Of a DNA stretch of 64,000 nt, positions 1-64,000 are shown piece by piece. The position numbers were made by a program, and so were the translations under genes. Numbering within the stretch: position 1 is the stretch's first letter; each line of letters opens with the position of its first letter. The stretch covers positions 540,510 through 604,509 of the forward strand of contig JACRMQ010000006.1 of NCBI GenBank assembly GCA_016214905.1, written 5' to 3'. The DNA comes from Ignavibacteriales bacterium. GTDB lineage: Bacteria; Bacteroidota; Ignavibacteria; UBA10030; SZUA-254. The notes under the pieces were generated by a model, which was not told where the DNA came from, made no database searches, and saw only the letters and a list, made by a program, of their open reading frames with translations.

Positions 1-348
1 GGGCTCGATAAATTAGAAGACGCTTCAATGGATTTGATAATTTCAGATATTTATATGCCGGTGATGGATGGCTTAAAATTCTATAAGCATGTTAGGTCTG
101 CGCCCAAATTCAAGAATATTCCGTTTCTGTTCGTGTCCGGTTTCGACGATGACCATACAATTTCTGCTGTTAAATCTTCAAAGTTAGATGGTTTTATAAA
201 AAAAGCCAGACCATTAAATGAACTGAAAGCGTGGATAAAATATCTAACCACACCGATCGATAAGCGCCCATCTATACCTCCAACCTCTTCTGCAGTAAAA
301 TTAGATAGGGATCGCAGCCGGGATCGCTCACTCCGCTCGAATCGCTGA
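1..348 (+). CDS. Response regulator receiver domain, C-terminal part (5' end outside window)
   Basis: The frame is open from the first base, so this is the end of a longer gene. The protein shows the second half of a CheY-like receiver: the phospho-acceptor Asp lies in IISDIYMPVMDG, followed by the beta-4 strand PFLFVSG and a Lys-containing segment FIKKARPLNEL where receivers usually have K-P. No output domain follows; the last 35 residues are polar and Arg/Ser rich (LDRDRSRDRSLRSNR). It could be a stand-alone receiver or the C-terminal receiver of a hybrid kinase. It ends 1 bp from the convergent cbiO stop. The receiver fold is certain; the partner kinase is unknown. Confidence 0.85.
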   Translation, partial: GLDKLEDASMDLIISDIYMPVMDGLKFYKHVRSAPKFKNIPFLFVSGFDDDHTISAVKSSKLDGFIKKARPLNELKAWIKYLTTPIDKRPSIPPTSSAVKLDRDRSRDRSLRSNR

Positions 349-349
349 T

Positions 350-1108
350 TTATTTATGAGGGTGAAGATGCTGAAGAGAATGCGGCTTCTCCAATCCGTG
401 TTCTAACATCAACTTCTCATCCGATAATAAATCAAGAGTACTCCCATCAGCAACAATTTTCCCTTTATCCAGAACGATTGTTCTTGCACACAGATTTACG
501 ATCAATTCAAGATCGTGCGATGCGATAATTTTTGTTGTCGGGATATTTTTCAAGATATTTGATAATTCTCTTCTACCCCGTGGATCAAGATCTCTTGTCG
601 GCTCATCAAGCACCAGTATCTTCGGATCGCAAATCAATAATCCCGCCAAACATACCCTTTGTTTTTCTCCACCGCTTAGATGATGAGGTGAACGATTTTC
701 AAATCCGGGGATTCCGACTTGCGACAGTAGATTTTCAATTTTGATTTTAATATCCTCTTCATTCATTCCCCATTGTCTCGGACCAAATGCAACGTCGTCG
801 TAAACCGTCGGACAAAATAACTGGTCGTCAGGATTTTGAAAAAGAACGGCAACATCACGATGTATTTCGTTAGCGTTCTCATTTGAAATTGCCTTCCCTA
901 AAATCATCACCGAAGAATTATTTTCTTTTTTTTCTGGAAGTAATCCGTTAAGATGCAAAAGAAGCGTTGATTTTCCGGCGCCATTCGGACCAATCAATCC
1001 GACACATTCACCTTTTTGAATTTTGAATGAAACTCCGCGAAGTGCATTTGTTCCGTCGTGATAACTGTATGCAAGATCCTTAACTTCAATAATCGGAGTC
1101 ATGACCAT
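350..1108 (-). CDS. cbiO: ECF transporter ATPase for Ni2+ or Co2+
   Basis: This is the ATP-binding subunit of an energy-coupling-factor metal transporter at the inner face of the cytoplasmic membrane. The 252-residue protein has Walker A GPNGAGKS at 40-47, the Q-loop near Q91, ABC signature LSGGEKQR at 144-151, Walker B ILVLDEP at 164-170 and the switch His at 198. It overlaps the T-component gene upstream by 10 bp, and cbiM precedes that, giving the order M-Q-O. CbiO and NikO cannot be told apart by sequence alone, so the metal (cobalt or nickel) is open. Confidence 0.93.
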   Translation of the reverse strand: MVMTPIIEVKDLAYSYHDGTNALRGVSFKIQKGECVGLIGPNGAGKSTLLLHLNGLLPEKKENNSSVMILGKAISNENANEIHRDVAVLFQNPDDQLFCPTVYDDVAFGPRQWGMNEEDIKIKIENLLSQVGIPGFENRSPHHLSGGEKQRVCLAGLLICDPKILVLDEPTRDLDPRGRRELSNILKNIPTTKIIASHDLELIVNLCARTIVLDKGKIVADGSTLDLLSDEKLMLEHGLEKPHSLQHLHPHK

Positions 1109-1710
1109 CCCCGTGCGCGCATTGCAGAGTAAATTCGTTCTGCGCGTTCCGTTGAGCGGATAAATAGTTCACCGATCATCTGAATTCTGCTTTTCCAGAT
1201 ATGTTTTTTGGAATTTGAGAATGTTCTGCTCGTACGTGCTCTCTGCATCTTTTCTGTTTCATCAATGAGAACAAAAAGATACCTGTAGAACAAAGCGAGT
1301 ATAGTAACCATGAGCGATGGAATTTTAATTTTCTTCATTAAGGTTAGAATCTGTTCGAATGGCGTAGTGTTCGATAATAAAAGCATGGTTAATAATGCTA
1401 ACGTGCTTTTTATGACGATAGAAACAAAAATAATTATCCCTCCGTCCTTGAACAAAGATAATATTGAAACTCCCAGTACGAATGGTTCTAACATTATTAA
1501 TCGGAGTACTAAAAAACGAATCGGTAATTTGGATAATACGATAACCGGAATTAAAAATAATGCGAGCAAACAAAAGCTCATCCATGATTTATGCGGTAAT
1601 GCGACTATCACGATGATAGTTATGATCGCCGCTGCAACTTTCACAAATGTCGGCAAATCGTGAATGATGCTCTTTTGCCTGCTGTACCTATCTATAAAGT
1701 CATGTCTCAT
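1099..1710 (-). CDS. cbiQ: ECF transporter transmembrane (T) component, CbiQ/NikQ family
   Basis: This is the membrane coupling protein that links the ATPase to the substrate-binding CbiM protein. The 203-residue protein has several hydrophobic helices and two Ala-Arg-rich cytoplasmic motifs typical of T components, around RARTSR and the C-terminal AMRARGWS. It overlaps cbiO by 10 bp and starts 6 bp after the cbiM stop, so the three are almost certainly translated together. Length is slightly short for the family but no motif is missing. Confidence 0.9.
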   Translation of the reverse strand: MRHDFIDRYSRQKSIIHDLPTFVKVAAAIITIIVIVALPHKSWMSFCLLALFLIPVIVLSKLPIRFLVLRLIMLEPFVLGVSILSLFKDGGIIIFVSIVIKSTLALLTMLLLSNTTPFEQILTLMKKIKIPSLMVTILALFYRYLFVLIDETEKMQRARTSRTFSNSKKHIWKSRIQMIGELFIRSTERAERIYSAMRARGWS

Positions 1711-1716
1711 TTATTA

Positions 1717-2655
1717 TCAAGATTTTTTTGTTGTTAAAGCTTTAGAGAGTATGAAAGATAAAATAAATACGATTGTAATCCCGATAAATCCTGCCGCAAT
1801 GGTTGCAAGGGCGGGTGATGAAAATATTCCCAATTGATAATCCGGAAAAGGAGCGTTTAATATCGGTTGCTCAATCGCTTTATGATCGAAACCCAAAACA
1901 GATGCGACTTTTTCTAATCCATCCGGTAATTCTGTGATGAAAGGAGTAATAAAAATCATTATGCCGATAACAATGATGGAAACATAAATTAATTTTGTGC
2001 TGAAAGATGGTTTTTGTTGTTGAAGATTAGAATTGCGGATTATTTCAGGTCTTGATTTTAAAATGCCCGCTACAACGATAGTTGCTATGGCTCCTTCGGC
2101 GATTCCAATCAACATGTGAATATTTGCCATCGCGGTAAACGCGGCAGACCAACTTACTGTCATCGACCATGCAAGTTCTCCTGCGCATAATATCGAAGCC
2201 AAAACCGTCGCGCTCCAAGATGAAATCCCTGTTGCTATAAGTTTTCCCCGAATATCAGGAAGAATCTTTTCAATCACCTTTTGAATTGCATAACTGATTA
2301 GCGCACCGCCGATCGCCATATTGAATATATTCGCTCCCAGGGATATCAGTCCACCATCGGTAAAAAGAAAACATTGAACACCGAGCACGACGGTCATTAT
2401 GATAATAGCAGCGCTTGGTCCTAAAAGCATTGTGATAAGTCCTGTTCCCATAAAATGCCCTGAGGTACCGGCGGCAATTGGAAAATTCAACATTTGAGCA
2501 ACGAAAACAAATGCTGCTGAAAGCCCAATTAACGGAACTTGTTGAGATATAGCAGAATTCTTCAAATGCCGGAACGCAAAAGAGATTCCAACCGTTGATA
2601 ATGTAGCAGTTGTAATGACCGTTTTTGTATCTAGAAAACCATCGGGGATGTGCAT
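1717..2655 (-). CDS. cbiM: Ni/Co-binding S component, CbiM fused to a PDGLE (CbiN/NikN-like) domain
   Basis: This is the substrate-capture subunit of the metal transporter. The mature start MHIPDGFL is diagnostic: in NikM/CbiM the metal is bound by the N-terminal amine, His2 and an internal His, here probably H67 in the TSGHFMG loop. Residues 1-200 form the CbiM membrane domain. A C-terminal membrane extension contains PDGLE (244-248), the signature of the small N subunit, so M and N are fused as in NikMN proteins. No cobalamin riboswitch or clear NikR box is visible upstream. An isobutyryl-CoA-mutase-like B12 enzyme elsewhere in the window makes cobalt plausible, but that is inference. Confidence 0.92.
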   Translation of the reverse strand: MHIPDGFLDTKTVITTATLSTVGISFAFRHLKNSAISQQVPLIGLSAAFVFVAQMLNFPIAAGTSGHFMGTGLITMLLGPSAAIIIMTVVLGVQCFLFTDGGLISLGANIFNMAIGGALISYAIQKVIEKILPDIRGKLIATGISSWSATVLASILCAGELAWSMTVSWSAAFTAMANIHMLIGIAEGAIATIVVAGILKSRPEIIRNSNLQQQKPSFSTKLIYVSIIVIGIMIFITPFITELPDGLEKVASVLGFDHKAIEQPILNAPFPDYQLGIFSSPALATIAAGFIGITIVFILSFILSKALTTKKS

Positions 2656-2714
2656 TAGTTATCTCAATTTTTTCGGTTGAAATATAATAAGATTTTCCTT
2701 TATTCCATAACTGC

Positions 2715-2745
2715 TTGATATTGTTCAAAACGATTATTATTTTGA
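2715..2745 (+). promoter_or_regulatory. Promoter of the peroxiredoxin operon, with an overlapping inverted repeat
   Basis: TTG at 2715-2717 and TATTTTGA at 2738-2745 are separated by 20 bp, the spacing seen at nine other promoters in the window. An inverted repeat TCAAAA-N9-TTTTGA (2725-2745) covers the spacer and the -7 element and could be an operator shared with divergent cbiM. The promoter is inferred from pattern; the operator is tentative. Confidence 0.5.
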
Positions 2746-2766
2746 TTAACATTATAAGGTGACAAG

Positions 2767-3312
2767 TTGAAACATATTTTCTTTTATATATTATTTAGTC
2801 TGCTGTTCATTCAATTACTAGTCGGGCAACAAGCAACGGTGCTGAAAGTCGGTGATACTGCACCAAATTTTACTCTACCTTATGCCACAAAAGATTCTGT
2901 GTCGAGAGGTAAGATAACTTTATCGGATATAACGGTGAATCAAAAAGTCATACTTGCATTTTATCCGGCAGACTGGAGCGGCGGCTGCACTAAGGAGGTT
3001 TGTTCACTGCGGGATAATTTCAAGTCGCTTGCTGATTTAAATACCGAGGTAATCGCGATTAGCGGAGATTATATATTTTCCCATCACGAATGGGCGAAAT
3101 TTCATAATCTCCCATTTAAATTACTATCTGATCACGATCATTCTATCGCGAAAACATATTCGAGTTATAATTCTGAACACGGATATAATAAAAGAACGGT
3201 ATATGTAATCGATGTTTGCGGTAAAATATTATATATTGATCTGAACTATTCTGTCGCTGACGAAAAATCATTCAAACAACTTCGTACGGCACTTGAAGGA
3301 TTAAGTAAATAA
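2767..3312 (+). CDS. Exported peroxiredoxin, PrxQ/BCP type
   Basis: This thiol peroxidase would reduce hydrogen peroxide and organic peroxides outside the cytoplasm. The first 21 residues form a signal peptide (FFYILFSLLFIQLLVG). The AhpC/TSA fold follows, with the peroxidatic Cys in P-ADW-S-GG-C (C74) and a second Cys five residues on (C79), the spacing of PrxQ/BCP enzymes that form an intramolecular disulfide. The start codon is TTG, supported by AAGGTG just upstream. The lipoprotein gene downstream begins directly after the stop codon. PrxQ proteins are usually cytoplasmic, so the signal peptide is the unusual feature. Confidence 0.88.
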   Translation: MKHIFFYILFSLLFIQLLVGQQATVLKVGDTAPNFTLPYATKDSVSRGKITLSDITVNQKVILAFYPADWSGGCTKEVCSLRDNFKSLADLNTEVIAISGDYIFSHHEWAKFHNLPFKLLSDHDHSIAKTYSSYNSEHGYNKRTVYVIDVCGKILYIDLNYSVADEKSFKQLRTALEGLSK

Positions 3313-3636
3313 ATGCCGAATATTTTGCTATATTTATCTGTCCTCTTTTTTCTAATTATGGAAAGTTCCTGCACTACGGTTGATTTGTCAAAATACGAAC
3401 CGGGATCTATAATAATTTGTGGGACTATGTACTACAGAGAGATCGAGGGTGGCTGCTGGCAGTTTGTTACCGAAGAAAATAAAACATTTGAAATAACAGG
3501 CGATACGTTTGTTGATCGCTTTTTAAATAATTCATACGCCGAACTGGTGGTCCACCCTATCGACGATGCATCATCAATTTGTATGGTTGGAAAATTAGCA
3601 GAGGTTTTAGATATCATTCACATTTCACCACATTAA
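3313..3636 (+). CDS. Small putative lipoprotein of unknown function
   Basis: The 107-residue product is not recognised with confidence. It has a hydrophobic N-terminus (LLYLSVLFFLIM) ending in a lipobox-like ESSC, so it is probably a lipoprotein. The remaining ~85 residues look like a compact beta-rich domain (TMYYREIEGGCWQF, AELVVHPIDD) of the sort found in small OB-fold proteins. Its ATG directly abuts the TAA of the peroxiredoxin gene and it lies 6 bp before the M28 peptidase, so the three form one transcription unit of envelope proteins. Confidence 0.7.
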   Translation: MPNILLYLSVLFFLIMESSCTTVDLSKYEPGSIIICGTMYYREIEGGCWQFVTEENKTFEITGDTFVDRFLNNSYAELVVHPIDDASSICMVGKLAEVLDIIHISPH

Positions 3637-3642
3637 ATATTT

Positions 3643-5448
3643 ATGAAAACATTATCATCTATTTTCATCATCATTTTCATCATATCGGTATTCAATTGCG
3701 CACCAAAGGTTGATGAATTTATCTCCACCGACATAACATCCAGTGAGCTTAGACAGCATGTGAAGGATTTAACATCTCATAATTTTGCAGGAAGAAGATC
3801 GGGTGAAGAAGGTAACCGCAAGGCGGCTGAGTACATTGCAGATAAATTCAAAGAATATGGTCTATCTCCCGCAGGTGCGAACGGCGGATATTTTCAGGAA
3901 TTCAAATTCGTCTCTTCAACCAAAGTCGGCGCGAATAATAAATTTGAATTAAATATTGATGGTAAAAATGTAATTTTAAAACCGAAAGACGATTATCGCC
4001 CGCTATCATCATCAATCGATACATCTCTCACTACAAAATTTGTGTTCGCAGGTTTCGGTATAGCCGCACCCGATTCTCTGAATTACAACGATTATACCGG
4101 TTTAGACGTGAAAGGTAAACTTGTATTGGTTATGAGAGGTTCCCCCGATACTTCTGTCTCCGATAAGTTTTTTCAACATTCGAGCGTAATGGCAAAATTA
4201 TTCACAGCTCGTGAAAAAGGTGCGGTTGGAATTATTTTTCTCGCAGGAATGCCCGGGACAAAAAGCGACAACCTGGGTGCCTTCGAGGATCCTAGAACCG
4301 GAGGCGCAAGCATTGCAGTCCTCAGCATGAAATGGAATGTTGCCGATTCGATATTTACAATTGCAGGAAAGAATCTACTGCAAATCAAACAAAAAATAGA
4401 ATCTGAATTAAAACCAAACTCTTTTGAATTTGAAAAGACCACAGTAAACCTCGTAACCCAGATTGAAAAAATCCGTGCAACTACAGCAAATGTTGTTGGA
4501 TATTTGGAAGGCAGCGATTCTGTTTTAAGTAATGAGGTGATTGTCATCGGGGCTCATTTCGATCACCTCGGGATGGGTGGTGAAGGTTCCGGTTCGTTGA
4601 AACCGGATACTATCGCGCCGCATGTAGGGGCTGATGATAATGCATCCGGCACAGCCGGGTTGCTTGAACTTGCACAAAATCTATCTTCACAAAAACATAT
4701 TTTAAAACGGTCTATCGTGTTTGTGGCATTCACGGGTGAAGAGTTGGGCGTACTTGGCTCGGATTATTACGTTAAAAATCCATTTAAACCGTTAGATAAA
4801 ACTATAACTATGGTAAATATGGATATGATAGGGAGAATGAAAGACAGCGTGCTAGTTATCGAAGGAATGGGAACATCTCCAATTTTTGATTCGTTGATGA
4901 AACGTGAAAATTTAGATTCATTGACATTAAAATTAAAACCGGATGGTTTTGGCCCAAGCGATCAGGCATCATTTTATAAAAAGGATATTCCGGTCGTATT
5001 CTTCTTCACGAACCTTCACTCAGATTACCATAAACCATCCGACACATGGGAAAAGCTGAATTATGTTGGTGAAGAAAAAATTGTGCGAATGGCAAAACGA
5101 GTTGTAATAGATATCGCTAAAGCTGAAACTAAACCACCATTCACAAAATCAACTCCCCTGCCGATGGGTGGTGACCGCCAGGGTGCGAGAGTTACACTTG
5201 GTATCATCCCGGATTTTGCCAGTGATGTACCCGGCATGAAAATTTCAGGAACTCGTCCGGGCAGTCCGGCAGAAAAAGCCGGTTTAATTGGTGATGATGT
5301 TATTATAAAGTTTGGCGGAAAAGAAATAAAAAATATATATGACTTCACTTATCTACTAGGTCAGTTTAAGCCAGGTGATGAAGTTGAAGTTGTTGTGAAG
5401 CGTGGAAATGAGGAAAAGATTCTGAGAGCTACGCTTATCGGAAAGTAA
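3643..5448 (+). CDS. M28-family zinc aminopeptidase lipoprotein with PA and PDZ domains
   Basis: This is an extracytoplasmic metallopeptidase of the aminopeptidase Y/M28 group. The signal peptide ends with lipobox VFNC (Cys19). A protease-associated (PA) insert spans roughly 130-240. The catalytic domain carries the co-catalytic zinc set: H305 in GAHFDHLG, Asp in GADDNASG (331/332), E366-E367 in TGEELG, D394 in NMDMIG and H463 in DYHKPSD. A PDZ domain occupies about 520-600 (GSPAEKAGLIGDD). PA-M28-PDZ lipoproteins are common in Bacteroidota relatives; the substrate cannot be read from sequence. It is the last gene of the peroxiredoxin operon. Confidence 0.93.
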   Translation: MKTLSSIFIIIFIISVFNCAPKVDEFISTDITSSELRQHVKDLTSHNFAGRRSGEEGNRKAAEYIADKFKEYGLSPAGANGGYFQEFKFVSSTKVGANNKFELNIDGKNVILKPKDDYRPLSSSIDTSLTTKFVFAGFGIAAPDSLNYNDYTGLDVKGKLVLVMRGSPDTSVSDKFFQHSSVMAKLFTAREKGAVGIIFLAGMPGTKSDNLGAFEDPRTGGASIAVLSMKWNVADSIFTIAGKNLLQIKQKIESELKPNSFEFEKTTVNLVTQIEKIRATTANVVGYLEGSDSVLSNEVIVIGAHFDHLGMGGEGSGSLKPDTIAPHVGADDNASGTAGLLELAQNLSSQKHILKRSIVFVAFTGEELGVLGSDYYVKNPFKPLDKTITMVNMDMIGRMKDSVLVIEGMGTSPIFDSLMKRENLDSLTLKLKPDGFGPSDQASFYKKDIPVVFFFTNLHSDYHKPSDTWEKLNYVGEEKIVRMAKRVVIDIAKAETKPPFTKSTPLPMGGDRQGARVTLGIIPDFASDVPGMKISGTRPGSPAEKAGLIGDDVIIKFGGKEIKNIYDFTYLLGQFKPGDEVEVVVKRGNEEKILRATLIGK

Positions 5449-5481
5449 TTTAAATCGATATCTTGTTCTTAAAGAATACTT

Positions 5482-5507
5482 AACATTAATCGGCTTCGAT
5501 TAATGTT
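5482..5507. repeat. Perfect 11-bp hairpin over the stop codon of the downstream minus-strand gene
   Basis: AACATTAATCG and CGATTAATGTT flank GCTT, between convergent genes. The left arm contains the stop codon of the ABM-like gene. No T-run follows on either strand, so it is a weak candidate for a bidirectional terminator or an RNA 3'-end stabiliser. Confidence 0.4.
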
Positions 5508-5779
5508 GTGTATTTCATTTTGCCGTTCAAAAATGATTCGAGCTGCGAAACAAGATCAGACATACTATCATCATTATCTTCCAGTTGATTGTACTCTTCT
5601 AAACTTTTAAAAATAAATAATTCTGTGAAGCTGTTTTTCTTACCTTTTACTTCATAAACAGAATATTCTCTTCCATTCGCGTTTTGGAAGTGACTCTTCA
5701 TTGATTGCGTTAATGCGATATATTCATCCCTTTTTTCAGGAATGATATCGTATGAAATTGTAAAAATAACTTTACCCAT
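5486..5779 (-). CDS. ABM-like (dimeric alpha-beta barrel) small protein
   Basis: The 97-residue product begins MGKVIFTISYDI and resembles antibiotic-biosynthesis-monooxygenase/EthD-like dimeric ferredoxin folds: a beta strand, a long helix (EYIALTQSMKSHFQ), VYEVKG, then FTELFIFKSLEEYNQLE. I chose the ATG at 5779 because AAGGAAAGG stands at the right distance; an in-frame upstream start at 5812 lacks such support. It is the last gene after the zincin. Members of this fold range from monooxygenases to heme or stress proteins, and no catalytic residue settles the role here. Confidence 0.65.
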   Translation of the reverse strand: MGKVIFTISYDIIPEKRDEYIALTQSMKSHFQNANGREYSVYEVKGKKNSFTELFIFKSLEEYNQLEDNDDSMSDLVSQLESFLNGKMKYTTLIEAD

Positions 5780-5820
5780 TGTTTTCCTTTCCTTAATCAG
5801 AACAATATACAAAAATATTT

Positions 5821-6192
5821 TTAAAATCCCGCATTTTTTATTTCCTCCTCATTCATTCCGAAGTAATGCCCCAATTCATGGATCAGAACTTCTTTCACTT
5901 TTTCTTTTATCGCTTCGTCGTCGCGACATATTCGTTCAATACTTTTTTGAAAAAGTGAAATCGTATCGGGCATAATCGGCGACATACCATACCACGTTCC
6001 CCTGTGAGTTTGGGGAATGCCTTGATATAATCCGAGTAATTGCTTTCCTGATTTCAAATCCATTTTTCTTACAATTTCTTCTGCGGGGTAATCTTCTACA
6101 ACTATCGAGACATTATCAAGTGCAAGACGAAATTTTTCAGGAAGAAGTTCGAACGCCTGTTCTACCAATTTCTCAAAAACCTCACGCTCCAT
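5821..6192 (-). CDS. Zincin-like metallopeptidase family protein (PF06262 type)
   Basis: The 123-residue protein has a minimal zincin core with HELGHYFGMNEEEI near the C-terminus, that is HExxH followed by a third acidic ligand region, as in the short bacterial 'metallopeptidase family' (formerly DUF1025). A helical N-terminus (FEKLVEQAFELLPEKF) is typical of that family. It overlaps the upstream Yip1-like gene by 11 bp, so the two are translationally coupled. Family members are mostly uncharacterised and the substrate is unknown. Confidence 0.85.
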   Translation of the reverse strand: MEREVFEKLVEQAFELLPEKFRLALDNVSIVVEDYPAEEIVRKMDLKSGKQLLGLYQGIPQTHRGTWYGMSPIMPDTISLFQKSIERICRDDEAIKEKVKEVLIHELGHYFGMNEEEIKNAGF

Positions 6193-6898
6193 AAATATTA
6201 TATATCAGAGTTGTAAAAAAATAATGAATAATGGAGCATAATATTCCCAATGACACTATTTCTATCAGGAATGATCTTATCCATCCCCCGTCGCGCAATT
6301 TGTTTATACCGATCCCCAATAATATAAAAGACCACAAGCCAAAGAGAAAATCGAGTCCAAGCAGAACTATATATGAGAATGGTTTAAGAAGGTAAGGCGA
6401 CGGATTCGTTGCGAAAAAATATGTTCCAAAGGTTAGCACCTCCAGCGGTAGAAGTATAATAACAGAAATTATTATCGGGATAGATGAATAAGCACTGACT
6501 GCGAATACCTGTCTAAATTTAACAGACCTTTTTTCGATTTTAAATATTAGCCAAACAATTAAGCTTAGTAACAGGATAAATATCTGACCAAATATTAATC
6601 CGCTGCTGATCCCAATTCCGAGAAATTTGAGTAGAGATGAAACGTGATCGCCGATTTTATAAAACCAAAATGTAGAAAATAATAAGCCTACTCCTGCGAT
6701 TGCCGAAAGGAAGATAATATAATTTTTATGAGTCGCAATCGCTATCTTGTGAAAAGCTTTTTTAGGAGACTCGATCAGCAACCAAGCGATGGAGAAAAGA
6801 TCGAGAGTCTCGATCTTTTGCTGGAGGTAACCTCTACATTTTGAACAATTAATTGCAAGGTGCTGATTTTCTGTTTCGCAAACAGGGCAGATAATCAT
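6182..6898 (-). CDS. Zinc-ribbon membrane protein with a Yip1-like domain
   Basis: The first 25 residues form a zinc ribbon (CPVCETENQHLAINCSKC, two CxxC pairs). After an amphipathic linker come about five hydrophobic segments, starting IIFLSAIAGVGLLFSTFWF and ending LGILCSIIHYFFTTLIY, in the pattern of bacterial Yip1-domain proteins. It starts 8 bp after the tryptophanase stop and overlaps the zincin gene. The function is unknown; the ribbon probably serves a structural or interaction role at the cytoplasmic face. Confidence 0.75.
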   Translation of the reverse strand: MIICPVCETENQHLAINCSKCRGYLQQKIETLDLFSIAWLLIESPKKAFHKIAIATHKNYIIFLSAIAGVGLLFSTFWFYKIGDHVSSLLKFLGIGISSGLIFGQIFILLLSLIVWLIFKIEKRSVKFRQVFAVSAYSSIPIIISVIILLPLEVLTFGTYFFATNPSPYLLKPFSYIVLLGLDFLFGLWSFILLGIGINKLRDGGWIRSFLIEIVSLGILCSIIHYFFTTLIYNIYGA

Positions 6899-6906
6899 AA
6901 AGCTGC

Positions 6907-8286
6907 TCAGCGACCGATTTGTTTGAAGCGCGCTGTGAAATGCCTAAGCATCGGCGCTTCGTATGTAAAAGCGTAACCTTTAAGTTTATTTCTATTGGCA
7001 AAAACCTCAATCACGCACTCAACAACATAATCGATGTGGCTTTGTGTGTAAACGCGGCGCGGAATTGCGAGGCGAACCAATTCAAGTGTTGAAGGAATAA
7101 ACTTCCCGCTTATCTTATCCGTTTTACCGAACATAACACTTCCAATTTCAACTCCTCTGATGCCACCCACCTTATACAATTCGCATACTATTGCCTGTCC
7201 GGGAAATTCATGTGATGGAATATGAGGTAAAAATCTTTTTGCATCGATATAGATGGCATGCCCACCGGGAGGTTGTAGAATAGGTACTCCGGCGGCAGTT
7301 AATTTTTCGCCTAAATATTCGACTGATCTAATTCGATATTGAAGATAATGTTCATCCAATATTTCATCCAGACCTTGTGCTATTGCCTCAAGGTCTCTGC
7401 CGGCAAGTCCGCCATAAGTTGGAAAGCCCTCAGTAACGATCAGTATATTCCGTGCCTTCATCGCCAAGTCCGGATCGTTCATGGCGAGAAAACCGCCCAT
7501 GTTCACAAGCGCGTCTTTTTTCGCGCTCATCGTGCATCCGTCTGCATACGAAAACATTTCCTTGGCAATTTCTCTGACAGATTTATCTGCGTAACCTTTT
7601 TCGCGCTTCTTAATAAAATAAGCGTTCTCGGCAAATCTGCAAGCATCGAGAAAAAAAGGAATACCGTACTTCGATGCGATCTCTTTCGTTTTTCTGATAT
7701 TATTTATCGATACAGGTTGACCACCACCGGCATTATTTGTTACAGTGATCATTACCAGCGGAATATTTTCAGCTCCTTTTTCTTTTATAAATTTTTCAAG
7801 TGCAATTAAATCCATGTCTCCCTTGAAATCGGCAACGGCTGATGTATCCTTTCCAACTTCAGTGATAAAGTCAAAAGCTTCAGATCCTGAAAATTCGATG
7901 TTCGCCCTTGTTGTATCGAAATGAGTGTTGTTGAGAAAATATTTCCCGGTTCCACCTAAAATTGTGAACAGAATTTTTTCTGCAGCTCTGCCCTGATGAG
8001 TGGGGATTATAAATTTAAATCCGGTAAGATCACGTGTTGTCTTCTCGAAGCGGAAAAAACTTTTCGCGCCGGCGTAAGATTCATCGCCTTCCATAATCCC
8101 TGCCCATTGCTTAGAACTCATTGCCGATGTGCCGCTATCTGTAAGAAGATCGATAAGCACATCTTCGGCATGTATCAGGAACGGATTATATCCTGCATTT
8201 TGCAGTATAAGTTCGCGTTCTTCTTTTGTAGTAAATTTGATCGGTTCAACCGATTTGATTTTGAATGGTTCAATTATGGTTTTCAT
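6907..8286 (-). CDS. tnaA: Tryptophanase (PLP-dependent beta-eliminating lyase)
   Basis: Tryptophanase splits L-tryptophan into indole, pyruvate and ammonia. The 459-residue protein is full length, with THQGR (96-100), the PLP-binding K257 in SAKKDALVNMGGF and C-terminal LRHFTARF. Tyrosine phenol-lyase is the close alternative and parts of the sequence look TPL-like (SSKQWAGIM, GLAGRDLEA). However, TPL's substrate-binding Arg381 is replaced by Ile381 within GIRGVEIGS, as in tryptophanases, and His449 occupies the position that is His in tryptophanase but Phe in TPL. Tryptophanase is therefore favoured. It heads a minus-strand run with Yip1, zincin and ABM genes. No tnaC leader peptide or transporter is visible. 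Confidence 0.87.
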   Translation of the reverse strand: MKTIIEPFKIKSVEPIKFTTKEERELILQNAGYNPFLIHAEDVLIDLLTDSGTSAMSSKQWAGIMEGDESYAGAKSFFRFEKTTRDLTGFKFIIPTHQGRAAEKILFTILGGTGKYFLNNTHFDTTRANIEFSGSEAFDFITEVGKDTSAVADFKGDMDLIALEKFIKEKGAENIPLVMITVTNNAGGGQPVSINNIRKTKEIASKYGIPFFLDACRFAENAYFIKKREKGYADKSVREIAKEMFSYADGCTMSAKKDALVNMGGFLAMNDPDLAMKARNILIVTEGFPTYGGLAGRDLEAIAQGLDEILDEHYLQYRIRSVEYLGEKLTAAGVPILQPPGGHAIYIDAKRFLPHIPSHEFPGQAIVCELYKVGGIRGVEIGSVMFGKTDKISGKFIPSTLELVRLAIPRRVYTQSHIDYVVECVIEVFANRNKLKGYAFTYEAPMLRHFTARFKQIGR

Positions 8287-8363
8287 ATAATAAGTTCGTG
8301 TTAAAATATAAATTTAATTCTCTCGTTAACGGTTTTAAATTATAAATACCGCAGAGATGATTT

Positions 8364-8894
8364 CTATTCACTATCATACTGTATCAAAGAATGAATAGGA
8401 TATCCTTTTACTTTATTTCTTCCGTTCAAAAAATTCAATTCAATTAAAAATGCCAATCCAACAATTTCGCCTCCGAGATTCTCCACGAGCCGACATGCCG
8501 CATCAATAGTACCGCCCGTTGCCAGAAGATCATCAACAATTAATACCTTTTCCCCTTTCGTAATCGCATCTGTATGAATTTCGAGTGCATCTTTCCCGTA
8601 TTCAAGTTGATACTCTTCTCTGATTGTTTTTGACGGAAGCTTTTTGGGCTTTCTAACCGGTACAAATCCGGCATTAAGTTTATATGAAAGCGCACTCCCG
8701 AATATAAATCCACGCGATTCAACACTCACTACTTTATCAATTGGAACTGATTTATATTTTTCGAATAAAATATCTACCGATTTTCTGAAAGCTTCTCTAT
8801 CTTTCAACAATGTGGTGATATCGCGAAAGACAATTCCTTTTTTTGGGAAATCGGGTATGCTTCGAATGGTTTGCCTAAGATCGTTGTCTACCAT
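8364..8894 (-). CDS. apt: Adenine phosphoribosyltransferase
   Basis: Apt makes AMP from adenine and PRPP in purine salvage. The 176-residue protein matches the usual length and has N-terminal IPDFPKKGIVFRDITTLL, the SRGFIFG substrate loop and the PRPP-binding motif VLIVDDLLATGGT. Its ATG lies inside the last codons of the crotonase gene (7-bp overlap), so the two are co-translated although metabolically unrelated. Confidence 0.96.
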   Translation of the reverse strand: MVDNDLRQTIRSIPDFPKKGIVFRDITTLLKDREAFRKSVDILFEKYKSVPIDKVVSVESRGFIFGSALSYKLNAGFVPVRKPKKLPSKTIREEYQLEYGKDALEIHTDAITKGEKVLIVDDLLATGGTIDAACRLVENLGGEIVGLAFLIELNFLNGRNKVKGYPIHSLIQYDSE

Positions 8895-9670
8895 TTTAAT
8901 TTTTCCTTGTTGAGAAACGAATCAAGACCACGTTTAAAATCATCTGTCTTTCTGATCAACGCGTTCAGATTTGCGGCATATTCCATTAACTCTTTCTCGT
9001 TCATTTCGTGATAACGTGTGAATAATTCTTTTGTCAAATTAATCGAAGAGGAGCAAGAATCATTGATAAGTTTTTTTACAAATTCAGTACTCTTGTCAGA
9101 AAGCGATTCATCTTCGATAACTTCGGTAACAAGACCTAACGATGCGGCTGTTTGAGAATCGTAAATATCTCCGCGGATAATCATTTCACGCGCTTTACCT
9201 TCTCCCATTCTTTTGATTAGATAAACTAGAATGATAGCGGGTAAAAATCCAATTCGTACTTCAGGAACTCCAAACTTTGCTTTGTTTTTTGCCGCGAACA
9301 CAAAATCGCAAGTGACTGCCAATCCGCAACCTCCACCCAACGCGGGACCGTTCACAACCGCGATAGTCGGTTTCTTCATGGAGTGAAGAACCTGATACAT
9401 TTTCATCAGATTTCTGGCGTCTTCAAGGTTTTCATCATGACTCTTCTCGGTGAACGTTTTGAGATAATCCAGATTCATTCCGGCACAAAAAGCCGAACCT
9501 GCGCCTGTTATGATTAAAGCACGTACATTCGGATTACGGTTAGCCGATGTGAATGCCTCAGTTAATTCCTTGATCGTCAGATCATCCAACGAATTCCTAC
9601 GTTCCGGTTTGGATAATGTTAGAGTAGCAATACGATCGGCGACTTCAAATATAATCGATGTATAATTCAT
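8888..9670 (-). CDS. Crotonase-family enoyl-CoA hydratase/isomerase
   Basis: The product belongs to the crotonase superfamily, which stabilises acyl-CoA enolates. Visible motifs are the oxyanion-hole segments GAGSAFCAGMNL and NGPALGGGCGLAVTCD, and FGVPEVRIGFLPA. The Glu after GGGC that is one of the two catalytic acids of enoyl-CoA hydratase is Gly here, while the second Glu (PE) is kept. This pattern recalls methylglutaconyl-CoA hydratase-like members rather than FadB-type hydratases. I start at ATG 9670 (MNYTSIIFEV, 260 residues); in-frame starts at 9697 (ATG) and 9706 (TTG) are possible but would add an atypical N-terminus. The substrate is unknown. Confidence 0.85.
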   Translation of the reverse strand: MNYTSIIFEVADRIATLTLSKPERRNSLDDLTIKELTEAFTSANRNPNVRALIITGAGSAFCAGMNLDYLKTFTEKSHDENLEDARNLMKMYQVLHSMKKPTIAVVNGPALGGGCGLAVTCDFVFAAKNKAKFGVPEVRIGFLPAIILVYLIKRMGEGKAREMIIRGDIYDSQTAASLGLVTEVIEDESLSDKSTEFVKKLINDSCSSSINLTKELFTRYHEMNEKELMEYAANLNALIRKTDDFKRGLDSFLNKEKLKW

Positions 9671-9715
9671 GAGGCACAAATTAAGAAACTTCTGCATCAA
9701 TCTCAAATTTAATGT

Positions 9716-9749
9716 AAAAAAAAAGCCCTGATTAAATAATCAGGGCTTT
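9716..9749 (-). terminator. Intrinsic terminator of lrp-glnA
   Basis: Perfect 13-bp arms AAAGCCCTGATTA (9722-9734) and TAATCAGGGCTTT (9737-9749) are followed on the minus strand by nine U residues (9724-9716). It lies 19 bp after the glnA stop. Confidence 0.95.
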
Positions 9750-9768
9750 CGGGATGGCTGGATGAAAT

Positions 9769-11136
9769 TCAATATTTTTCAAGATATTGATCGATTTCCC
9801 ACTGGGTAACCTGTAAGCGGTAATCATCCCACTCACTGAGTTTTAGTACGCGAAATTTTTCATAGGCAAATTCGCCCAACGCCTCTTTAATCACGGAATC
9901 GTGGCTGAGATGATCGAGTGCTTCGGTAATATCGCGAGGTAATAGATCAACTTTCCTTTTCTTAGCTTCTTCCTCAGAAAATTCATAAATATTCTCTTCA
10001 ATCGGTTTTGGCGGTAATTTCTTTTTTTCAATCCCATCTAAACCTGCGGCGAGCATAACCGCAAAAGCGAGATAAGGATTCGCAGCCGGATCGGGGCAAC
10101 GTAATTCTGCTCTTACCGATTTTTCTCTACCGGGTGTGTAACGCGGAATTCGAATCAAAGCCGAACGATTCCGCTGACCCCAGGCAATATAAACAGGAGC
10201 TTCATATCCAACAACTAACCGTTTATACGAATTTATAGTTGGATTCAAAATAGCATTCATCGCTTTGATATGCGTGAGTTGACCTTGGATAAAATATTTT
10301 GCCATGTCCGATAGGTGATAATCATCTTTCGGATCGAAAAATAAATTTTTTCCTGCTGAATTGAATATGCTTTGATGCACGTGCATACCTGATCCGTTAA
10401 TTCCTCTGATCGGCTTTGGCATAAACGTAGCGTGCAGAGAATGATGCGACGCTATCCACTTCAACGTAAATTTTAGAGTAACTGCCTGATCGGCAATTTT
10501 CAACGCATCTGCATACCGGAAATCGATCTCGTGTTGCCCCACCGCTACTTCATGGTGTAATGCCTCAACATCGATTCCGAAGCCATGGAGTGCATTCGTC
10601 ATCTCCTGTCTGATCTCCATTGCCAGGTCAGATGTTTGATCGAAATATCCGGCGTTATCGTGCGGCAGAGGATTCAACTTACCATCTTCTTTTCTAAAAA
10701 GAAAAAACTCAAGTTCAGGTCCAACATTGAACGTGAAACCTAATTTCTTCGCACGTTCCAATTGTCGTTTTAATATATAGCGCGGATCTCCTTCAAATGG
10801 GGTGCCATCGGGCATATAAACATCACACATGAACCGGCCGACTACAGCTTGCGAATCACTTTTCCGCGTCCATGGGATAACAGCATATGTATCAGGATCA
10901 AGTTTAAGATACATGTCGCTTTCGAAAATTCGTGTGAATCCTTCTATTGAAGAACCATCGAACCATATTCCATCATTAAGTGCTGCCTCTATTTTTGAGA
11001 TCGGGATGGTTACACCTTTCAGGTGGCCATTCAGATCTGTGAATTGCAAATGTAAAAATTGCACTCCATCTTCTTTTACGCGTTTGATTGTGTCGTTAAT
11101 TGTCTTTGATTCTTTTTTTAATTTATTTTTAGCCAT
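9769..11136 (-). CDS. glnA: Type I glutamine synthetase
   Basis: GlnA makes glutamine from glutamate, ammonia and ATP, the main ammonium assimilation step. The 455-residue protein carries DGSSIEGF, the metal-binding HHEVAVGQHEIDFRY, NGSGMHVHQS, and the glutamate/ATP segment RIPRYTPGREKSVRAELRCPDP. Length and the C-terminal NIYEFSEEEAKKR resemble the GSI-alpha type, and I do not see the NLYDLPPEE adenylylation loop of GSI-beta, so control by GlnE is unlikely. It follows an Lrp-family regulator by 16 bp and is closed by a strong terminator; control by that regulator is inferred. Confidence 0.96.
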   Translation of the reverse strand: MAKNKLKKESKTINDTIKRVKEDGVQFLHLQFTDLNGHLKGVTIPISKIEAALNDGIWFDGSSIEGFTRIFESDMYLKLDPDTYAVIPWTRKSDSQAVVGRFMCDVYMPDGTPFEGDPRYILKRQLERAKKLGFTFNVGPELEFFLFRKEDGKLNPLPHDNAGYFDQTSDLAMEIRQEMTNALHGFGIDVEALHHEVAVGQHEIDFRYADALKIADQAVTLKFTLKWIASHHSLHATFMPKPIRGINGSGMHVHQSIFNSAGKNLFFDPKDDYHLSDMAKYFIQGQLTHIKAMNAILNPTINSYKRLVVGYEAPVYIAWGQRNRSALIRIPRYTPGREKSVRAELRCPDPAANPYLAFAVMLAAGLDGIEKKKLPPKPIEENIYEFSEEEAKKRKVDLLPRDITEALDHLSHDSVIKEALGEFAYEKFRVLKLSEWDDYRLQVTQWEIDQYLEKY

Positions 11137-11152
11137 TCTTATACCTTTCTTA

Positions 11153-11611
11153 TTATCTTTTCGTTGTGATATTTATTTTCATCGTTTCTTTCGCTGTTGA
11201 AAGAACTATGCTTGTTCGGGTATCTGTTACTCCGTTCCATGATTGAATTTTTGATAAAAGATTTTCAAGCGTTGCCGCGTTTTCGGTTCTGATTTTGAGC
11301 AAATGAGAACCGTCCCCGGTAATAGCATGACATTCCAAGACATCGTCGTTTCCTTTCGCCTTCTCGATGAACGCAGGATAATGTTTTGACGAGTCCACTT
11401 TAACTGCTATGAATGCGGTAATATCCTTCCCGACTTTCTTTGGATTAATATGAGTTGTGTATTGAATAATGAAACCGCTATCCTCAAGCTTTCTCAGACG
11501 ATCGCTGACCGATGGAATTGATAATCCTACATACTCCGCGATTTCATTCCTGCGCGTTCTTCCATGATTCTGTAAAATGTTTAATATCTTGATATCTATT
11601 TCATCAATCAT
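11153..11611 (-). CDS. Lrp/AsnC-family transcription regulator
   Basis: The 152-residue protein has an N-terminal winged helix-turn-helix (IDIKILNILQNHGRTRRNEI then LSIPSVSDRLRKLEDSGFI) and a C-terminal RAM domain with the ligand loop GDGSHLLKI. Such proteins bind amino acids and wrap DNA as octamers. It lies directly before glnA in one unit. Two inverted 15-bp sites over its own promoter (11639-11653, 11669-11683) suggest autoregulation and joint control of glnA; glutamine or another amino acid would be a natural effector, but this is inference. Confidence 0.92.
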   Translation of the reverse strand: MIDEIDIKILNILQNHGRTRRNEIAEYVGLSIPSVSDRLRKLEDSGFIIQYTTHINPKKVGKDITAFIAVKVDSSKHYPAFIEKAKGNDDVLECHAITGDGSHLLKIRTENAATLENLLSKIQSWNGVTDTRTSIVLSTAKETMKINITTKR

Positions 11612-11638
11612 AATAATATTCGCTAATATATTATAAAT

Positions 11639-11703
11639 CCTTATTTATTTAGGTTATATGATTAAATACCTAATATAATAAGGTTTTAAAATGATAAAAG
11701 CAA
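11639..11703 (-). promoter_or_regulatory. Promoter of lrp-glnA with paired operator-like sites
   Basis: On the minus strand TTG (11703-11701) is followed after 20 bp by TATTATAT (11680-11673). CCTAATATAATAAGG (11669-11683) covers this -7 element, and CCTTATTTATTTAGG (11639-11653) lies downstream. The second site equals the reverse complement of the first at 12 of 15 positions, and the centres are exactly 30 bp apart, close to three helix turns. This fits an Lrp dimer pair repressing its own promoter. Confidence 0.6.
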
Positions 11704-11735
11704 TACCCCTGGGTAATTATTTTCACTCAAATTAA

Positions 11736-12389
11736 TTAACTTGTCAATTTTTTAAGATTTTGAATCGCTTTGGGAATGTTATCTTTCGAGAAAAGTGAGT
11801 ACCCCGCAACAGATACAGTAGCTCCCGCGTCGTAGACTGCACGAATGTTCGTCTCATCTATTCCTCCATCTACCTGCAGGTGAATCCTCCGCCCAGAAGC
11901 TTCACACATGACCGCCACCTCTTGAATTTTTCTTATCATGGTTGGAATAAATTTTTGTCCACCAAAACCCGGATTCACCGTCATTATCAACACCAGATCC
12001 ACAAAAGGTAAAATTTCTCTTATGGTGATTGCTGGTGTAGATGGATTTATACTTACACCGGCTTTCATACCCAATGTCTTTATTTCGGTAATCGTTCGGT
12101 GTAAGTGAGTTGTAGCTTCAAGATGGACAGTTAAAATATCGACTCCTGATTTCTGAAAATCTTCAAGATATCTTTCCGGTTTATCAATCATCAAATGTGC
12201 ATCAAGTGGGAGCTTCGTTATTTTTCTCAAGGATTTGATAAGAATTGGACCGAAGGTGATATTCGGGACGAAATTTCCATCCATTATATCGAGATGAAGC
12301 CAATCAGCTCCTCCTCTTTCAAGAATTTTAATATCCTTTTCAAGATTCGCAAAATTTGCAGAAAGAATTGACGGGGCAATTTTAATCAT
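11736..12389 (-). CDS. rpe: Ribulose-phosphate 3-epimerase
   Basis: Rpe interconverts ribulose 5-phosphate and xylulose 5-phosphate in the pentose phosphate pathway. The 217-residue TIM barrel shows the metal and catalytic motifs HLDIMDGNFVPNITFG, DAHLMIDKPERY, MTVNPGFGGQKF and LQVDGGI. It starts 12 bp after the PASTA gene on the same strand, sharing its promoter. Confidence 0.96.
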   Translation of the reverse strand: MIKIAPSILSANFANLEKDIKILERGGADWLHLDIMDGNFVPNITFGPILIKSLRKITKLPLDAHLMIDKPERYLEDFQKSGVDILTVHLEATTHLHRTITEIKTLGMKAGVSINPSTPAITIREILPFVDLVLIMTVNPGFGGQKFIPTMIRKIQEVAVMCEASGRRIHLQVDGGIDETNIRAVYDAGATVSVAGYSLFSKDNIPKAIQNLKKLTS

Positions 12390-12401
12390 CGCTGATCCTT
12401 T

Positions 12402-13181
12402 TCAATATTCACGTGCATTATCGTTGTCGCTACTTTGTACAACTATCAAGTCAACTTTTTTATCAGGAAGCGCTTTCTCTCCCAACCTGGGGTATTGGTC
12501 TATGACAGTGTTCGGCAGTAAATCATTCGAGGATATGTAAGTGACATTACCGACCAATAATCCGGAATCTTTCAATAACTTTTCAGCATCCGCCAAAGTT
12601 TTACCCGTCAGATCAGGAATCTGGATTAAATTATCTTCGCTGCCTATACTAACTACACATGAAACGGTGATATCTCGTTTCACTTTAACCCCAGACTCTA
12701 TTTTTTGAGAGATAACAGTTCCTGCAGGATATTCATCAGACGTTTCGTAATCAATGTTACCTATTCTTAGTCCTTCGCGTTCCAACTGGAATCTCGCATC
12801 CCGTAAAGTTTTTCCCCTAATGTTCGGGACTATCACAGTAATTTCACCGGCGCTAACAGTCATGTAAACACGCCGTCCTGTTTTAACTTTCATCCCTACA
12901 GGCGGATTTTGTACAATCACGACATCTGCCGGATGTTCCCTATCCAGACGAACATCTCCTTTACGAGGTTCAAATCGCAGAGAATCCAATAAACGTACTG
13001 CTTCATCGTATTTCAAACCTACTACATTGGGCACGATGGACGTTGCCTCTTTGTTTACATACCAATACATAAAAAGATCGTTGAAGAGAAAAAATAGGAT
13101 CAATAATCCACCTGCTGCGAAGAATAGTTTCTTGCTTACAGAAGATTTTAGGATTTTGGAAATTTTTTTATTAAGCTTCAT
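12402..13181 (-). CDS. Membrane-anchored protein with three PASTA domains
   Basis: The 259-residue protein has a short cytoplasmic basic segment, one membrane helix (about 20-42, FFAAGGLLILFFLFNDLFMYW) and three PASTA repeats beginning near VPNVVGL, VPNIRGK and IPDLTGK. PASTA domains bind peptidoglycan fragments or beta-lactams in Ser/Thr kinases and penicillin-binding proteins, but no kinase or transpeptidase domain is present. It could be a cell-wall scaffold or sensor. It heads a two-gene unit with rpe and has its own promoter. Confidence 0.85.
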   Translation of the reverse strand: MKLNKKISKILKSSVSKKLFFAAGGLLILFFLFNDLFMYWYVNKEATSIVPNVVGLKYDEAVRLLDSLRFEPRKGDVRLDREHPADVVIVQNPPVGMKVKTGRRVYMTVSAGEITVIVPNIRGKTLRDARFQLEREGLRIGNIDYETSDEYPAGTVISQKIESGVKVKRDITVSCVVSIGSEDNLIQIPDLTGKTLADAEKLLKDSGLLVGNVTYISSNDLLPNTVIDQYPRLGEKALPDKKVDLIVVQSSDNDNAREY

Positions 13182-13191
13182 AATTGATGAA

Positions 13192-13222
13192 AAAATATAG
13201 GAAATACTTTCCAGAAGTTCAA
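13192..13222 (-). promoter_or_regulatory. Promoter of PASTA-rpe
   Basis: Minus-strand TTG (13222-13220), 20 bp, TATATTTT (13199-13192), just upstream of the PASTA gene. It is divergent to the cdd promoter in the same 103-bp gap. Confidence 0.65.
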
Positions 13223-13225
13223 ATC

Positions 13226-13256
13226 TTGATTATCATCCACATTTTTTCTATATTTC
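13226..13256 (+). promoter_or_regulatory. Promoter of the nucleoside salvage operon
   Basis: TTG (13226-13228), 20 bp, TATATTTC (13249-13256), 28 bp before the cdd start codon. Confidence 0.65.
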
Positions 13257-13284
13257 GCCTACTTTTAACATTTGAAGGTAATCA

Positions 13285-13686
13285 TTGAATTATAAAAATC
13301 TTGTAAAGAAAGCCGAAGCCGCACAGAAACATTCGCATGCTCCATATTCGAATCTTCGTGTGGGAGCGGCATTGTTAACATCGTCAAACAAAATTTATAC
13401 AGGATGCAATATTGAAAATAGTTCATTCAGCTTAACCATTTGCGCCGAACGAACCGCGATCTTCAAGGCAATCTCAAACGGTGAAAGAAAGTTTAAAGCT
13501 ATTGCGATAAATTCTGATAAAATTGAATTTATTCCACCTTGCGGTGCTTGCCGACAGGTTTTGCTGGATTTAGCAGGAGACATCGATATAGTTTTATCCA
13601 ATAGAAAAGGAAAGATAACAGTAACTAAACTTAACATTTTATTACCCGCATCTTTTAATAACTCAATTTTTAAACAAAAAAAATAA
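13285..13686 (+). CDS. cdd: Cytidine deaminase
   Basis: Cdd converts cytidine and deoxycytidine to uridine and deoxyuridine. The 133-residue product has the homotetrameric-type zinc site CAERTAIFKAI (Cys, catalytic Glu) and PPCGACRQVL. The start is TTG at 13285, with GAAGGT a few bases upstream. It is first in a plus-strand operon with tdk, nupC and a purine nucleoside phosphorylase, forming a coherent uptake and salvage set. Confidence 0.95.
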   Translation: MNYKNLVKKAEAAQKHSHAPYSNLRVGAALLTSSNKIYTGCNIENSSFSLTICAERTAIFKAISNGERKFKAIAINSDKIEFIPPCGACRQVLLDLAGDIDIVLSNRKGKITVTKLNILLPASFNNSIFKQKK

Positions 13687-13691
13687 TTGCA

Positions 13692-14270
13692 ATGGAAGTC
13701 GTAACTCTACACAATATGCCACAAAACACCGGATGGATTGAAGTTGTTTGTGGATGCATGTACAGCGGCAAAACCGAAGAATTGATTCGCCGATTGCGTC
13801 GTGCTCAGATAGCTAAACAAAAAGTATTGATCTTTAAACCCAAAATTGATAATAGGTATAGTTCTAATCAAATTGTATCGCACAGCGAGCAATCTTTACC
13901 TTCAATTGTCGTCGATAATCCATCTGAAATACTTAATCTATCCAAAGATGCTCAAGTAATTGGTATAGATGAAGGACAATTTTTTTCTCCCGACTTGGTT
14001 GAGGTTTGCGAAGAGTTGGCAAATGCCGGTAGACGCGTTATTGTTGCCGGACTTGATCAAGATTATCGCGGAAGGCCATTTGAACCAATACCAAAATTAT
14101 TGGCTGTCGCTGAGTATATAACCAAGACTCTTGCGATATGTATGCAATGTGGCAATCCAGCTGATCGTACACAAAGAACGACAGAACAGCATGAATTAGT
14201 AGTTGTTGGAGCACGCGGCGTATACGAAGCCCGATGTCGTAAATGTTTCGTTCCACCAACCACTGATTGA
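13692..14270 (+). CDS. tdk: Thymidine kinase, type II
   Basis: Tdk phosphorylates thymidine to dTMP. The 192-residue protein has the P-loop GCMYSGKTEEL, the DEGQFF motif of type II enzymes, and the C-terminal zinc-binding lasso with CMQCGNPADRTQR and EARCRKC. It follows cdd by 5 bp. Confidence 0.96.
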   Translation: MEVVTLHNMPQNTGWIEVVCGCMYSGKTEELIRRLRRAQIAKQKVLIFKPKIDNRYSSNQIVSHSEQSLPSIVVDNPSEILNLSKDAQVIGIDEGQFFSPDLVEVCEELANAGRRVIVAGLDQDYRGRPFEPIPKLLAVAEYITKTLAICMQCGNPADRTQRTTEQHELVVVGARGVYEARCRKCFVPPTTD

Positions 14271-14277
14271 ATTAACC

Positions 14278-15627
14278 ATGGATACATCAACTGTAGTACG
14301 CGGACTGATAGGGATAATTATAATCATTGGAATTGCATTTTTGTTTTCCAATAACAAAAAGAGAATAAATTGGAAATTAGTCGCTTCAGGTTTAGGGATA
14401 CAAATTATTTTTGCGATTTTGATTATTCTACATGAACCTTTAACCGCATTCTTCTATCCTCTTGGTTTACCGAAACTTATTATTGATTGGTTAGGAACTG
14501 CTGTTGTGAGTTTATTGGGTTTTACAATTGAAGGCGCTAAATTTGTTTTCGGAAATTTAGCAGTCAACTATGGTCCGGAAAGCTTGGGGTTCTTTTTTGC
14601 TTTTCAAGTTCTCCCAACTATCATTTTTGTTTCTTCACTCACATCTGTTTTATATTATCTCGGTATTTTACAGCGTGTTGTCCAAGGAATGGCATGGATA
14701 ATGGCTAAATTAATGGGTACAAGCGGAGCAGAATCTTTATCGAATACAGGAAATATTTTCGTCGGTCAAACCGAAGCTCCCCTTTTGATACGCCCTTACA
14801 TAGCAACAATGACTCAATCGGAATTGCTAACAATTATGGTCGGTGGAATGGCAACAATCGCAGGTGGCGTCATGGCAGCATATATTCAGATGCTCGGACA
14901 ATCGTTCGCAGCAATTCAAGGGACAGACATCGCTACCGCTCAGCTAACATTCGCAGTCAAATTATTAGCTGCCAGTGTCATGGCTGCACCTGCTTCTTTA
15001 GCCATATCAAAAATAATTTATCCAGAGGTTGGAGATCCCCTCACCAAGGGTACAGTAAAATTAAAGATTGAGCAAAACTCATCCAATGTCATCGAGGCTG
15101 CAGCAACAGGGGCTTCCGATGGGCTTCAATTAGCATTGAATGTCGGCGGTATGTTATTGGCATTCATTGCTTTCATAGCGTTGCTTAATTATCTGCTTTT
15201 ACAATTCGGCGACATAACTGGAATCAATTCTTATCTGATGTCGACGATTAAACAACCATTAAGCATGCAAGTTGTTTTTGGAACCATATTACAATATCTG
15301 GCATTCGCCATCGGAGTTCCTTGGAACGATTCATTTATCTTTGGCAGTTTATTAGGAACAAAAGTAGTGTTGAATGAATTTGTTGCATACCTTGATCTCG
15401 CTACTTTCATTAAACAGGGTGTAATGTCTGATAAAGGTATCACGATGGCGACATTCGCCCTCTGTGGATTTGCAAACTTTTCATCAATTGCTATTCAAAT
15501 TGGTGGCATCAGTCCAATGGCACCGGAGAGAAAAAAAGATTTGGCATCATTAGGACTTAGGGCAGTAGTCGGAGGCACATTGTCAACCCTCTTAACTGCA
15601 ACAATAGCAGGAATTTTATTGGGATGA
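14278..15627 (+). CDS. nupC: Concentrative nucleoside transporter, NupC/CNT family
   Basis: This polytopic inner-membrane transporter imports nucleosides with Na+ or H+. The CNT signatures VGQTEAPLLIRPYI and IGVPWNDS are present, with about ten hydrophobic segments. I use ATG 14278 (449 residues, MDTSTVVRGLIGIIII); an in-frame ATG at 14203 would overlap tdk by 68 bp and add a non-membrane N-terminus. It overlaps the nucleoside phosphorylase gene by four bases (ATGA), linking uptake to phosphorolysis. Confidence 0.94.
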   Translation: MDTSTVVRGLIGIIIIIGIAFLFSNNKKRINWKLVASGLGIQIIFAILIILHEPLTAFFYPLGLPKLIIDWLGTAVVSLLGFTIEGAKFVFGNLAVNYGPESLGFFFAFQVLPTIIFVSSLTSVLYYLGILQRVVQGMAWIMAKLMGTSGAESLSNTGNIFVGQTEAPLLIRPYIATMTQSELLTIMVGGMATIAGGVMAAYIQMLGQSFAAIQGTDIATAQLTFAVKLLAASVMAAPASLAISKIIYPEVGDPLTKGTVKLKIEQNSSNVIEAAATGASDGLQLALNVGGMLLAFIAFIALLNYLLLQFGDITGINSYLMSTIKQPLSMQVVFGTILQYLAFAIGVPWNDSFIFGSLLGTKVVLNEFVAYLDLATFIKQGVMSDKGITMATFALCGFANFSSIAIQIGGISPMAPERKKDLASLGLRAVVGGTLSTLLTATIAGILLG

Positions 15628-16445
15628 AAAAAACTCGAACAAAATCGTTAGAAGATCATCTAAAAGAATCTGTTAAAGCAATTAGAACTCAAGTAAAACT
15701 TAAACCTAAAATTGCTATTATTCTCGGATCTGGTTTGGGAGAGTTTGCTGAAACAATCTCATCTCCGACCATCATCGACACTCATACCATTCCTCATTAC
15801 CCTCTTTCTTCAGTGGAAGGACATAAAGGGAGACTGATATTTGGGAAAATTGGCAAGGCGGCACTTTTAGCATTTCAGGGTAGAGTACATTTTTATGAAA
15901 CTGGAAATATAGAAACAATTTTATATCCCATCCGGGTTGCACTTGCTTTAGGTATTAAAACATTAATTGTAACAAATGCTGCAGGTGGTATAAACAATCG
16001 ATTTACACCCGGTGATCTAATGTTGATTACAGACCATCTGAATTTAACATTTCAAAATCCATTAGGTAGTAAGTCGTCGCCACAGCGTAACCGTGCATTA
16101 TACGATATCGATATGCAAAGGACCATTAACGAGGTTGCGAGATCGGCTGGCATTCATTTGCAATCCGGAATCTACTGTGGCCTTAAAGGTCCAAGTTATG
16201 AGACGGCATCCGAAGTCAGGATGATTTGCAAGTTGGGAGCAGACGCCGTTGGGATGTCTACTGTGAATGAAGTCTCCCTCGCAGTCAGTTTGGGAATGCG
16301 AGTTGCCGGATTTTCGTGCATTACGAACTTATCCACTGGGATATCAGATAAAAAACTTTCACATCAGGAAGTGACAGAAGTTGCAGACCGGGTGAAACAT
16401 ACATTCAGTAGATTGATAACCGGTGTTGTAGAAGCAGTCGGTTAA
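15624..16445 (+). CDS. punA: Purine nucleoside phosphorylase (trimeric, PNP/MTAP family)
   Basis: The enzyme cleaves inosine and guanosine with phosphate to free base and ribose 1-phosphate. The 273-residue protein has LGSGLGEFAE, the phosphate-binding HYPLSSVEGHKGRL, VTNAAGGINNRFTPGDLM, and GPSYETASEVRM. Asn in CITNLSTGIS is the base-binding residue typical of purine nucleoside rather than methylthioadenosine phosphorylases. Its start overlaps the nupC stop. Confidence 0.93.
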   Translation: MKKTRTKSLEDHLKESVKAIRTQVKLKPKIAIILGSGLGEFAETISSPTIIDTHTIPHYPLSSVEGHKGRLIFGKIGKAALLAFQGRVHFYETGNIETILYPIRVALALGIKTLIVTNAAGGINNRFTPGDLMLITDHLNLTFQNPLGSKSSPQRNRALYDIDMQRTINEVARSAGIHLQSGIYCGLKGPSYETASEVRMICKLGADAVGMSTVNEVSLAVSLGMRVAGFSCITNLSTGISDKKLSHQEVTEVADRVKHTFSRLITGVVEAVG

Positions 16446-16499
16446 ACTTTAATATCATCAAAATAGACTTTTTTAAACTATTGATTTCAATTTATCTTT

Positions 16500-18149
16500 A
16501 TGGAAACCTCAGCATTTATCAATACATCGGAGCTTCCTAGAAGCGAATCCGGACTCACCCGGTTATACCAAGATTATATAAACGATTTCGATAAATTAAA
16601 GTCATTTTATCAATTTGATTACCGTAATATAAAATGTGATGAAAGTTTTACAACGCACCTGAATCAGCGATGTAAACATCGACAACTACTGGTGGATGTT
16701 TTACTTGAACAAAATCTTTCCGCGGGTGCAGGTCAGTTTACGGTAGATAATATCAAGCTATTGGGTGATGATAATACTTTTTCAATTGTAACCGGACAGC
16801 AAGTCGGATTACTCACGGGTCCGGTCTATACGATTTATAAAACCATTACAGCGATAAAGCTCGCACGTGAATTAAGTATTCAAAATCCGCAATTCAAATT
16901 CGTTCCTGTATTTTGGTTGGAAGGCGAGGATCACGATTTCGATGAAGTCAATAAAATCGGGATCATCAATCACGAACAGGTTTTACAGATTGTTGCATAT
17001 CTGTCTTCAATCAAAGGTACCGGAAAGAATTACGGACCGGTCGGTGAAATTACATTCGATCAAAATATAGATCAATTCTTTGAAGCGATTAAAAACAATA
17101 TTGGCAATTCGGAATTTAAAACAGCGTTGTTAGAACTGATTCAAAGATGTTATAAACCGGGTTCATCGTTCAATCAGGCATTTATCGCTTTGATGCATTA
17201 TTTCTTTCAAGATGATGGTCTAATTTTTATTTCATCTTACAATAAACAATTTAAACAGCTCCTCTCCCCTGTTTTCCAAAAAGAGATAACCGAATTCCCT
17301 AAAGTGTCTCAGTTAATCATTCAGCAAAGCGCGGAGCTTGAAGAGCAATATCACGCACAGATAAAGACTAAGGCATTGAATCTCTTTTATTTTTTCAAGA
17401 ATGGAAGATATTTTATTGAGCCGCGCGAAACAGATTTCAGCTTGAAGGGGACAAGACATTTCATCTCAAAAGACGACATGTTGAAAATAGCAACTGATTA
17501 TCCTGAGTTATTGAGTCCCAATGTGGCTCTAAGACCTATCTGTCAGGATTTACTGTTGCCGACATTCGCTTATGTCGCTGGACCCTCTGAAGTTGCGTAT
17601 TTTGCTCAACTGAAAAAAGTATATCAATATTTCGGTCTCACAATGCCTGTAATTTATCCGAGAGCCAGCGTGACGATTATTGAAGATAAATTTGAACGGG
17701 TAATGGACAAATATCAATTAGACCTTATTGAATTTTTCGGTAATCCGGATAAGATTAATTCAAAGGTTATCGATATAGTTTCCGAAGTCAATATTGATGA
17801 AATGTTTCAGGAAGCTGATAAAAAAATAAACGATCTTACGAACGAGATGAAGTTTGGATTAAATTACATCGATCCGACATTACTTGGAACGCTTCAGAAT
17901 ACGAAAGATAAAATAGAACAACAGCTTATCGTGTTAAAAGGAAAAGTCTCGGAGGCACATAATCGTAAGCATGATACAGCGCTCAAACAGATCAGCAAAA
18001 TAACTAACAGTATTTTCCCGAACCGCAACTTCCAGGAGAGGGAATTAAATATTATCCATTTTATGAATAAACATGGATTGGATTTTGTGAAATCTTTAAA
18101 GAGTGAAGTTGTGATCGATCAATTCAAACATCAAATTATTAAAGTGTAG
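16500..18149 (+). CDS. bshC: Bacillithiol biosynthesis cysteine-adding enzyme BshC
   Basis: BshC adds cysteine to glucosaminyl-malate in the last step of bacillithiol synthesis. The 549-residue product has the conserved VTGQQVGLLTGPVYTIYKTI and VFWLEGEDHDFDEVN segments and a C-terminal coiled coil (roughly 430-500). BshC occurs in Firmicutes, Deinococcus and the Bacteroidota/Chlorobi lineage, so it fits the FCB assignment. BshA and BshB are not in this window. It is 54 bp after punA; a separate promoter is not evident. Confidence 0.93.
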   Translation: METSAFINTSELPRSESGLTRLYQDYINDFDKLKSFYQFDYRNIKCDESFTTHLNQRCKHRQLLVDVLLEQNLSAGAGQFTVDNIKLLGDDNTFSIVTGQQVGLLTGPVYTIYKTITAIKLARELSIQNPQFKFVPVFWLEGEDHDFDEVNKIGIINHEQVLQIVAYLSSIKGTGKNYGPVGEITFDQNIDQFFEAIKNNIGNSEFKTALLELIQRCYKPGSSFNQAFIALMHYFFQDDGLIFISSYNKQFKQLLSPVFQKEITEFPKVSQLIIQQSAELEEQYHAQIKTKALNLFYFFKNGRYFIEPRETDFSLKGTRHFISKDDMLKIATDYPELLSPNVALRPICQDLLLPTFAYVAGPSEVAYFAQLKKVYQYFGLTMPVIYPRASVTIIEDKFERVMDKYQLDLIEFFGNPDKINSKVIDIVSEVNIDEMFQEADKKINDLTNEMKFGLNYIDPTLLGTLQNTKDKIEQQLIVLKGKVSEAHNRKHDTALKQISKITNSIFPNRNFQERELNIIHFMNKHGLDFVKSLKSEVVIDQFKHQIIKV

Positions 18150-18254
18150 TAGCGGGTCACCGATCCGCGTTGCTGATAATCAAATTTACCGATCTCCGGT
18201 AATCATTATCTTTTCTTTATATAAATTTGGAAATTCAGTATCTGACCCCCTATA

Positions 18255-18332
18255 GTCCCACTTCGCAAGTGGGACATAAATCCGGTTCAATTATTTAACT
18301 CCAATTTTCCTTTCCCCCTCGATGGGGGGAAA
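18255..18332. repeat. Two strong hairpins downstream of bshC
   Basis: GTCCCACTT-CGC-AAGTGGGAC (18255-18275) has 9-bp arms, and TTTCCCCC (18311-18318) pairs with GGGGGAAA (18325-18332). Neither has a clear T-run, so they resemble dispersed palindromes more than terminators. Confidence 0.55.
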
Positions 18333-18353
18333 TACAAAAGGGATCGAATTGTT

Positions 18354-18565
18354 GTAGCCGCGGATTTATTTTTGTTGTCATAAGATAAATGTCTGCGCTG
18401 TTGCAATTATCCGCAATCCTCTCGAGTTTAAGCTCTGAGGAGATTGCGGCTACATTTTTTTTTCCAAATAAATGTCCGCGTTGGTTGCCTAAAAGCGCAA
18501 CCATCCCAAATTAAATCAGGTAAGAGGCGTCGTCCTGAGGACTTGTTCCGAAGGATTGCGGCTAC
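18354..18565. repeat. Pair of related intergenic repeat units with GCGGCTAC ends
   Basis: The 595-bp gap 18150-18744 holds no convincing gene. Two related blocks each run from ATAAATGTCYGCG (18385 and 18468) through a TGAGGA segment to GATTGCGGCTAC (18442-18453 and 18554-18565). The first is preceded by the inverted end GTAGCCGC (18354-18361), giving a 100-bp element with 8-bp terminal inverted repeats and an internal CCGCAATC/GATTGCGG hairpin. This looks like a REP- or MITE-like family. Confidence 0.55.
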
Positions 18566-18689
18566 GCTTGGTTTGCAGATTTTGGTTTTTTCACTGATCC
18601 TAATTATAACCCCATACAACATCATAAATCAGTTTTAAAGCCATCCTCGACAGAAAGAAATCAATTTTATAATAAGTCTATCAACAAAA

Positions 18690-18727
18690 AATCCCGTGAA
18701 ATCTAGATGTACTGATCTCACGGGATT
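18690..18727 (-). terminator. Intrinsic terminator after pnp
   Basis: AATCCCGTGA (18690-18699) and TCACGGGATT (18718-18727) form a 10-bp stem followed on the minus strand by a U-rich run, 17 bp past the pnp stop. It closes the rimP-to-pnp operon. Confidence 0.92.
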
Positions 18728-18744
18728 CTTAATAAGTGAAAGTA

Positions 18745-21018
18745 CTAATCGCGATGCGGTCTGCGACCACCGCCTCCGCGATGTCCTCCGCCGTTTCTAT
18801 CGCCATCACGCCGTGGCGGGCGCGAGTCGCGGCGCTCTTTTTCTTTCTGGGCTTCTGCCTCGGCATCGTAACCGGGCATAAGCGCTTTTCGACTTAGATT
18901 TTTTCTTCCCTCATCATCAATCTTTATCAGCTTGACTTCAATCTCGTCTCCAACATTAACAACATCTGTCACTTTATTAACTCGGTTGATATCGAGATGA
19001 GAAATATGAACAAGTCCTTCTTTACCCGGTAGGAATTCTACGAATGCTCCAAAATCCATAATCTTGGTAACTTTGCCTTTGTATGTTTTTCCAACTTCGG
19101 GCGCTTCTACCAAACTATTGATGATAGCTTGTGCTTTGTTGCTTCCCTCTGAAGAGACTGATGCAATAACGATTGTTCCATCGTCTTCAATGTTGATTTC
19201 GGCACCGGTATCTTTTACAATCTGACGGATCATTTTTCCGCCCGGACCGATAACTGTTCCGATCATATCGACAGGAATTTTCATCGTAGTCAATCGCGGA
19301 GCGTATTGTGATAATTCTGCCCTGGGTGTGTTTATGGTTTGATCCATTATACCAAGTATATGCAGCCGACCTTCGCGTGCTTGAATCAAAGCGCGTTCGA
19401 ATACCTCGAATGATATTCCTTGAATTTTGATGTCCATTTGAAGTCCGGTGATTCCATCTTTTGTACCCGCAACTTTGAAATCCATATCTCCAAGAAAATC
19501 TTCATTGCCAAGTATATCGCTCAGTATGGCAATGTCGTTTCCTTCTTTTATCAAACCCATCGCGATTCCGGCTACAGATTTTTTAAGCGGAATGCCTGCA
19601 TCCATCAGCGAGAGAGTACCGGCACAAACTGTTGCCATTGACGACGATCCGTTTGATTCTAGAATATCTGACACTATTCTGATCGTATATGGGAAATCGG
19701 TCTCGGATGGAATTAGATTTTTTAAAGATCTTTCGGCAAGGTTACCATGCCCAACTTCACGTCTTCCGGTTCCTGTCATTCTTCCAACTTCACCGGTTGA
19801 GTATGGCGGAAAGTTATAATGAAGCATGAACCGTTTTGTCGATTCCGGAAGTAGACCGTCCAAAATTTGTTCATCCGTTTTTGTGCCGAGCGTGGCAGTG
19901 GTTAAACTCTGAGTTTCTCCGCGAGTGAACAAAGCCGACCCGTGAGTTCTCGGTAAAATTCCTATCTCGCAGGTTATGTTACGAATATCTTTAACTCCGC
20001 GGCCGTCAAGACGTTTTCCATCTTTCAAAATCATCTTGCGCATCTCTTCATATTCGATATCGTGGAATATTTCTCCGATGAGAGATTCCTTTGATTCGAT
20101 GAATGCCGCAGGACTTTCATGATGAAGCGCCTTATCGATATCGTCCAGAGTTAGTTGAACTCCAGCAATATCTGTTTTCAAAGTTTCGATGCAAGCTTTT
20201 AATATTTCCTCATTCGCTTTGCTTCGATCTTCTTTCATCAGTATCTGATGAGTAACCTGACTTATCTTAGTTCTTGCAATTTTTGAAACCGGTTCGAATA
20301 ATTCTTTCTTAAGAATATTAACCGGTATCTCGCGTTTTGGCTTATTGCTCTCTTTAACAAGTTCTAACTGAAGGTGACATAAATTTTTAATATTTTCCTG
20401 AGCGAAACGCAAAACACCTAACAAATCTTGTTCTAATATTTCTTTCGCTTCACCCTCCACCATTACGATTGAATCGCTCGTACCTGCTACTGTTACATCC
20501 AGATCACTTTTCGCGAGTTCGGAAAAGGTTGGGTTGATTATCAATGTTCCATCAACTCTTCCCACTCTCACTTCTGCAACCGGACCTGCGAAAGGTATGT
20601 TGCTTATCATAAGTGCTGCCGATGCGCCAACTGCCCCCAGGCAATCTGCGTCGTTTTCAACATCCGATGAAAAGACAGTCAAAACAACCTGCGTCTCCGA
20701 TTTAAATTCTTCGGGGAACATGGGACGTATGGGCCTGTCGATCAGACGTGCAGATAGGATTTCTTTTTCCGAAGGTCTTCCTTCGCGCTTCAAGAAACCA
20801 CCCGGAATCTTTCCGGCTGCCGCGGTTCTTTCTCTGTATTCAACCTGCAACGGAAAGAAATCCTGTCCTTCTTTCACATCCATGGAAGCAACTACCGTTG
20901 CCAACACCATTGTGTCGCCATATCGCACCATCACGGAGCCATCGGCTTGTTTAGCATACTTCCCTGTTTCCAGTGAGAAAGTACGACCTCCTAATTCAAT
21001 CTCTTTTTTTATTACCAT
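18745..21018 (-). CDS. pnp: Polyribonucleotide nucleotidyltransferase (PNPase)
   Basis: PNPase is the phosphorolytic 3'-5' exoribonuclease of RNA decay. The 757-residue protein has the two RNase PH-like domains (first about 1-230, second about 320-550, with the active-site segment MDFKVAGTKDGITGLQMDIK), a KH domain (VIGPGGKMIRQIVKDTGAEI), an S1 domain (GKVTKIMDFGAFVEFLPGKEG) and a C-terminal Arg/Gly-rich tail (after about 715) that may bind RNA. It follows rpsO, the classic rpsO-pnp pair, 42 bp downstream. Confidence 0.97.
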   Translation of the reverse strand: MVIKKEIELGGRTFSLETGKYAKQADGSVMVRYGDTMVLATVVASMDVKEGQDFFPLQVEYRERTAAAGKIPGGFLKREGRPSEKEILSARLIDRPIRPMFPEEFKSETQVVLTVFSSDVENDADCLGAVGASAALMISNIPFAGPVAEVRVGRVDGTLIINPTFSELAKSDLDVTVAGTSDSIVMVEGEAKEILEQDLLGVLRFAQENIKNLCHLQLELVKESNKPKREIPVNILKKELFEPVSKIARTKISQVTHQILMKEDRSKANEEILKACIETLKTDIAGVQLTLDDIDKALHHESPAAFIESKESLIGEIFHDIEYEEMRKMILKDGKRLDGRGVKDIRNITCEIGILPRTHGSALFTRGETQSLTTATLGTKTDEQILDGLLPESTKRFMLHYNFPPYSTGEVGRMTGTGRREVGHGNLAERSLKNLIPSETDFPYTIRIVSDILESNGSSSMATVCAGTLSLMDAGIPLKKSVAGIAMGLIKEGNDIAILSDILGNEDFLGDMDFKVAGTKDGITGLQMDIKIQGISFEVFERALIQAREGRLHILGIMDQTINTPRAELSQYAPRLTTMKIPVDMIGTVIGPGGKMIRQIVKDTGAEINIEDDGTIVIASVSSEGSNKAQAIINSLVEAPEVGKTYKGKVTKIMDFGAFVEFLPGKEGLVHISHLDINRVNKVTDVVNVGDEIEVKLIKIDDEGRKNLSRKALMPGYDAEAEAQKEKERRDSRPPRRDGDRNGGGHRGGGGRRPHRD

Positions 21019-21060
21019 TTCTATTTCTTCTTTCGAGTTCTCTGTTTATTTTTGTCAAAC

Positions 21061-21330
21061 TTATTTTCTTAATTCCAGTTCCTTCAATATTGTGCGGTAT
21101 CGCTCAATATTCTTATTCTGGAGATATTCCAGTAACCGGCGTCGCTTTCCAACCATCTTCAGCAATCCGTACCGCGAATGATTATCTTTCACGTTCGCTG
21201 CGAAGTGCGAGGAGAGTTCGTTAATTCTTGTTGTAAGAATCGCGATCTGAACCTCGGGTGATCCTGAATCGGTCGGCGTCTTGCCGTATTTTGTCATGAG
21301 CTCCTGTTTTTTTTCTTTTGTCAGTGGCAT
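21061..21330 (-). CDS. rpsO: 30S ribosomal protein S15
   Basis: The 89-residue protein ([19 protein letters not shown]) has the S15 core [14 protein letters not shown] and [20 protein letters not shown]. The start at 21330 has a strong GGAGAAATAT-ATG ribosome site; a longer reading frame to 21396 is not supported. It lies between ribF and pnp. Confidence 0.98.
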
Positions 21331-21346
21331 ATATTTCTCCTTTCCA

Positions 21347-22285
21347 CTAAAGTATCTGTGACGCAGCCGCGTAGCTCTGACACTCGCTGCGATCACTCTG
21401 TAATTGATTGATTAAATTTTCTTTCGTTTTAAAAACTTTTTCTTCTCTTATCCATTTCAGGAAATTGATCTTAATATTTTTACCGTAAAGATCGCTTTTG
21501 AAATCGAAAAGATTTACTTCCAGATATTTTTCATCGGCCTTCTGAAATGTGGGCCTATATCCGATATTCATCATACCGATAAACTTATTATTTTCCAACT
21601 CTGCCGATACACAATAAACCCCATCCCTGGGAACTATTTTGAATTCGGATGAGAGTTTAATATTTGCGGTCGGGAAACCGAGGGTCGCACCACGCCTGTC
21701 TCCTGATATTACAATTCCTTTCATAAAATAAGGAATACCGAGATAAAGTGCCGCCCTATCGACCAATCCTTCCTTCAATAAATTTCTAATTTTTGTACTG
21801 CTAACGATGTCGTTATCTATCGAAGTGGGGGAAACAACTTCAACATTAAAACTATATTCTTTACCTAACTTTTCCAAATCAGATATATTCGAATTTCTAT
21901 CTTTCCCGAAAGAATGGTCATACCCGACTATCACGTCGGTTACATTTGCGTTTGGGAGAATATGATTTCGATAGAATTCACGGGATGTCTGTTGAGAAAA
22001 TTCATACGTGAATTTCAACACTAAAACGTTATCGACACCGAGTTCTTGCATTATCGCTATTCGCTCATCGAGAGTGGTTAGTAATCCCACTTTTCCCCGA
22101 CCAACAACTTCTTTTGGATGAGGATCGAATGTAACAACAATACTTTGTCCATCGTTTTGTTTCGCTTTATTCAAAACACGCTTCAGTATTGCGCGGTGAC
22201 CTTCGTGAACACCGTCATAGGTTCCAATGGTAACAACACTTTTTTTTCCCGATTGCAATTCGTTTGTAGAAGCAATTACATTCAT
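21347..22285 (-). CDS. ribF: Bifunctional riboflavin kinase / FAD synthetase
   Basis: RibF makes FMN and then FAD from riboflavin. The 312-residue protein has an N-terminal nucleotidyltransferase domain ([36 protein letters not shown]) and a C-terminal flavokinase domain ([21 protein letters not shown]). It overlaps rbfA by four bases and sits in the usual rbfA-ribF-rpsO order. Confidence 0.96.
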
Positions 22286-22644
22286 TGCCCGTCTTTATGT
22301 TCCTCTTTTTCGTGTATCTGTTTCAATAATTTATCTATCTTTTCAACACGATCGAGAGTCTCATCCATGTAGAGCTGAATTGCCGGAGTAAACTTCAAAC
22401 TAAGATGAGAACCGATGACTGATCGTAACTGGCCTTTGTTATCCTCGAGCATTCTGAACGTGGCATCTTTAATTTTTTCAGATCCCATTATACTGATATA
22501 TATTTTAGCTATTCTAATATCGGGTGTAACTATAACTTCGGTAACCGTTATCAATCCGTAAGCCGGATCGCGATACTCTCGCGTGATGAAAGAACCGATT
22601 TCTTCTTTTATTAATGAAGCAACTTTGTCAGTTCGTAACGTCAT
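22282..22644 (-). CDS. rbfA: Ribosome-binding factor A
   Basis: RbfA is a KH-fold factor for 16S rRNA maturation and cold adaptation. The 120-residue protein has ITVTEVIVTPDIRIAKIYIS and LRSVIGSHLSLKFTPAIQLYMDETLD. Its ATG shares one base with the infB stop and its end overlaps ribF by four bases. Confidence 0.96.
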   Translation of the reverse strand: MTLRTDKVASLIKEEIGSFITREYRDPAYGLITVTEVIVTPDIRIAKIYISIMGSEKIKDATFRMLEDNKGQLRSVIGSHLSLKFTPAIQLYMDETLDRVEKIDKLLKQIHEKEEHKDGQ

Positions 22645-25424
22645 TATGCTCCTAATTTCCTCATAGTTTCAACAACTTTATAACCTTCGATAATATCTCC
22701 AACTTTGATATCGTTAAAACCGTCTAGCCCTATGCCGCATTCAAAACCGGATTCGACTTCTCTCACGTCGTCTTTGAATCGTTTCAATGATGAAAGTCCT
22801 CCTTCAAACATTACAATTCCATCTCTCACCAAGCGCACTTTATTTCCACGGGCTATTTTGCCATCTTGCACAAAACAACCGGCTATTGTTCCCATCTTTG
22901 GAACTTTGAATATATCCCGGACTTCGATAGTGGCAGTTATTTCTTCTTTCTTTTCGGGCGCTAATAAACCTTCGAGTGCCTTCTTTACATCATCTATAGC
23001 ATCGTAAATAATGTTGTAAAGACGTATATCAACATTCTCCTGCTCAGCGAGCCGGCGAGCGTTAATATTCGGTCGCACATGGAATCCTATAATCACAGCT
23101 CCTGAAGCTGCCGCTAATAAAACATCGGATTCAGTGATTGTGCCAACAGCCCGATGGATAACACTTACACGGACTTCTGAGTGAAATATTTTCATCAATG
23201 AATCTGCAAGTGCACCAACAGATCCATCTACGTCTCCTTTGACAACAACCTTCAACTCTTTTATTTGACCATCTTTAATTTTCTGTGATAGATCATCGAG
23301 CGTTACACTTCTTATCAGGCGGAAGTCTTGTTCACGTTTCAACTGCTGTCTGCGCAAACTTATTTCGCGAGCTTCGCGGTCACTATCAACGACTATTAAA
23401 CTATCGCCAGCTTGCGGAACGCCATCGAATCCGAGTACCTGAACAGGTGTTGACGGACCGGCGCTATCTACACGGTGTCCGCGTTCATCATACATAGCAC
23501 GTACACGTCCGCTTTGTATTCCCGATACAAAAGGATCGCCGATCATTAATTTTCCTTTTTGAACCAAAATAGTTGCAACGGTACCTTTTCCTTTATCAAC
23601 CTGTGCTTCTATAACAGCTCCGCGCGCTTCACGATTTGGATTTGCTTTCAGATTCAAAACATCCGATTCGAGTGCTATCTTTTCGAGCAACAAATCTACG
23701 TTTTTACCTGTACGTGCTGATAACTCAACGCACTGATATTTTCCACCCCACTCCTCGATCAAAACATTTTTATCAGAAAGTTGTTGCCTTATTCGGTCTG
23801 CATTTGCGTCGGCTTTATCCATTTTATTAATAGCAATAATAATCGGAACGTTCGCCGCTTGCGAATGGCTGATTGCCTCAACCGTCTGTGGCATAACATT
23901 ATCATCTGCCGCTACAACAAGAACAACAATGTCTGTTAATTGAGCGCCACGTGCACGCATTGCCGTGAATGCTTCGTGACCAGGAGTATCAAGAAATGTG
24001 ATACTTTTGGTTTCGCTCAACGAAACCATGTATGCACCAATATGCTGCGTAATTCCTCCAGCTTCACCGGCAACTACATTCGCTTGTCTAATATAATCGA
24101 GCAACGAGGTTTTACCATGATCAACATGTCCCATGATGGTAACTACAGGCGGTCTCGGTTCAAGCTCAGCTTCTTCATCCGGAATATCTACAACAGCATC
24201 TTCTGTAAGTTCAGAGAAAAATTTCACTTCAAAACCGAATTCATCAGCGACGAGCGTTATTGTGTCTTTATCAAGCCTCTGATTAATCGAAACCATGATT
24301 CCGAGTTCGATACATTTTTTAATTACATCTGCAACCGACACACCCATAAGATTCGACAGTTCGCTGACCGAAACAAATTCGGTAACGCGGAGGATGGATG
24401 CTTCGAGCGCCTGTTCATCTCTCTGACGCTGTTCTTCAATCAATCGTTTTTCTTTTCGCTTTTTCTTAAAAGATGCGCGGGTAATAACCGGAGCACTCTC
24501 GTCCATCTCTGCCAAGGTTCTTTTAATAGCCTCGTCAACTTCTTCCTGATCCACTTCCCGATATTTCAACTTGCGCTTTTTCTTCGCTTTACGCAGTAAT
24601 TCGTCTTCTTCTTTCTCTTTGACTACAACTGCAGGTTCAGCTTTGATACGCTTTTTCTTTTTCTTCTTTTTCTTTGCTTCATCGGTCTTTGATGCAGCTT
24701 CCTGTTCAGGTTTTGTGGTTCCTTCCAGAATATCGGTTGTACGCTTGACCTCGGCAAGGTCAATTTTGCCTTTTATCTTCAGTCCCATTTTAGGTGTCAA
24801 ACGTCTCATGATTTCATGAGTCTTTTTCTCTTTGACAACTTCTTTCGGTCCTTCTTCCGCAGGTGCCGGAGATTGAGGAATAATTTCTTCGGTTGTAAGA
24901 ATTTCTTCTTCAAGGACCTCGGTTACTTCAGCAGCTTCAGAAACTTCTGATGTTGATTCAACTCTTTGTTCCGACAATATTCCAACATCTGCCGATGTTT
25001 CTTCTTGTTTTATTTTTTGATCTTCGGATAGTGGTACTTCTACCGGAATAGCGATCTGAGTTGGTACAGTCTCTACAATCGTTGTTTCTGCAATCGGTGT
25101 TACAGGTTCTTCTTTGGTTTCTGTAACCTTCTTGCGTTTGATAAGTTTTGATTTTTGAACTTCGAGTTGTTCGCTTGTTTTCGTATCTGCTTTTTTCTTC
25201 GCGTCGCGAATAGTTTGAATTTTTTTCTGATGCTTATCAGCGACTTCCTTATCCTTTTTGAAATGCGAAAGAATATCATGCATCATGAGATCGTCAACCA
25301 AGCTCATGTGGCTTTTGACTTCATGCCCTCTTTTTTTCAAATACTCCATCAATGTCTCGTGCGAGATATTGATTTCTTTCGCTATTTGATAAATCTTTTT
25401 CTTTGGATGCGATTTTTCAGTCAT
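22644..25424 (-). CDS. infB: Translation initiation factor IF-2
   Basis: IF-2 is the GTPase that brings initiator tRNA to the 30S subunit. The 926-residue protein starts with an IF2_N domain ([18 protein letters not shown]), followed by a long charged, low-complexity linker (about 60-400, including a Lys-only run near 250). Then come the G domain ([23 protein letters not shown]) and domains II to IV ending in the fMet-tRNA-binding fold. The long N-terminal extension is normal for this factor. It is 25 bp after nusA. Confidence 0.98.
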
Positions 25425-25449
25425 AGAGTTCGCTTTTTAGCTTTCGTCT

Positions 25450-26817
25450 TTAATCGTTCGCTTTACTTTCATTTTTTTCTTCTACTACTGAATCGTCTTC
25501 TTTAGAAACTTCCTTGGATTCAATAGTTTCTTCTTTTGTTGACACAGATTCGCCGGAGTATTCATTCTCAGCTTCTTCGTCTACTTCTGCATCTTCCAAT
25601 TCGCGATTCATCATTTCTTTTATTGCGCGAATTCGATCTTCAGTTAAACCTTCAATCTCGAGTAGCGCATCTATATTCGCTTCGATTACACTTCGGGCTG
25701 TTGTGAATCCTTCGTCAACAAGTCGTTCATAGAGCGGAATTGTCAACTCTTCTCTGAATTCAGCCAAGTCCATATCGTATTCTTCTTCGGCACCCTCTTT
25801 AATCAAATCGATTTGAAATCCGGTTAACTGCGAAGCCAATCTGATGTTTTGACCGTTTCTACCTATTGCCAGGGAAGCCTGATCTTTATCGACCATGACT
25901 GTGGCTATTTTTTTTGAATCATCAACAACAATACTTTTAATTTTCGCAGGTGCCAGAGCTCTGGTAATGTAGGTTGTCGAATTATCGGAATAATTGATCA
26001 CATCTATATTTTCATTGTTCAATTCACGGACAATCGCGTGAATACGAACTCCTTTCATACCTACGCAAGCGCCAACGGCATCAATGCGATCATCGTGCGA
26101 TTCAACCGCAACCTTTGAACGATCGCCAGGTTCACGAACTACCGCTTTGATTTCTATGATTCCATCGTATATTTCCGGAATTTCTGTCTCGAATAATTTC
26201 GATAGAAATTTCGGATCAGCACGAGAAATAATTACCATTGGAGTAGCCGTATCTTTCCGCACTTCTTTTATGATTGCCCTGATTGTATCGCCTTTGCGGT
26301 ACCGTTCTTTGGCAATCTGTTCGTTCTTTGGAAGATATAATTCATTGCGATTATGGTTGATGAGAATTTCACCCTTGCGAACCTGATATATTTCCCCAAC
26401 AATGATCTCACCGATTGTATTGCTATACTCACCGTATACAACCTCTTTCTCTATTTCTTTAATTCTCTGACTTAAATTTTGTTTAGCACTTACCACAAGC
26501 CGCCTGCCGAAATCTTTCAGGTCAATAACCTCAACAAAATCATCTCCTATTTCAAGCGGTTCGTCTGTTTTCTTGCGGACAGTTTCTAAATCGATTTCGG
26601 TGCTAGGATTCGTTATTTTGTCAACAATCACTTTTTCAAGATAAATTTCGATGTCACCCTTATCCATATTGACCACAACATCGAAGCGGGCATCCAATCC
26701 GTACTTTTTTTTCACCATCATCGAGAATACATCTTCGATGACACTTGCCAGCATATCTTTGTCGATCCGTTTCTCTCGAACCATTTGAGAAAATGATTCA
26801 ACTATTTCGTAATTCAT
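25450..26817 (-). CDS. nusA: Transcription termination/antitermination factor NusA
   Basis: NusA binds RNA polymerase and RNA and modulates pausing, termination and antitermination. The 455-residue protein has the N-terminal polymerase-binding domain, an S1 domain (about 135-200), two KH domains (VGMKGVRIHAIVREL, AIGRNGQNIRLASQL), a helix-hairpin-helix region (about 355-400) and an acidic tail. It follows rimP by 36 bp. The leader of this operon contains a terminator, and NusA autoregulation by attenuation would be consistent. Confidence 0.97.
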   Translation of the reverse strand: MNYEIVESFSQMVREKRIDKDMLASVIEDVFSMMVKKKYGLDARFDVVVNMDKGDIEIYLEKVIVDKITNPSTEIDLETVRKKTDEPLEIGDDFVEVIDLKDFGRRLVVSAKQNLSQRIKEIEKEVVYGEYSNTIGEIIVGEIYQVRKGEILINHNRNELYLPKNEQIAKERYRKGDTIRAIIKEVRKDTATPMVIISRADPKFLSKLFETEIPEIYDGIIEIKAVVREPGDRSKVAVESHDDRIDAVGACVGMKGVRIHAIVRELNNENIDVINYSDNSTTYITRALAPAKIKSIVVDDSKKIATVMVDKDQASLAIGRNGQNIRLASQLTGFQIDLIKEGAEEEYDMDLAEFREELTIPLYERLVDEGFTTARSVIEANIDALLEIEGLTEDRIRAIKEMMNRELEDAEVDEEAENEYSGESVSTKEETIESKEVSKEDDSVVEEKNESKAND

Positions 26818-26853
26818 GCTTCATCCTTGATTCTAATTTATATCTAATTTCTG

Positions 26854-27306
26854 TTACCACGGAGTCTCAACAATCGCTTCAACAATAGAAGAGAATTTTA
26901 TATTTCTTTCTTCGGTATCATTGAACTCGATTATTACTTCTTCATCACAAACGGTTGATAATACTCCTTTGATATTTTCTTTTTTATCAGCATTTATTAT
27001 TTTAAGGTTGAGTGTTCGTCCGATATTTTTTCGATATTGTCTTAAATATTTCAAAGGTCTATCAAGCCCGGGTGAAGATATCACCAAATTATATCGGGAT
27101 GTAAAAATATTTTCGGTATCTATCAACTTCGAAAGATCACGGCTAATACCTGCACACATTTCTGTGGTTACGCCCTGATCTGTATCAAGATAGATTTGTA
27201 AATTTTTTCCATCTTTACCGCCTTGGATTTCAATATCAATCAAGAAAGCACCACTACCTGCAATAATCGGCTCAATAAGCTCCCTTATTCTATCAATGAC
27301 TGACAC
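26854..27306 (-). CDS. rimP: Ribosome maturation factor RimP
   Basis: RimP assists 30S assembly. The 150-residue protein begins VSVIDRIRELIEPIIAG; conserved parts include FLIDIEIQGG, YNLVISSPGLDRPLK and GVLSTVCDEEVIIEF. I choose GTG at 27306: it has AAGG eight bases upstream and gives the normal family length. An in-frame TTG at 27351 abuts the T-run of a terminator and has no ribosome site. It is the first gene of the rimP-nusA-infB operon. Confidence 0.92.
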   Translation of the reverse strand: MSVIDRIRELIEPIIAGSGAFLIDIEIQGGKDGKNLQIYLDTDQGVTTEMCAGISRDLSKLIDTENIFTSRYNLVISSPGLDRPLKYLRQYRKNIGRTLNLKIINADKKENIKGVLSTVCDEEVIIEFNDTEERNIKFSSIVEAIVETPW

Positions 27307-27349
27307 TTCTAACCTTTTTATTTCTCTATGGTTATGGCTCTTTTCGTTC

Positions 27350-27378
27350 AAAAAAAAAGTCCCATTAGGTGGGACTTT
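27350..27378 (-). terminator. Terminator or attenuator in the rimP leader
   Basis: AAAGTCCCA (27356-27364) and TGGGACTTT (27370-27378) form a 9-bp stem followed on the minus strand by nine U residues. It lies downstream of the rimP promoter (27395-27425) and 44 bp before the GTG, so transcripts from that promoter must pass it. Confidence 0.88.
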
Positions 27379-27394
27379 CTAGAAGAGAGCATAC

Positions 27395-27425
27395 CAAATA
27401 TAACAACTCTCGATGCCAATAGCAA
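27395..27425 (-). promoter_or_regulatory. Promoter of the rimP-nusA-infB operon
   Basis: Minus-strand TTG (27425-27423), 20 bp, TATATTTG (27402-27395), a match to the Bacteroidota consensus TAnnTTTG. The predicted start is near 27390, about 12 nt before the terminator stem. Confidence 0.7.
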
Positions 27426-27445
27426 GAAATTTAAAAAAATAGTTT

Positions 27446-27901
27446 TTAGGCGTTTTCTTCTTGAAACTCGATAGAATTTTGTTCAAATTCCTTTAGTTTA
27501 TCGCGAAATCGATCATTGACCCTTTTCGATTTGCCAGTAAGTTGATCTAACCAAACATGAACTGATATGTTTTCGGCGATTTTGACATTCGATACAGATT
27601 TTTTGATGAGTCCTTCGAAAGCAAAACTTGAATTTTTAATATATTTGATCCGCGTGTAAACTTTTAGTGAATCATCAAACTGAGCCGGTGAATAGTAATT
27701 AATTTCATTTCTGACTATAACAACTTTCGATGCACCATTAATTTGTTCCGCGGTTACATCAATTTCGATTCGCTTGAGATATTCAATCCGGCCAATCTCA
27801 AAATATTGAAGATATATGGCATTATGAAATATATTTTGCCAATCGACTTCTTAATTCCTTACACGGAGATCGATAATATGTTTAAATAATTCATTATTCA
27901 T
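27446..27901 (-). pseudogene. Hot-dog acyl-CoA thioesterase (YbgC-like), interrupted by an in-frame TAA
   Basis: Reading from ATG 27901, which overlaps the ltaE stop as ATGA, gives MNNELFKHIIDLRVRN, then TAA (27853-27851), then EVDWQNIFHNAIYLQYFEIG and 115 further residues to a normal stop at 27446. The part after the stop is a complete hot-dog thioesterase of the 4-hydroxybenzoyl-CoA thioesterase/YbgC type: HNAIY, FEIGRIEYL, EINYYSPAQFDDSLKVYTRI. In relatives the residue before EVDWQ is commonly aromatic (TAT or TAC), so one base change explains the stop. No Met or usual start codon follows for restart. The frame is otherwise intact, so it is a recent nonsense mutation, a sequence error or readthrough. 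Confidence 0.8.
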
Positions 27902-28935
27902 GAAGGATCAAAGATTGATTGAAATATTTTTGCCGCCTCCATAACTTGATTTTTATCAACATCAAGATGCATGACAGCACGAACTGATGAATCACGTTCC
28001 GGTGTGAGCAATATTCCTTTTTCTTTCAACAGCTTCAACACTTGAGATTGAGTTTTTCCTGTTTCACTTATATCTACGATGACCATGTTAGTTTGAATAT
28101 TCTCAGGAGTGATCTTGAGCTTTTGTATCTTTGATAATTCTTTAGAAAACATTTTTGCATTTTCGTGATCAATCGAAAGTCGGTCGATATTATTTTCTAC
28201 AGCATACATCGCCGCTGCCGCAAGAATGCCAACCTGCCTCATCCCTCCACCAAATATTTTTCTGTACCTGCGCGCTTTCTCAATCACCTGATGGGAACCG
28301 ATGATCATTGAACCGATTGGAGCACCTAAAGCTTTTGAAAAGCAAACTGAAATTGAATCGAAATACTTCGCATAATCACGAACGTGAATTTTAGATGCAA
28401 CAGAGGCATTCCATAATCTCGCTCCATCCAAATGCATCTTTATATTTTGTTCGGCTGCAACATCATATACCTTTTTTATCTCATCAATCGGAATTACCGA
28501 TCCCGCACTTCTGCCATGTGTGTTTTCAATACAGATTAATTTTGTAGGCGGTAAATAATATACCGCCGGTCTTATAGCTTTTTTTATTTGTTCCGCTGTT
28601 ATAACACCGTTATCGCCACGCAACGGTAACATTTGAACACCAGCTAAAAGCGATGGTGCCGCGGTTTCATAAACGAATATATGAGAATCTTCCTCCACAA
28701 TTATTTCGTCTCCCGGTTGTGTATGCAGCTGAATACAAATTTCGTTTCCCATTGTTCCGCTGGGAACAAATAATGCAGCATCTTTCTCGAACATCGAGGC
28801 AATTTTGTTCTGGAGTTTATTTACGGTTGGATCTTCACCGTAAACATCGTCGCCAACTTCCGCATCCATCATCGCGCGCCTCATAGCCTCTGATGGCTTC
28901 GTTACAGTATCGCTTCTAAGATCAATGTATTCCAT
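27898..28935 (-). CDS. ltaE: Low-specificity L-threonine aldolase
   Basis: This PLP enzyme cleaves L-threonine or allo-threonine to glycine and acetaldehyde. The 345-residue protein opens IDLRSDTVTKPSEAMRRAM and GDDVYGEDPTVN, with the PLP lysine in VCFSKALGAPIGSM. Beta-hydroxyaspartate-type aldolases are possible alternatives. It overlaps lnt upstream by 14 bp and the broken thioesterase downstream by four bases. Confidence 0.93.
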   Translation of the reverse strand: MEYIDLRSDTVTKPSEAMRRAMMDAEVGDDVYGEDPTVNKLQNKIASMFEKDAALFVPSGTMGNEICIQLHTQPGDEIIVEEDSHIFVYETAAPSLLAGVQMLPLRGDNGVITAEQIKKAIRPAVYYLPPTKLICIENTHGRSAGSVIPIDEIKKVYDVAAEQNIKMHLDGARLWNASVASKIHVRDYAKYFDSISVCFSKALGAPIGSMIIGSHQVIEKARRYRKIFGGGMRQVGILAAAAMYAVENNIDRLSIDHENAKMFSKELSKIQKLKITPENIQTNMVIVDISETGKTQSQVLKLLKEKGILLTPERDSSVRAVMHLDVDKNQVMEAAKIFQSIFDPS

Positions 28936-30562
28936 GATAATCTCTGCTTCTTAAAGTTTTATAAAATTTGCCGCTGATTGCCGCCATTACGAAAAATAAA
29001 CTTAGCATTACACACATTTCAGCAAGCCAATCTCCATATTCAGTATAAAAAGTTATTTCTTTACTTGCTTTAACATTTTGTGAGAGTATTGTTTTAGTGT
29101 ACAAATCTGATTGCTGCACGATAGTCCCGTACGCATCAATAAAACATGATATACCACCGTTCGCGCACTGCACAACCCATCTTCTATTTTCGACAGCCCG
29201 CATGATGGCAATTTGTTTATGTTGGTAGGCACCGGAAGTATTTCCCCACCAACTATCGTTTGTTATGACAGTCAAGAATTCTGCTCCATTTTTAACAAAT
29301 GTGCGCACAAAAGTTGGAAAAACAGATTCATAGCAAATAAGGTTTGAAAATTTTACGATTCTCCCATTTCGGAGATTAATTTCAAAAACAGTTGTATCTC
29401 TCCCATGACCCCATCCACCTAGTCCGAAATTCCATTCCATGATATCTAAGAAACTTAGTTCCTCCGAAAACGGTACTCTTTCTGCAAAAGGAACTAGAAC
29501 AATTTTTGAATATTTTTGAATATTGCTCTCATGGGGTGACAGCAATATAGAACTATTGAACGAATCATATCTCTCACCGCTTTTGGATATTTTACTGCTT
29601 TGGGGAAAATGATCAGTCGGAGAGTAATAAGCGATATCAGGAATACCCGCTAATAGATGGATATCAAGGTAATCAACTGTTCGTTTTAACTGATTTAAAT
29701 AATAAATATTTTGCGGCTGCAGAATATAAAATGGAATAGCTGTCTCGGGCCATAAAACTAAATCGGGATGAATAGATCGAATATCCTTCGTCTGGTCCTG
29801 TAAGATTTCAAACGGAACTGTAGGATCGCCAGTCCATTTTTCAAATGTATCAATGTTTGGTTGTATTACAGAAATTGAAACATTATTATTTTCTATTGAT
29901 GGTTTCCCATCAAGAAGAATAATTCCATAAATTTTCGGAATGAAGTACATGATTAGTATTGTTGCTATTAACAACATACTCCTTTTTTCAGAAATGTTCC
30001 ATTCTTTCAAAAATAATTTTACAAACAGGAGGAATATCAGAACATTGATCCATAGTATCCAAAAAGATATGCCATACGCACCGGTGATAGATGCCATTTG
30101 AACAACAGATAAATCGTATGTTTGCGTGTTCCCGATGGTAAGCCAAGGAAATCCTAAATCTCCTATTCCGTGAAGATATTCGAATCCGACCCAAATAAAT
30201 GGGAAAGTATATATCGAGATTTTAAAACCAAATTGTTTACGTATGAATAACCATACAAAAACAGGAACAATAAAAAATAGCGGGTGACCGATAATCAGCA
30301 ACAATCCCGCTACCATCATGTACCAATCTTTCAAGTGAACAAAGCCGCCAGCCCAATATGTAGTAATCAGATTGAAAATGAAAATTGTGAAATAAGTGTA
30401 GCGAAATGTGGAACCGTAATTTTCAAGTGTGCTGAGAAGCAGGAAGAAAGGAACGAATGCTATCAACACGGCTACACCTGTCGGTACCGGAGGGAATGAT
30501 AATCCCAATAACAATCCGGATAATAATCCCAAAAATAATTTCATTTTTCTGTTTTCGCTCAC
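28922..30562 (-). CDS. lnt: Apolipoprotein N-acyltransferase, copy 1
   Basis: Lnt adds the third acyl chain to the N-terminal Cys of lipoproteins in the inner membrane. The 546-residue protein has about six to eight membrane helices in the first 215 residues, then a nitrilase domain with the catalytic triad E273 (LWPETAIPF), K353 (KYSKIVLVPFAERVPF) and C410 (LICYESVF), and a last helix at the C-terminus. It overlaps the PAP2 gene by four bases. A second Lnt lies at 34145-35800. Confidence 0.94.
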   Translation of the reverse strand: MSENRKMKLFLGLLSGLLLGLSFPPVPTGVAVLIAFVPFFLLLSTLENYGSTFRYTYFTIFIFNLITTYWAGGFVHLKDWYMMVAGLLLIIGHPLFFIVPVFVWLFIRKQFGFKISIYTFPFIWVGFEYLHGIGDLGFPWLTIGNTQTYDLSVVQMASITGAYGISFWILWINVLIFLLFVKLFLKEWNISEKRSMLLIATILIMYFIPKIYGIILLDGKPSIENNNVSISVIQPNIDTFEKWTGDPTVPFEILQDQTKDIRSIHPDLVLWPETAIPFYILQPQNIYYLNQLKRTVDYLDIHLLAGIPDIAYYSPTDHFPQSSKISKSGERYDSFNSSILLSPHESNIQKYSKIVLVPFAERVPFSEELSFLDIMEWNFGLGGWGHGRDTTVFEINLRNGRIVKFSNLICYESVFPTFVRTFVKNGAEFLTVITNDSWWGNTSGAYQHKQIAIMRAVENRRWVVQCANGGISCFIDAYGTIVQQSDLYTKTILSQNVKASKEITFYTEYGDWLAEMCVMLSLFFVMAAISGKFYKTLRSRDYHGIH

Positions 30563-31149
30563 GACCTAAGATCCAAAAATGGATAGCGGTGAGAAACATG
30601 GTTCCAAGTTTTAATTAAAATTAGTGCGCAGAATGCACCGAGTAAACCTCCGAATAGTATATCTGAAGGATAATGTACGCCAACAAAAACTCGCGACATT
30701 GCCATCAATATTCCATAAGAAAATGCAACCCATTTCCATTTAGGATAATAATATGAAATAAGTGTGGCAAACGCGATATTGTTTGTGGCATGACCAGATG
30801 GAAAAGAATAACCGCCACCACATCCAACCAATAAATGAACAGTTTCAACAACAGGAACACCATTTATTTTTTGACACGGGCGTATTTTTTCAAAATAATT
30901 TTTTAAAATATTTGCACTTAATTGATCTGTTATAATAATTAATATGATTAATAAAAGAGCAACTGTTCTTCCGCGCTTACCCCCCAACCAAAAAAGCAAT
31001 AACCAAAGAGTGATTGCTATCCCTCTTCCTATCCAACTAAGGTTCCAATCTGTAATCGGTGGCATGATGAAATCGAAAAATGGATTTGATAAGGTTTGAT
31101 TAAAGAAACAAAATAACCACTTATCAATGGAATATAAATAATCGATCAT
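30559..31149 (-). CDS. PAP2-family membrane phosphatase
   Basis: The 196-residue membrane protein has the lipid phosphatase motifs KIRPCQ, PSGHAT and SRVFVGVHYPSD, which provide the phosphate-binding and catalytic His residues. Such proteins act as undecaprenyl-pyrophosphate, phosphatidate or phosphatidylglycerophosphate phosphatases. Its neighbours lnt and DedA point to envelope lipid metabolism, and BacA-like lipid carrier recycling is plausible but unproven. Confidence 0.92.
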   Translation of the reverse strand: MIDYLYSIDKWLFCFFNQTLSNPFFDFIMPPITDWNLSWIGRGIAITLWLLLFWLGGKRGRTVALLLIILIIITDQLSANILKNYFEKIRPCQKINGVPVVETVHLLVGCGGGYSFPSGHATNNIAFATLISYYYPKWKWVAFSYGILMAMSRVFVGVHYPSDILFGGLLGAFCALILIKTWNHVSHRYPFLDLRS

Positions 31150-31155
31150 TTTGAA

Positions 31156-31758
31156 TTATTTCTTTTTTTTTAGGAAGAAATATCGTCCTGCGCTTAATGC
31201 CCCGATCAGAACAATAACTATCGTTACAGCTATACTATATGTCTTCAATAAATCACCAACCTGTTCCCAGTGTTGACCGAGTGAGTAGCCTGCATAAACA
31301 AGTATTGCATACCAGAACACCGAACTAATTAACGAAAGAACGGTTGTTCGTTTAAACTCGAGCTCTGACACACCCGCGAAAAAAGAAACAACAGCCCTTG
31401 TGCCTGAGAGAAACCGGTTACCGATAATTAACCAGAATCCCCACTTTTGGAACCATCGTTCAAATCTATGCAAATCATCCAGTTTTATGAATTTTATTTT
31501 CCCCGTTTCTAAAATCGAGTGACCGAACCATTTACCAATCGCGTACATAACCATAAAACCTAATGTGCCGCCAAATGCACCTGCGAGAAATGCGAAAACA
31601 AAGTTTCCCTGTTCCATCCCTGCCAATGCACCGCCGAACACAACAAGTATATCGCTTGGTGCGGGAGGAAATATATTTTCGATGAAGGCAACGACAAATA
31701 TTGTTAAATAGATCCAAGCCGGATCAAGCTTCGCTATTGTTTGTATTAATTCTTCCAA
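31156..31758 (-). CDS. DedA-family membrane protein
   Basis: The 200-residue protein has the DedA pattern: the re-entrant region FIENIFPPAPSDILVVFGGALAG, the NRFLSGTRAVVSFFAGVSEL segment and several membrane helices with a basic C-terminus. DedA proteins include undecaprenyl-phosphate and phospholipid flippases. It starts 24 bp after ispF and precedes the PAP2 gene by 6 bp, so the two may serve the same lipid-carrier cycle (inference). Confidence 0.93.
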   Translation of the reverse strand: MEELIQTIAKLDPAWIYLTIFVVAFIENIFPPAPSDILVVFGGALAGMEQGNFVFAFLAGAFGGTLGFMVMYAIGKWFGHSILETGKIKFIKLDDLHRFERWFQKWGFWLIIGNRFLSGTRAVVSFFAGVSELEFKRTTVLSLISSVFWYAILVYAGYSLGQHWEQVGDLLKTYSIAVTIVIVLIGALSAGRYFFLKKKK

Positions 31759-31782
31759 AGTAATTTCTATCTTTTATAATTA

Positions 31783-32262
31783 TTAAATTCCGCGAATGGA
31801 AACCACAGAATATGCCGCAGCCCCTTCACCCAATCCAATGAATCCCAATTCTTCATTCGTGGTAGCTTTTACAGAGACCTGGTTCACATAGATTCCTAAA
31901 CAATCGGCAATATTCTCCCGCATCTTTTTGATATACGGAGCAACTTTCGGTTGCTGAAGTAGAATTGTCGAATCGATATTGACGATCTCGTAATTATTAG
32001 ATCTTATTAATCCTCCCACATGACGCAAAAGGACAATGCTTGAAACATCCTTAAATCGATTATCGGTGTCCGGAAAATGTTTTCCAATATCTCCCAGTGC
32101 AGCAGCACCCAGCAGAGCATCGGCAATTGCATGACAGAGAACATCCGCATCGGAATGCCCGAGTAAACCTTTAATAAACGGTATTTCAACTCCCCCCAAA
32201 ATCAATTTACGGTTGATTATCATCTTGTGCACATCATAACCAAAACCAACTCGAATATCCAT
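31783..32262 (-). CDS. ispF: 2-C-methyl-D-erythritol 2,4-cyclodiphosphate synthase
   Basis: IspF acts in the MEP pathway to isoprenoid precursors. The 159-residue protein has the zinc-binding GFGYDVHK and [24 protein letters not shown] segments and the C-terminal [15 protein letters not shown]. It is 4 bp after acyP. Isoprenoid synthesis links loosely with the lipid-carrier genes that follow. Confidence 0.97.
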
Positions 32263-32266
32263 TATT

Positions 32267-32542
32267 TCACTTTTTCTCGAATGATGTATGATTTAAATCT
32301 GAATTTATTATTTGAATTTGCACATCAGTCACTTTTGATGCTCTGGGGCCGATCTTCACCATCTGAATTAGCTCTTCAACTAATGACCTATTTCCCGAAA
32401 CTTCAATTTCAACATTACCGTTAGAAAGGTTCCGTACGTATCCTTTTAATCCTAATCCAATCGCACGTTGGTAGACAAAGTAACGAAATCCGACACCTTG
32501 CACCATCCCTCTAACGATCATATGCACTTGATGTTCATTCAT
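32267..32542 (-). CDS. acyP: Acylphosphatase
   Basis: Acylphosphatase hydrolyses carboxyl-phosphate bonds. The 91-residue protein has [18 protein letters not shown], containing the phosphate-binding Arg, and [17 protein letters not shown] with the catalytic Asn. It is the first gene of the long minus-strand unit down to the broken thioesterase. Confidence 0.96.
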
Positions 32543-32557
32543 TTATTTTCCGACTAA

Positions 32558-32588
32558 AAAAAATACGAGGAAATTGCATTAAAGTCAA
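32558..32588 (-). promoter_or_regulatory. Promoter of acyP-ispF-dedA-pap2-lnt-ltaE
   Basis: Minus-strand TTG (32588-32586), 20 bp, TATTTTTT (32565-32558), 15 bp before the acyP start. It is divergent from the histidine kinase promoter. Confidence 0.55.
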
Positions 32589-32619
32589 ACATGAATCCTT
32601 TTAATATGAACATACCGAT

Positions 32620-32650
32620 TTGATTATTGCAGAAATGTGAAGTATATTTT
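32620..32650 (+). promoter_or_regulatory. Promoter of the PAS histidine kinase
   Basis: TTG (32620-32622), 20 bp, TATATTTT (32643-32650), 41 bp before the ATG. Confidence 0.65.
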
Positions 32651-32691
32651 GATAGAATTTTCTATAACCCGAATATATTTTTAAATCATAA

Positions 32692-34164
32692 ATGGCAAAA
32701 ACTGTCAATCTAAATCATTCTAAAGATAACGCTCCGTTGCATGATGACGTGCGATATCTTCTCAACGCTCTACCCGATATCATTTACGTGATTTCACGGG
32801 ATGGTAAAATTCTGGAAGGTAACGATGCAGGAATCAATTTATTGAAGAATAACGATACTCCGATTCTTTCGATGCATTTTCGTGATTATTTGCCTCCTGC
32901 ATCTCAAGAACAATTCGCTCAAATACTGAGCCGTTGTTCACAAACGTCTGAGCGACAAAGATTAGAAACTACGTTAGCAATAAAGAATAATAATATTCTG
33001 GATGTGGAGTTATTTTTCAGCACGCTGAATGTACTTAACCATAAGTATTCCGATTGTTATCTGGTTGTTGCACGTGACATTTCAGCACAAAAAAAACAAG
33101 AACTCGATCTGCTACGATTCACGAATTTAGCTCACTTCACCGTAAATCCGATTGAGATAACGGATCAGCACGGCAATATCATATATGTCAACCCTGCTTT
33201 CGAACAAGCCAGCGGTTATTCAAAAGATGAATTGGTCGGAAAAAATCCTAACATTTTCAGCAGCCGCAAGCATCCGAAAAGCTTTTGGCACAAGATGTGG
33301 CAAACTATATCGTCCGGAAAAGTATGGGTAGGAGAAGTTGAGAACCTAAAACGGAACGGAGATCCATTCTACACACAGATTCTCGTCTCGCCAATCATCC
33401 ACCCTGACGGAGAGTTGGTGGGATATTTTGGAATTCATCGCGATATATCTGACCAAAAATATCTTGAGCAACAATTAATTCATGCGCAAAAAATGGAGAG
33501 TATCGGAATGCTTGCCGCCGGATTGGCGCACGAGGTTGGTAATCCGTTAGCGTCAATATCTTCTCTTGTTCAAATCATCCAGCGAACCAGCGAAGATGAA
33601 TTCACACAAGAGAAACTTGAACTTATTAAAAGTCAGGTAAATAGAATTTCAAGAATAATCCGTGACCTTGTAGATTATTCTCGTCGGTCAACATACGAAG
33701 TACAATTGACAGATGTAAATAAGACCATACGCGATGCTATTGAAATTGTAAAGGTAAGTAAAAAAGCAAAAGAGATAACAATAAATTCAAAACTTGAAGA
33801 TAATCTGCCTCCTCTGATGCTTGTCCCTGATCAGATTGAACAAGTATTTATCAATCTGCTGCTGAATGCCGTGGACGCTTTACAGGGAGTAATACCTACT
33901 ATGGAAAATAAAAAACAGATTTATGTTCATTCTACTTTAAGCGAAGACTCTCTCGTCGTCACTGTTGAAGATAGCGGAAAGGGTATTAAGCAAGACGATT
34001 TGTCTAAAATCTTCGAGCCATTTTTTACAACCAAGAAAGTTGGCGAAGGAACAGGATTGGGTTTGTGGGTTAGTTACGGAATAATAAAAAGCTTTAGAGG
34101 TGAAATCCGGGTGAAGAGTCATGAAAATGTAGGTACAACCTTTACTATCTACCTGCCGATATAG
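32692..34164 (+). CDS. Soluble two-PAS sensor histidine kinase
   Basis: The 490-residue protein has no signal peptide or membrane helix. PAS domains span about 18-135 and 145-260 (the latter with [18 protein letters not shown] and a PAC-like [12 protein letters not shown]). The kinase core has H280 in the H-box ([14 protein letters not shown]), the N-box around N392 ([12 protein letters not shown]), G1 DSGKGI, an F-box FEPFFTTK and G2 [16 protein letters not shown] rather than HEIRNPL resembles NtrB-like and sporulation-type kinases. No response regulator follows, and its end overlaps the convergent lnt copy 2 by 20 bp. The signal is unknown; PAS 2 could bind heme or flavin. Confidence 0.95.
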
Positions 34165-35800
34165 ATCCGCGATCTCGCTTTCTCCGATTGATTATTAAAC
34201 TTATGCACGATATTGCGAATAAGAAAAGGAAAATATACCAGCAACCTCTTCCAAGCATGTCACCATGAGCCGTGAAATAAGTTATTTCATTTCTTAACTC
34301 AACCGAGTTTACCAGAATTGTTGCCTCACCGATATCCGTGAAGGAGATCATTCTTCCAAACGGATCGATGAAAGAAGATATTCCACCATTGTTACATCTC
34401 ACCAACCATCGTCTGTTTTCAATTGCTCTGAATATATCGAATTGCAAATGCTGGTACGGACCGGATGTTCTTCCCCACCAATTATCATTCGTAAGCACAA
34501 CAAGAAATTGAGATCCCTTCTGCACGAATCTGGATACGAATTCCGGAAATACTGATTCAAAGCATATCATGACTGAAAATTTTACGTCTGCCATATTCTT
34601 CGGACAGAAAACAAAGACAGTCGTATCCACTCCTTTTCCGTATCCGGACGTTCCAAAATTCCAACGGATAAAATCGAGATTTAGAAAACTCAGTTCTTCT
34701 GCCCAAGGGATTCTTTCAGCAAAAGGTACGAGTAACATTTTATCATATTTTTGAATAACTTCATTGTGAGGTTCCAGTAATACCGCAGAATTGAATACGT
34801 CGTACCTTTGACCTCCCTCAGTATATTTGCTGCTACGAGGCGCCATTGAGATGTCTTTGTACAAAGTCCAATCTGTAACACCGGTAAATAAATTTATGTT
34901 AATCGAATCTACCTGATTTTTAATACGATTGTAAATATCATAATTCGCGGGAAATAATAAATATTTAGGTACGGCAGTTTCGGGCCAAAGAATCAAATCA
35001 ACATTTTCGCTTGCGGCTTGGTTCGATAGGTGCTGCAATATATTTATTTGTTTGTCTAAATCACCGAACCATTTCTCATATGAGTTGATGTTCGGCTGTA
35101 TGACACCGATCTTGATCTTTTCATATTTCCCATCATATACTTCGCTATTGTTTTTTAATATCGTGTAACCGTAGAATTTCGGAATAAAATATATTATGAG
35201 AATCATTAAAATAAATAATAAAGATTTAAGTGAGAACCAAAGCCATTCTTTATTTAATATTTTTGATAAAAAATAAAATGATATGATGTTAATCGATATT
35301 ATCCAGAATGAAACACCGTATACACCGGTAAATGACGCGAATTGAACAGCCGCTAAATCGTAACTTTGCGTGTGCCCTAATGATAACCAAGGAAATCCGA
35401 TTTCAAGTCTAGTTAAAATGTACTCCCACCCAACCCAAATGAATGGAAATGTTATGAGAGAGATATTTCTGCCGAATTGTTTTTTAATAAAATAATGTAA
35501 ACTGATCAAAATAGAGAACCATAATGGGCAAACGATTAGCAACGCCACACCCGTTATCAGAAGATAAATATCTTTATGGATGTGAAAAGCTCCGACCCAA
35601 TAAAGAGTGATGATTGAGAAAATAAAAAATGCGATGAAGCTGAAAAAGAATGTTTCGCGAAAAGTTTTTGAATTATCTATTCCAATTAAAAACGGAATAA
35701 AAACCACGAACGCCAACCAACCGAATTGGAATGGCGGATAAGCTATTCCCAGACAGATTCCAAATATCAATGTAAGCGCTATTTTGATTTTGATACTCAT
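34145..35800 (-). CDS. Apolipoprotein N-acyltransferase, copy 2
   Basis: The 551-residue protein is a full Lnt paralogue with the same architecture as copy 1: N-terminal membrane helices, a nitrilase domain with E274 (LWPETAVPKY), K354 (KYDKMLLVPFAERIPW) and C413 (MICFESVFPEF), and a C-terminal helix. All catalytic residues are kept, so it is probably active. It could favour other lipoproteins or acyl donors. It follows the EamA transporter by 66 bp and its last 20 bp overlap the histidine kinase gene. Confidence 0.92.
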   Translation of the reverse strand: MSIKIKIALTLIFGICLGIAYPPFQFGWLAFVVFIPFLIGIDNSKTFRETFFFSFIAFFIFSIITLYWVGAFHIHKDIYLLITGVALLIVCPLWFSILISLHYFIKKQFGRNISLITFPFIWVGWEYILTRLEIGFPWLSLGHTQSYDLAAVQFASFTGVYGVSFWIISINIISFYFLSKILNKEWLWFSLKSLLFILMILIIYFIPKFYGYTILKNNSEVYDGKYEKIKIGVIQPNINSYEKWFGDLDKQINILQHLSNQAASENVDLILWPETAVPKYLLFPANYDIYNRIKNQVDSININLFTGVTDWTLYKDISMAPRSSKYTEGGQRYDVFNSAVLLEPHNEVIQKYDKMLLVPFAERIPWAEELSFLNLDFIRWNFGTSGYGKGVDTTVFVFCPKNMADVKFSVMICFESVFPEFVSRFVQKGSQFLVVLTNDNWWGRTSGPYQHLQFDIFRAIENRRWLVRCNNGGISSFIDPFGRMISFTDIGEATILVNSVELRNEITYFTAHGDMLGRGCWYIFLFLFAISCISLIINRRKRDRGSISAGR

Positions 35801-35866
35801 ATACGTTACTTCAATTTATTATCTTCGGAATTAATTGATGTATAAAAGATAAGCATTCAAATTATT

Positions 35867-36763
35867 TTACAATAATTCTTTTTTCAGAAACGGAAGATTG
35901 TCTGAGAATTCTGAAACTAGCAGCCCGACTAGAATAATCGCACCACCCATAATTCCAACAACACCGATAATTTCACTTCGAAAATAATACGCAAAGACTG
36001 CAGCAATCACTGGTTCCATAGCAAATATTAAAGCTGCTCTTGTTGGGGTTGTATCACCTTGAAACTGATTTTGAACCCACATTGAGATAATAGTCGCGAA
36101 TATAGTTAAATAAAGCAGCCCTGAAATAAATTGCCATGAAAAAACTATATGTGAGTTTTCGAAAAGAATCGCCGATATTAAACCTAGAATTCCACAAACT
36201 AAAAACTGAATGTATGTCAGCTGTAATTTATCCGGCTCACTCGATGCAAAATCAAGGTAAACGATATAAAATGCGAATAGTCCTGCACATCCCAGTGTCA
36301 ACGCATCGCCGAAATTAAATGAAGATCCTTCCGGTGATGTGAGAAGAAAAAGTCCGAATGCCGCAAAAATAACGCCGATAATGTTTCCGGTCCGCAATGG
36401 TTTCTTTTCCATCTTGAGAAAATGTTGGACAGTGAAATAAACTATCGGTGTTAAAACTACCAGCATACCTGTAAAGAAGGCAGATTTTGAAGCCGTTGTG
36501 TATTGAAGACCTACGGTTTGCAAAGCAAATCCAAAAAATAATAATATTCCTAAAACAGAACCTTTCAACATTGTTGAAAGTGGAATGACCGAGACTCGTT
36601 TGTAAAATAAGATCATAACTATTGCGGCTGAGAGGAAAAAACGCAATGCAGTGTAAGCCAGCGGTGTTGTGTAATCAAGCAGAGATTTGCTTATAACGAA
36701 AGTGCTTCCCCAAATAAAGGTAACCGCCGCCATGTACAACTCGGCTCTATGCTGTTTTGTCAT
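35867..36763 (-). CDS. EamA/DMT-family transporter
   Basis: The 298-residue protein has ten hydrophobic segments in two EamA repeats; WGSTFVISKSLL near the N-terminus and ALIFAMEPVIAAVFAYY in the second repeat are typical. These transporters export amino acids or other metabolites and the substrate cannot be inferred. It follows the DUF362 gene by 50 bp. Confidence 0.92.
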   Translation of the reverse strand: MTKQHRAELYMAAVTFIWGSTFVISKSLLDYTTPLAYTALRFFLSAAIVMILFYKRVSVIPLSTMLKGSVLGILLFFGFALQTVGLQYTTASKSAFFTGMLVVLTPIVYFTVQHFLKMEKKPLRTGNIIGVIFAAFGLFLLTSPEGSSFNFGDALTLGCAGLFAFYIVYLDFASSEPDKLQLTYIQFLVCGILGLISAILFENSHIVFSWQFISGLLYLTIFATIISMWVQNQFQGDTTPTRAALIFAMEPVIAAVFAYYFRSEIIGVVGIMGGAIILVGLLVSEFSDNLPFLKKELL

Positions 36764-36813
36764 GAGTCTGATAAGTTATCATTCAAGGTGATGGTGATAA
36801 ATAATTATCACAA

Positions 36814-37911
36814 TTATTCTTTTGGAAATTCATAATCCTCAAACAACTTTCCCCATGCAGTAGTATTTTTCCAGTTGTTAAATATTTTTTTGTCGATAAA
36901 TGGCCATCGGTAATAATCGTGAAATATTTCAGAGCCGAGAACAAAGATGTGAACTAACGGTGTATGAAAAAATAATTTTTGTAATGATTTAAGAGGACCA
37001 AACCAAAGAAGATCCCCGACGATGCTTGCACCATTGTCACCCACTTCAAATCCCCATGATTCTTTTGATATATCCTCGCCAACTATTTCAATTTCACGAA
37101 CATCACCGATTCCAAGTTTTTGTTGATGAGCCAACGCTATATATTCAATACTCATAGGATCAAATCCCATCATCTTAGCAGAAACAGCATCTATTGCAAC
37201 CTGATCAGAACTTGCAAGCATACAGTTTTTAATAACCGGTTTCATTGTTCTTGGACCAGGACCATTTCCCGCAGTGGTTCCATCCATGACCGCGAAAATG
37301 CCTGGATGAATTTCTTTTTGTATGGCAAGAAGGTCAACAAGTGTTTTGTGGATCCATGAGTGAGTATAATGGCGTTTTGTATTTAATAATCCGCCGAATG
37401 CGTTTTTCATCGCACCAGTGGTTGTTGTATAGATATGACATTTCACAGTTGGAAGATGAATAATATTTTTTCCGAAAAAATAATCGGGTATGTAAATTCC
37501 TTCTGGATATATTTTATTCAATACGTGCATCGCTTTTTTAGGCGTGTACCGAATCCAATTCATATCCTCTTTTTTAAAATTATAAAGGACGGGAATATTG
37601 TATTTTTTGAAAATCGGGACATAATGATTCAGGTCTTCACCTTTGAACGCGTTTGTTACAACTGTTTTATTCTGAATACAAACGAGGTCATTGAGTCCAT
37701 TCGCATGCAGCCCTTTTACACATCCTTCTAGTTGCCATGGGGTTGTATTTGCCCCAGGGAACGGAAAATGCCATGATATATTATCTTTGAGTATTGTCGT
37801 TGAGTTCTTATCAAGCGAACTCTTAACATCCGCCAACTCCATTAAATGAATAATATCATCTAAAACGGTTCTAGGTTCTGTTTTAATTACGGCAACTTTT
37901 GATTTTGTCAT
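36814..37911 (-). CDS. DUF362 domain protein
   Basis: The 365-residue product (MTKSKVAVIKTEPRTVLDDI) has the DUF362 core, including HLPTVKCHIYTTTTGAMKNAFG and the C-terminal VAIDAVSAKMMGFDPMSIEYI. Many DUF362 proteins carry a ferredoxin domain, but no CxxCxxCxxxC cluster is present here. I start at 37911, with GGAAAT upstream, four bases after the UbiA stop; the longer frame from 37944 would overlap ubiA. The function is unknown. Confidence 0.85.
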   Translation of the reverse strand: MTKSKVAVIKTEPRTVLDDIIHLMELADVKSSLDKNSTTILKDNISWHFPFPGANTTPWQLEGCVKGLHANGLNDLVCIQNKTVVTNAFKGEDLNHYVPIFKKYNIPVLYNFKKEDMNWIRYTPKKAMHVLNKIYPEGIYIPDYFFGKNIIHLPTVKCHIYTTTTGAMKNAFGGLLNTKRHYTHSWIHKTLVDLLAIQKEIHPGIFAVMDGTTAGNGPGPRTMKPVIKNCMLASSDQVAIDAVSAKMMGFDPMSIEYIALAHQQKLGIGDVREIEIVGEDISKESWGFEVGDNGASIVGDLLWFGPLKSLQKLFFHTPLVHIFVLGSEIFHDYYRWPFIDKKIFNNWKNTTAWGKLFEDYEFPKE

Positions 37912-37915
37912 AAAT

Positions 37916-38797
37916 TTATTTCCGGTAGATGATAATGATTGCAATTACAATCCAGAGTATTACATTAACAATAAGCGGTGGGTCTGTGACCATTATTTTC
38001 GTAGGATTTCCCCCGCCTTCTTTTTTATGAACGAGGTAAAGGTAACGGAATATTCCGTACAACACAAACGGTACCGTGTAAATTAAATTTTTAGTTCCAA
38101 ATTTATGGATAGTTTCATCGGAGATGGTGTAAAGAGCATACGACATTACTGTTGTTGCCGTAACAATTCCTATCATCTGATCGAGGAAGTATGGACTGTA
38201 ATGTTGAAGTACGGGTCTGTGAGTATTTGCGTGTTGTTCCAAGATTAATAATTCATGCCGCCGTTTGCTGAACCCGAGAAAAAGAGATAATAAAATCGTA
38301 CAAATTATCAGCCACTCAGATGTCGGCACACCAATTATGATCGCACCTCCAACAACACGTAGTACAAATCCGGCTGATATCGTCATCACATCGAGTATCA
38401 CGAATGTTTTTAACTGATACGAATACCAGACATTAAGGATCAAATATATTAACAACACCAGTGCAAAATATGGTTGCAACAAATATGATACACTAATACC
38501 GAGAACAATCAGCAATACAGCGACAACTAACGCGATATTTGGTGACAGTTTTCCCGATGCTAAGGGTCTCACTGATTTTATAGGATGCAATTTATCCTTT
38601 TCAATGTCTACTATATCATTCAAGAGGTAGACACCGCTTGAGATAAAAGAAAATAGGATAAAACCGCTGACCGTAAGATAAATATCGGTAAGATAAAATA
38701 GATTACCGGAGAAGATGAGCGCGGAAAATATAAATAAATTTTTTATCCATTGCTGGATCCGCATTGACGCGATTATGTATCTTATTGTTTTCATCAC
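37916..38797 (-). CDS. UbiA-family prenyltransferase, probably decaprenyl-phosphate phosphoribosyltransferase-like
   Basis: The 293-residue membrane protein has about nine helices. RIQQWIKNLFIFSALIFSG near the N-terminus and NDIVDIEKDKLHPIKSVRP, containing the Mg-diphosphate Asp motif, match the UbiA subgroup that transfers phosphoribose from PRPP to polyprenyl phosphate. In actinobacteria that step starts arabinan synthesis; here it may feed another surface glycan. A quinone or heme prenyltransferase is less likely given the HPxKxxRP motif. It lies between the mutase subunit gene and DUF362. Confidence 0.82.
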   Translation of the reverse strand: MMKTIRYIIASMRIQQWIKNLFIFSALIFSGNLFYLTDIYLTVSGFILFSFISSGVYLLNDIVDIEKDKLHPIKSVRPLASGKLSPNIALVVAVLLIVLGISVSYLLQPYFALVLLIYLILNVWYSYQLKTFVILDVMTISAGFVLRVVGGAIIIGVPTSEWLIICTILLSLFLGFSKRRHELLILEQHANTHRPVLQHYSPYFLDQMIGIVTATTVMSYALYTISDETIHKFGTKNLIYTVPFVLYGIFRYLYLVHKKEGGGNPTKIMVTDPPLIVNVILWIVIAIIIIYRK

Positions 38798-38800
38798 GGT

Positions 38801-40465
38801 CTAAAATACTGCTGGTTCTTCATAAACGCCAAAAACTTCGGCAAGTGCGTTGCACATTTCTCCGAGCGTTACATACGATTTTGTACATTCAATCAAACGA
38901 GGTATCAGGTTTGTTCCATCCGTTGCGGCTTGTTGCAGTAATTTCAATTCATCGGCTACTTTCTGATTATCCCGTGATGCACGAACTTGCGCAATCCTTT
39001 CACGCTGTTTAATTTCGACTTCCGGGGGAATGTTCAAAATCGGGATATCAATTTTTTCATTCTCTTCGATGTAATCATTCACTCCCACGATTATTTTTTC
39101 TTTTATGTCCAGATCTTGTTGATATCTATAAGCAGACTCGGCGATTTCTTTCTGGAAGAATCCAGCTTCAATCGCCTGAATTACTCCACCCATTGAATCA
39201 ATTTTCTCAAAATATACTTCAGCCTCTTTTTCCATTCTGGTTGTCAAAGCTTCAACAAAATAACTTCCGGCAAGCGGATCAATGGTGTTGGTTACTCCAA
39301 TTTCATGCGCGATTATCTGTTGTGTTCTGAGCGCGATCTTTACGGCTTTTTCAGAGGGAAGAGCGAGTGTTTCATCCATCGAGTTTGTATGAAGGGATTG
39401 AGTTCCACCCAAGACGCCTGCCAGAGCTTGATATGATGTGCGTATAATATTATTTTCGGGTTGTTGTGCCGTTAGTGTGCATCCAGCAGTTTGTGTATGA
39501 AACCTTAATAACCATGAGCGTGGATTTTTAGCATTGTATTTATTTCTCATTCTTTTAGCCCATATTCTTCGAGCCGCTCGATACTTGGCTATCTCTTCAA
39601 AAAAGTCGAGGTGAGAATTGAAAAAGAATGAAAGGCGCGGCGCAAATTCGTCAACATCTAATCCTTTCGCGATTCCGGCTTCAACATAAGCGAAACCATC
39701 TGCCAATGTGAATGCTAATTCTTGAATCGCCGTTGCGCCTGCTTCTCGGATATGATATCCGCTGATTGATATTGGATTCCATTGAGGCATTTCATTGGTG
39801 CAATACTCGAACATATCGGTTATGATACGCATTGATGGATGAGGTGGGAATATCCATTCTTTTTGTGCGATGTACTCTTTTAAAATATCTGCCTGAATTG
39901 TTCCCCGTAACTGCTCCGTCTTAGCGCCTTGCTTTTGAGCTACGGCGATATAAAATGCAAGAAGCATAGCTGCAGGTGCATTAATCGTCATTGATGTTGA
40001 GACATCGGCGAGATTAATTCCTTTGAATAATATTTCCATATCAGCGAGTGAACTAATCGAAACACCGCAGATTCCAACTTCACCTTGCGCTTGCAGATCA
40101 TCAGCGTCCCGGCCCATCAAAGTTGGTAAATCGAATGCAACGGAAAGTCCGGTTTGACCGTGCTTCAAAAGATAATGATACCTTTCGTTCGTATCTTCAG
40201 GTGTTCCAAAACCCGCAAATTGTCGCATTGTCCACATTCTTCCGCGGTACATATTTGTATGAATACCACGCGTGTATGGATATTCGCCTGGGAAACCGAT
40301 GTCTGCTAAATAATTTATGTTCTCAATATCTTCAGGTGAGTAAAGCATTTCGATCGGTTCACCCGAAACAGTTGTAAATTTAACAGGCAACGAAGGAGTT
40401 CTCTTAGCTTTCTCCTCCCACTTAATTCGCTCTGTCCTTATCTTATTCGTTTCTTTTTCCATCAA
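38801..40465 (-). CDS. Acyl-CoA mutase large subunit, isobutyryl-CoA mutase-like
   Basis: The 554-residue protein is the substrate-binding (alpha) part of a two-subunit B12-dependent acyl-CoA mutase; the cobalamin-binding domain with DxHxxG is absent and must be a separate small subunit, not in this window. Family motifs include [20 protein letters not shown] and [12 protein letters not shown]. Two positions discriminate substrates: methylmalonyl-CoA mutase has Tyr after TIRQ and Arg in the KEF-MVR segment, whereas this protein has F83 (TMRQFAGFG) and Q201 (KEYIAQKEW), the isobutyryl-CoA mutase pair. A generic 'methylmalonyl-CoA mutase' label would therefore be misleading. UbiA starts 3 bp downstream. 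Confidence 0.88.
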
Positions 40466-40615
40466 TAATACCTATAATCACTTTCGTCTCAGCATGATTC
40501 CAAATTTAAAGAATTATTTGAGAATTAAGATAAGAATTCTCAGCTATTCTTCAAAAATTCTTGAACCTGTTAAACCTAACAGACTTTTATCATTATTTAT
40601 GTTCTTGAAATGTTC

Positions 40616-43600
40616 TTATTTTATGATCATCATTTTTTTTGATGCAATATATCCTCCAGCTGATTGCAACCTATAAAAATAAAGTCCCGTGGTTAAATTG
40701 CACGAGTCAAAATCAACTTTATGAATCCCGGCACTTTTCTCACCGTTAATAATCGTTAGAACAAGCTGGCCGAGCATATTGAATATTTGCAATTTTATCC
40801 TATCGCGTTTTGGAAGCGAGAACCGAATGGTTGTCCGGGAATTGAACGGATTGGGATAATTTTGAGAAAGGTCATATTTTATCGGTTCATCGACTACCGG
40901 ATCTGGAACCGCATCTATTATTTGCGAATATTTTATTGTAGATACAATACTCCAATCGTTTGTTGATGATGTTCCCGTAACATATACTGCATTAGATGAA
41001 TCGATCGCAATACTTTTTGGTTCATTGTTGCATCCACTTACAGAACCGTAACGAGCGATCCATTCAATGTTTCCAAATGAATTAATTTTAATTGTTGTAA
41101 AATCGAAATTGAAATCATCGCCCATACTTTTCCCTGTAACATATATTCCTCCGTTCGCATCCAGCGCAAGAGCAGCCGGTATATCATCCAATCCGCTTTG
41201 ACCATCATACAGATACTCCCAAATCAATCTTCCAGATGGATCATATTTCAATATCAAATAATCGTAATGATTCGAGCCCTGCAATCTTGTCTGACCGACG
41301 ATGATTAAATTATTTTGATAATCTAATCCCATCGCTTTTGGCATCTGTTCTGTACGGTTTTCACCATGATATGAATTTGTAAATAAGAGATTACTCGATG
41401 AATCATACTTTGCAACGACAATATCATAGCTCGTATCGGATCCGGTAGAGAATCCGCAGACGTAAATATTGCTTTCCTCGTCAACTGCAATCGCAACGGG
41501 TCGATCTTCTCCATTAATTTCTCCATTCCATCGAATCGCCCACTTTTGCTCTCCTTCTGAGGAATATTTCACTGTAGCATAATCGGACCGTGTGCTTGAA
41601 CCTGTACTCAACCCAGTGACATAAATATCTCCGATTTTATCAACTGCAACATCATACGCTAAATCATCTTTATTCGATTCCCCGTCGTAAATATTTTTCC
41701 ATAACAAATTGCCTGTACTATCGAATTTAAGAGTGACATAATCATACGAGGTTGTTCCTGAACTATATCCGGCAACAATGACATTTGAGTTTGCATCAAC
41801 AGTGATCGATGATCCAAACTCATAGCTATTTTCAAATCCTCCAATCACCTGTTGTTGCCATGAAAGAATCCCATCTGAATTGTGCTGGAGAACTGTGATA
41901 TCACTTGGTGAATAACGATTGTAATTTGTACCCGCCAAATTGAGTCTTCCACTTTGATCGAATGACATATCGGAAATATTTATATCCCCTCCCGATAAAT
42001 TTTGTTGAATGACATTCCAGTTTTGATCTCCGGTTTGTTTGTATGAACAAAGGAAATATCCATCAGTGCCACCGGATGTTAAGCTCCTGCCGACGATGGC
42101 GACATCATTTTGCGGAGTTATTTTTAACATTTTTACATTATCATAACTAACACCCGGTCCGTTTTCTCTTCGCGGCCATAATTGATCTGAAGCTCCACTA
42201 AAAGTACTTTTAATTATTATAATATCTTGATATTTATCCAACCCAAAACTAACACCACTAGTGTAAATATATTTTCCGTTTGATTCTAATAAGAGCGATG
42301 TGGCCTTATCATTCATATTGTAAAGACTGTTATACCTGCTTAACCAATCATAATACCCGACGGGAGAATATCTGATTGTAACGATATCGTCCATAGAAGT
42401 TAATTGACTGCTCGTTGCAGCGATGTAAATATTACCTTCAACGTCAATTTGAATGTCCGATGCAAAATCGTTTCCATTATCATCACCGTTATAAATGCGA
42501 GACCACAATTGAACGCCGCTAGAATCGTATTTGATGGTTGCAATATCATAACCAGTTTGTGGAGAAAATGTTAAACCTGTTACAACAACATTTCCTTCTG
42601 AATCGATATCCAATGAAGATGGATCATCGATACTATTTGCCGGTCCATTATACCGCGCAATCCATTTAACCGCTCCCGAGTAACTGATCTTTAACGTTGT
42701 GTAATCACCATATGTTCTGACTCCGTTACTTCTTCCTGTAACGAATATATATTCCTTATTGTCGGTTGTTATTGCATTTAGAAAATCAGCTCCATTTGCC
42801 GGACCGTTATAAAATGATTTCCATGATTCGATACCGTCAGTTAAATATTTTATAACAACGAAATCATAAGATGAGCCGGAGCGTACGGTTGTTCCGGCAG
42901 TATAGACATTCCCAATCGAATCAACAACTAAACCGGTAGCGCTGTCACGACTATTATAACTGCCGTTATATCTGGCACTCCATTGTTCTAATCCATCTGA
43001 ATTATATTTGATTGTTACAATATCGGATAGACTTTCGTTGCCATAGCTGGTGCCGGTGACGTAAACATTTTGACTATTATCAGTCGCAATTTCGGCTGAA
43101 CGATCGTCAAGATTCCCCGTACCGTTGTAACTCGCACTCCATAATAATGTACCATCAATATTGTATTTTAAAGTTATATAATCGTATGATCCTGAATAAT
43201 ATGAATATCCAGTGACATGAATGTTGCCGTCTTTGTCCAGGGTTAATCCTGTTGCTTTACTCTTTTCATTACCAAAACTCCTATTCCAGATCAATTTTCC
43301 TGTTGAATCAAATTTTACAAGAATGATTTTTGATGAATCGTTTCCTGCGACTACCACGTCACCATTTGAATCTTTTGCAAGATTGGAGATAATGTTACTG
43401 CCATTACCGGTATTGAAACGTGTGGGCCATTGATTGGATTCAATTGAAATATATTTTGCAGTCAGAAAATCATAAGAGGAAGATGAGCTGTTACTAGATC
43501 CGGTGACGTAAACATTTCCTTTCTCATCGATTGCCATGGCTGTTGGACAATCATCAGCGCTTGAAATAGCACCGTAAAATGTTTTCCATGTGAGAGATCC

Positions 43601-45004
43601 CGAATAATTGTAACATAGTGTGGCATAATCAGCTGGTCCGCCGTTATTCGAATTAGAACTTCCTGTCACAAAAATATTTCGATGAGAACGATCTATTACC
43701 AGCGATACCGGCTGATCATCATATCCCGCGCTTCCTTTATAAGATTCGCTCCATTTAAGATTTCCATTTTTATCATAAGATATCGTTGTGTAATCGAATT
43801 TACTGATGCCTCCATAACTAGTGCCAGTTACATAGATATTATCATCTTGGTCGATTTTCATCTCATAAGCATAATCATTTCCATTTCCCTCACCATCGTA
43901 ACTTACCAACCATTGTCTGACGCCATTCTTATCGTCTTTCATCGTGCAATAATCATAATTTGAAGATAATCCCGCATGATATCCGGTTGCGTAAGCATTA
44001 CCTTCCGAATCGAATGAAACCGATGTTACTGCATCACGATTACTCGATGATTGATATAACTTATCTTCCCATCTAAAACCGCCGGTAGAATCATACAATA
44101 TCATGATCATATCGGTACCGTTTTCCGAATTTTGCGATGATCCACCGACTAAGACATTCCCGACTGAATCAACAGTTATAGCAAATACTAAATCTATTCC
44201 ATGCTGCATACCATCATAATTTTTGCTCCATATTAATTCACCGTTTGAATTATATTTTAATGTAAGCATGTTTATTCCTGAGAGCGTTGACTCTGAATAA
44301 CCGCCTATCAAGATATTTCCGGAGTTATCAATTTCAACAGCTGTTGGTATAGCAATGCTGTCGTTATTAGACAAATATTTCTTAATCCACTCAATATCCC
44401 CTGCACTGTTATATTTAACTGTCACAATGTTATATTTTTTCTGATTTAAAGCGCTGAATCCGACAACATAAGTATTACCACTTTTATCAGATACAATCCC
44501 TATCGATTCATCATATCCATTCGCATCGCCATTGTACCTTTTACTCCATTGCATTTCACCCCGTTCATTATATTTAACAGTGAGATAATCGGCACCGGTG
44601 TAAGATGTAAAACTAATGCCTGTTACTATTACGTTACCTTCATCATCTACGACAATGGCATTAGATAGATCAACTGACGATAAGTTATTCGATTCATATC
44701 TTTGTACCCATTCTTCGCGGACATTTCCTGATATAATTGAATTATATTTTTGGGAGGTATGAATGGTTGAATTAGCTACTACGCGCGAAGGCTCTGATTT
44801 TTTTTCTGTTGAGGACTGAGTGTTAATTTTTACCTTGGATGTTAAATCGATGCTGGACTTCCCATCAATGTAATTGTTTAGTAGTCTGGTTCGGAATGAT
44901 TTACACCTATCTGCCCCCTCGAAAATATTATTTTGTCCACGCGTCCAGTCTGAGTAACCGGTGATAAGACTAGCAAGTAGTATGATAGATATTAGCGACC
45001 GCAT
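40616..45004 (-). CDS. Giant secreted SBBP-type beta-propeller protein with T9SS C-terminal domain
   Basis: The 1462-residue protein begins with a signal peptide (SLISIILLASLITG). After a ~85-residue spacer come 24 repeats of about 50 residues that I counted by their core, D-x-x-GN-(I/V)-YVTG-S...DY-x-T-(I/V)-KY-xxxG-xxxW, running to about residue 1370. This is the SBBP (seven-bladed beta-propeller) pattern. The C-terminus (about 1375-1462) contains YDLSQNYPNPFN, IFNMLGQLV and TGLYFYRL, the type A sorting domain of type IX secretion, so the protein should be exported and attached to the surface. Twenty-four repeats would make several propellers. Its function is unknown, perhaps adhesion or polymer binding. 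It is a single-gene unit. Confidence 0.92.
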   Translation of the reverse strand: MRSLISIILLASLITGYSDWTRGQNNIFEGADRCKSFRTRLLNNYIDGKSSIDLTSKVKINTQSSTEKKSEPSRVVANSTIHTSQKYNSIISGNVREEWVQRYESNNLSSVDLSNAIVVDDEGNVIVTGISFTSYTGADYLTVKYNERGEMQWSKRYNGDANGYDESIGIVSDKSGNTYVVGFSALNQKKYNIVTVKYNSAGDIEWIKKYLSNNDSIAIPTAVEIDNSGNILIGGYSESTLSGINMLTLKYNSNGELIWSKNYDGMQHGIDLVFAITVDSVGNVLVGGSSQNSENGTDMIMILYDSTGGFRWEDKLYQSSSNRDAVTSVSFDSEGNAYATGYHAGLSSNYDYCTMKDDKNGVRQWLVSYDGEGNGNDYAYEMKIDQDDNIYVTGTSYGGISKFDYTTISYDKNGNLKWSESYKGSAGYDDQPVSLVIDRSHRNIFVTGSSNSNNGGPADYATLCYNYSGSLTWKTFYGAISSADDCPTAMAIDEKGNVYVTGSSNSSSSSYDFLTAKYISIESNQWPTRFNTGNGSNIISNLAKDSNGDVVVAGNDSSKIILVKFDSTGKLIWNRSFGNEKSKATGLTLDKDGNIHVTGYSYYSGSYDYITLKYNIDGTLLWSASYNGTGNLDDRSAEIATDNSQNVYVTGTSYGNESLSDIVTIKYNSDGLEQWSARYNGSYNSRDSATGLVVDSIGNVYTAGTTVRSGSSYDFVVIKYLTDGIESWKSFYNGPANGADFLNAITTDNKEYIFVTGRSNGVRTYGDYTTLKISYSGAVKWIARYNGPANSIDDPSSLDIDSEGNVVVTGLTFSPQTGYDIATIKYDSSGVQLWSRIYNGDDNGNDFASDIQIDVEGNIYIAATSSQLTSMDDIVTIRYSPVGYYDWLSRYNSLYNMNDKATSLLLESNGKYIYTSGVSFGLDKYQDIIIIKSTFSGASDQLWPRRENGPGVSYDNVKMLKITPQNDVAIVGRSLTSGGTDGYFLCSYKQTGDQNWNVIQQNLSGGDINISDMSFDQSGRLNLAGTNYNRYSPSDITVLQHNSDGILSWQQQVIGGFENSYEFGSSITVDANSNVIVAGYSSGTTSYDYVTLKFDSTGNLLWKNIYDGESNKDDLAYDVAVDKIGDIYVTGLSTGSSTRSDYATVKYSSEGEQKWAIRWNGEINGEDRPVAIAVDEESNIYVCGFSTGSDTSYDIVVAKYDSSSNLLFTNSYHGENRTEQMPKAMGLDYQNNLIIVGQTRLQGSNHYDYLILKYDPSGRLIWEYLYDGQSGLDDIPAALALDANGGIYVTGKSMGDDFNFDFTTIKINSFGNIEWIARYGSVSGCNNEPKSIAIDSSNAVYVTGTSSTNDWSIVSTIKYSQIIDAVPDPVVDEPIKYDLSQNYPNPFNSRTTIRFSLPKRDRIKLQIFNMLGQLVLTIINGEKSAGIHKVDFDSCNLTTGLYFYRLQSAGGYIASKKMMIIK

Positions 45005-45044
45005 TCTCTTTCGTCGTTTTCATTTTGGGATAATTGTATCTTAA

Positions 45045-45075
45045 AAAAGATACGGATTAGGAACTGGATTGTCAA
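45045..45075 (-). promoter_or_regulatory. Promoter of the SBBP protein gene
   Basis: Minus-strand TTG (45075-45073), 20 bp, TATCTTTT (45052-45045), 40 bp before the ATG. Confidence 0.6.
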
Positions 45076-45094
45076 CAGCAGAACTATCTTATAT

Positions 45095-46876
45095 CTAAGA
45101 AGTCCTGCCGAACCTCCGGTCTAGCTCTTCAATGGTCAGTTTCATGCTTACAGGTCTGCCGTGCGGACATACAGTTGGAATTGATGTGGTTGCTAACTGC
45201 TCGATTAATGATGTCATTTCAGAATAAGTGAGCAAATCACCCGCTTTCACTGCAGCTTTGCACGCAAGCGATTTCGCCAACCGCTCAGATGGTTTCATGT
45301 TAATTTCCTGGCGGTCATCTTTATACAAGCTTAAAACATCTTGGAGAATAACAGCTTCGTTGCCTGCCTTGATTTCCGGTGGAACACCGTCGATGATGAT
45401 CGTTGTTTTACCGAAAAACTTAATCGAAAATCCCAAAGATTCAAATTCTACTTGAAGTTCTTTGACAAACGATAAATCACCGGGGTTCAATTGTAACGTT
45501 TGAGGAAAGAGCAATTGCTGAGATGTTTTCTGATTACCAATTAATCGAGCTCTGAACTTTTCATACAATATCCTTTCGTGAGCTGCATGCTGATCGATAA
45601 TCATCAGACCATCGGACGATGTGTACAAGATATATTTTTTATTAAGCTGGCGAATATCACTACGGCCGACCTCGGTCGATTGCCCAACCGTTTCATTGCT
45701 CAAACCTTTTAATGAAGCGCCTAAATCATCAGAAGTTTTTGTTAATTCCCGCTTCGATGGTTGTATGTTCAGCGATTGTTGTCTAAGATCATCGATTTCA
45801 CGAATCTGAATTGGAGGAGATGACAATCTTGTAAAATTATCAGATCCCTGCGAAATCTCAGATTGCAGATGAATTTGCGGGATCATCTCATATTTCCCCA
45901 ATGTGGCGCGAACAGCGGTCATTATCATCTTGTAGATTGCCGGCTCATCGTCAAATTTCACTTCCATTTTGGTTGGGTGAACATTGACATCAATTTTTCT
46001 CGGGTCAATCGAAATAAATATTATGAAAAATGGAAACGTTCCTTTTTCAACTAAATGCTCATACGCCTGATAAACCGCATGATTTAGATTTTTACTGACG
46101 ATATATCTGTTGTTAAGGAAAAGAAATTGTTCAGCTTTGCCGCGTTTCGCAAATTGCGGTTGCCCTACATAACCGGATATCGCAACCGATTCTTTTTCGC
46201 TGTTTACAGGCATAAGTGTTTTAAAATGTGCTTCTCCAAAAAGATCTTTGAGCCGATCATGTAATTCGCATCTCCGCAAGTTCAGTATTATTTCATTATC
46301 GCTATGAAAAAGAAATGCGATATTGGGATGTGATAGTGCACATCGTTGAACGACATCGTAGATGTGACGGTATTCCGTTGATTTATTTTTTAAGAAATTC
46401 CGGCGGGCAGGCGTGTTAAAAAATATATTTTTCATTGTGATAGAAGTGCCCGGAGAACAGGCATCTTCACCAATCTGACTCTCTTTTCCTCCGTAAATCC
46501 GAACCTTAATGCCTACAGTATCTGTTAATCGGCGCGCACGTAATTCCACCTGCGAAACTGCGGCAATCGAGGAGAGTGCTTCTCCCCTGAAACCTAACGT
46601 TTTAATCGCCTCCAAGTCTTCATACGTTTCAATTTTGCTCGTTGCATGGCGATGAAATGCAACCGATGCATCGTCTGCACTCATTCCATCACCATCATCA
46701 ACGACTTGAATTAATTCTTTCCCGCCATCTTTGATGATTATTTTGATTGTTTTTGAGTGAGCATCGATTGAATTTTCGATCAATTCCTTAACGGCTGAAG
46801 CGGGTCTTTGGATTACTTCACCGGCAGCAATTTTGTTTGCAAGATGTTCGGGTAATATTTTGATAGTCTTGCTCAT
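45095..46876 (-). CDS. mutL: DNA mismatch repair protein MutL (endonuclease type)
   Basis: MutL couples mismatch recognition to strand incision. The 593-residue protein has the GHKL ATPase motifs IAAGEVIQRPASAVKELIENSIDA, DDGDGM and GFRGEAL, and KIDVNVHPTKMEV. The C-terminal domain keeps the endonuclease motif DQHAAHERILYE, plus ACKAAVKAGD and CPHGRPV, so it is the nicking type found in bacteria without MutH. It overlaps the epimerase gene by four bases and is last in the purF operon. Confidence 0.97.
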   Translation of the reverse strand: MSKTIKILPEHLANKIAAGEVIQRPASAVKELIENSIDAHSKTIKIIIKDGGKELIQVVDDGDGMSADDASVAFHRHATSKIETYEDLEAIKTLGFRGEALSSIAAVSQVELRARRLTDTVGIKVRIYGGKESQIGEDACSPGTSITMKNIFFNTPARRNFLKNKSTEYRHIYDVVQRCALSHPNIAFLFHSDNEIILNLRRCELHDRLKDLFGEAHFKTLMPVNSEKESVAISGYVGQPQFAKRGKAEQFLFLNNRYIVSKNLNHAVYQAYEHLVEKGTFPFFIIFISIDPRKIDVNVHPTKMEVKFDDEPAIYKMIMTAVRATLGKYEMIPQIHLQSEISQGSDNFTRLSSPPIQIREIDDLRQQSLNIQPSKRELTKTSDDLGASLKGLSNETVGQSTEVGRSDIRQLNKKYILYTSSDGLMIIDQHAAHERILYEKFRARLIGNQKTSQQLLFPQTLQLNPGDLSFVKELQVEFESLGFSIKFFGKTTIIIDGVPPEIKAGNEAVILQDVLSLYKDDRQEINMKPSERLAKSLACKAAVKAGDLLTYSEMTSLIEQLATTSIPTVCPHGRPVSMKLTIEELDRRFGRTS

Positions 46877-47901
46877 GATGAATATTCTAATCTTTTATCA
46901 ACTCCAATACCGAAGTTCTCCTTTAATTGGATTATTCCATTATCTGAAACTGCTCCGCTGAACGGATCGTTCGAGATTAAGATGTTTCCATCCAAGTCAG
47001 CATAATCTGCAAGTGGCAACAACTGAGATGCCGCTGAGATTGCGATTGATGTTTCAATCATACAACCTAACATGATTTTCAATTTATGTTTTCTTGCCGA
47101 ATCGATCATTTTTCTCGCTTCGAGTAGACCTGTTGATTTCATCAGTTTAATATTTATTCCATCAAATGCTCCAACTATTTTTGGAATATCATTTCCCCTC
47201 ACAACAGATTCGTCCGCAATCATCGGAATATGCACTCTCTGCCACAACCATTTCATCTCATCGATTTTTGAAGCCGGCAACGGTTGCTCAATCAATTCTA
47301 CGTTCATACTTTCGAGCCACAAAATATTTTCTAATGCTTCCTCTTTATTTTTCCAACCTTCATTCGCATCCACACGAATAGTTTTATTTGTGATGGAACG
47401 AATTCTTGTCATAATCTCCCGATCATTCTGCCTGCCTAACTTCACCTTAAGTATTGGAAACGTTTCGGCTTCATGAATCTTTGCCTCAATGACGTCTGGT
47501 GAATCCAGGCCGATTGTAAACGATGATACAGGTATTCTTTGAGTATCAAGATTCCATTTTCTCCAAAGGGAAATATTCTCACTCTTCCCTATCCAATCAT
47601 GTAGTGCGATATCGACCGCGGCTTTGGCCGCAGTATTACCTTCTGTGATACTGTCAACATAGCTTAATATTTTATCAAGCTCGAACGGACCAATAAAATT
47701 CTTTAAATTTATATCAGCCAAAAATTTACAAACAGTTTCCTGAGTTTCACCATAGCGAGTTGAAGGCGCGGCTTCTCCGTAACCTATTATGTTCTCGTGC
47801 TCGAATTCAACAATGACTGAAGGAGATGTTGTTCGCGTATTTCGGGCAATTGTGAATGGGTGCTTTAATTTTAAATCGTATTTATAAAATCTGAACGTCA
47901 C
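46873..47901 (-). CDS. Dipeptide epimerase (enolase superfamily, L-Ala-D/L-Glu epimerase-like)
   Basis: These enzymes epimerise dipeptides, classically L-Ala-D-Glu from murein turnover. The 342-residue protein has the MLE-subgroup catalytic lysines KVK (152-154) and K252, metal ligands D178 (RVDANEGW), E205 (LIEQPLP) and D230 (IADES), and the DxD motif DLDG (302-305) that binds the dipeptide amino group. Which dipeptide is preferred cannot be told. It follows ftsY by 2 bp. Confidence 0.9.
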   Translation of the reverse strand: MTFRFYKYDLKLKHPFTIARNTRTTSPSVIVEFEHENIIGYGEAAPSTRYGETQETVCKFLADINLKNFIGPFELDKILSYVDSITEGNTAAKAAVDIALHDWIGKSENISLWRKWNLDTQRIPVSSFTIGLDSPDVIEAKIHEAETFPILKVKLGRQNDREIMTRIRSITNKTIRVDANEGWKNKEEALENILWLESMNVELIEQPLPASKIDEMKWLWQRVHIPMIADESVVRGNDIPKIVGAFDGINIKLMKSTGLLEARKMIDSARKHKLKIMLGCMIETSIAISAASQLLPLADYADLDGNILISNDPFSGAVSDNGIIQLKENFGIGVDKRLEYSS

Positions 47902-47903
47902 TA

Positions 47904-48848
47904 TTATTTTTCGAATAATGCTTCAACAAATGCCTTGCGGTCGAACGGTTGCAGATCATCGATTTTTTCTCCGACTCCGATATACTTAACAGGTATCTGT
48001 AACTCTTCATTAATAGCGAGAATTACTCCGCCCTTTGCTGTGCCATCAAGTTTCGTGAGTACTAAACCACTGATGCCAACTGCGGCGGTAAATTGTTTTG
48101 CTTGCTGTATGGCGTTCTGTCCCGTTGATGCATCGACCACGAGATATACTTCATGAGGTGCTTCGGGATCAAGTTTTTGCAGAACACGTTTAATTTTTTT
48201 CAATTCTTCCATCAAATTTATTTTTGTATGAAGACGCCCTGCCGTATCAATGATAAGAAGATCAGCCTTGTGTGAAATTGCGGAATTCAACCCATCGTAG
48301 GCAACGGCTGCCGGATCTGCCCCGTGTGTTTGCTGAATTATTTCCACTCCCGCACGCATTGCCCATATTTCAAGCTGTTCGTTTGCCGCTGCCCTGAATG
48401 TATCGGCGGCTGCAATGAGGACTTTCTTCCCGGCGTTTCGATAATTAAATGCGAGCTTTCCAATTGTTGTTGTTTTTCCGACCCCATTGACACCAACAAT
48501 CATGATTACATGAGGTTTATGAGACTGAGGCAATGTGAATGGATCGGTATCGCTGTCGGTGCCATTCGAGAATATTTTTTGTATTTCTTCACGAAGCAAT
48601 CTATCGAGATCTTCAGGATTCTCGAAACCATCGATCTTGACGCGTTTCCTGATATCATCAATGATCTTCATTGTTGTTGCAACTCCAACATCACCACCTA
48701 TCAATACTTCTTCGATTTTATCTATAACTTCATCATCAATTCTGGTTTTCCCTAATAGTATTTTTTGGATTTTCCCAAATATATTCTCACGCGTTTTTGT
48801 AAGACCTTCTTTTAACCTGCTTAATTTAAATTTATCGAAGAAACCCAT
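47904..48848 (-). CDS. ftsY: Signal recognition particle receptor FtsY
   Basis: FtsY is the membrane-associated GTPase that docks SRP-ribosome complexes. The 314-residue protein has a short N-terminal helical N domain and a G domain with GVNGVGKTTTIGKLA, DTFRAAANEQLEIW, DTAGR and TKLDGTAKGG. The acidic A domain of enterobacterial FtsY is absent, normal outside that group. It is 18 bp after pgsA. Confidence 0.97.
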   Translation of the reverse strand: MGFFDKFKLSRLKEGLTKTRENIFGKIQKILLGKTRIDDEVIDKIEEVLIGGDVGVATTMKIIDDIRKRVKIDGFENPEDLDRLLREEIQKIFSNGTDSDTDPFTLPQSHKPHVIMIVGVNGVGKTTTIGKLAFNYRNAGKKVLIAAADTFRAAANEQLEIWAMRAGVEIIQQTHGADPAAVAYDGLNSAISHKADLLIIDTAGRLHTKINLMEELKKIKRVLQKLDPEAPHEVYLVVDASTGQNAIQQAKQFTAAVGISGLVLTKLDGTAKGGVILAINEELQIPVKYIGVGEKIDDLQPFDRKAFVEALFEK

Positions 48849-48866
48849 ATCGTTTTATTTCATTTA

Positions 48867-49418
48867 TTATTTTTGTATCGATCTTACTTCCGACAAATAT
48901 CTGGTAAGATAAGAGATGAATGATATAATTATCATAACGAGACTGATGACCTGAAGTGCAGATAGAACGCCATACATGTTATCGACAAATATTATGGTGG
49001 ATAACAGATATAATGCGATGACTGTTACAGTCCATTTGCCTATCCAATTAGATTGGATTGTGATTTTTTTTATTTTCATGATTCGAACACTACCGAGCAT
49101 AATGGCAATATCGCGGAGAATTACAATCGCGCAAAACCATATCGATAATCTTCCTGAAAGTACTAATGCAACTGACAGAATAGCAATCGCTACTTTATCG
49201 GCAACCGGATCAAGAATTTTCCCCAATTCGGTTACTTGATTAAATCTCCGCGCGAAGAAACCATCCAGATAATCTGTAATCGCGGCAATTAAAATTAATG
49301 AAACAATTTCCCAATTGAAGCTCTTTGCATCGGCAAATATTAAATATGCGGCAGGAAGAACGAATAAAATCCGACTGATGCTTAATAAGTTAGAGACCGT
49401 CCAAATTTTTCGGGTCAT
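48867..49418 (-). CDS. pgsA: CDP-alcohol phosphatidyltransferase, probably phosphatidylglycerophosphate synthase
   Basis: The enzyme transfers a phosphatidyl group from CDP-diacylglycerol, most likely to glycerol 3-phosphate. The 183-residue membrane protein has the full motif D-YLDG-FFAR-(x)8-G-KIL-D-PVA-D (ITDYLDGFFARRFNQVTELG, then KILDPVADK). Length and the PgsA-like N-terminus (WTVSNLLSISRILFVLP) favour PgsA over PssA. It is 3 bp after purF. Confidence 0.9.
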   Translation of the reverse strand: MTRKIWTVSNLLSISRILFVLPAAYLIFADAKSFNWEIVSLILIAAITDYLDGFFARRFNQVTELGKILDPVADKVAIAILSVALVLSGRLSIWFCAIVILRDIAIMLGSVRIMKIKKITIQSNWIGKWTVTVIALYLLSTIIFVDNMYGVLSALQVISLVMIIISFISYLTRYLSEVRSIQK

Positions 49419-49421
49419 TTA

Positions 49422-50909
49422 TTATAACTCGTGTTCGTCTTTGGATGAAAGATCGTCAATCTCGATCGGTATCTGACCGCTGAAGCATGCGGTGCAGTAA
49501 TATTGTCCTCTATCGCGTGGAACCGATGCAAGTAATTTATCGAGTGTTAGATATCCAACACTATCGACACATAGTTCGGTTTTAATTTTTTCTACATCTC
49601 CGCCGCACCAATTTGCGATGAGCTCATTCGTACTCGGGAAATCCATACCGAAATGACACGGAAATTTTATCATTGGCGATGTGATTCTAAAATGAATTTC
49701 TCTCGCACCCGCATCTCTGATCAACTTGACGAGTTGTTTAGATGTTGTTCCTCTTACTATCGAGTCATCGATGATGACAACTTTCTTCCCGTTCAATACA
49801 CCTTTTACGGTGTTGAATTTTGTTCTAACTTTCATTTCGCGCAAATCTTGTTGGGGTTGGATGAAAGTTCGTCCGACATAGTGACTTCGGATCAATCCAA
49901 TTTCATATTTGCTTTTATTCCCTTGTTTGATGTTTTGACTGACATAACCAAGCGTCGCGGTATTGCTCGAATCCGGCACATTGATAACCACAACAGTATC
50001 ATCGGGAGGATCAGGAGCTACAGGATGCTCTTCTGCGAGTGATTTTCCTAACTTTCGCCGGACTCTATCAACACTCTCACCAAACACTCTGCTGTCAGGT
50101 CTGGAAAAATATATATATTCAAAAATACAATGATTCGGTTTCTGCTGTTTGTTTTGAAGTCGGAAAGATTTTGCCTCACTGCTATTCACAGTCTCCTTAT
50201 CAAATACTAAAATCTCACCCGGTTCAACATCACAAAGATATTTAGCTCCAATAATATCGAATGCACATGTCTCTGATGCGATTACATAGGCATTATCCAA
50301 TTTACCAACCGCAAGCGGACGCCATCCGTAAGGATCGCGCGCCGCAATTAATTTATCATTAGTCAAAATCGCTATTGAAAATGCACCTTCAACCTGATTA
50401 AGCGCGTCGATGATTTGATGTATCTGGTCTTGCTCCCTGCTCTTGGCTATCAGATGTAATATTATTTCCGTATCGGATGTAGTTTGAAAAATTGTTCCTT
50501 CATCCTGAAGCCGCTTACGTAATGTTCCGAAGTTAGTTAAATTTCCGTTATGTGAAATCCCGATATTTCCATCTCTGTAATTCACAATCAAAGGTTGAAT
50601 ATTTAATTTATTGTCCGATGCACCTGCTGTTGAATACCTGTTATGACCAATCGCTGCCGATCCTACGAGGAGTTGAGTTAAAATCGTGTCGTCTCTAAAA
50701 ACATCATTTACTAGACCGAAATCTTTATGGATTTTAAAATGATTCTTACCTGTTTGATTATCGGTATAAGTTGTTACAATACCGGATGCCTCTTGCCCCC
50801 TGTGTTGTTGAGCGTGCAAACCGTAATATGCCATTTTAGCTGCCTCGGGATGACCGAATATTCCAAAGACAGCACAATTTTCACGTGGTTTATCTTCTTG
50901 AAATTCCAT
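49422..50909 (-). CDS. purF: Amidophosphoribosyltransferase
   Basis: PurF makes phosphoribosylamine, the first committed step of purine synthesis. The 495-residue precursor has an 11-residue propeptide before catalytic Cys12 (REN-CAVFGIFG), like the Bacillus enzyme. The glutaminase motif AQQHRGQEASG and PRPP loop VVIIDDSIVRGTTS are present. Cysteines at FPCHFG, ELCVDS and YYCTACFSG are placed to hold the 4Fe-4S cluster of the oxygen-sensitive B. subtilis type. It heads the purF-pgsA-ftsY-epimerase-mutL unit. Confidence 0.97.
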   Translation of the reverse strand: MEFQEDKPRENCAVFGIFGHPEAAKMAYYGLHAQQHRGQEASGIVTTYTDNQTGKNHFKIHKDFGLVNDVFRDDTILTQLLVGSAAIGHNRYSTAGASDNKLNIQPLIVNYRDGNIGISHNGNLTNFGTLRKRLQDEGTIFQTTSDTEIILHLIAKSREQDQIHQIIDALNQVEGAFSIAILTNDKLIAARDPYGWRPLAVGKLDNAYVIASETCAFDIIGAKYLCDVEPGEILVFDKETVNSSEAKSFRLQNKQQKPNHCIFEYIYFSRPDSRVFGESVDRVRRKLGKSLAEEHPVAPDPPDDTVVVINVPDSSNTATLGYVSQNIKQGNKSKYEIGLIRSHYVGRTFIQPQQDLREMKVRTKFNTVKGVLNGKKVVIIDDSIVRGTTSKQLVKLIRDAGAREIHFRITSPMIKFPCHFGMDFPSTNELIANWCGGDVEKIKTELCVDSVGYLTLDKLLASVPRDRGQYYCTACFSGQIPIEIDDLSSKDEHEL

Positions 50910-50936
50910 TTTATTAATATTTTGATCTGATATTAG

Positions 50937-50967
50937 TTAAAGTACAAAATTTCATATTCCAACTCAA
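50937..50967 (-). promoter_or_regulatory. Promoter of purF
   Basis: Minus-strand TTG (50967-50965), 20 bp, TACTTTAA (50944-50937), 27 bp before the ATG. The -33 element overlaps the nadB stop codon. The -7 element is a weaker match. Confidence 0.45.
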
Positions 50968-52571
50968 GATCCGATACATTTTATTAAAGTATCATGAAGA
51001 CAGGTATCATCGTTCTTGTTTGGATAATCGGTTGTGTAATGAAGTCCGCGACTTTCTTTTCGCTGCAATGCAGATTTGATGATTAGATCTGCCACCGTTG
51101 AAAGATTTCGCAATTCGATCAAACCCTCTGTAACTTTCGTTCGTTTATAAAAATTCTCAATTTCATCCTTAATTAAAATTAAACGACGATTTGCGCGATC
51201 TAATCTTAAATTAGACCGAACGATCCCAACATAATCCCACATAATTTGTTGTATTTCTTTCCTATCATGTTCGATCAGGACCCACTCCTCGGCACCGAAC
51301 GTTCCGCTTTCGTCCCATTCGGGTACTGCCGGAAAATCTTTAATTTGTTTTATCGTCTTTGAACTCATATCTCTATACGCTCTGTGAGCAAAAACTAATG
51401 CTTCAAGAAGAGAATTACTTGCCAACCTGTTTGCTCCGTGAACGCCCGTCATTGCAACTTCACCGCACGCGTACAAATTATCGATCGTGGTTTTTCCAAA
51501 AAGATCTGTAACAACACCACCGCATGAATAATGCGCAGCCGGGACAACCGGTATTGGTTCAGCAGTTATATCTATTTTAAATTTTTCTAGACAGGTTTTG
51601 TAGATAGATGGAAACTTTTCACGAATAAGAGAAGAATCTAGATGACGTAAATCTAAAATTATATACTCGTCACCGCTTTTCTTTAACTCTATATCGATCG
51701 CTTGTGCCACTATGTCGCGCGGGGCAAGTGAACCACGGCTATCATACCTTAACATGAATTCTTCATTCTTCCTCGTCATTAACTTCCCGCCGAAACCGCG
51801 AATTGCTTCTGAAATTAAATATGAGGGTGATCCTGAGTTGAACAAACTTGTGGGATGAAATTGTATAAATTCCATATTCCCGATCAACGCACCTGCCCTG
51901 TATGCCATTGCCACACCATCACCGGTAGCGATTAAAGGATTTGTCGTATGGAGGTAAACATGTCCGGCACCGCCTGATGCAAGAACGGTAAAAGAAGATA
52001 AGATTTTCTTGACAACATTTTTTTCAACATCCAGAACGTACGCCCCCCAGCAATGAATCGGCTTTTGTTGTGAATATTTTTCACCTAAATGATGTTCGGT
52101 AATGAGATCGATTGCAAGGTGATTTTCTAAGAGAGTGATATTTGGATGAATAGAAATAGCATGAAGCAGCGCTCTTTCTATTTCAGCCCCGGTATGGTCT
52201 CTCGCGTGTACGATGCGATTGCGCGAGTGACCGCCCTCTCTACCTAAATCGAGAGAGCCGTTTTTCTCGGTGAATTGAACCCCGATTTCAACAAGCTCAT
52301 TTAATCGCTCAGGGGCTTCTTTTATCATGATCTCGATGGAATCTCGATGACCCAAACCAACTCCGGTGCGTAGAGTGTCTTCGATGTGAAGGTCGAAAGT
52401 ATCGAGAGAAGAAACAACTGTCGCAATACCACCCTGCGCATAGTTGGTGTTTGATTCAGCTTTTTCTTTTTTGGTTATCAAGAGCACACTCCCCAGCGCT
52501 GCCGCCTTCAATGCGATCGACAAACCGGCGATTCCGCTACCGATAACCAATATGTCTGATTTCATTTCCAA
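50964..52571 (-). CDS. nadB: L-aspartate oxidase
   Basis: NadB oxidises L-aspartate to iminoaspartate for NAD synthesis. The 535-residue flavoprotein has the FAD-binding GSGIAGLSIALKAA, TNYAQGGIA, HARDHTGAEIERAL and YSCGGVVTD segments, and an SdhA/FrdA-like C-terminal helical domain. It follows coaE by 11 bp. The nadA and nadC partners are not in the window. Confidence 0.96.
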   Translation of the reverse strand: MEMKSDILVIGSGIAGLSIALKAAALGSVLLITKKEKAESNTNYAQGGIATVVSSLDTFDLHIEDTLRTGVGLGHRDSIEIMIKEAPERLNELVEIGVQFTEKNGSLDLGREGGHSRNRIVHARDHTGAEIERALLHAISIHPNITLLENHLAIDLITEHHLGEKYSQQKPIHCWGAYVLDVEKNVVKKILSSFTVLASGGAGHVYLHTTNPLIATGDGVAMAYRAGALIGNMEFIQFHPTSLFNSGSPSYLISEAIRGFGGKLMTRKNEEFMLRYDSRGSLAPRDIVAQAIDIELKKSGDEYIILDLRHLDSSLIREKFPSIYKTCLEKFKIDITAEPIPVVPAAHYSCGGVVTDLFGKTTIDNLYACGEVAMTGVHGANRLASNSLLEALVFAHRAYRDMSSKTIKQIKDFPAVPEWDESGTFGAEEWVLIEHDRKEIQQIMWDYVGIVRSNLRLDRANRRLILIKDEIENFYKRTKVTEGLIELRNLSTVADLIIKSALQRKESRGLHYTTDYPNKNDDTCLHDTLIKCIGS

Positions 52572-52582
52572 TTATTAATTTC

Positions 52583-53227
52583 TCAATTATCACTTAAGCG
52601 CGCTAATGCTAGAAGTACTGAATAGATGAATTTAGTTTGTGTTTCGAGATGCTCTATTGTTGAATTATTTTTTATTACAAAATCGGCCCGCAATCTTTTT
52701 TCGTCAGGAGACATTTGCGAATTCATTCTGTCGAGGATTTCTTTCCGGTTAGATCCGTCTTTTTCTTTCAATCTCTTCAGTCGGACAGATTGAGAGGCAT
52801 CTACAACAATTATGTAATCGTAAATGTTTTCAGATCGCGCTTCATAAATCAGAGCGGCTTCATTTACGATTAAAGGTATTGTTCCATTTATTTTTTCTAT
52901 CTCGATCTCTGACTTAATAAGATTAATAACCACCGGATGCACAATCTTATTAATTTTTTCCTGAAGATCGTGATTATTAAAAATCAGTGATGAGATCAAT
53001 TGTTTATTCAATAATCCGGAAGGAAGATATGCATCGGGGCCGATGACTTGACGGATCTGCTTCACTACTTTTTTGTCGGTCCGCATAATCTCTTGAGCAA
53101 CTTTATCGGCTTGAATACATTTCACGCCAAATGCAGATAATATTTCACACACTTTTGTTTTTCCGCTGCCGATCCCACCTGTCACTCCTATGGCAAGTGT
53201 GTTATATCTTTGATTAATATTTTGCAT
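52583..53227 (-). CDS. coaE: Dephospho-CoA kinase
   Basis: CoaE performs the last step of coenzyme A synthesis. The 214-residue protein has the P-loop GVTGGIGSGKTKV, the substrate Asp in IQADKVAQEI and a lid region around RLKRLKEKDGSNRKEI. It lies between rny and nadB on the same strand. Confidence 0.95.
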   Translation of the reverse strand: MQNINQRYNTLAIGVTGGIGSGKTKVCEILSAFGVKCIQADKVAQEIMRTDKKVVKQIRQVIGPDAYLPSGLLNKQLISSLIFNNHDLQEKINKIVHPVVINLIKSEIEIEKINGTIPLIVNEAALIYEARSENIYDYIIVVDASQSVRLKRLKEKDGSNRKEILDRMNSQMSPDEKRLRADFVIKNNSTIEHLETQTKFIYSVLLALARLSDN

Positions 53228-53279
53228 ACTAAATAAAGATCAAGGATGCTGAATATTGCTGAAAAATTATTCTTGTGCG

Positions 53280-54848
53280 CTATTTTGCAAAAGCGACTGA
53301 TCTTTTTTCACGAATTACAACCACTTTAATTTGACCGGGGAAACCCATTTCAGATTGAATTTTCTTTGCGATATCGTGAGCGAGGATATCTGCCATTGCA
53401 TCATCAATTTTATCATGCTCAACAATCACTCTTATTTCCCGACCCGCTTGTATGGCATAAGTTTGCGCTACACCTTGGAATGATTTTGCCATTTCTTCAA
53501 GCCGTTCCATCCGCTTTGCGTACGCTTCGATTGATTCCCTTCTGGCACCTGGTCGGGATCCGCTGATTGCATCAGCCGCCTGCACCAGTGCAGCAATAGG
53601 ATACTCAATCGGCATATCATCATGGTGTGAACCTACCGAATTAATAATTATCGGATGTTCGTTCATCTTCTTTACAAGATCATAACCGATCAAAGCATGT
53701 GGACCTTCAACACTTCTATCTACTGTCTTTCCAATGTCATGCAATAAACCGGCTCTTTTAGCCATGGTTATATCAAGACCCAGTTCGGCAGCCATCAATC
53801 CTGTGAGATGTGAAACTTCAATTGAGTGTGAGAGAAGATTCTGCCCGTAACTCGATCTGTATTTCATTCTTCCTAAGTGTCTGAGCAATTCCGGACTACC
53901 CCCGGTGATTCCAACTTCAATCATGGTATTTTCCCCGGAATGTAGTAATTCCTCATCCAAATCTTTATTGACTTTTTCAACTATTTCTTCTATGCGAGCC
54001 GGGTGAATTCTACCATCTGTGATAAGTCTCTCCAATGCAAGCCGAGCAACCTCTCTTCGCAATGGATCAAATGCAGATAGAATCACCGCTTCTGGAGTAT
54101 CATCAACTATAACATCAACTCCGGTTGCAGCTTCAAATGCCCGGATGTTCCTGCCTTCCTTTCCAATAATCCTTCCTTTCATTTCATCATTCTGAATTTG
54201 AAGGACACTGACGGTAGATTCCACACAATGATCGGTCGCACTTCGTTGGATAGCTTGAATAATAACTTTTTGGGCTTCTTTTTTTGCATCGGCTTTTGTT
54301 ATATCGCGAATTTCCTTTAGTGTTTGCGCAGCTTCTGATTTTGCCTCATCAGTAAGATTTTCGATTAGAAGTTTTTTCGCGTCTTCACGCGACATACCAG
54401 AAACCCGCTCTAACCTTATATTCTCTTCAATGAGGAGGCGACTCAACTGGTTTTGTTTATCTTCCGCCAGTTTAATTTTTTCGTCATATGTTCGCTTTAT
54501 GCCAGTAATCTCTTTTTCTTTTTTATTAACCATATCTACTTTACGCTCAAGATTATCCTCACGGCTTTCAAGTTGTTTTTCGAAAGATTGAAGTTTATTC
54601 CGGCGGGCGTTTGCTTCATGTTCATGTTCCTGTTTTTTCTTGAACCATTCATCTTTAACCTCAAGAAGCTTTTCTTTTTTTAGGTTAGCAGCATCTCTTT
54701 CGGCATCTTCTATAATTCTTTTGGCACGAGCGTCGGCATTAGCGATTTTATTTTTACCAATATTATTTTTTAGGTACCATCCCAAAATAAAACCAATCCC
54801 ACCGGCAAGCAGGGCATAAAGTATGGGGAATATTGTATCAAAGTCCAT
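53280..54848 (-). CDS. rny: Ribonuclease Y
   Basis: RNase Y is a membrane-bound endoribonuclease that starts mRNA decay. The 522-residue protein has an N-terminal membrane helix (FPILYALLAGGIGFILGWYL), a long coiled coil (about 35-200), a KH domain (GRIIGKEGRNIRAFEAATGV) and an HD domain with HSIEVSHLTG and LLHDIGK. It lies just downstream of the candidate structured RNA and shares its strand. Confidence 0.97.
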   Translation of the reverse strand: MDFDTIFPILYALLAGGIGFILGWYLKNNIGKNKIANADARAKRIIEDAERDAANLKKEKLLEVKDEWFKKKQEHEHEANARRNKLQSFEKQLESREDNLERKVDMVNKKEKEITGIKRTYDEKIKLAEDKQNQLSRLLIEENIRLERVSGMSREDAKKLLIENLTDEAKSEAAQTLKEIRDITKADAKKEAQKVIIQAIQRSATDHCVESTVSVLQIQNDEMKGRIIGKEGRNIRAFEAATGVDVIVDDTPEAVILSAFDPLRREVARLALERLITDGRIHPARIEEIVEKVNKDLDEELLHSGENTMIEVGITGGSPELLRHLGRMKYRSSYGQNLLSHSIEVSHLTGLMAAELGLDITMAKRAGLLHDIGKTVDRSVEGPHALIGYDLVKKMNEHPIIINSVGSHHDDMPIEYPIAALVQAADAISGSRPGARRESIEAYAKRMERLEEMAKSFQGVAQTYAIQAGREIRVIVEHDKIDDAMADILAHDIAKKIQSEMGFPGQIKVVVIREKRSVAFAK

Positions 54849-54885
54849 TTTCTTACCTAATTTTAATTTTCAATATTATTTAAAT

Positions 54886-55147
54886 AAAAAACCGCACGCA
54901 GCCTATAAGTCAGTGTATTTAAGAATCTCAATCAATACACAGTGGGTACTTGCCTGAACATTTTTTGCTTCCACTGCTTACGCTCAAAACCGATTTTTTG
55001 GCAGCGCGTAATATCCTCAAAGAGGTGAGGCCTGCAATCGACGTTCACAAGTCAAGTTCCCTATTAAAATAATTTGTCAGATTCTTTAATATGTTTGACT
55101 TATTCCATGATTATTTTAATCATGGCATCAGCTGACGGTGCGGTTAA
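54886..55147 (-). ncRNA. Candidate structured RNA between zapA and rny, possibly 6S-like
   Basis: This 355-bp gap has no gene but strong minus-strand RNA structure. The 5' end AACCGCAC (55145-55138) pairs with GTGCGGTT (54897-54890), continued by CAGC with GCTG, and six U residues end the RNA at 54886. Inside are hairpins CCATGATTA/TAATCATGG (55105-55125) and GTGTATT/AATACAC (54914-54940 region), and a long arm in which GGG, CTTG and TGAAC (55061-55043) pair with GTTCA, CAAG and CCC down to 54944, holding CCTC/GAGG and TTACGC/GCGTAA stems. 6S RNA lies beside zapA in Proteobacteria, which suggests a 6S relative; at about 260 nt it is long for 6S. Confidence 0.55.
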
Positions 55148-55203
55148 TACTTATAAAGCATGTGACCATCAATGTATGGTAAAGAACGGTAAAGATAAAT
55201 GAA

Positions 55204-55536
55204 TTATAATTCCGGATTAAGATGGTGATCTAGAAATTCATTCATTTTTTGAACTTCTGTCTCGATTAATGACGTTAAGAGACGATATTTTTCTCTTTCC
55301 TTAAATAAATCTTCAGTAATATTTAATGCTGAAAGGACAGCCACCGTGAGCGGGGGTTGTTCCGGAATTTTCTCGTGAATTGTGCTTATCATTTGGTCTA
55401 CATATCCCGCCACTTTTTTAGTGAGCTCTTCACTCTCACCTCGAAGCGGATATTCTGATCCAAATATTTTTACTTTTATGCTTTTTCCGTCTGATGCCAT
55501 ATTTTTTCCGACACTCATATTTTCAATTTTGTCCAA
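55204..55536 (-). CDS. zapA: Cell division protein ZapA
   Basis: ZapA cross-links FtsZ filaments at the division ring. The 110-residue protein has the ZapA globular head (IKVKIFGSEYPLRGESEELTK) and a C-terminal coiled coil. Starts at Met7 or Met13 (MASDGKSIKV) are also possible. It follows a small coiled-coil gene by 43 bp and precedes the structured RNA. Confidence 0.88.
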   Translation of the reverse strand: MDKIENMSVGKNMASDGKSIKVKIFGSEYPLRGESEELTKKVAGYVDQMISTIHEKIPEQPPLTVAVLSALNITEDLFKEREKYRLLTSLIETEVQKMNEFLDHHLNPEL

Positions 55537-55579
55537 GTGCCATTTGAAACATACAATTATTTTAAATCGAAATCAATTC

Positions 55580-55879
55580 TTATAAATGAGAATTAATTTT
55601 CGCAATCAATCCTCTTATCCGATTTTTTACTTCATCTTTCTCGGATACTGTAAAAACTTCACCACTGGTAACTGCCTGCATCTGAGCATGCTCCTGTTTG
55701 AGTTTTTTTGCCTCAGTTTCCTTCCCAACTAATTCTAAATGGGTTTTTTGTAACTCTTGCTCTAAGTTCTGATTCGAAATTAGAAGTTGTTTGTTCGTTT
55801 CGCGAAGTTGCGAGATAAGTTCGGCCGCTCTCCGAGTCTTTTCCCAGAATATGCGTAAAACTTGCTCAATGTTTTCCAT
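55580..55879 (-). CDS. Small coiled-coil protein next to zapA
   Basis: The 99-residue protein is nearly all heptad-patterned helix (about 15-70, LISQLRETNKQLLISNQNLE) with a conserved-looking C-terminus KDEVKNRIRGLIAKINSHL. Small coiled-coil genes sit between pheT and zapA in several Bacteroidota-like genomes. By position and form it may be a ZapB-like division factor, but there is no sequence proof. Confidence 0.65.
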   Translation of the reverse strand: MENIEQVLRIFWEKTRRAAELISQLRETNKQLLISNQNLEQELQKTHLELVGKETEAKKLKQEHAQMQAVTSGEVFTVSEKDEVKNRIRGLIAKINSHL

Positions 55880-55916
55880 TGTTTTCCAAACAGGTTTCTA
55901 TTAATGAAAATGATTA

Positions 55917-58352
55917 TTATCGTCTAATAATTGCTTTAAACTTATTCTCTAACTGATTGATTATGGAATTCATAATATCATCAATTTCAATCTGCGTCAA
56001 TGTATTTTCTTCAGAATAAAACTCTAATCTGAATGCATAACTCTTTTTCGAATCACCTACCTGCTTCCCGAAATATGTATCGAATAATTCAATACCTTTC
56101 AATAAGGACGATCCTGAAGACTTTATACATTCTTCAATCCTATCCATTGGAATATTAGAGTCAATGACTAACGCGATATCTCTAATTATTGAAGGATATT
56201 TCGGTAATGCTTTGTAATGCCGTTCTACATTTATTTTGTCAATCACTTTTTCGATCTCAATCTCGGCAAAAACAATTTCATTCTCGATGCCGAATTGCTT
56301 CAATAACTCTTTGTGTACATATCCAATCTTACCTATGCATTCCTTATTTATTTCAATATGAACACCTCGTTCACTTAAAGCATCGGTATTAGGATACTGA
56401 ATAAATTTAATATTGTCAAGAAATATTTTTTTGAAGAATGATTCAATTTCCCCCTTCATATCAAAAAAGTCAGTATTTTTTGATTTTTCATCCCATCTGA
56501 GCGGATTTTGGTCTCCTATGGATGAAATTAATAATTGTCTCTTTTCAGTGTATTTTGGAAGATATTCACCAACTATTGAATCATGACAGAAGTACGTCTT
56601 CCCAATTTCAAATAAACGAAGAGAACTATTTCCTTTAAAAATGTTTTCACGAATCACTTCAACCACACTCGGAAGTAAAGAAGTACGTAAGGCTTCCATA
56701 TCGCGACTTATTGGATTGGCGATTTTTACAACTCTATCAGATCCTATCTGAGCTGTCAGAATTGGCTGCATGCTATTTGTAATTATTTCTTGAAATCCTG
56801 CCCCTACGAAATAATTTCTAATGATTGGAAGAAAATCCATCGGCGGAGTTTTCTCGGATAATCTTAATTTCGATATTTCATTGATAGGAATATTGTCATA
56901 TCCGTACATGCGCGCAATTTCTTCGATAACATCAATTCCACGTTCAATATCTGGTCTGAAAGTCGGCACTAAAAATTTAATCAGATCATGATTTTTGCTT
57001 TTTGTTTTTTCAGCGACATGCTTGAAGAATATCTTTTCTAACAAATCGATAATCTCTTTATTTGAGAGAGTTATGCCAAGTAGTTGATTGACTTTCGAGA
57101 CACGGAGGGTAATTTTATTCTCTTTTATTTTTTTAGGATATACATCTATCCTTTTTCGTATGATTGTCCCGCCTGAAATTGATTTTATCATTTCTGCTGC
57201 ACGATCAACCGCCCAAAGAGTTATATTGGGATCCGCACCGCGTTCGAACCGTTGGGAAGCATCTGAGCTTAAACCAAAATATTTTGAGGTTCTTCTTATG
57301 CTCCGTGGTAAAAAATATGCGCTCTCGATAAATACGCATTTTGTGGATTGTGTGATTTCTGTGTTTTCACCACCCATTACACCTGCAACCGCGATTGGTT
57401 TCTTTCCGTCACAAATCATCAAAGTATCGGACCGAAGTTTTCTCTCTTTATGATCAAGAGTTGTAAATTGATAATTTTCCAATCCCGACTTTACGATTAT
57501 GGTTGCATTCTCTACCTTATTGAAATCAAAAGCATGAAGTGGTTGGCCGCATTCCATTAGCACGTAATTAGTTACATCTACGATATTATTAACCGGTCTA
57601 ATACCAACCGACTCTAAAATTTGCTCTAACCAAAGTGGTGATCGGGCCACTTTGACATCTTTTATCAAACGTCCTGAATATCGAGGACAGTTTTCAATAT
57701 CTTCGACGATCACTTTAGCAAAATCTGAAATTGATTTTCCCTCTTCCTCGATACTAATTTTGGGCAATTTGAAATCTATATCCTGGATTGCAGCTACTTC
57801 CCTCGCAATTCCGATATGACTGAGAGCATCAGGGCGGTTTGGTGTTACACCAATTTCGAGAATTGTGTCTTTCACACCAAGATATTCGGCTAATGGAGTA
57901 CCGAGGGGAGCAGAATCATCGAGAATAAGAATGCCATCTTTGTCTTCTCCCAATCCAAGTTCATATTCTGAACATATCATTCCGTGCGATTCAATCCCGC
58001 GAAGAGAAGCCTTAGAGATTTTAAATGGTTTACCTTCAGGATCGTGTTGATTTCGAGGAACAACCGCATCTATGAGACCAGCAGCTACAATCTGCCCTGC
58101 TGCAACATTTGGAGCCCCACAAACTATTTGCAATATTGCTGAACCGGTATCCACCTGGCATACAGTAAGTCGATCTGCTTTCGGGTGTTTTTGAACTTCT
58201 AAAACTTTAGCAACTACAAAATGATTATATTTTTCACCCTGATATTCAATGCTTTCAACTTCCAGGCCACGCATGGTAAGTAAGTGACCTAATTCTTCCG
58301 GCGATAATTTTATCGCTACATATTTTTTTAACCATTCAAGTGAAATCCGCAT
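55917..58352 (-). CDS. pheT: Phenylalanyl-tRNA synthetase beta subunit
   Basis: PheT forms the alpha2-beta2 enzyme that charges tRNA-Phe. The 811-residue protein has the N-terminal EMAP/tRNA-binding domain (HFVVAKVLEVQKHPKADRL), the B3/B4 editing region (about 200-400, ESAYFLPRSIRRTSKYFGLS), B5, the core synthetase-like domain and the C-terminal anticodon-binding FDX-ACB domain (PSIIRDIALVID). It follows pheS by 14 bp. Confidence 0.97.
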   Translation of the reverse strand: MRISLEWLKKYVAIKLSPEELGHLLTMRGLEVESIEYQGEKYNHFVVAKVLEVQKHPKADRLTVCQVDTGSAILQIVCGAPNVAAGQIVAAGLIDAVVPRNQHDPEGKPFKISKASLRGIESHGMICSEYELGLGEDKDGILILDDSAPLGTPLAEYLGVKDTILEIGVTPNRPDALSHIGIAREVAAIQDIDFKLPKISIEEEGKSISDFAKVIVEDIENCPRYSGRLIKDVKVARSPLWLEQILESVGIRPVNNIVDVTNYVLMECGQPLHAFDFNKVENATIIVKSGLENYQFTTLDHKERKLRSDTLMICDGKKPIAVAGVMGGENTEITQSTKCVFIESAYFLPRSIRRTSKYFGLSSDASQRFERGADPNITLWAVDRAAEMIKSISGGTIIRKRIDVYPKKIKENKITLRVSKVNQLLGITLSNKEIIDLLEKIFFKHVAEKTKSKNHDLIKFLVPTFRPDIERGIDVIEEIARMYGYDNIPINEISKLRLSEKTPPMDFLPIIRNYFVGAGFQEIITNSMQPILTAQIGSDRVVKIANPISRDMEALRTSLLPSVVEVIRENIFKGNSSLRLFEIGKTYFCHDSIVGEYLPKYTEKRQLLISSIGDQNPLRWDEKSKNTDFFDMKGEIESFFKKIFLDNIKFIQYPNTDALSERGVHIEINKECIGKIGYVHKELLKQFGIENEIVFAEIEIEKVIDKINVERHYKALPKYPSIIRDIALVIDSNIPMDRIEECIKSSGSSLLKGIELFDTYFGKQVGDSKKSYAFRLEFYSEENTLTQIEIDDIMNSIINQLENKFKAIIRR

Positions 58353-58366
58353 AATATATGATCTTA

Positions 58367-59377
58367 TTAAAATTGTTTTAAGAAACGGATATCATTTTGA
58401 TATAAAATTCTGATGTCATCTATTCCATACATCAGCATTGCGATTCTCTCAATACCCATACCGAAAGCATACCCGGAAATTTTTTCATCATCATATCGGA
58501 CATATTTATAAACATTCGGATCTACCATGCCGCAACCTAAAATTTCGAGCCAACCCGTTTGCTTGCACACACGACATCCTTTACCTTTGCATAAGAAACA
58601 AGTTATATCCATCTCAGCACTTGGTTCAGTGAAAGGAAAATAACTCGGTCTGAATCTAAATTTCAAGCTGCTCCCGTAAAATTGTTTCGCGAAAGTTATC
58701 AATGTTCCTTTTAATTCACTAAATGTTACACCTTCATCGACATATAATCCTTCTACCTGATGAAACAGGCAGTAACTGCGTGAACTTATCGCTTCATTCC
58801 TATAAACTCGTCCTGGAATTATTACACGTACCGGAGGTTTTTGATTCTGCATTACACGTATTTGAACCGGAGATGTGTGCGTACGTAATAGGATTTTATC
58901 GGTGATAAAAAATGTATCTTGCATATCACGCGCAGGATGGTCAGGTGGAAAATTTAACGCTTCAAAATTATGATAATCATCTTCAATCTCAGGACCATCA
59001 GCAACATCAAAACCCATTTTGTAAAATATTCTTTTGATCGCTTCGAGTGTTTGAGTGAGAGGATGAGTCGTTCCAACCCATCTTCTTCTTCCCGGCAGTG
59101 TAAAATCGATAGTTTCTTGAGGGGTTCCAATCTTCGATTCAATTTCACCTTTTTTCTTATCATAAAGTACTTGAACGTTGTTGCGAAGATCGTTTAAATG
59201 CTTTCCCATCAACGGACGATCAGTTTTATCCAATGTTTTTAATGCGTCGAACAAATCTCCCACAAGTCCGTTTCGAGCCAGATATTTTATCCTAAACGCT
59301 TCCAGCTCTTCTTGGTTTTTTACAGAATTTATTTCTACGTCAGCCGATTGTTTGATTTGTTCTATTTTCTTAATCAT
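58367..59377 (-). CDS. pheS: Phenylalanyl-tRNA synthetase alpha subunit
   Basis: PheS holds the aminoacylation site. The 336-residue protein begins MIKKIEQIKQSADV, with an N-terminal coiled coil and class II motifs: TLPGRRRWVGTTHPL, motif 2 in FHQVEGLYVDEG, and GMGIERIAMLMYG (motif 3). I start at ATG 59377; an in-frame TTG at 59386 is possible. A strong terminator ends 15 bp upstream, suggesting attenuation. Confidence 0.95.
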   Translation of the reverse strand: MIKKIEQIKQSADVEINSVKNQEELEAFRIKYLARNGLVGDLFDALKTLDKTDRPLMGKHLNDLRNNVQVLYDKKKGEIESKIGTPQETIDFTLPGRRRWVGTTHPLTQTLEAIKRIFYKMGFDVADGPEIEDDYHNFEALNFPPDHPARDMQDTFFITDKILLRTHTSPVQIRVMQNQKPPVRVIIPGRVYRNEAISSRSYCLFHQVEGLYVDEGVTFSELKGTLITFAKQFYGSSLKFRFRPSYFPFTEPSAEMDITCFLCKGKGCRVCKQTGWLEILGCGMVDPNVYKYVRYDDEKISGYAFGMGIERIAMLMYGIDDIRILYQNDIRFLKQF

Positions 59378-59392
59378 ATTTTCCAATAAAAT

Positions 59393-59458
59393 AAAAAAAT
59401 CTTCAGACTGTTATAAAAGGGCAATGGAATTATTCCACTGCCCCAACAGTTGAAGATT
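59393..59458 (-). terminator. Two-tier terminator between rplT and pheS
   Basis: The inner 12-bp stem pairs 59419-59430 with 59432-59443. An outer stem pairs AATCTTCA plus ACTGTT (59398-59412) with AACAGT plus TGAAGATT (59445-59458), with one bulged base. Seven U residues follow on the minus strand (59399-59393). It can end the thrS-rplT transcript or attenuate pheST. Confidence 0.9.
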
Positions 59459-59460
59459 CA

Positions 59461-59808
59461 TTAAGCAGTTGCGAATTTTACGACTTCTGCAAATGCTTCG
59501 GGACTGCGCGATGCGAGATCAGCCAATACTTTGCGGTTAATCTCAACACCTTTTTTATTCAGTCCAGCAATTAATCTTGAATAAGTTGTTCCGTGCAAAC
59601 GGGCTCCTGCGTTGATACGGGCAATCCATAATGCGCGAAATTCTCTTTTCTTTGTTTTCCGATCACGGTAAGCATGCTGTCCAGCTTTATCGATATGGTG
59701 CTTAGCTACCGTGAGGACTTTACTTCTCGCACCCCAGTAACCTTTAGCACGCGCTAATATGCGCTTGCGCCGGCGGTGGGAGGCAACTTTATTTTGCGAA
59801 CGTGGCAT
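59461..59808 (-). CDS. rplT: 50S ribosomal protein L20
   Basis: The 115-residue protein has the L20 signature: basic N-terminus ([20 protein letters not shown]), [19 protein letters not shown] and [18 protein letters not shown]. It is third in infC-rpmI-rplT, a set autoregulated by L20 in other bacteria. The structured terminator directly follows its stop. Confidence 0.98.
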
Positions 59809-59853
59809 AGTTGCTCTTCTTCCTTTCCTCTAAGTTGTTATTGTTTGTTTTGA

Positions 59854-60045
59854 TTATTGAATCATCATTTCGATTTTCTGTTGCTCTTGCTTTGAAGCAA
59901 GTGTTGATTTTCGAAGATGACGTTTTCTTTTTGTCGATTTTGAAGTCAGTATATGACTTCGAAACGCTTTGTGACGTTTATATTTACCAGAAGCTGTTTT
60001 TTTAAAACGTTTCTTGGCGCCTGATGTTGATTTCATCTTTGGCAT
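59854..60045 (-). CDS. rpmI: 50S ribosomal protein L35
   Basis: The 63-residue basic protein ([20 protein letters not shown]) is a typical L35 and lies between infC (6 bp upstream) and rplT. Confidence 0.97.
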
Positions 60046-60051
60046 TTTATT

Positions 60052-60621
60052 CTATCCTTCCTTTTGGGTTTCAACAGGTTTTTGCTTTTTTTCAGATTTC
60101 TTTTTTGAGCTCCGTTCCGGAGCGAAGATGACTGCCATGCTGCGACCTTCTAATTTTGGAGATTGTTCAACTTTTCCAACGTCGGCTAATTTTTCTTCAA
60201 GCCGTTTAAGCAATTCTTCTCCTTGCTGGGCGTATGTGATTTCTCTACCCTTGAAGACCACCGTTGCTTTTAGTTTATGACCATCCTCTAAAAATTGTCT
60301 TCCATGACGGGCCTTAAATTCGAAGTCGTGAACATCCGTATTTGGATGGAACCGTAATTCTTTAACTTGGGTTACTTGTTGATGCTTTCTCTGGAGTTTA
60401 TCTTTCTTTGTCTGCTCATATTTGTATTTACCGAAATCCATAATCTTACAAACTGGAGGTGTGGCATTCGGTACAATCTCAATTAAATCTAAACCCCTTT
60501 GATGGGCTATCCGTAACGCTTCAGTGGGATGCATCATCCCTACCTGACCATTTTCATCAATGACACGAACTTGCGATGTTCTTATTTCTTCATTGATGCG
60601 AACACGATTTGTCTCTTTTAT
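60052..60621 (-). CDS. infC: Translation initiation factor IF-3, apparently starting at AUA
   Basis: IF-3 keeps ribosomal subunits apart and checks start codons. A frame beginning at the first ATG (60537) lacks the conserved N-terminus, yet in-frame homology continues upstream through KETNRVRINEEIRTSQVRVI and DENGQVGMMHPTEAL. There is no ATG, GTG or TTG upstream; an AGGAG site lies seven bases before ATA at 60621-60619, giving a normal 189-residue IF-3. Rare starts (AUU in E. coli) are the basis of IF-3 autoregulation, so AUA fits. The AGGAG site overlaps the thrS TAG stop, coupling the two genes. Confidence 0.93.
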   Translation of the reverse strand: MKETNRVRINEEIRTSQVRVIDENGQVGMMHPTEALRIAHQRGLDLIEIVPNATPPVCKIMDFGKYKYEQTKKDKLQRKHQQVTQVKELRFHPNTDVHDFEFKARHGRQFLEDGHKLKATVVFKGREITYAQQGEELLKRLEEKLADVGKVEQSPKLEGRSMAVIFAPERSSKKKSEKKQKPVETQKEG

Positions 60622-60631
60622 GGCAGTACTC

Positions 60632-62560
60632 CTAAATTGTTAATGATTTTAATTTGATTTCTTCTAAAATTTTATCTACAAATTTATCGAGAGGCATTAC
60701 ACCTATGTCACCTTTTTTATGTTGTCGTACCGATACCGCATTCGAATTACATTCTTTATCGCCCACCACCAACATGTACGATGCCTTCTTCATTTCCCAC
60801 TCACGGATTTTATAATTTACTTTTTCGTTTCGATCGTCAAGCTCGACCCGGACATCTGCGTTTTTTAATGCTTGATACACTTTACGTGCATAATCTAAGT
60901 GAGAATCGGTAATCGGCAGTACGATGGCTTGCTGCGGTGATAACCAAGTTGGGAATGATCCAGAAAAATGCTCGGTAATAATTCCCATAAATCTTTCGAA
61001 TGATCCGAAAATTGCACGATGAATTGCGACAGGTCTTTTACGGGAACCATCTTCAGCAACATATTCCAATTCAAAACGTTCAGGCAGCATTATAAAATCT
61101 AACTGGATTGTTGCAATTTGCCAATCCCTTCCCAACGCATCTTGGATTTGGACATCGATCTTGGGTCCGTAAAAAGCGCCATCCTTAGGTTTTAAAGTAT
61201 ATTTTATTTTGTTATGTTCAAGGGCTTTCATCAAACCTGATTCAGCTTCTTCCCAAAGTTTCGGATCTCCCATTGCACCTTCGGGTTTAGTTGAAAGGTT
61301 ATAAACTGGTTTCAAACCAAAAATTGAATAAAATCGTTCGACTAAAATTATCAATGAATTTATTTCATCCAAAATCTGATCGGGTCGGCAATAGATATGC
61401 GCATCATCCATAGTGATTTGCCGTACCCTGAACATTCCACCAAGCGCACCTGAAATTTCGTTCCTGTGTAATCTTCCGATCTCGGAATATCTCAGAGGAA
61501 GATCTTTATAGCTTCTCATCCGATGACGATAAACGTATGTGCTTTCGGGACAATTCATCGGTTTCAAACTGAATGTCGCATCATCGTGATCGAAATAGAA
61601 CATGTTTTCTTTATAATGCGCCCAATGTCCTGATTGTTCCCATAATTCTTTCTTAACTAAAATTGGTGTCGATATTTCCTGATACCCTGCACCATCGAGT
61701 TCGTATCTCAGAAATTTTTCGAGTTCGCGGAAAACAATCATTCCATTCGGAAGCCAGAATGGAGCACCGGGAGCTATATCGTGAAAAACGAATAGGTCGA
61801 GTTCTTTCCCTAATTTTCTATGATCTCTCCGCTTCGCTTCTTCGATGCGGAAGAGATATTCATCTAATTCTTTTTGAGTAGGAAATGAAATGCCGTAAAT
61901 TCTCTGAAGCATTTTATTTTTTTCGTTCCCGCGCCAATAAGCACCTGCAACACTCAGAAGCTTTATCGCTTTCAATTTTCCCATCGAAGGTAAATGAGGA
62001 CCTGCGCACAGATCGATGAATTTCCCTGAGTGGTAAAATGTGATGATTTGTCCTTTTAACTCTTCGAGAAGCTCAAGCTTATATGGATCATCTTTTTCTT
62101 TAAAATATGCGACGGCATCTTCCCACTTTTTTTCTTCTCTAACAATCTTGGAATCTACCTTCGATAGTTCCAACATCTTTTGTTCAATCTTCGAGAGATC
62201 ATCTGGGGATAAAGTGTGACCGCCTAAATCGATGTCGTAATAAAATCCCGCATCGATCGATGGTCCAACGCCAAACTTTGCGCCGGGAAAGATTGCTTCA
62301 ACTGCTTCCGCCATCAGATGCGCGGTACTGTGCCAATAGGTATCTTTTCCGCCTATATCATTCCATTTTAAAATTCTCACCTGAGAATCAGCGTTTATCG
62401 CCCTGACAAGATCCCAAACTTCCCCGTTCACTTCAATCGCAAGGGCATCACGAAGTAATCCGTTGCTGATACTCTTGGCAATATCTAATCCGGAGATACC
62501 TTTTGAGTATTCCCTAGTATTACCGTCAGGAAATTTTATTGTAATAGTTGTCATCATCAT
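60632..62560 (-). CDS. thrS: Threonyl-tRNA synthetase
   Basis: ThrS charges tRNA-Thr. The 642-residue protein has the TGS domain (TITIKFPDGNTREYSKGI), the editing domain with HSTAHLMAEAVE and the SAD region, class II core motifs (RYSEIGRLHRNE, CPESTYVYR zinc site, FGSFERFMGIITEH) and the anticodon-binding domain. It starts with three consecutive ATGs and no visible ribosome site; a terminator's U-run ends six bases upstream. Confidence 0.97.
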   Translation of the reverse strand: MMMTTITIKFPDGNTREYSKGISGLDIAKSISNGLLRDALAIEVNGEVWDLVRAINADSQVRILKWNDIGGKDTYWHSTAHLMAEAVEAIFPGAKFGVGPSIDAGFYYDIDLGGHTLSPDDLSKIEQKMLELSKVDSKIVREEKKWEDAVAYFKEKDDPYKLELLEELKGQIITFYHSGKFIDLCAGPHLPSMGKLKAIKLLSVAGAYWRGNEKNKMLQRIYGISFPTQKELDEYLFRIEEAKRRDHRKLGKELDLFVFHDIAPGAPFWLPNGMIVFRELEKFLRYELDGAGYQEISTPILVKKELWEQSGHWAHYKENMFYFDHDDATFSLKPMNCPESTYVYRHRMRSYKDLPLRYSEIGRLHRNEISGALGGMFRVRQITMDDAHIYCRPDQILDEINSLIILVERFYSIFGLKPVYNLSTKPEGAMGDPKLWEEAESGLMKALEHNKIKYTLKPKDGAFYGPKIDVQIQDALGRDWQIATIQLDFIMLPERFELEYVAEDGSRKRPVAIHRAIFGSFERFMGIITEHFSGSFPTWLSPQQAIVLPITDSHLDYARKVYQALKNADVRVELDDRNEKVNYKIREWEMKKASYMLVVGDKECNSNAVSVRQHKKGDIGVMPLDKFVDKILEEIKLKSLTI

Positions 62561-62566
62561 TTAAAC

Positions 62567-62591
62567 AAAAAAATCGGATAAAATCCGATTT
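62567..62591 (-). terminator. Terminator or attenuator abutting the thrS start
   Basis: AAATCGGAT (62571-62579) pairs with ATCCGATTT (62583-62591) around a 3-nt loop, followed on the minus strand by seven U residues (62573-62567, counting those shared with the arm). The run ends six bases before the first thrS ATG, leaving no room for a promoter in between. Confidence 0.85.
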
Positions 62592-62645
62592 CAGAAAATA
62601 AATTCAATTTTATAAAATATCTGTTCTGAAATTTTCATTTCTCCT
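62588..62645 (-). promoter_or_regulatory. Possible thrS leader: short ORF and stem that competes with the terminator
   Basis: ATG (62638-62636) opens a 15-codon frame MKISEQIFYKIEFIF ending at TGA (62593-62591). AGGAG (62645-62641) is upstream but only two bases from the ATG. ATTTCAGAA (62632-62624) pairs perfectly with TTCTGAAAT (62596-62588), and this second arm overlaps the terminator arm by four bases. The codons are Ile/Phe-rich with no Thr. The leader role is inferred. Confidence 0.4.
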
Positions 62646-62652
62646 ATTAATG

Positions 62653-62726
<74 letters not shown>

Positions 62727-62743
62727 AAAATATTTTTTCCGAG

Positions 62744-62829
62744 TGCCGGGGATCGGAATCGAACCGACACTCCCCTTGCGGAGAACAGGATTTTAAGTCC
62801 TGTGCGTCTACCAGTTTCGCCACCCCGGC
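62744..62829 (-). tRNA. tRNA-Leu (TAA)
   Basis: An 86-nt class II tRNA: acceptor GCCGGGG/CCCCGGC, anticodon loop CTTAAAA reading TAA, long variable arm (TTCTCCGCAAGGGGA) and T loop GGTTCGATTCC. CCA is not encoded. Confidence 0.96.
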
Positions 62830-62850
62830 AATCTTTGTTCTTTGTCACCT

Positions 62851-62895
62851 GTTATTGGATGTCCTTTAAAAAAAAAAAAACACTTTACCAATAAC
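62851..62895. repeat. Inverted repeat around an A13 tract between tRNA-Leu and tRNA-Cys
   Basis: GTTATTGG (62851-62858) and CCAATAAC (62888-62895) flank a run of 13 A residues (62868-62880; U on the tRNA transcript). It may be a processing signal or a weak terminator. Confidence 0.4.
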
Positions 62896-62910
62896 TAATA
62901 ATTAATCAAG

Positions 62911-62982
62911 AGGCGCCGGGCGGATTCGGACCGCCGCATAAAGGTTTTGCAGACCTCTCCCTTACCACTTGGGTACGGCGCC
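62911..62982 (-). tRNA. tRNA-Cys (GCA)
   Basis: A 72-nt cloverleaf: acceptor GGCGCCG/CGGCGCC with the U73 discriminator typical of tRNA-Cys, anticodon loop CTGCAAA reading GCA, and T loop GGTCCGAATCC. Confidence 0.96.
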
Positions 62983-63002
62983 ATTTTTATTTTTAAAAAT
63001 AA

Positions 63003-63036
63003 GCCCCGCCGCCTGATGTAATGGGAGCAGCAGGGC
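63003..63036 (-). terminator. Hairpin between tRNA-Gly and tRNA-Cys
   Basis: On the minus strand GCCCTGCTGCT (63036-63026) pairs with GGCGGCGGGGC (63013-63003), using G-U pairs, followed by TTATTTTT. It resembles an intrinsic terminator inside the tRNA cluster and may give partial termination after tRNA-Gly. Confidence 0.6.
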
Positions 63037-63096
63037 GATTCTCTGTAACCATGATACGCTATCAATACTTAATAATCGCGTAATCAGATAAAATTG

Positions 63097-63169
63097 AGCG
63101 GGAAACGGGATTCGGACCCGCGACATTCACCTTGGCAAGGTGACGCTCTACCAACTGAGCTATTCCCGC
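63097..63169 (-). tRNA. tRNA-Gly (GCC)
   Basis: A 73-nt cloverleaf: acceptor GCGGGAA/TTCCCGC, D arm AGCTCAGTTGGTAGAGC, anticodon loop TTGCCAA reading GCC, T loop GGTCCGAATCC and U73. It is the first tRNA after the promoter. Confidence 0.96.
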
Positions 63170-63181
63170 AATTAATGCTGA

Positions 63182-63212
63182 ATAATATACTGAAATTTTC
63201 ATGCACACGCAA
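63182..63212 (-). promoter_or_regulatory. Promoter of the tRNA cluster
   Basis: Minus-strand TTG (63212-63210), 20 bp, TATATTAT (63189-63182), 13 bp before the tRNA-Gly 5' end. Confidence 0.65.
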
Positions 63213-63274
63213 ATAAAATTAATAGTTCACGTAGAATTTTTACAGAGCGGGTTAAATGCAACCATTTCCACCAT

Positions 63275-63796
63275 TTAGAAGACCTGCTCTTTGTTTAATA
63301 ACATCAAATCTATGTAGGATTTGGTGATGAATTGATCGTGTGAGATGTTGAATCTATCGATTAAATAATTCATTATTCCACTTGGTGTTTGATTATTATC
63401 CCCCATCGGTATCTCGAATTCTAAGAATGAACCTAGGTCTTTGACTTGATCGATGTGAATTCTGGTTGTTCCCAGCATGTACAACTTCCGCTTTTTCTCA
63501 ACGACCGCGCGAATACCGTACGATGATGCCAATATTTCTTTAAGATCAGATGCATTGATAGTTTTGTATATATAAAAATTACTTCTTCTTTGAACTGAAT
63601 CCTCTTCGCGATTGTAAAAAATCAATTCAGCATCTGAATCTGGGACTTCTCTCATCTTCAGTCGACCATTTGGAGAATTGAAATAAGTATCGGTTTGAAT
63701 CAATACTCCGGTTTCATGTGCGCCAATTTCAATGGCAATATTTTCTGCAACTTGCAAATCATTAACGTGTGCTTTAATTTCGAGGTTTACCGGCAT
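63275..63796 (-). CDS. CYTH-domain protein (class IV adenylate cyclase / thiamine-triphosphatase-like)
   Basis: CYTH proteins form a metal-dependent tunnel that binds triphosphates. The 173-residue protein has the N-terminal NLEIKA motif (class IV cyclase-like form of ExExK), QTDTYF, GRLKMRE, VEKKRKLY and the late acidic strand GSFLEFEI, all expected for substrate and metal binding. The activity could be adenylate cyclase, triphosphatase or another. It follows greA by 16 bp. Confidence 0.88.
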   Translation of the reverse strand: MPVNLEIKAHVNDLQVAENIAIEIGAHETGVLIQTDTYFNSPNGRLKMREVPDSDAELIFYNREEDSVQRRSNFYIYKTINASDLKEILASSYGIRAVVEKKRKLYMLGTTRIHIDQVKDLGSFLEFEIPMGDNNQTPSGIMNYLIDRFNISHDQFITKSYIDLMLLNKEQVF

Positions 63797-63812
63797 AGTA
63801 GAAATAATTTAT

Positions 63813-64000
63813 CTATCGACTGATGCCAAGAATTTCGTATTCCAAAGTTCCGGCAGGTACCGGTACTTTGATTTTTTCTCCCTGAACTTTCCCCATCAAT
63901 CCTTTGCCAATAGGAGAAGTAACTGAAATTTTATTTTTTTCAAAATCTGCTTCTTCAGGTGAAACGAGCAGATAGGTAACGGTTTCTTTTGTTTTTAAAT
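63813..64000 (-). CDS. greA: Transcription elongation factor GreA, C-terminal fragment
   Basis: The window edge cuts this gene; its start lies beyond 64000. The visible 62 residues are the FKBP-like C-terminal domain of GreA: TVTYLLVSPEEADFEKNKIS, VTSPIGKGLMGK and VPVPAGTLEYEILGISR. GreA rescues backtracked RNA polymerase. The coiled-coil tip that would separate GreA from GreB is out of view. Confidence 0.92.
   Translation of the reverse strand, partial: LKTKETVTYLLVSPEEADFEKNKISVTSPIGKGLMGKVQGEKIKVPVPAGTLEYEILGISR

Follow-up and report, generated by a model that had tools for sequence, protein, structure and literature searches.

The thrS operon of this Ignavibacteriales bacterium is preceded by a short terminator-like hairpin, which we tentatively read as an attenuator-type leader terminator of the rimP-leader type, that is, one that lacks a sensor of its own and would be the target of a termination factor or of an RNA-binding one. 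Its close rival is the reading as a passive, leaky terminator. What the two share, namely that thrS is supplied by read-through, either under an attenuator or under a passive throttle, appears quite probable from the arrangement of the sequence. The predicted terminator is short and recurs across most of the order and in parts of the class; as a prediction it is lineage-wide and commoner than the preliminary description of this DNA said.

The thrS locus and its leader hairpin

The minus strand of the window (the whole 64,000-nt stretch that was analysed) carries, in order, tRNA-Gly(gcc), tRNA-Cys, tRNA-Leu(taa), tRNA-Val(gac), a 91-nt leader, thrS, infC, rpmI, rplT, pheS and pheT. The tRNA-Leu(taa), tRNA-Cys(gca) and tRNA-Gly(gcc) genes (62743..63169) are co-directional with tRNA-Val(gac) (62652..62726), the final member of this upstream cluster. 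The thrS gene (60632..62560) encodes a protein with TGS, SAD, class II core and anticodon-binding domains (Pfam); its third ATG (62554) is presumably the best fit to the usual ThrRS N-terminus. It is followed by infC (60052..60621, an ORF frame), by rpmI (60045-59854) and rplT (59808-59461) from the ORF list (together 59461..60045) and, further along the thrS strand, by pheS (59386-58367) and pheT (58352-55917; together 55917..59386), all on the minus strand. These five genes are named after the proteins that they appear to encode. The apparent start of infC is the rare codon ATA at 60621, with AGGAG 7 nt 5′ of it (60619-60633, minus strand), and the first in-frame ATG lies 28 codons on; E. 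coli infC likewise uses a rare start codon.

A MAG named Chlorobiaceae bacterium SW.3.66 has a thrS with 93% identity to this one; the next relatives are filed under the names Bacteroidota, Bacteroidetes, Ignavibacteria or Kryptonia. A small CYTH-domain protein (PF01928; 63275-63796) is also encoded on the minus strand, upstream of the tRNA cluster.

The hairpin AAATCGGAT-TTT-ATCCGA followed by seven Ts (62567..62591, minus strand) was recognised by the terminator scan and by its recurrence at thrS. It has 10 pairs including the A/U extension and is scored as terminator-like; as in intrinsic terminators, a G+C-containing hairpin stands directly before a U-run. The preliminary description had placed a terminator six bases before the thrS ATG, and it is indeed present there, with GTTTAA filling the 6-nt gap to the ATG at 62560. 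The fold of the whole 98-nt leader is unexceptional (z -1.25; 22 of 200 shuffles are equally good), and a scan of 9 kb returned 10 terminator-like sites versus 6.3 in shuffles. The sole Rfam family over cut-off across the window is tRNA. Weak matches to the leader (E up to 10) belong to snoRNA, intron and miRNA families, lie far under cut-off and were dismissed as chance.

Recurrence of the hairpin and of its stem

Regions upstream of thrS were collected from 145 genomes (85 of the window's order, 40 of the class and 20 of the phylum), 144 of which were counted. Locus L085, whose match begins within the gene, was excluded from all counts, and the counts also omit L088-L092, L277, L278 and L279-L282. 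The order comprises 98 genomes, and the 5′ end of thrS was usable in 84 of them; among the 14 left are G010, G012, G026, G036 and G067. The labels f1 to f43 denote families of the genome collection searched. A rule-based finder covering up to 130 nt upstream of thrS, with a score threshold of our own choice, detected a terminator at 88 of the 144 loci; dinucleotide shuffles predict 1.0, and the antisense strand gave 6. The window's order contributes 67 of 84 (f6 29/29, f4 17/18, f5 13/17, f1 7/13, f3 1/2, f2 0/5), other families of the class 17 of 40, and the rest of the phylum 4 of 20.

Several loci missed by the finder carry a weaker hairpin under the threshold (G011, G013, G020, G030 and three f14 genomes) or a displaced or odd one (113 nt away in G047; with a long inner part in G016). 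By eye, the hairpin is present in 8 of 13 records of a Kryptonia/Kryptoniota/Bacteroidetes block (L102-L113, L160), namely L105-L110, L113 and L160, and in none of the remaining five; at least some of these records are the same genomes as f12. It is also present in a Melioribacter MAG (L135). Elsewhere tRNA-Val(gac) is kept and the hairpin is absent: in G004, G008 and G014 of f1, in 3/5 f2, 3/4 f16, 3/4 f10 and 1/4 f12 genomes, and in f13 and f24. The existence of such lineages indicates that the hairpin is dispensable. In a Zixibacteriota MAG (L152), in L165 and in L259 (f24), tRNA-Val(gac) lies directly 5′ of thrS and the hairpin is absent, so the tRNA-Val/thrS neighbourhood may predate the terminator. 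At L010 (G014) the tRNA cluster is reordered to Gly-Leu-Val-Cys, with tRNA-Cys ending 8 nt 5′ of the thrS match and no hairpin.

A hairpin of the form CGG..CCG followed by a T run occurs at 83 of the 144 loci, with an almost invariant core and loops that vary in length and letters. Alignment A1 contains 73 of the 75 distinct hairpins (L007 and L223 were omitted); its members were picked by the pattern CGG..CCG..TTTT, so that the invariant core and the T run are partly due to selection. Pairing in A1 amounts to 96.6%, with little sign of covariation: two pairs show two-sided changes (6 cells), a number of pairs that 52 of 500 shuffles also reach; sliding the alignment by one column yields 12 two-sided cells versus 6 in place. 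Family f5 has an unrelated GTCCC/GGGAC-type stem 5′ of thrS in 8 of its 17 loci, six of them over the finder threshold (G023, G028, G032, G051, G080, G088). Because f5 swaps in this unrelated stem, it is a terminator, and not one particular sequence, that is conserved.

The 98 genomes were searched with a model and with a pattern. Model R1, too short for genome-wide E-values, passed E 0.05 in only 10 of 98 genomes, always at thrS. The pattern TCGGA-N1..14-TCCGATTTT lies within 150 nt upstream of thrS in the sense orientation at 53 of 84 loci of the order and in antisense at 8; over both strands of the 98 genomes it has 166 matches, and the reversed control pattern has 3. About 105 matches in the order are not at thrS. 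Among 14 such regions inspected, nine fall inside an ORF and five at a gdhA junction. In the 3.3-Mb genome of the window itself, the strict terminator pattern has two copies, the second being antisense within an ORF, and a looser pattern has four. With such low numbers, and with non-thrS matches mainly within ORFs, the idea of a general terminator of these genomes was mostly rejected.

The gdhA junction is the exception that keeps the stem from being purely thrS-specific. G000 and four f6 genomes (G068, G075, G076, G079) carry the same stem in the gap that separates gdhA from a response-regulator-like gene. This hairpin, TCGGAGTGG..CACTCCGATTTT, lies at G000:C7:771540-771567 (L267:1541-1568) and at L263-L266, with a variant in L266. 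The response-regulator-like gene begins 29-34 nt downstream of it in these five f1/f6 genomes; its assignment comes from a weak match of 28.8 bits versus a Pfam cut-off of 30.2, with Pfam run on the G000 pair only.

Predicted promoters, probable read-through and the neighbouring tRNA genes

The gene tRNA-Val(gac) lies closely 5′ of thrS in f1, f2, f5, f6, f7, f9, f10, f12-f14, f16 and others. The same four tRNAs occur in the same order in 9 of 13 f1, 5 of 5 f2 and 8 of 17 f5 loci; several others are cut by contig ends. Family f4 separates the hairpin from this neighbour. All 18 of its genomes keep the hairpin, and tRNA-Val is absent within 400 nt in 13 of the 17 genomes with at least 538 nt of upstream sequence (the eighteenth, G096, offers only 89 nt). 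In G053, G056, G059 and G094 of f4, tRNA-Val lies 149-291 nt upstream, and a promoter-like TTGCAT-N17-TAnnTT is found between it and the hairpin. Because the hairpin is kept by all f4 genomes, mostly with no tRNA-Val nearby, its genomic association, as far as the compared sequences tell, is with thrS rather than with tRNA-Val.

Promoters were predicted by matching the Bacteroidota -7 consensus TAnnTTTG (PMC7366714). The f4 scan sought TTG, 17-22 nt and TAnnTTTG. In 10 of 17 f4 genomes, 25-28 nt separate the end of the best -7 element from the CGG downstream of it, and in two genomes this distance is 6 nt; at the strict score, consensus matches are present in 8 of 17 versus 2.0 expected. In G107 (f16), a predicted promoter TTG-N20-TATTTTAA is followed by the hairpin and then by thrS. 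Its f16 relatives L211, L212 and L220 have a promoter-like TTG-N20-TAnnTTTG between tRNA-Val and thrS, and the hairpin is absent.

Where the tRNA cluster precedes thrS, candidate promoters lie before the tRNAs. In the window, TTG-N20-TATATTAT (63182..63212, minus strand), a consensus match 5′ of tRNA-Gly, is the likely start of the tRNA-thrS transcription unit. A TTG-N20-TATATT ends 13-14 nt 5′ of tRNA-Gly in 12 of 13 inspected f1/f2 genomes (G004 is the exception), this being a raw count without shuffle expectation. Before tRNA-Val, 25 of the 26 best f6 candidates have a spacer of 20 nt; the strict score is reached by 5 of 26 versus 2.6 expected, and also by 6 of 6 in f7 (0.46 expected) and 3 of 13 in f5 (0.34 expected). 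The minus-strand sequence ATGAAAATTTCAG occurs as an exact 13-nt direct repeat, once in the thrS leader (62626-62638) and once within the spacer of the promoter predicted for the tRNA operon (63190-63202); in G001, leader and spacer have 12 nt in common.

At 74 hairpin-bearing loci of the order, consensus matching found no full promoter (TTG, 19-21 nt and TAnnTT) whose -7 element falls between the hairpin and thrS. Since predicted promoters lie upstream and no full one follows the hairpin, the operon is probably expressed by read-through. The preliminary description had concluded that thrS-infC-rpmI-rplT can only be expressed in this way, and we regard this as probable.

The same data bear on a simpler reading, in which the hairpin is a plain 3′ terminator of the tRNA operon and thrS has an undetected promoter, either downstream of the hairpin or inside the tRNA cluster. 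A bare TAnnTT does follow the hairpin at 13 of the 74 order loci, and among the four of 20 distant phylum members with a terminator, a promoter-like sequence follows in three (f28, f31, f37), as judged by eye. However, at the 74 loci the thrS match begins a median of 15 nt (range 4-113) after the first four Ts, full promoters after the hairpin are lacking throughout, and the hairpin persists without a nearby tRNA-Val. We therefore regard a plain tRNA terminator as decidedly improbable.

A passive throttle, a close rival of the attenuator reading, is harder to set aside. In it, a leaky terminator ends most tRNA transcripts, and a constant fraction passing it sets the levels of ThrRS and IF3, with nothing being sensed. 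It would suit leaders that show no conserved sensor domain, leader peptide or antiterminator, lineages that do without the hairpin, and the spacing in f2, f5, f7, f9 and f14, where tRNA-Val and the start of the hairpin are often just 6-20 nt apart. It explains less well why the hairpin is retained in f4 and G107, downstream of a predicted thrS promoter that could simply have been weaker to the same effect, and why the stem core is very uniform and the loops vary, bearing in mind that this alignment was picked by its CGG..CCG pattern. On balance, passive throttling is a real possibility, which we nevertheless would not put first.

In the attenuator reading, RNA polymerase would start upstream of the tRNA cluster, which in the window means at TTG-N20-TATATTAT in front of tRNA-Gly; in many f4 genomes it would start at the predicted promoter 25-28 nt before the hairpin. 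It would then meet the short conserved terminator just 5′ of thrS, and only polymerases that read through would yield the thrS-infC-rpmI-rplT mRNA. The hairpin would have to terminate transcription in the cell, and read-through would thereby set ThrRS and IF3 levels. The fraction reading through might be tuned by a factor, NusA-like or ThrRS itself, whose target is the hairpin or the polymerase; this is the least certain step of the scheme. As no sensor domain common to the hairpin-bearing leaders was found, regulation, as opposed to constant throttling, is a step that we infer. A more specific version, in which an RNA-binding protein (ThrRS or NusA) reads the AUCGGA/UCCGAU stem and decides on read-through into thrS-infC-rpmI-rplT, seems rather unlikely.

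Proposed leader control compared with known systems

The preliminary description proposed a switch, in which ribosomes translating a 15-codon frame, or an antiterminator, would choose between an upstream stem and the terminator. Its parts exist. ATTTCAGAA (62632-62624) and TTCTGAAAT (62596-62588), evident in the sequence and in the consensus fold, are fully complementary, and the stem that they form (62588..62632, minus strand) shares AAAT (62591-62588) with the terminator. The frame MKISEQIFYKIEFIF, from ATG 62638 to TGA 62591 on the minus strand, has AGGAG nearby and ends at the terminator. The roles assigned to these parts did not withstand comparison. Although the stems overlap, they compete for four A/U-tract bases only and coexist in the best folds: the window fold holds both (-14.2 kcal/mol), and the RNAalifold consensus of six f1 genomes sets the upstream stem beside the terminator, not against it. 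The terminator 5′ arm pairs upstream at p<=0.05 in 5 of 66 order leaders, which is about chance; in the other 61 the upstream pairing is not better than 95% of shuffles. The short distances between tRNA and hairpin in f2, f5, f7, f9 and f14 leave little room for a switch.

An alignment of relatives, which the preliminary description had suggested for both stems, divides them: the terminator recurs at the 88 loci given above, and six f1 genomes share the upstream stem, TTTCAG..CTGAAA, some changes affecting one side of it only. By eye, it was not seen in the other hairpin-bearing f1 genomes G003, G007 and G013. As to the frame, its AGGAG (62645-62641) ends 2 nt before the ATG, nearer than a usual Shine-Dalgarno sequence. 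In G000 it codes for 15 aa; in G001 it is longer (28 aa) and overlaps thrS. None of seven other f1 leaders has a comparable frame. Among frames of 8-60 codons in the 84 order leaders, the maximum is 3 Thr in 8 codons, reached at six loci, and five of those frames read through tRNA-Val. Judged by this pattern, the 15-codon frame is probably not a functional leader peptide. The coexisting stems, the chance level of upstream pairing, the unconserved frame and the missing Thr run led us to reject the antiterminator and the leader peptide together, and the switch as a whole now seems very remote. In the leader-peptide attenuators of the thr, phe and his operons, too, a terminator stands just before the structural gene; unlike them, the thrS leaders here have neither a conserved frame nor a run of Thr codons.

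In Firmicutes, a T-box leader controls thrS through a leader terminator. No T-box was matched by Rfam in the window or in the leader, in agreement with the earlier remark that T-boxes are not expected in this group; a 2008 survey likewise reports no T-boxes in 7 Bacteroidetes/Chlorobi genomes (PMC2494555). With a terminator in the thrS leader and no T-box, the suggestion of a different mode of aminoacyl-tRNA synthetase control may be right.

A different precedent is the translational operator of E. coli thrS, where ThrRS binds the leader and blocks ribosome loading. If the present hairpin worked in this manner, termination would be incidental. The resemblance lies in a leader hairpin close to the thrS start, a uniform stem and a product that binds RNA, and autoregulation by E. 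coli ThrRS is mentioned in PMC2965389, where it is called transcriptional. Here, in contrast to that operator, a U-run follows the hairpin as in terminators; no common loop motif is discernible by eye among the 73 aligned hairpins, and f5 retains a terminator with an unrelated stem. Mimicry of tRNA-Thr was considered and rejected: the stem recalls a generic GCCGAU/AUCGGC acceptor, but the hairpin is unlike the acceptors of the three tRNA-Thr genes detected in the same genome (GCTGAAG, GCTTGCG, GCTGGCG). A translational operator is, in our judgement, highly improbable.

The nearest analogue of the leader terminator is the rimP-leader (RF01770), which likewise consists of a conserved terminator alone, its stem core fixed, with no larger conserved element around it. 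It lies 4-130 nt before the first gene of rimP-nusA-infB and has a possible antiterminator only in several Gammaproteobacteria; its describers, Naville and Gautheret (2010), proposed a stem-reading protein, with NusA as the best candidate (PMC2965389). The operons and stems differ, being thrS-infC-rpmI-rplT and CGGAg/cUCCG here and rimP-nusA-infB and GGGc/gCCC there. RF01770 had no match over cut-off in 40 relatives (4 weak matches) and none in the window; with another gene and another stem, membership in this family was rejected. A comparable layout is the E. coli metY-rimP-nusA-infB unit, where a tRNA gene and the terminators t1/t2 precede a translation-factor operon that can be reached from promoters 5′ of the tRNA (PMC6511841). 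In that unit the 3′ side of metY holds a further promoter, P2, whereas no full promoter was found after the hairpin here; it joins IF2 with metY, and the present locus joins IF3 with tRNA-Val.

A search of open-access literature returned no title or abstract start concerning a thrS leader terminator in this group. Among the papers returned, PMC12452182 has five mentions of thrS and 19 of terminators.

The genes thrS-infC-rpmI-rplT encode a tRNA synthetase, the initiation factor IF3 and two ribosomal proteins. A conserved element beside tRNA-Val or a predicted promoter is well suited to term-seq and reporter assays. On the attenuator reading, this would be a second core translation operon preceded by a terminator of the rimP-leader type, which is bare and conserved and shows no sensor. 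Should a protein indeed read the stem, the copy at the gdhA junction would make a small attenuator regulon linking amino-acid charging with glutamate metabolism, and the control of this aminoacyl-tRNA synthetase would be neither a T-box, nor a leader peptide, nor a translational operator.
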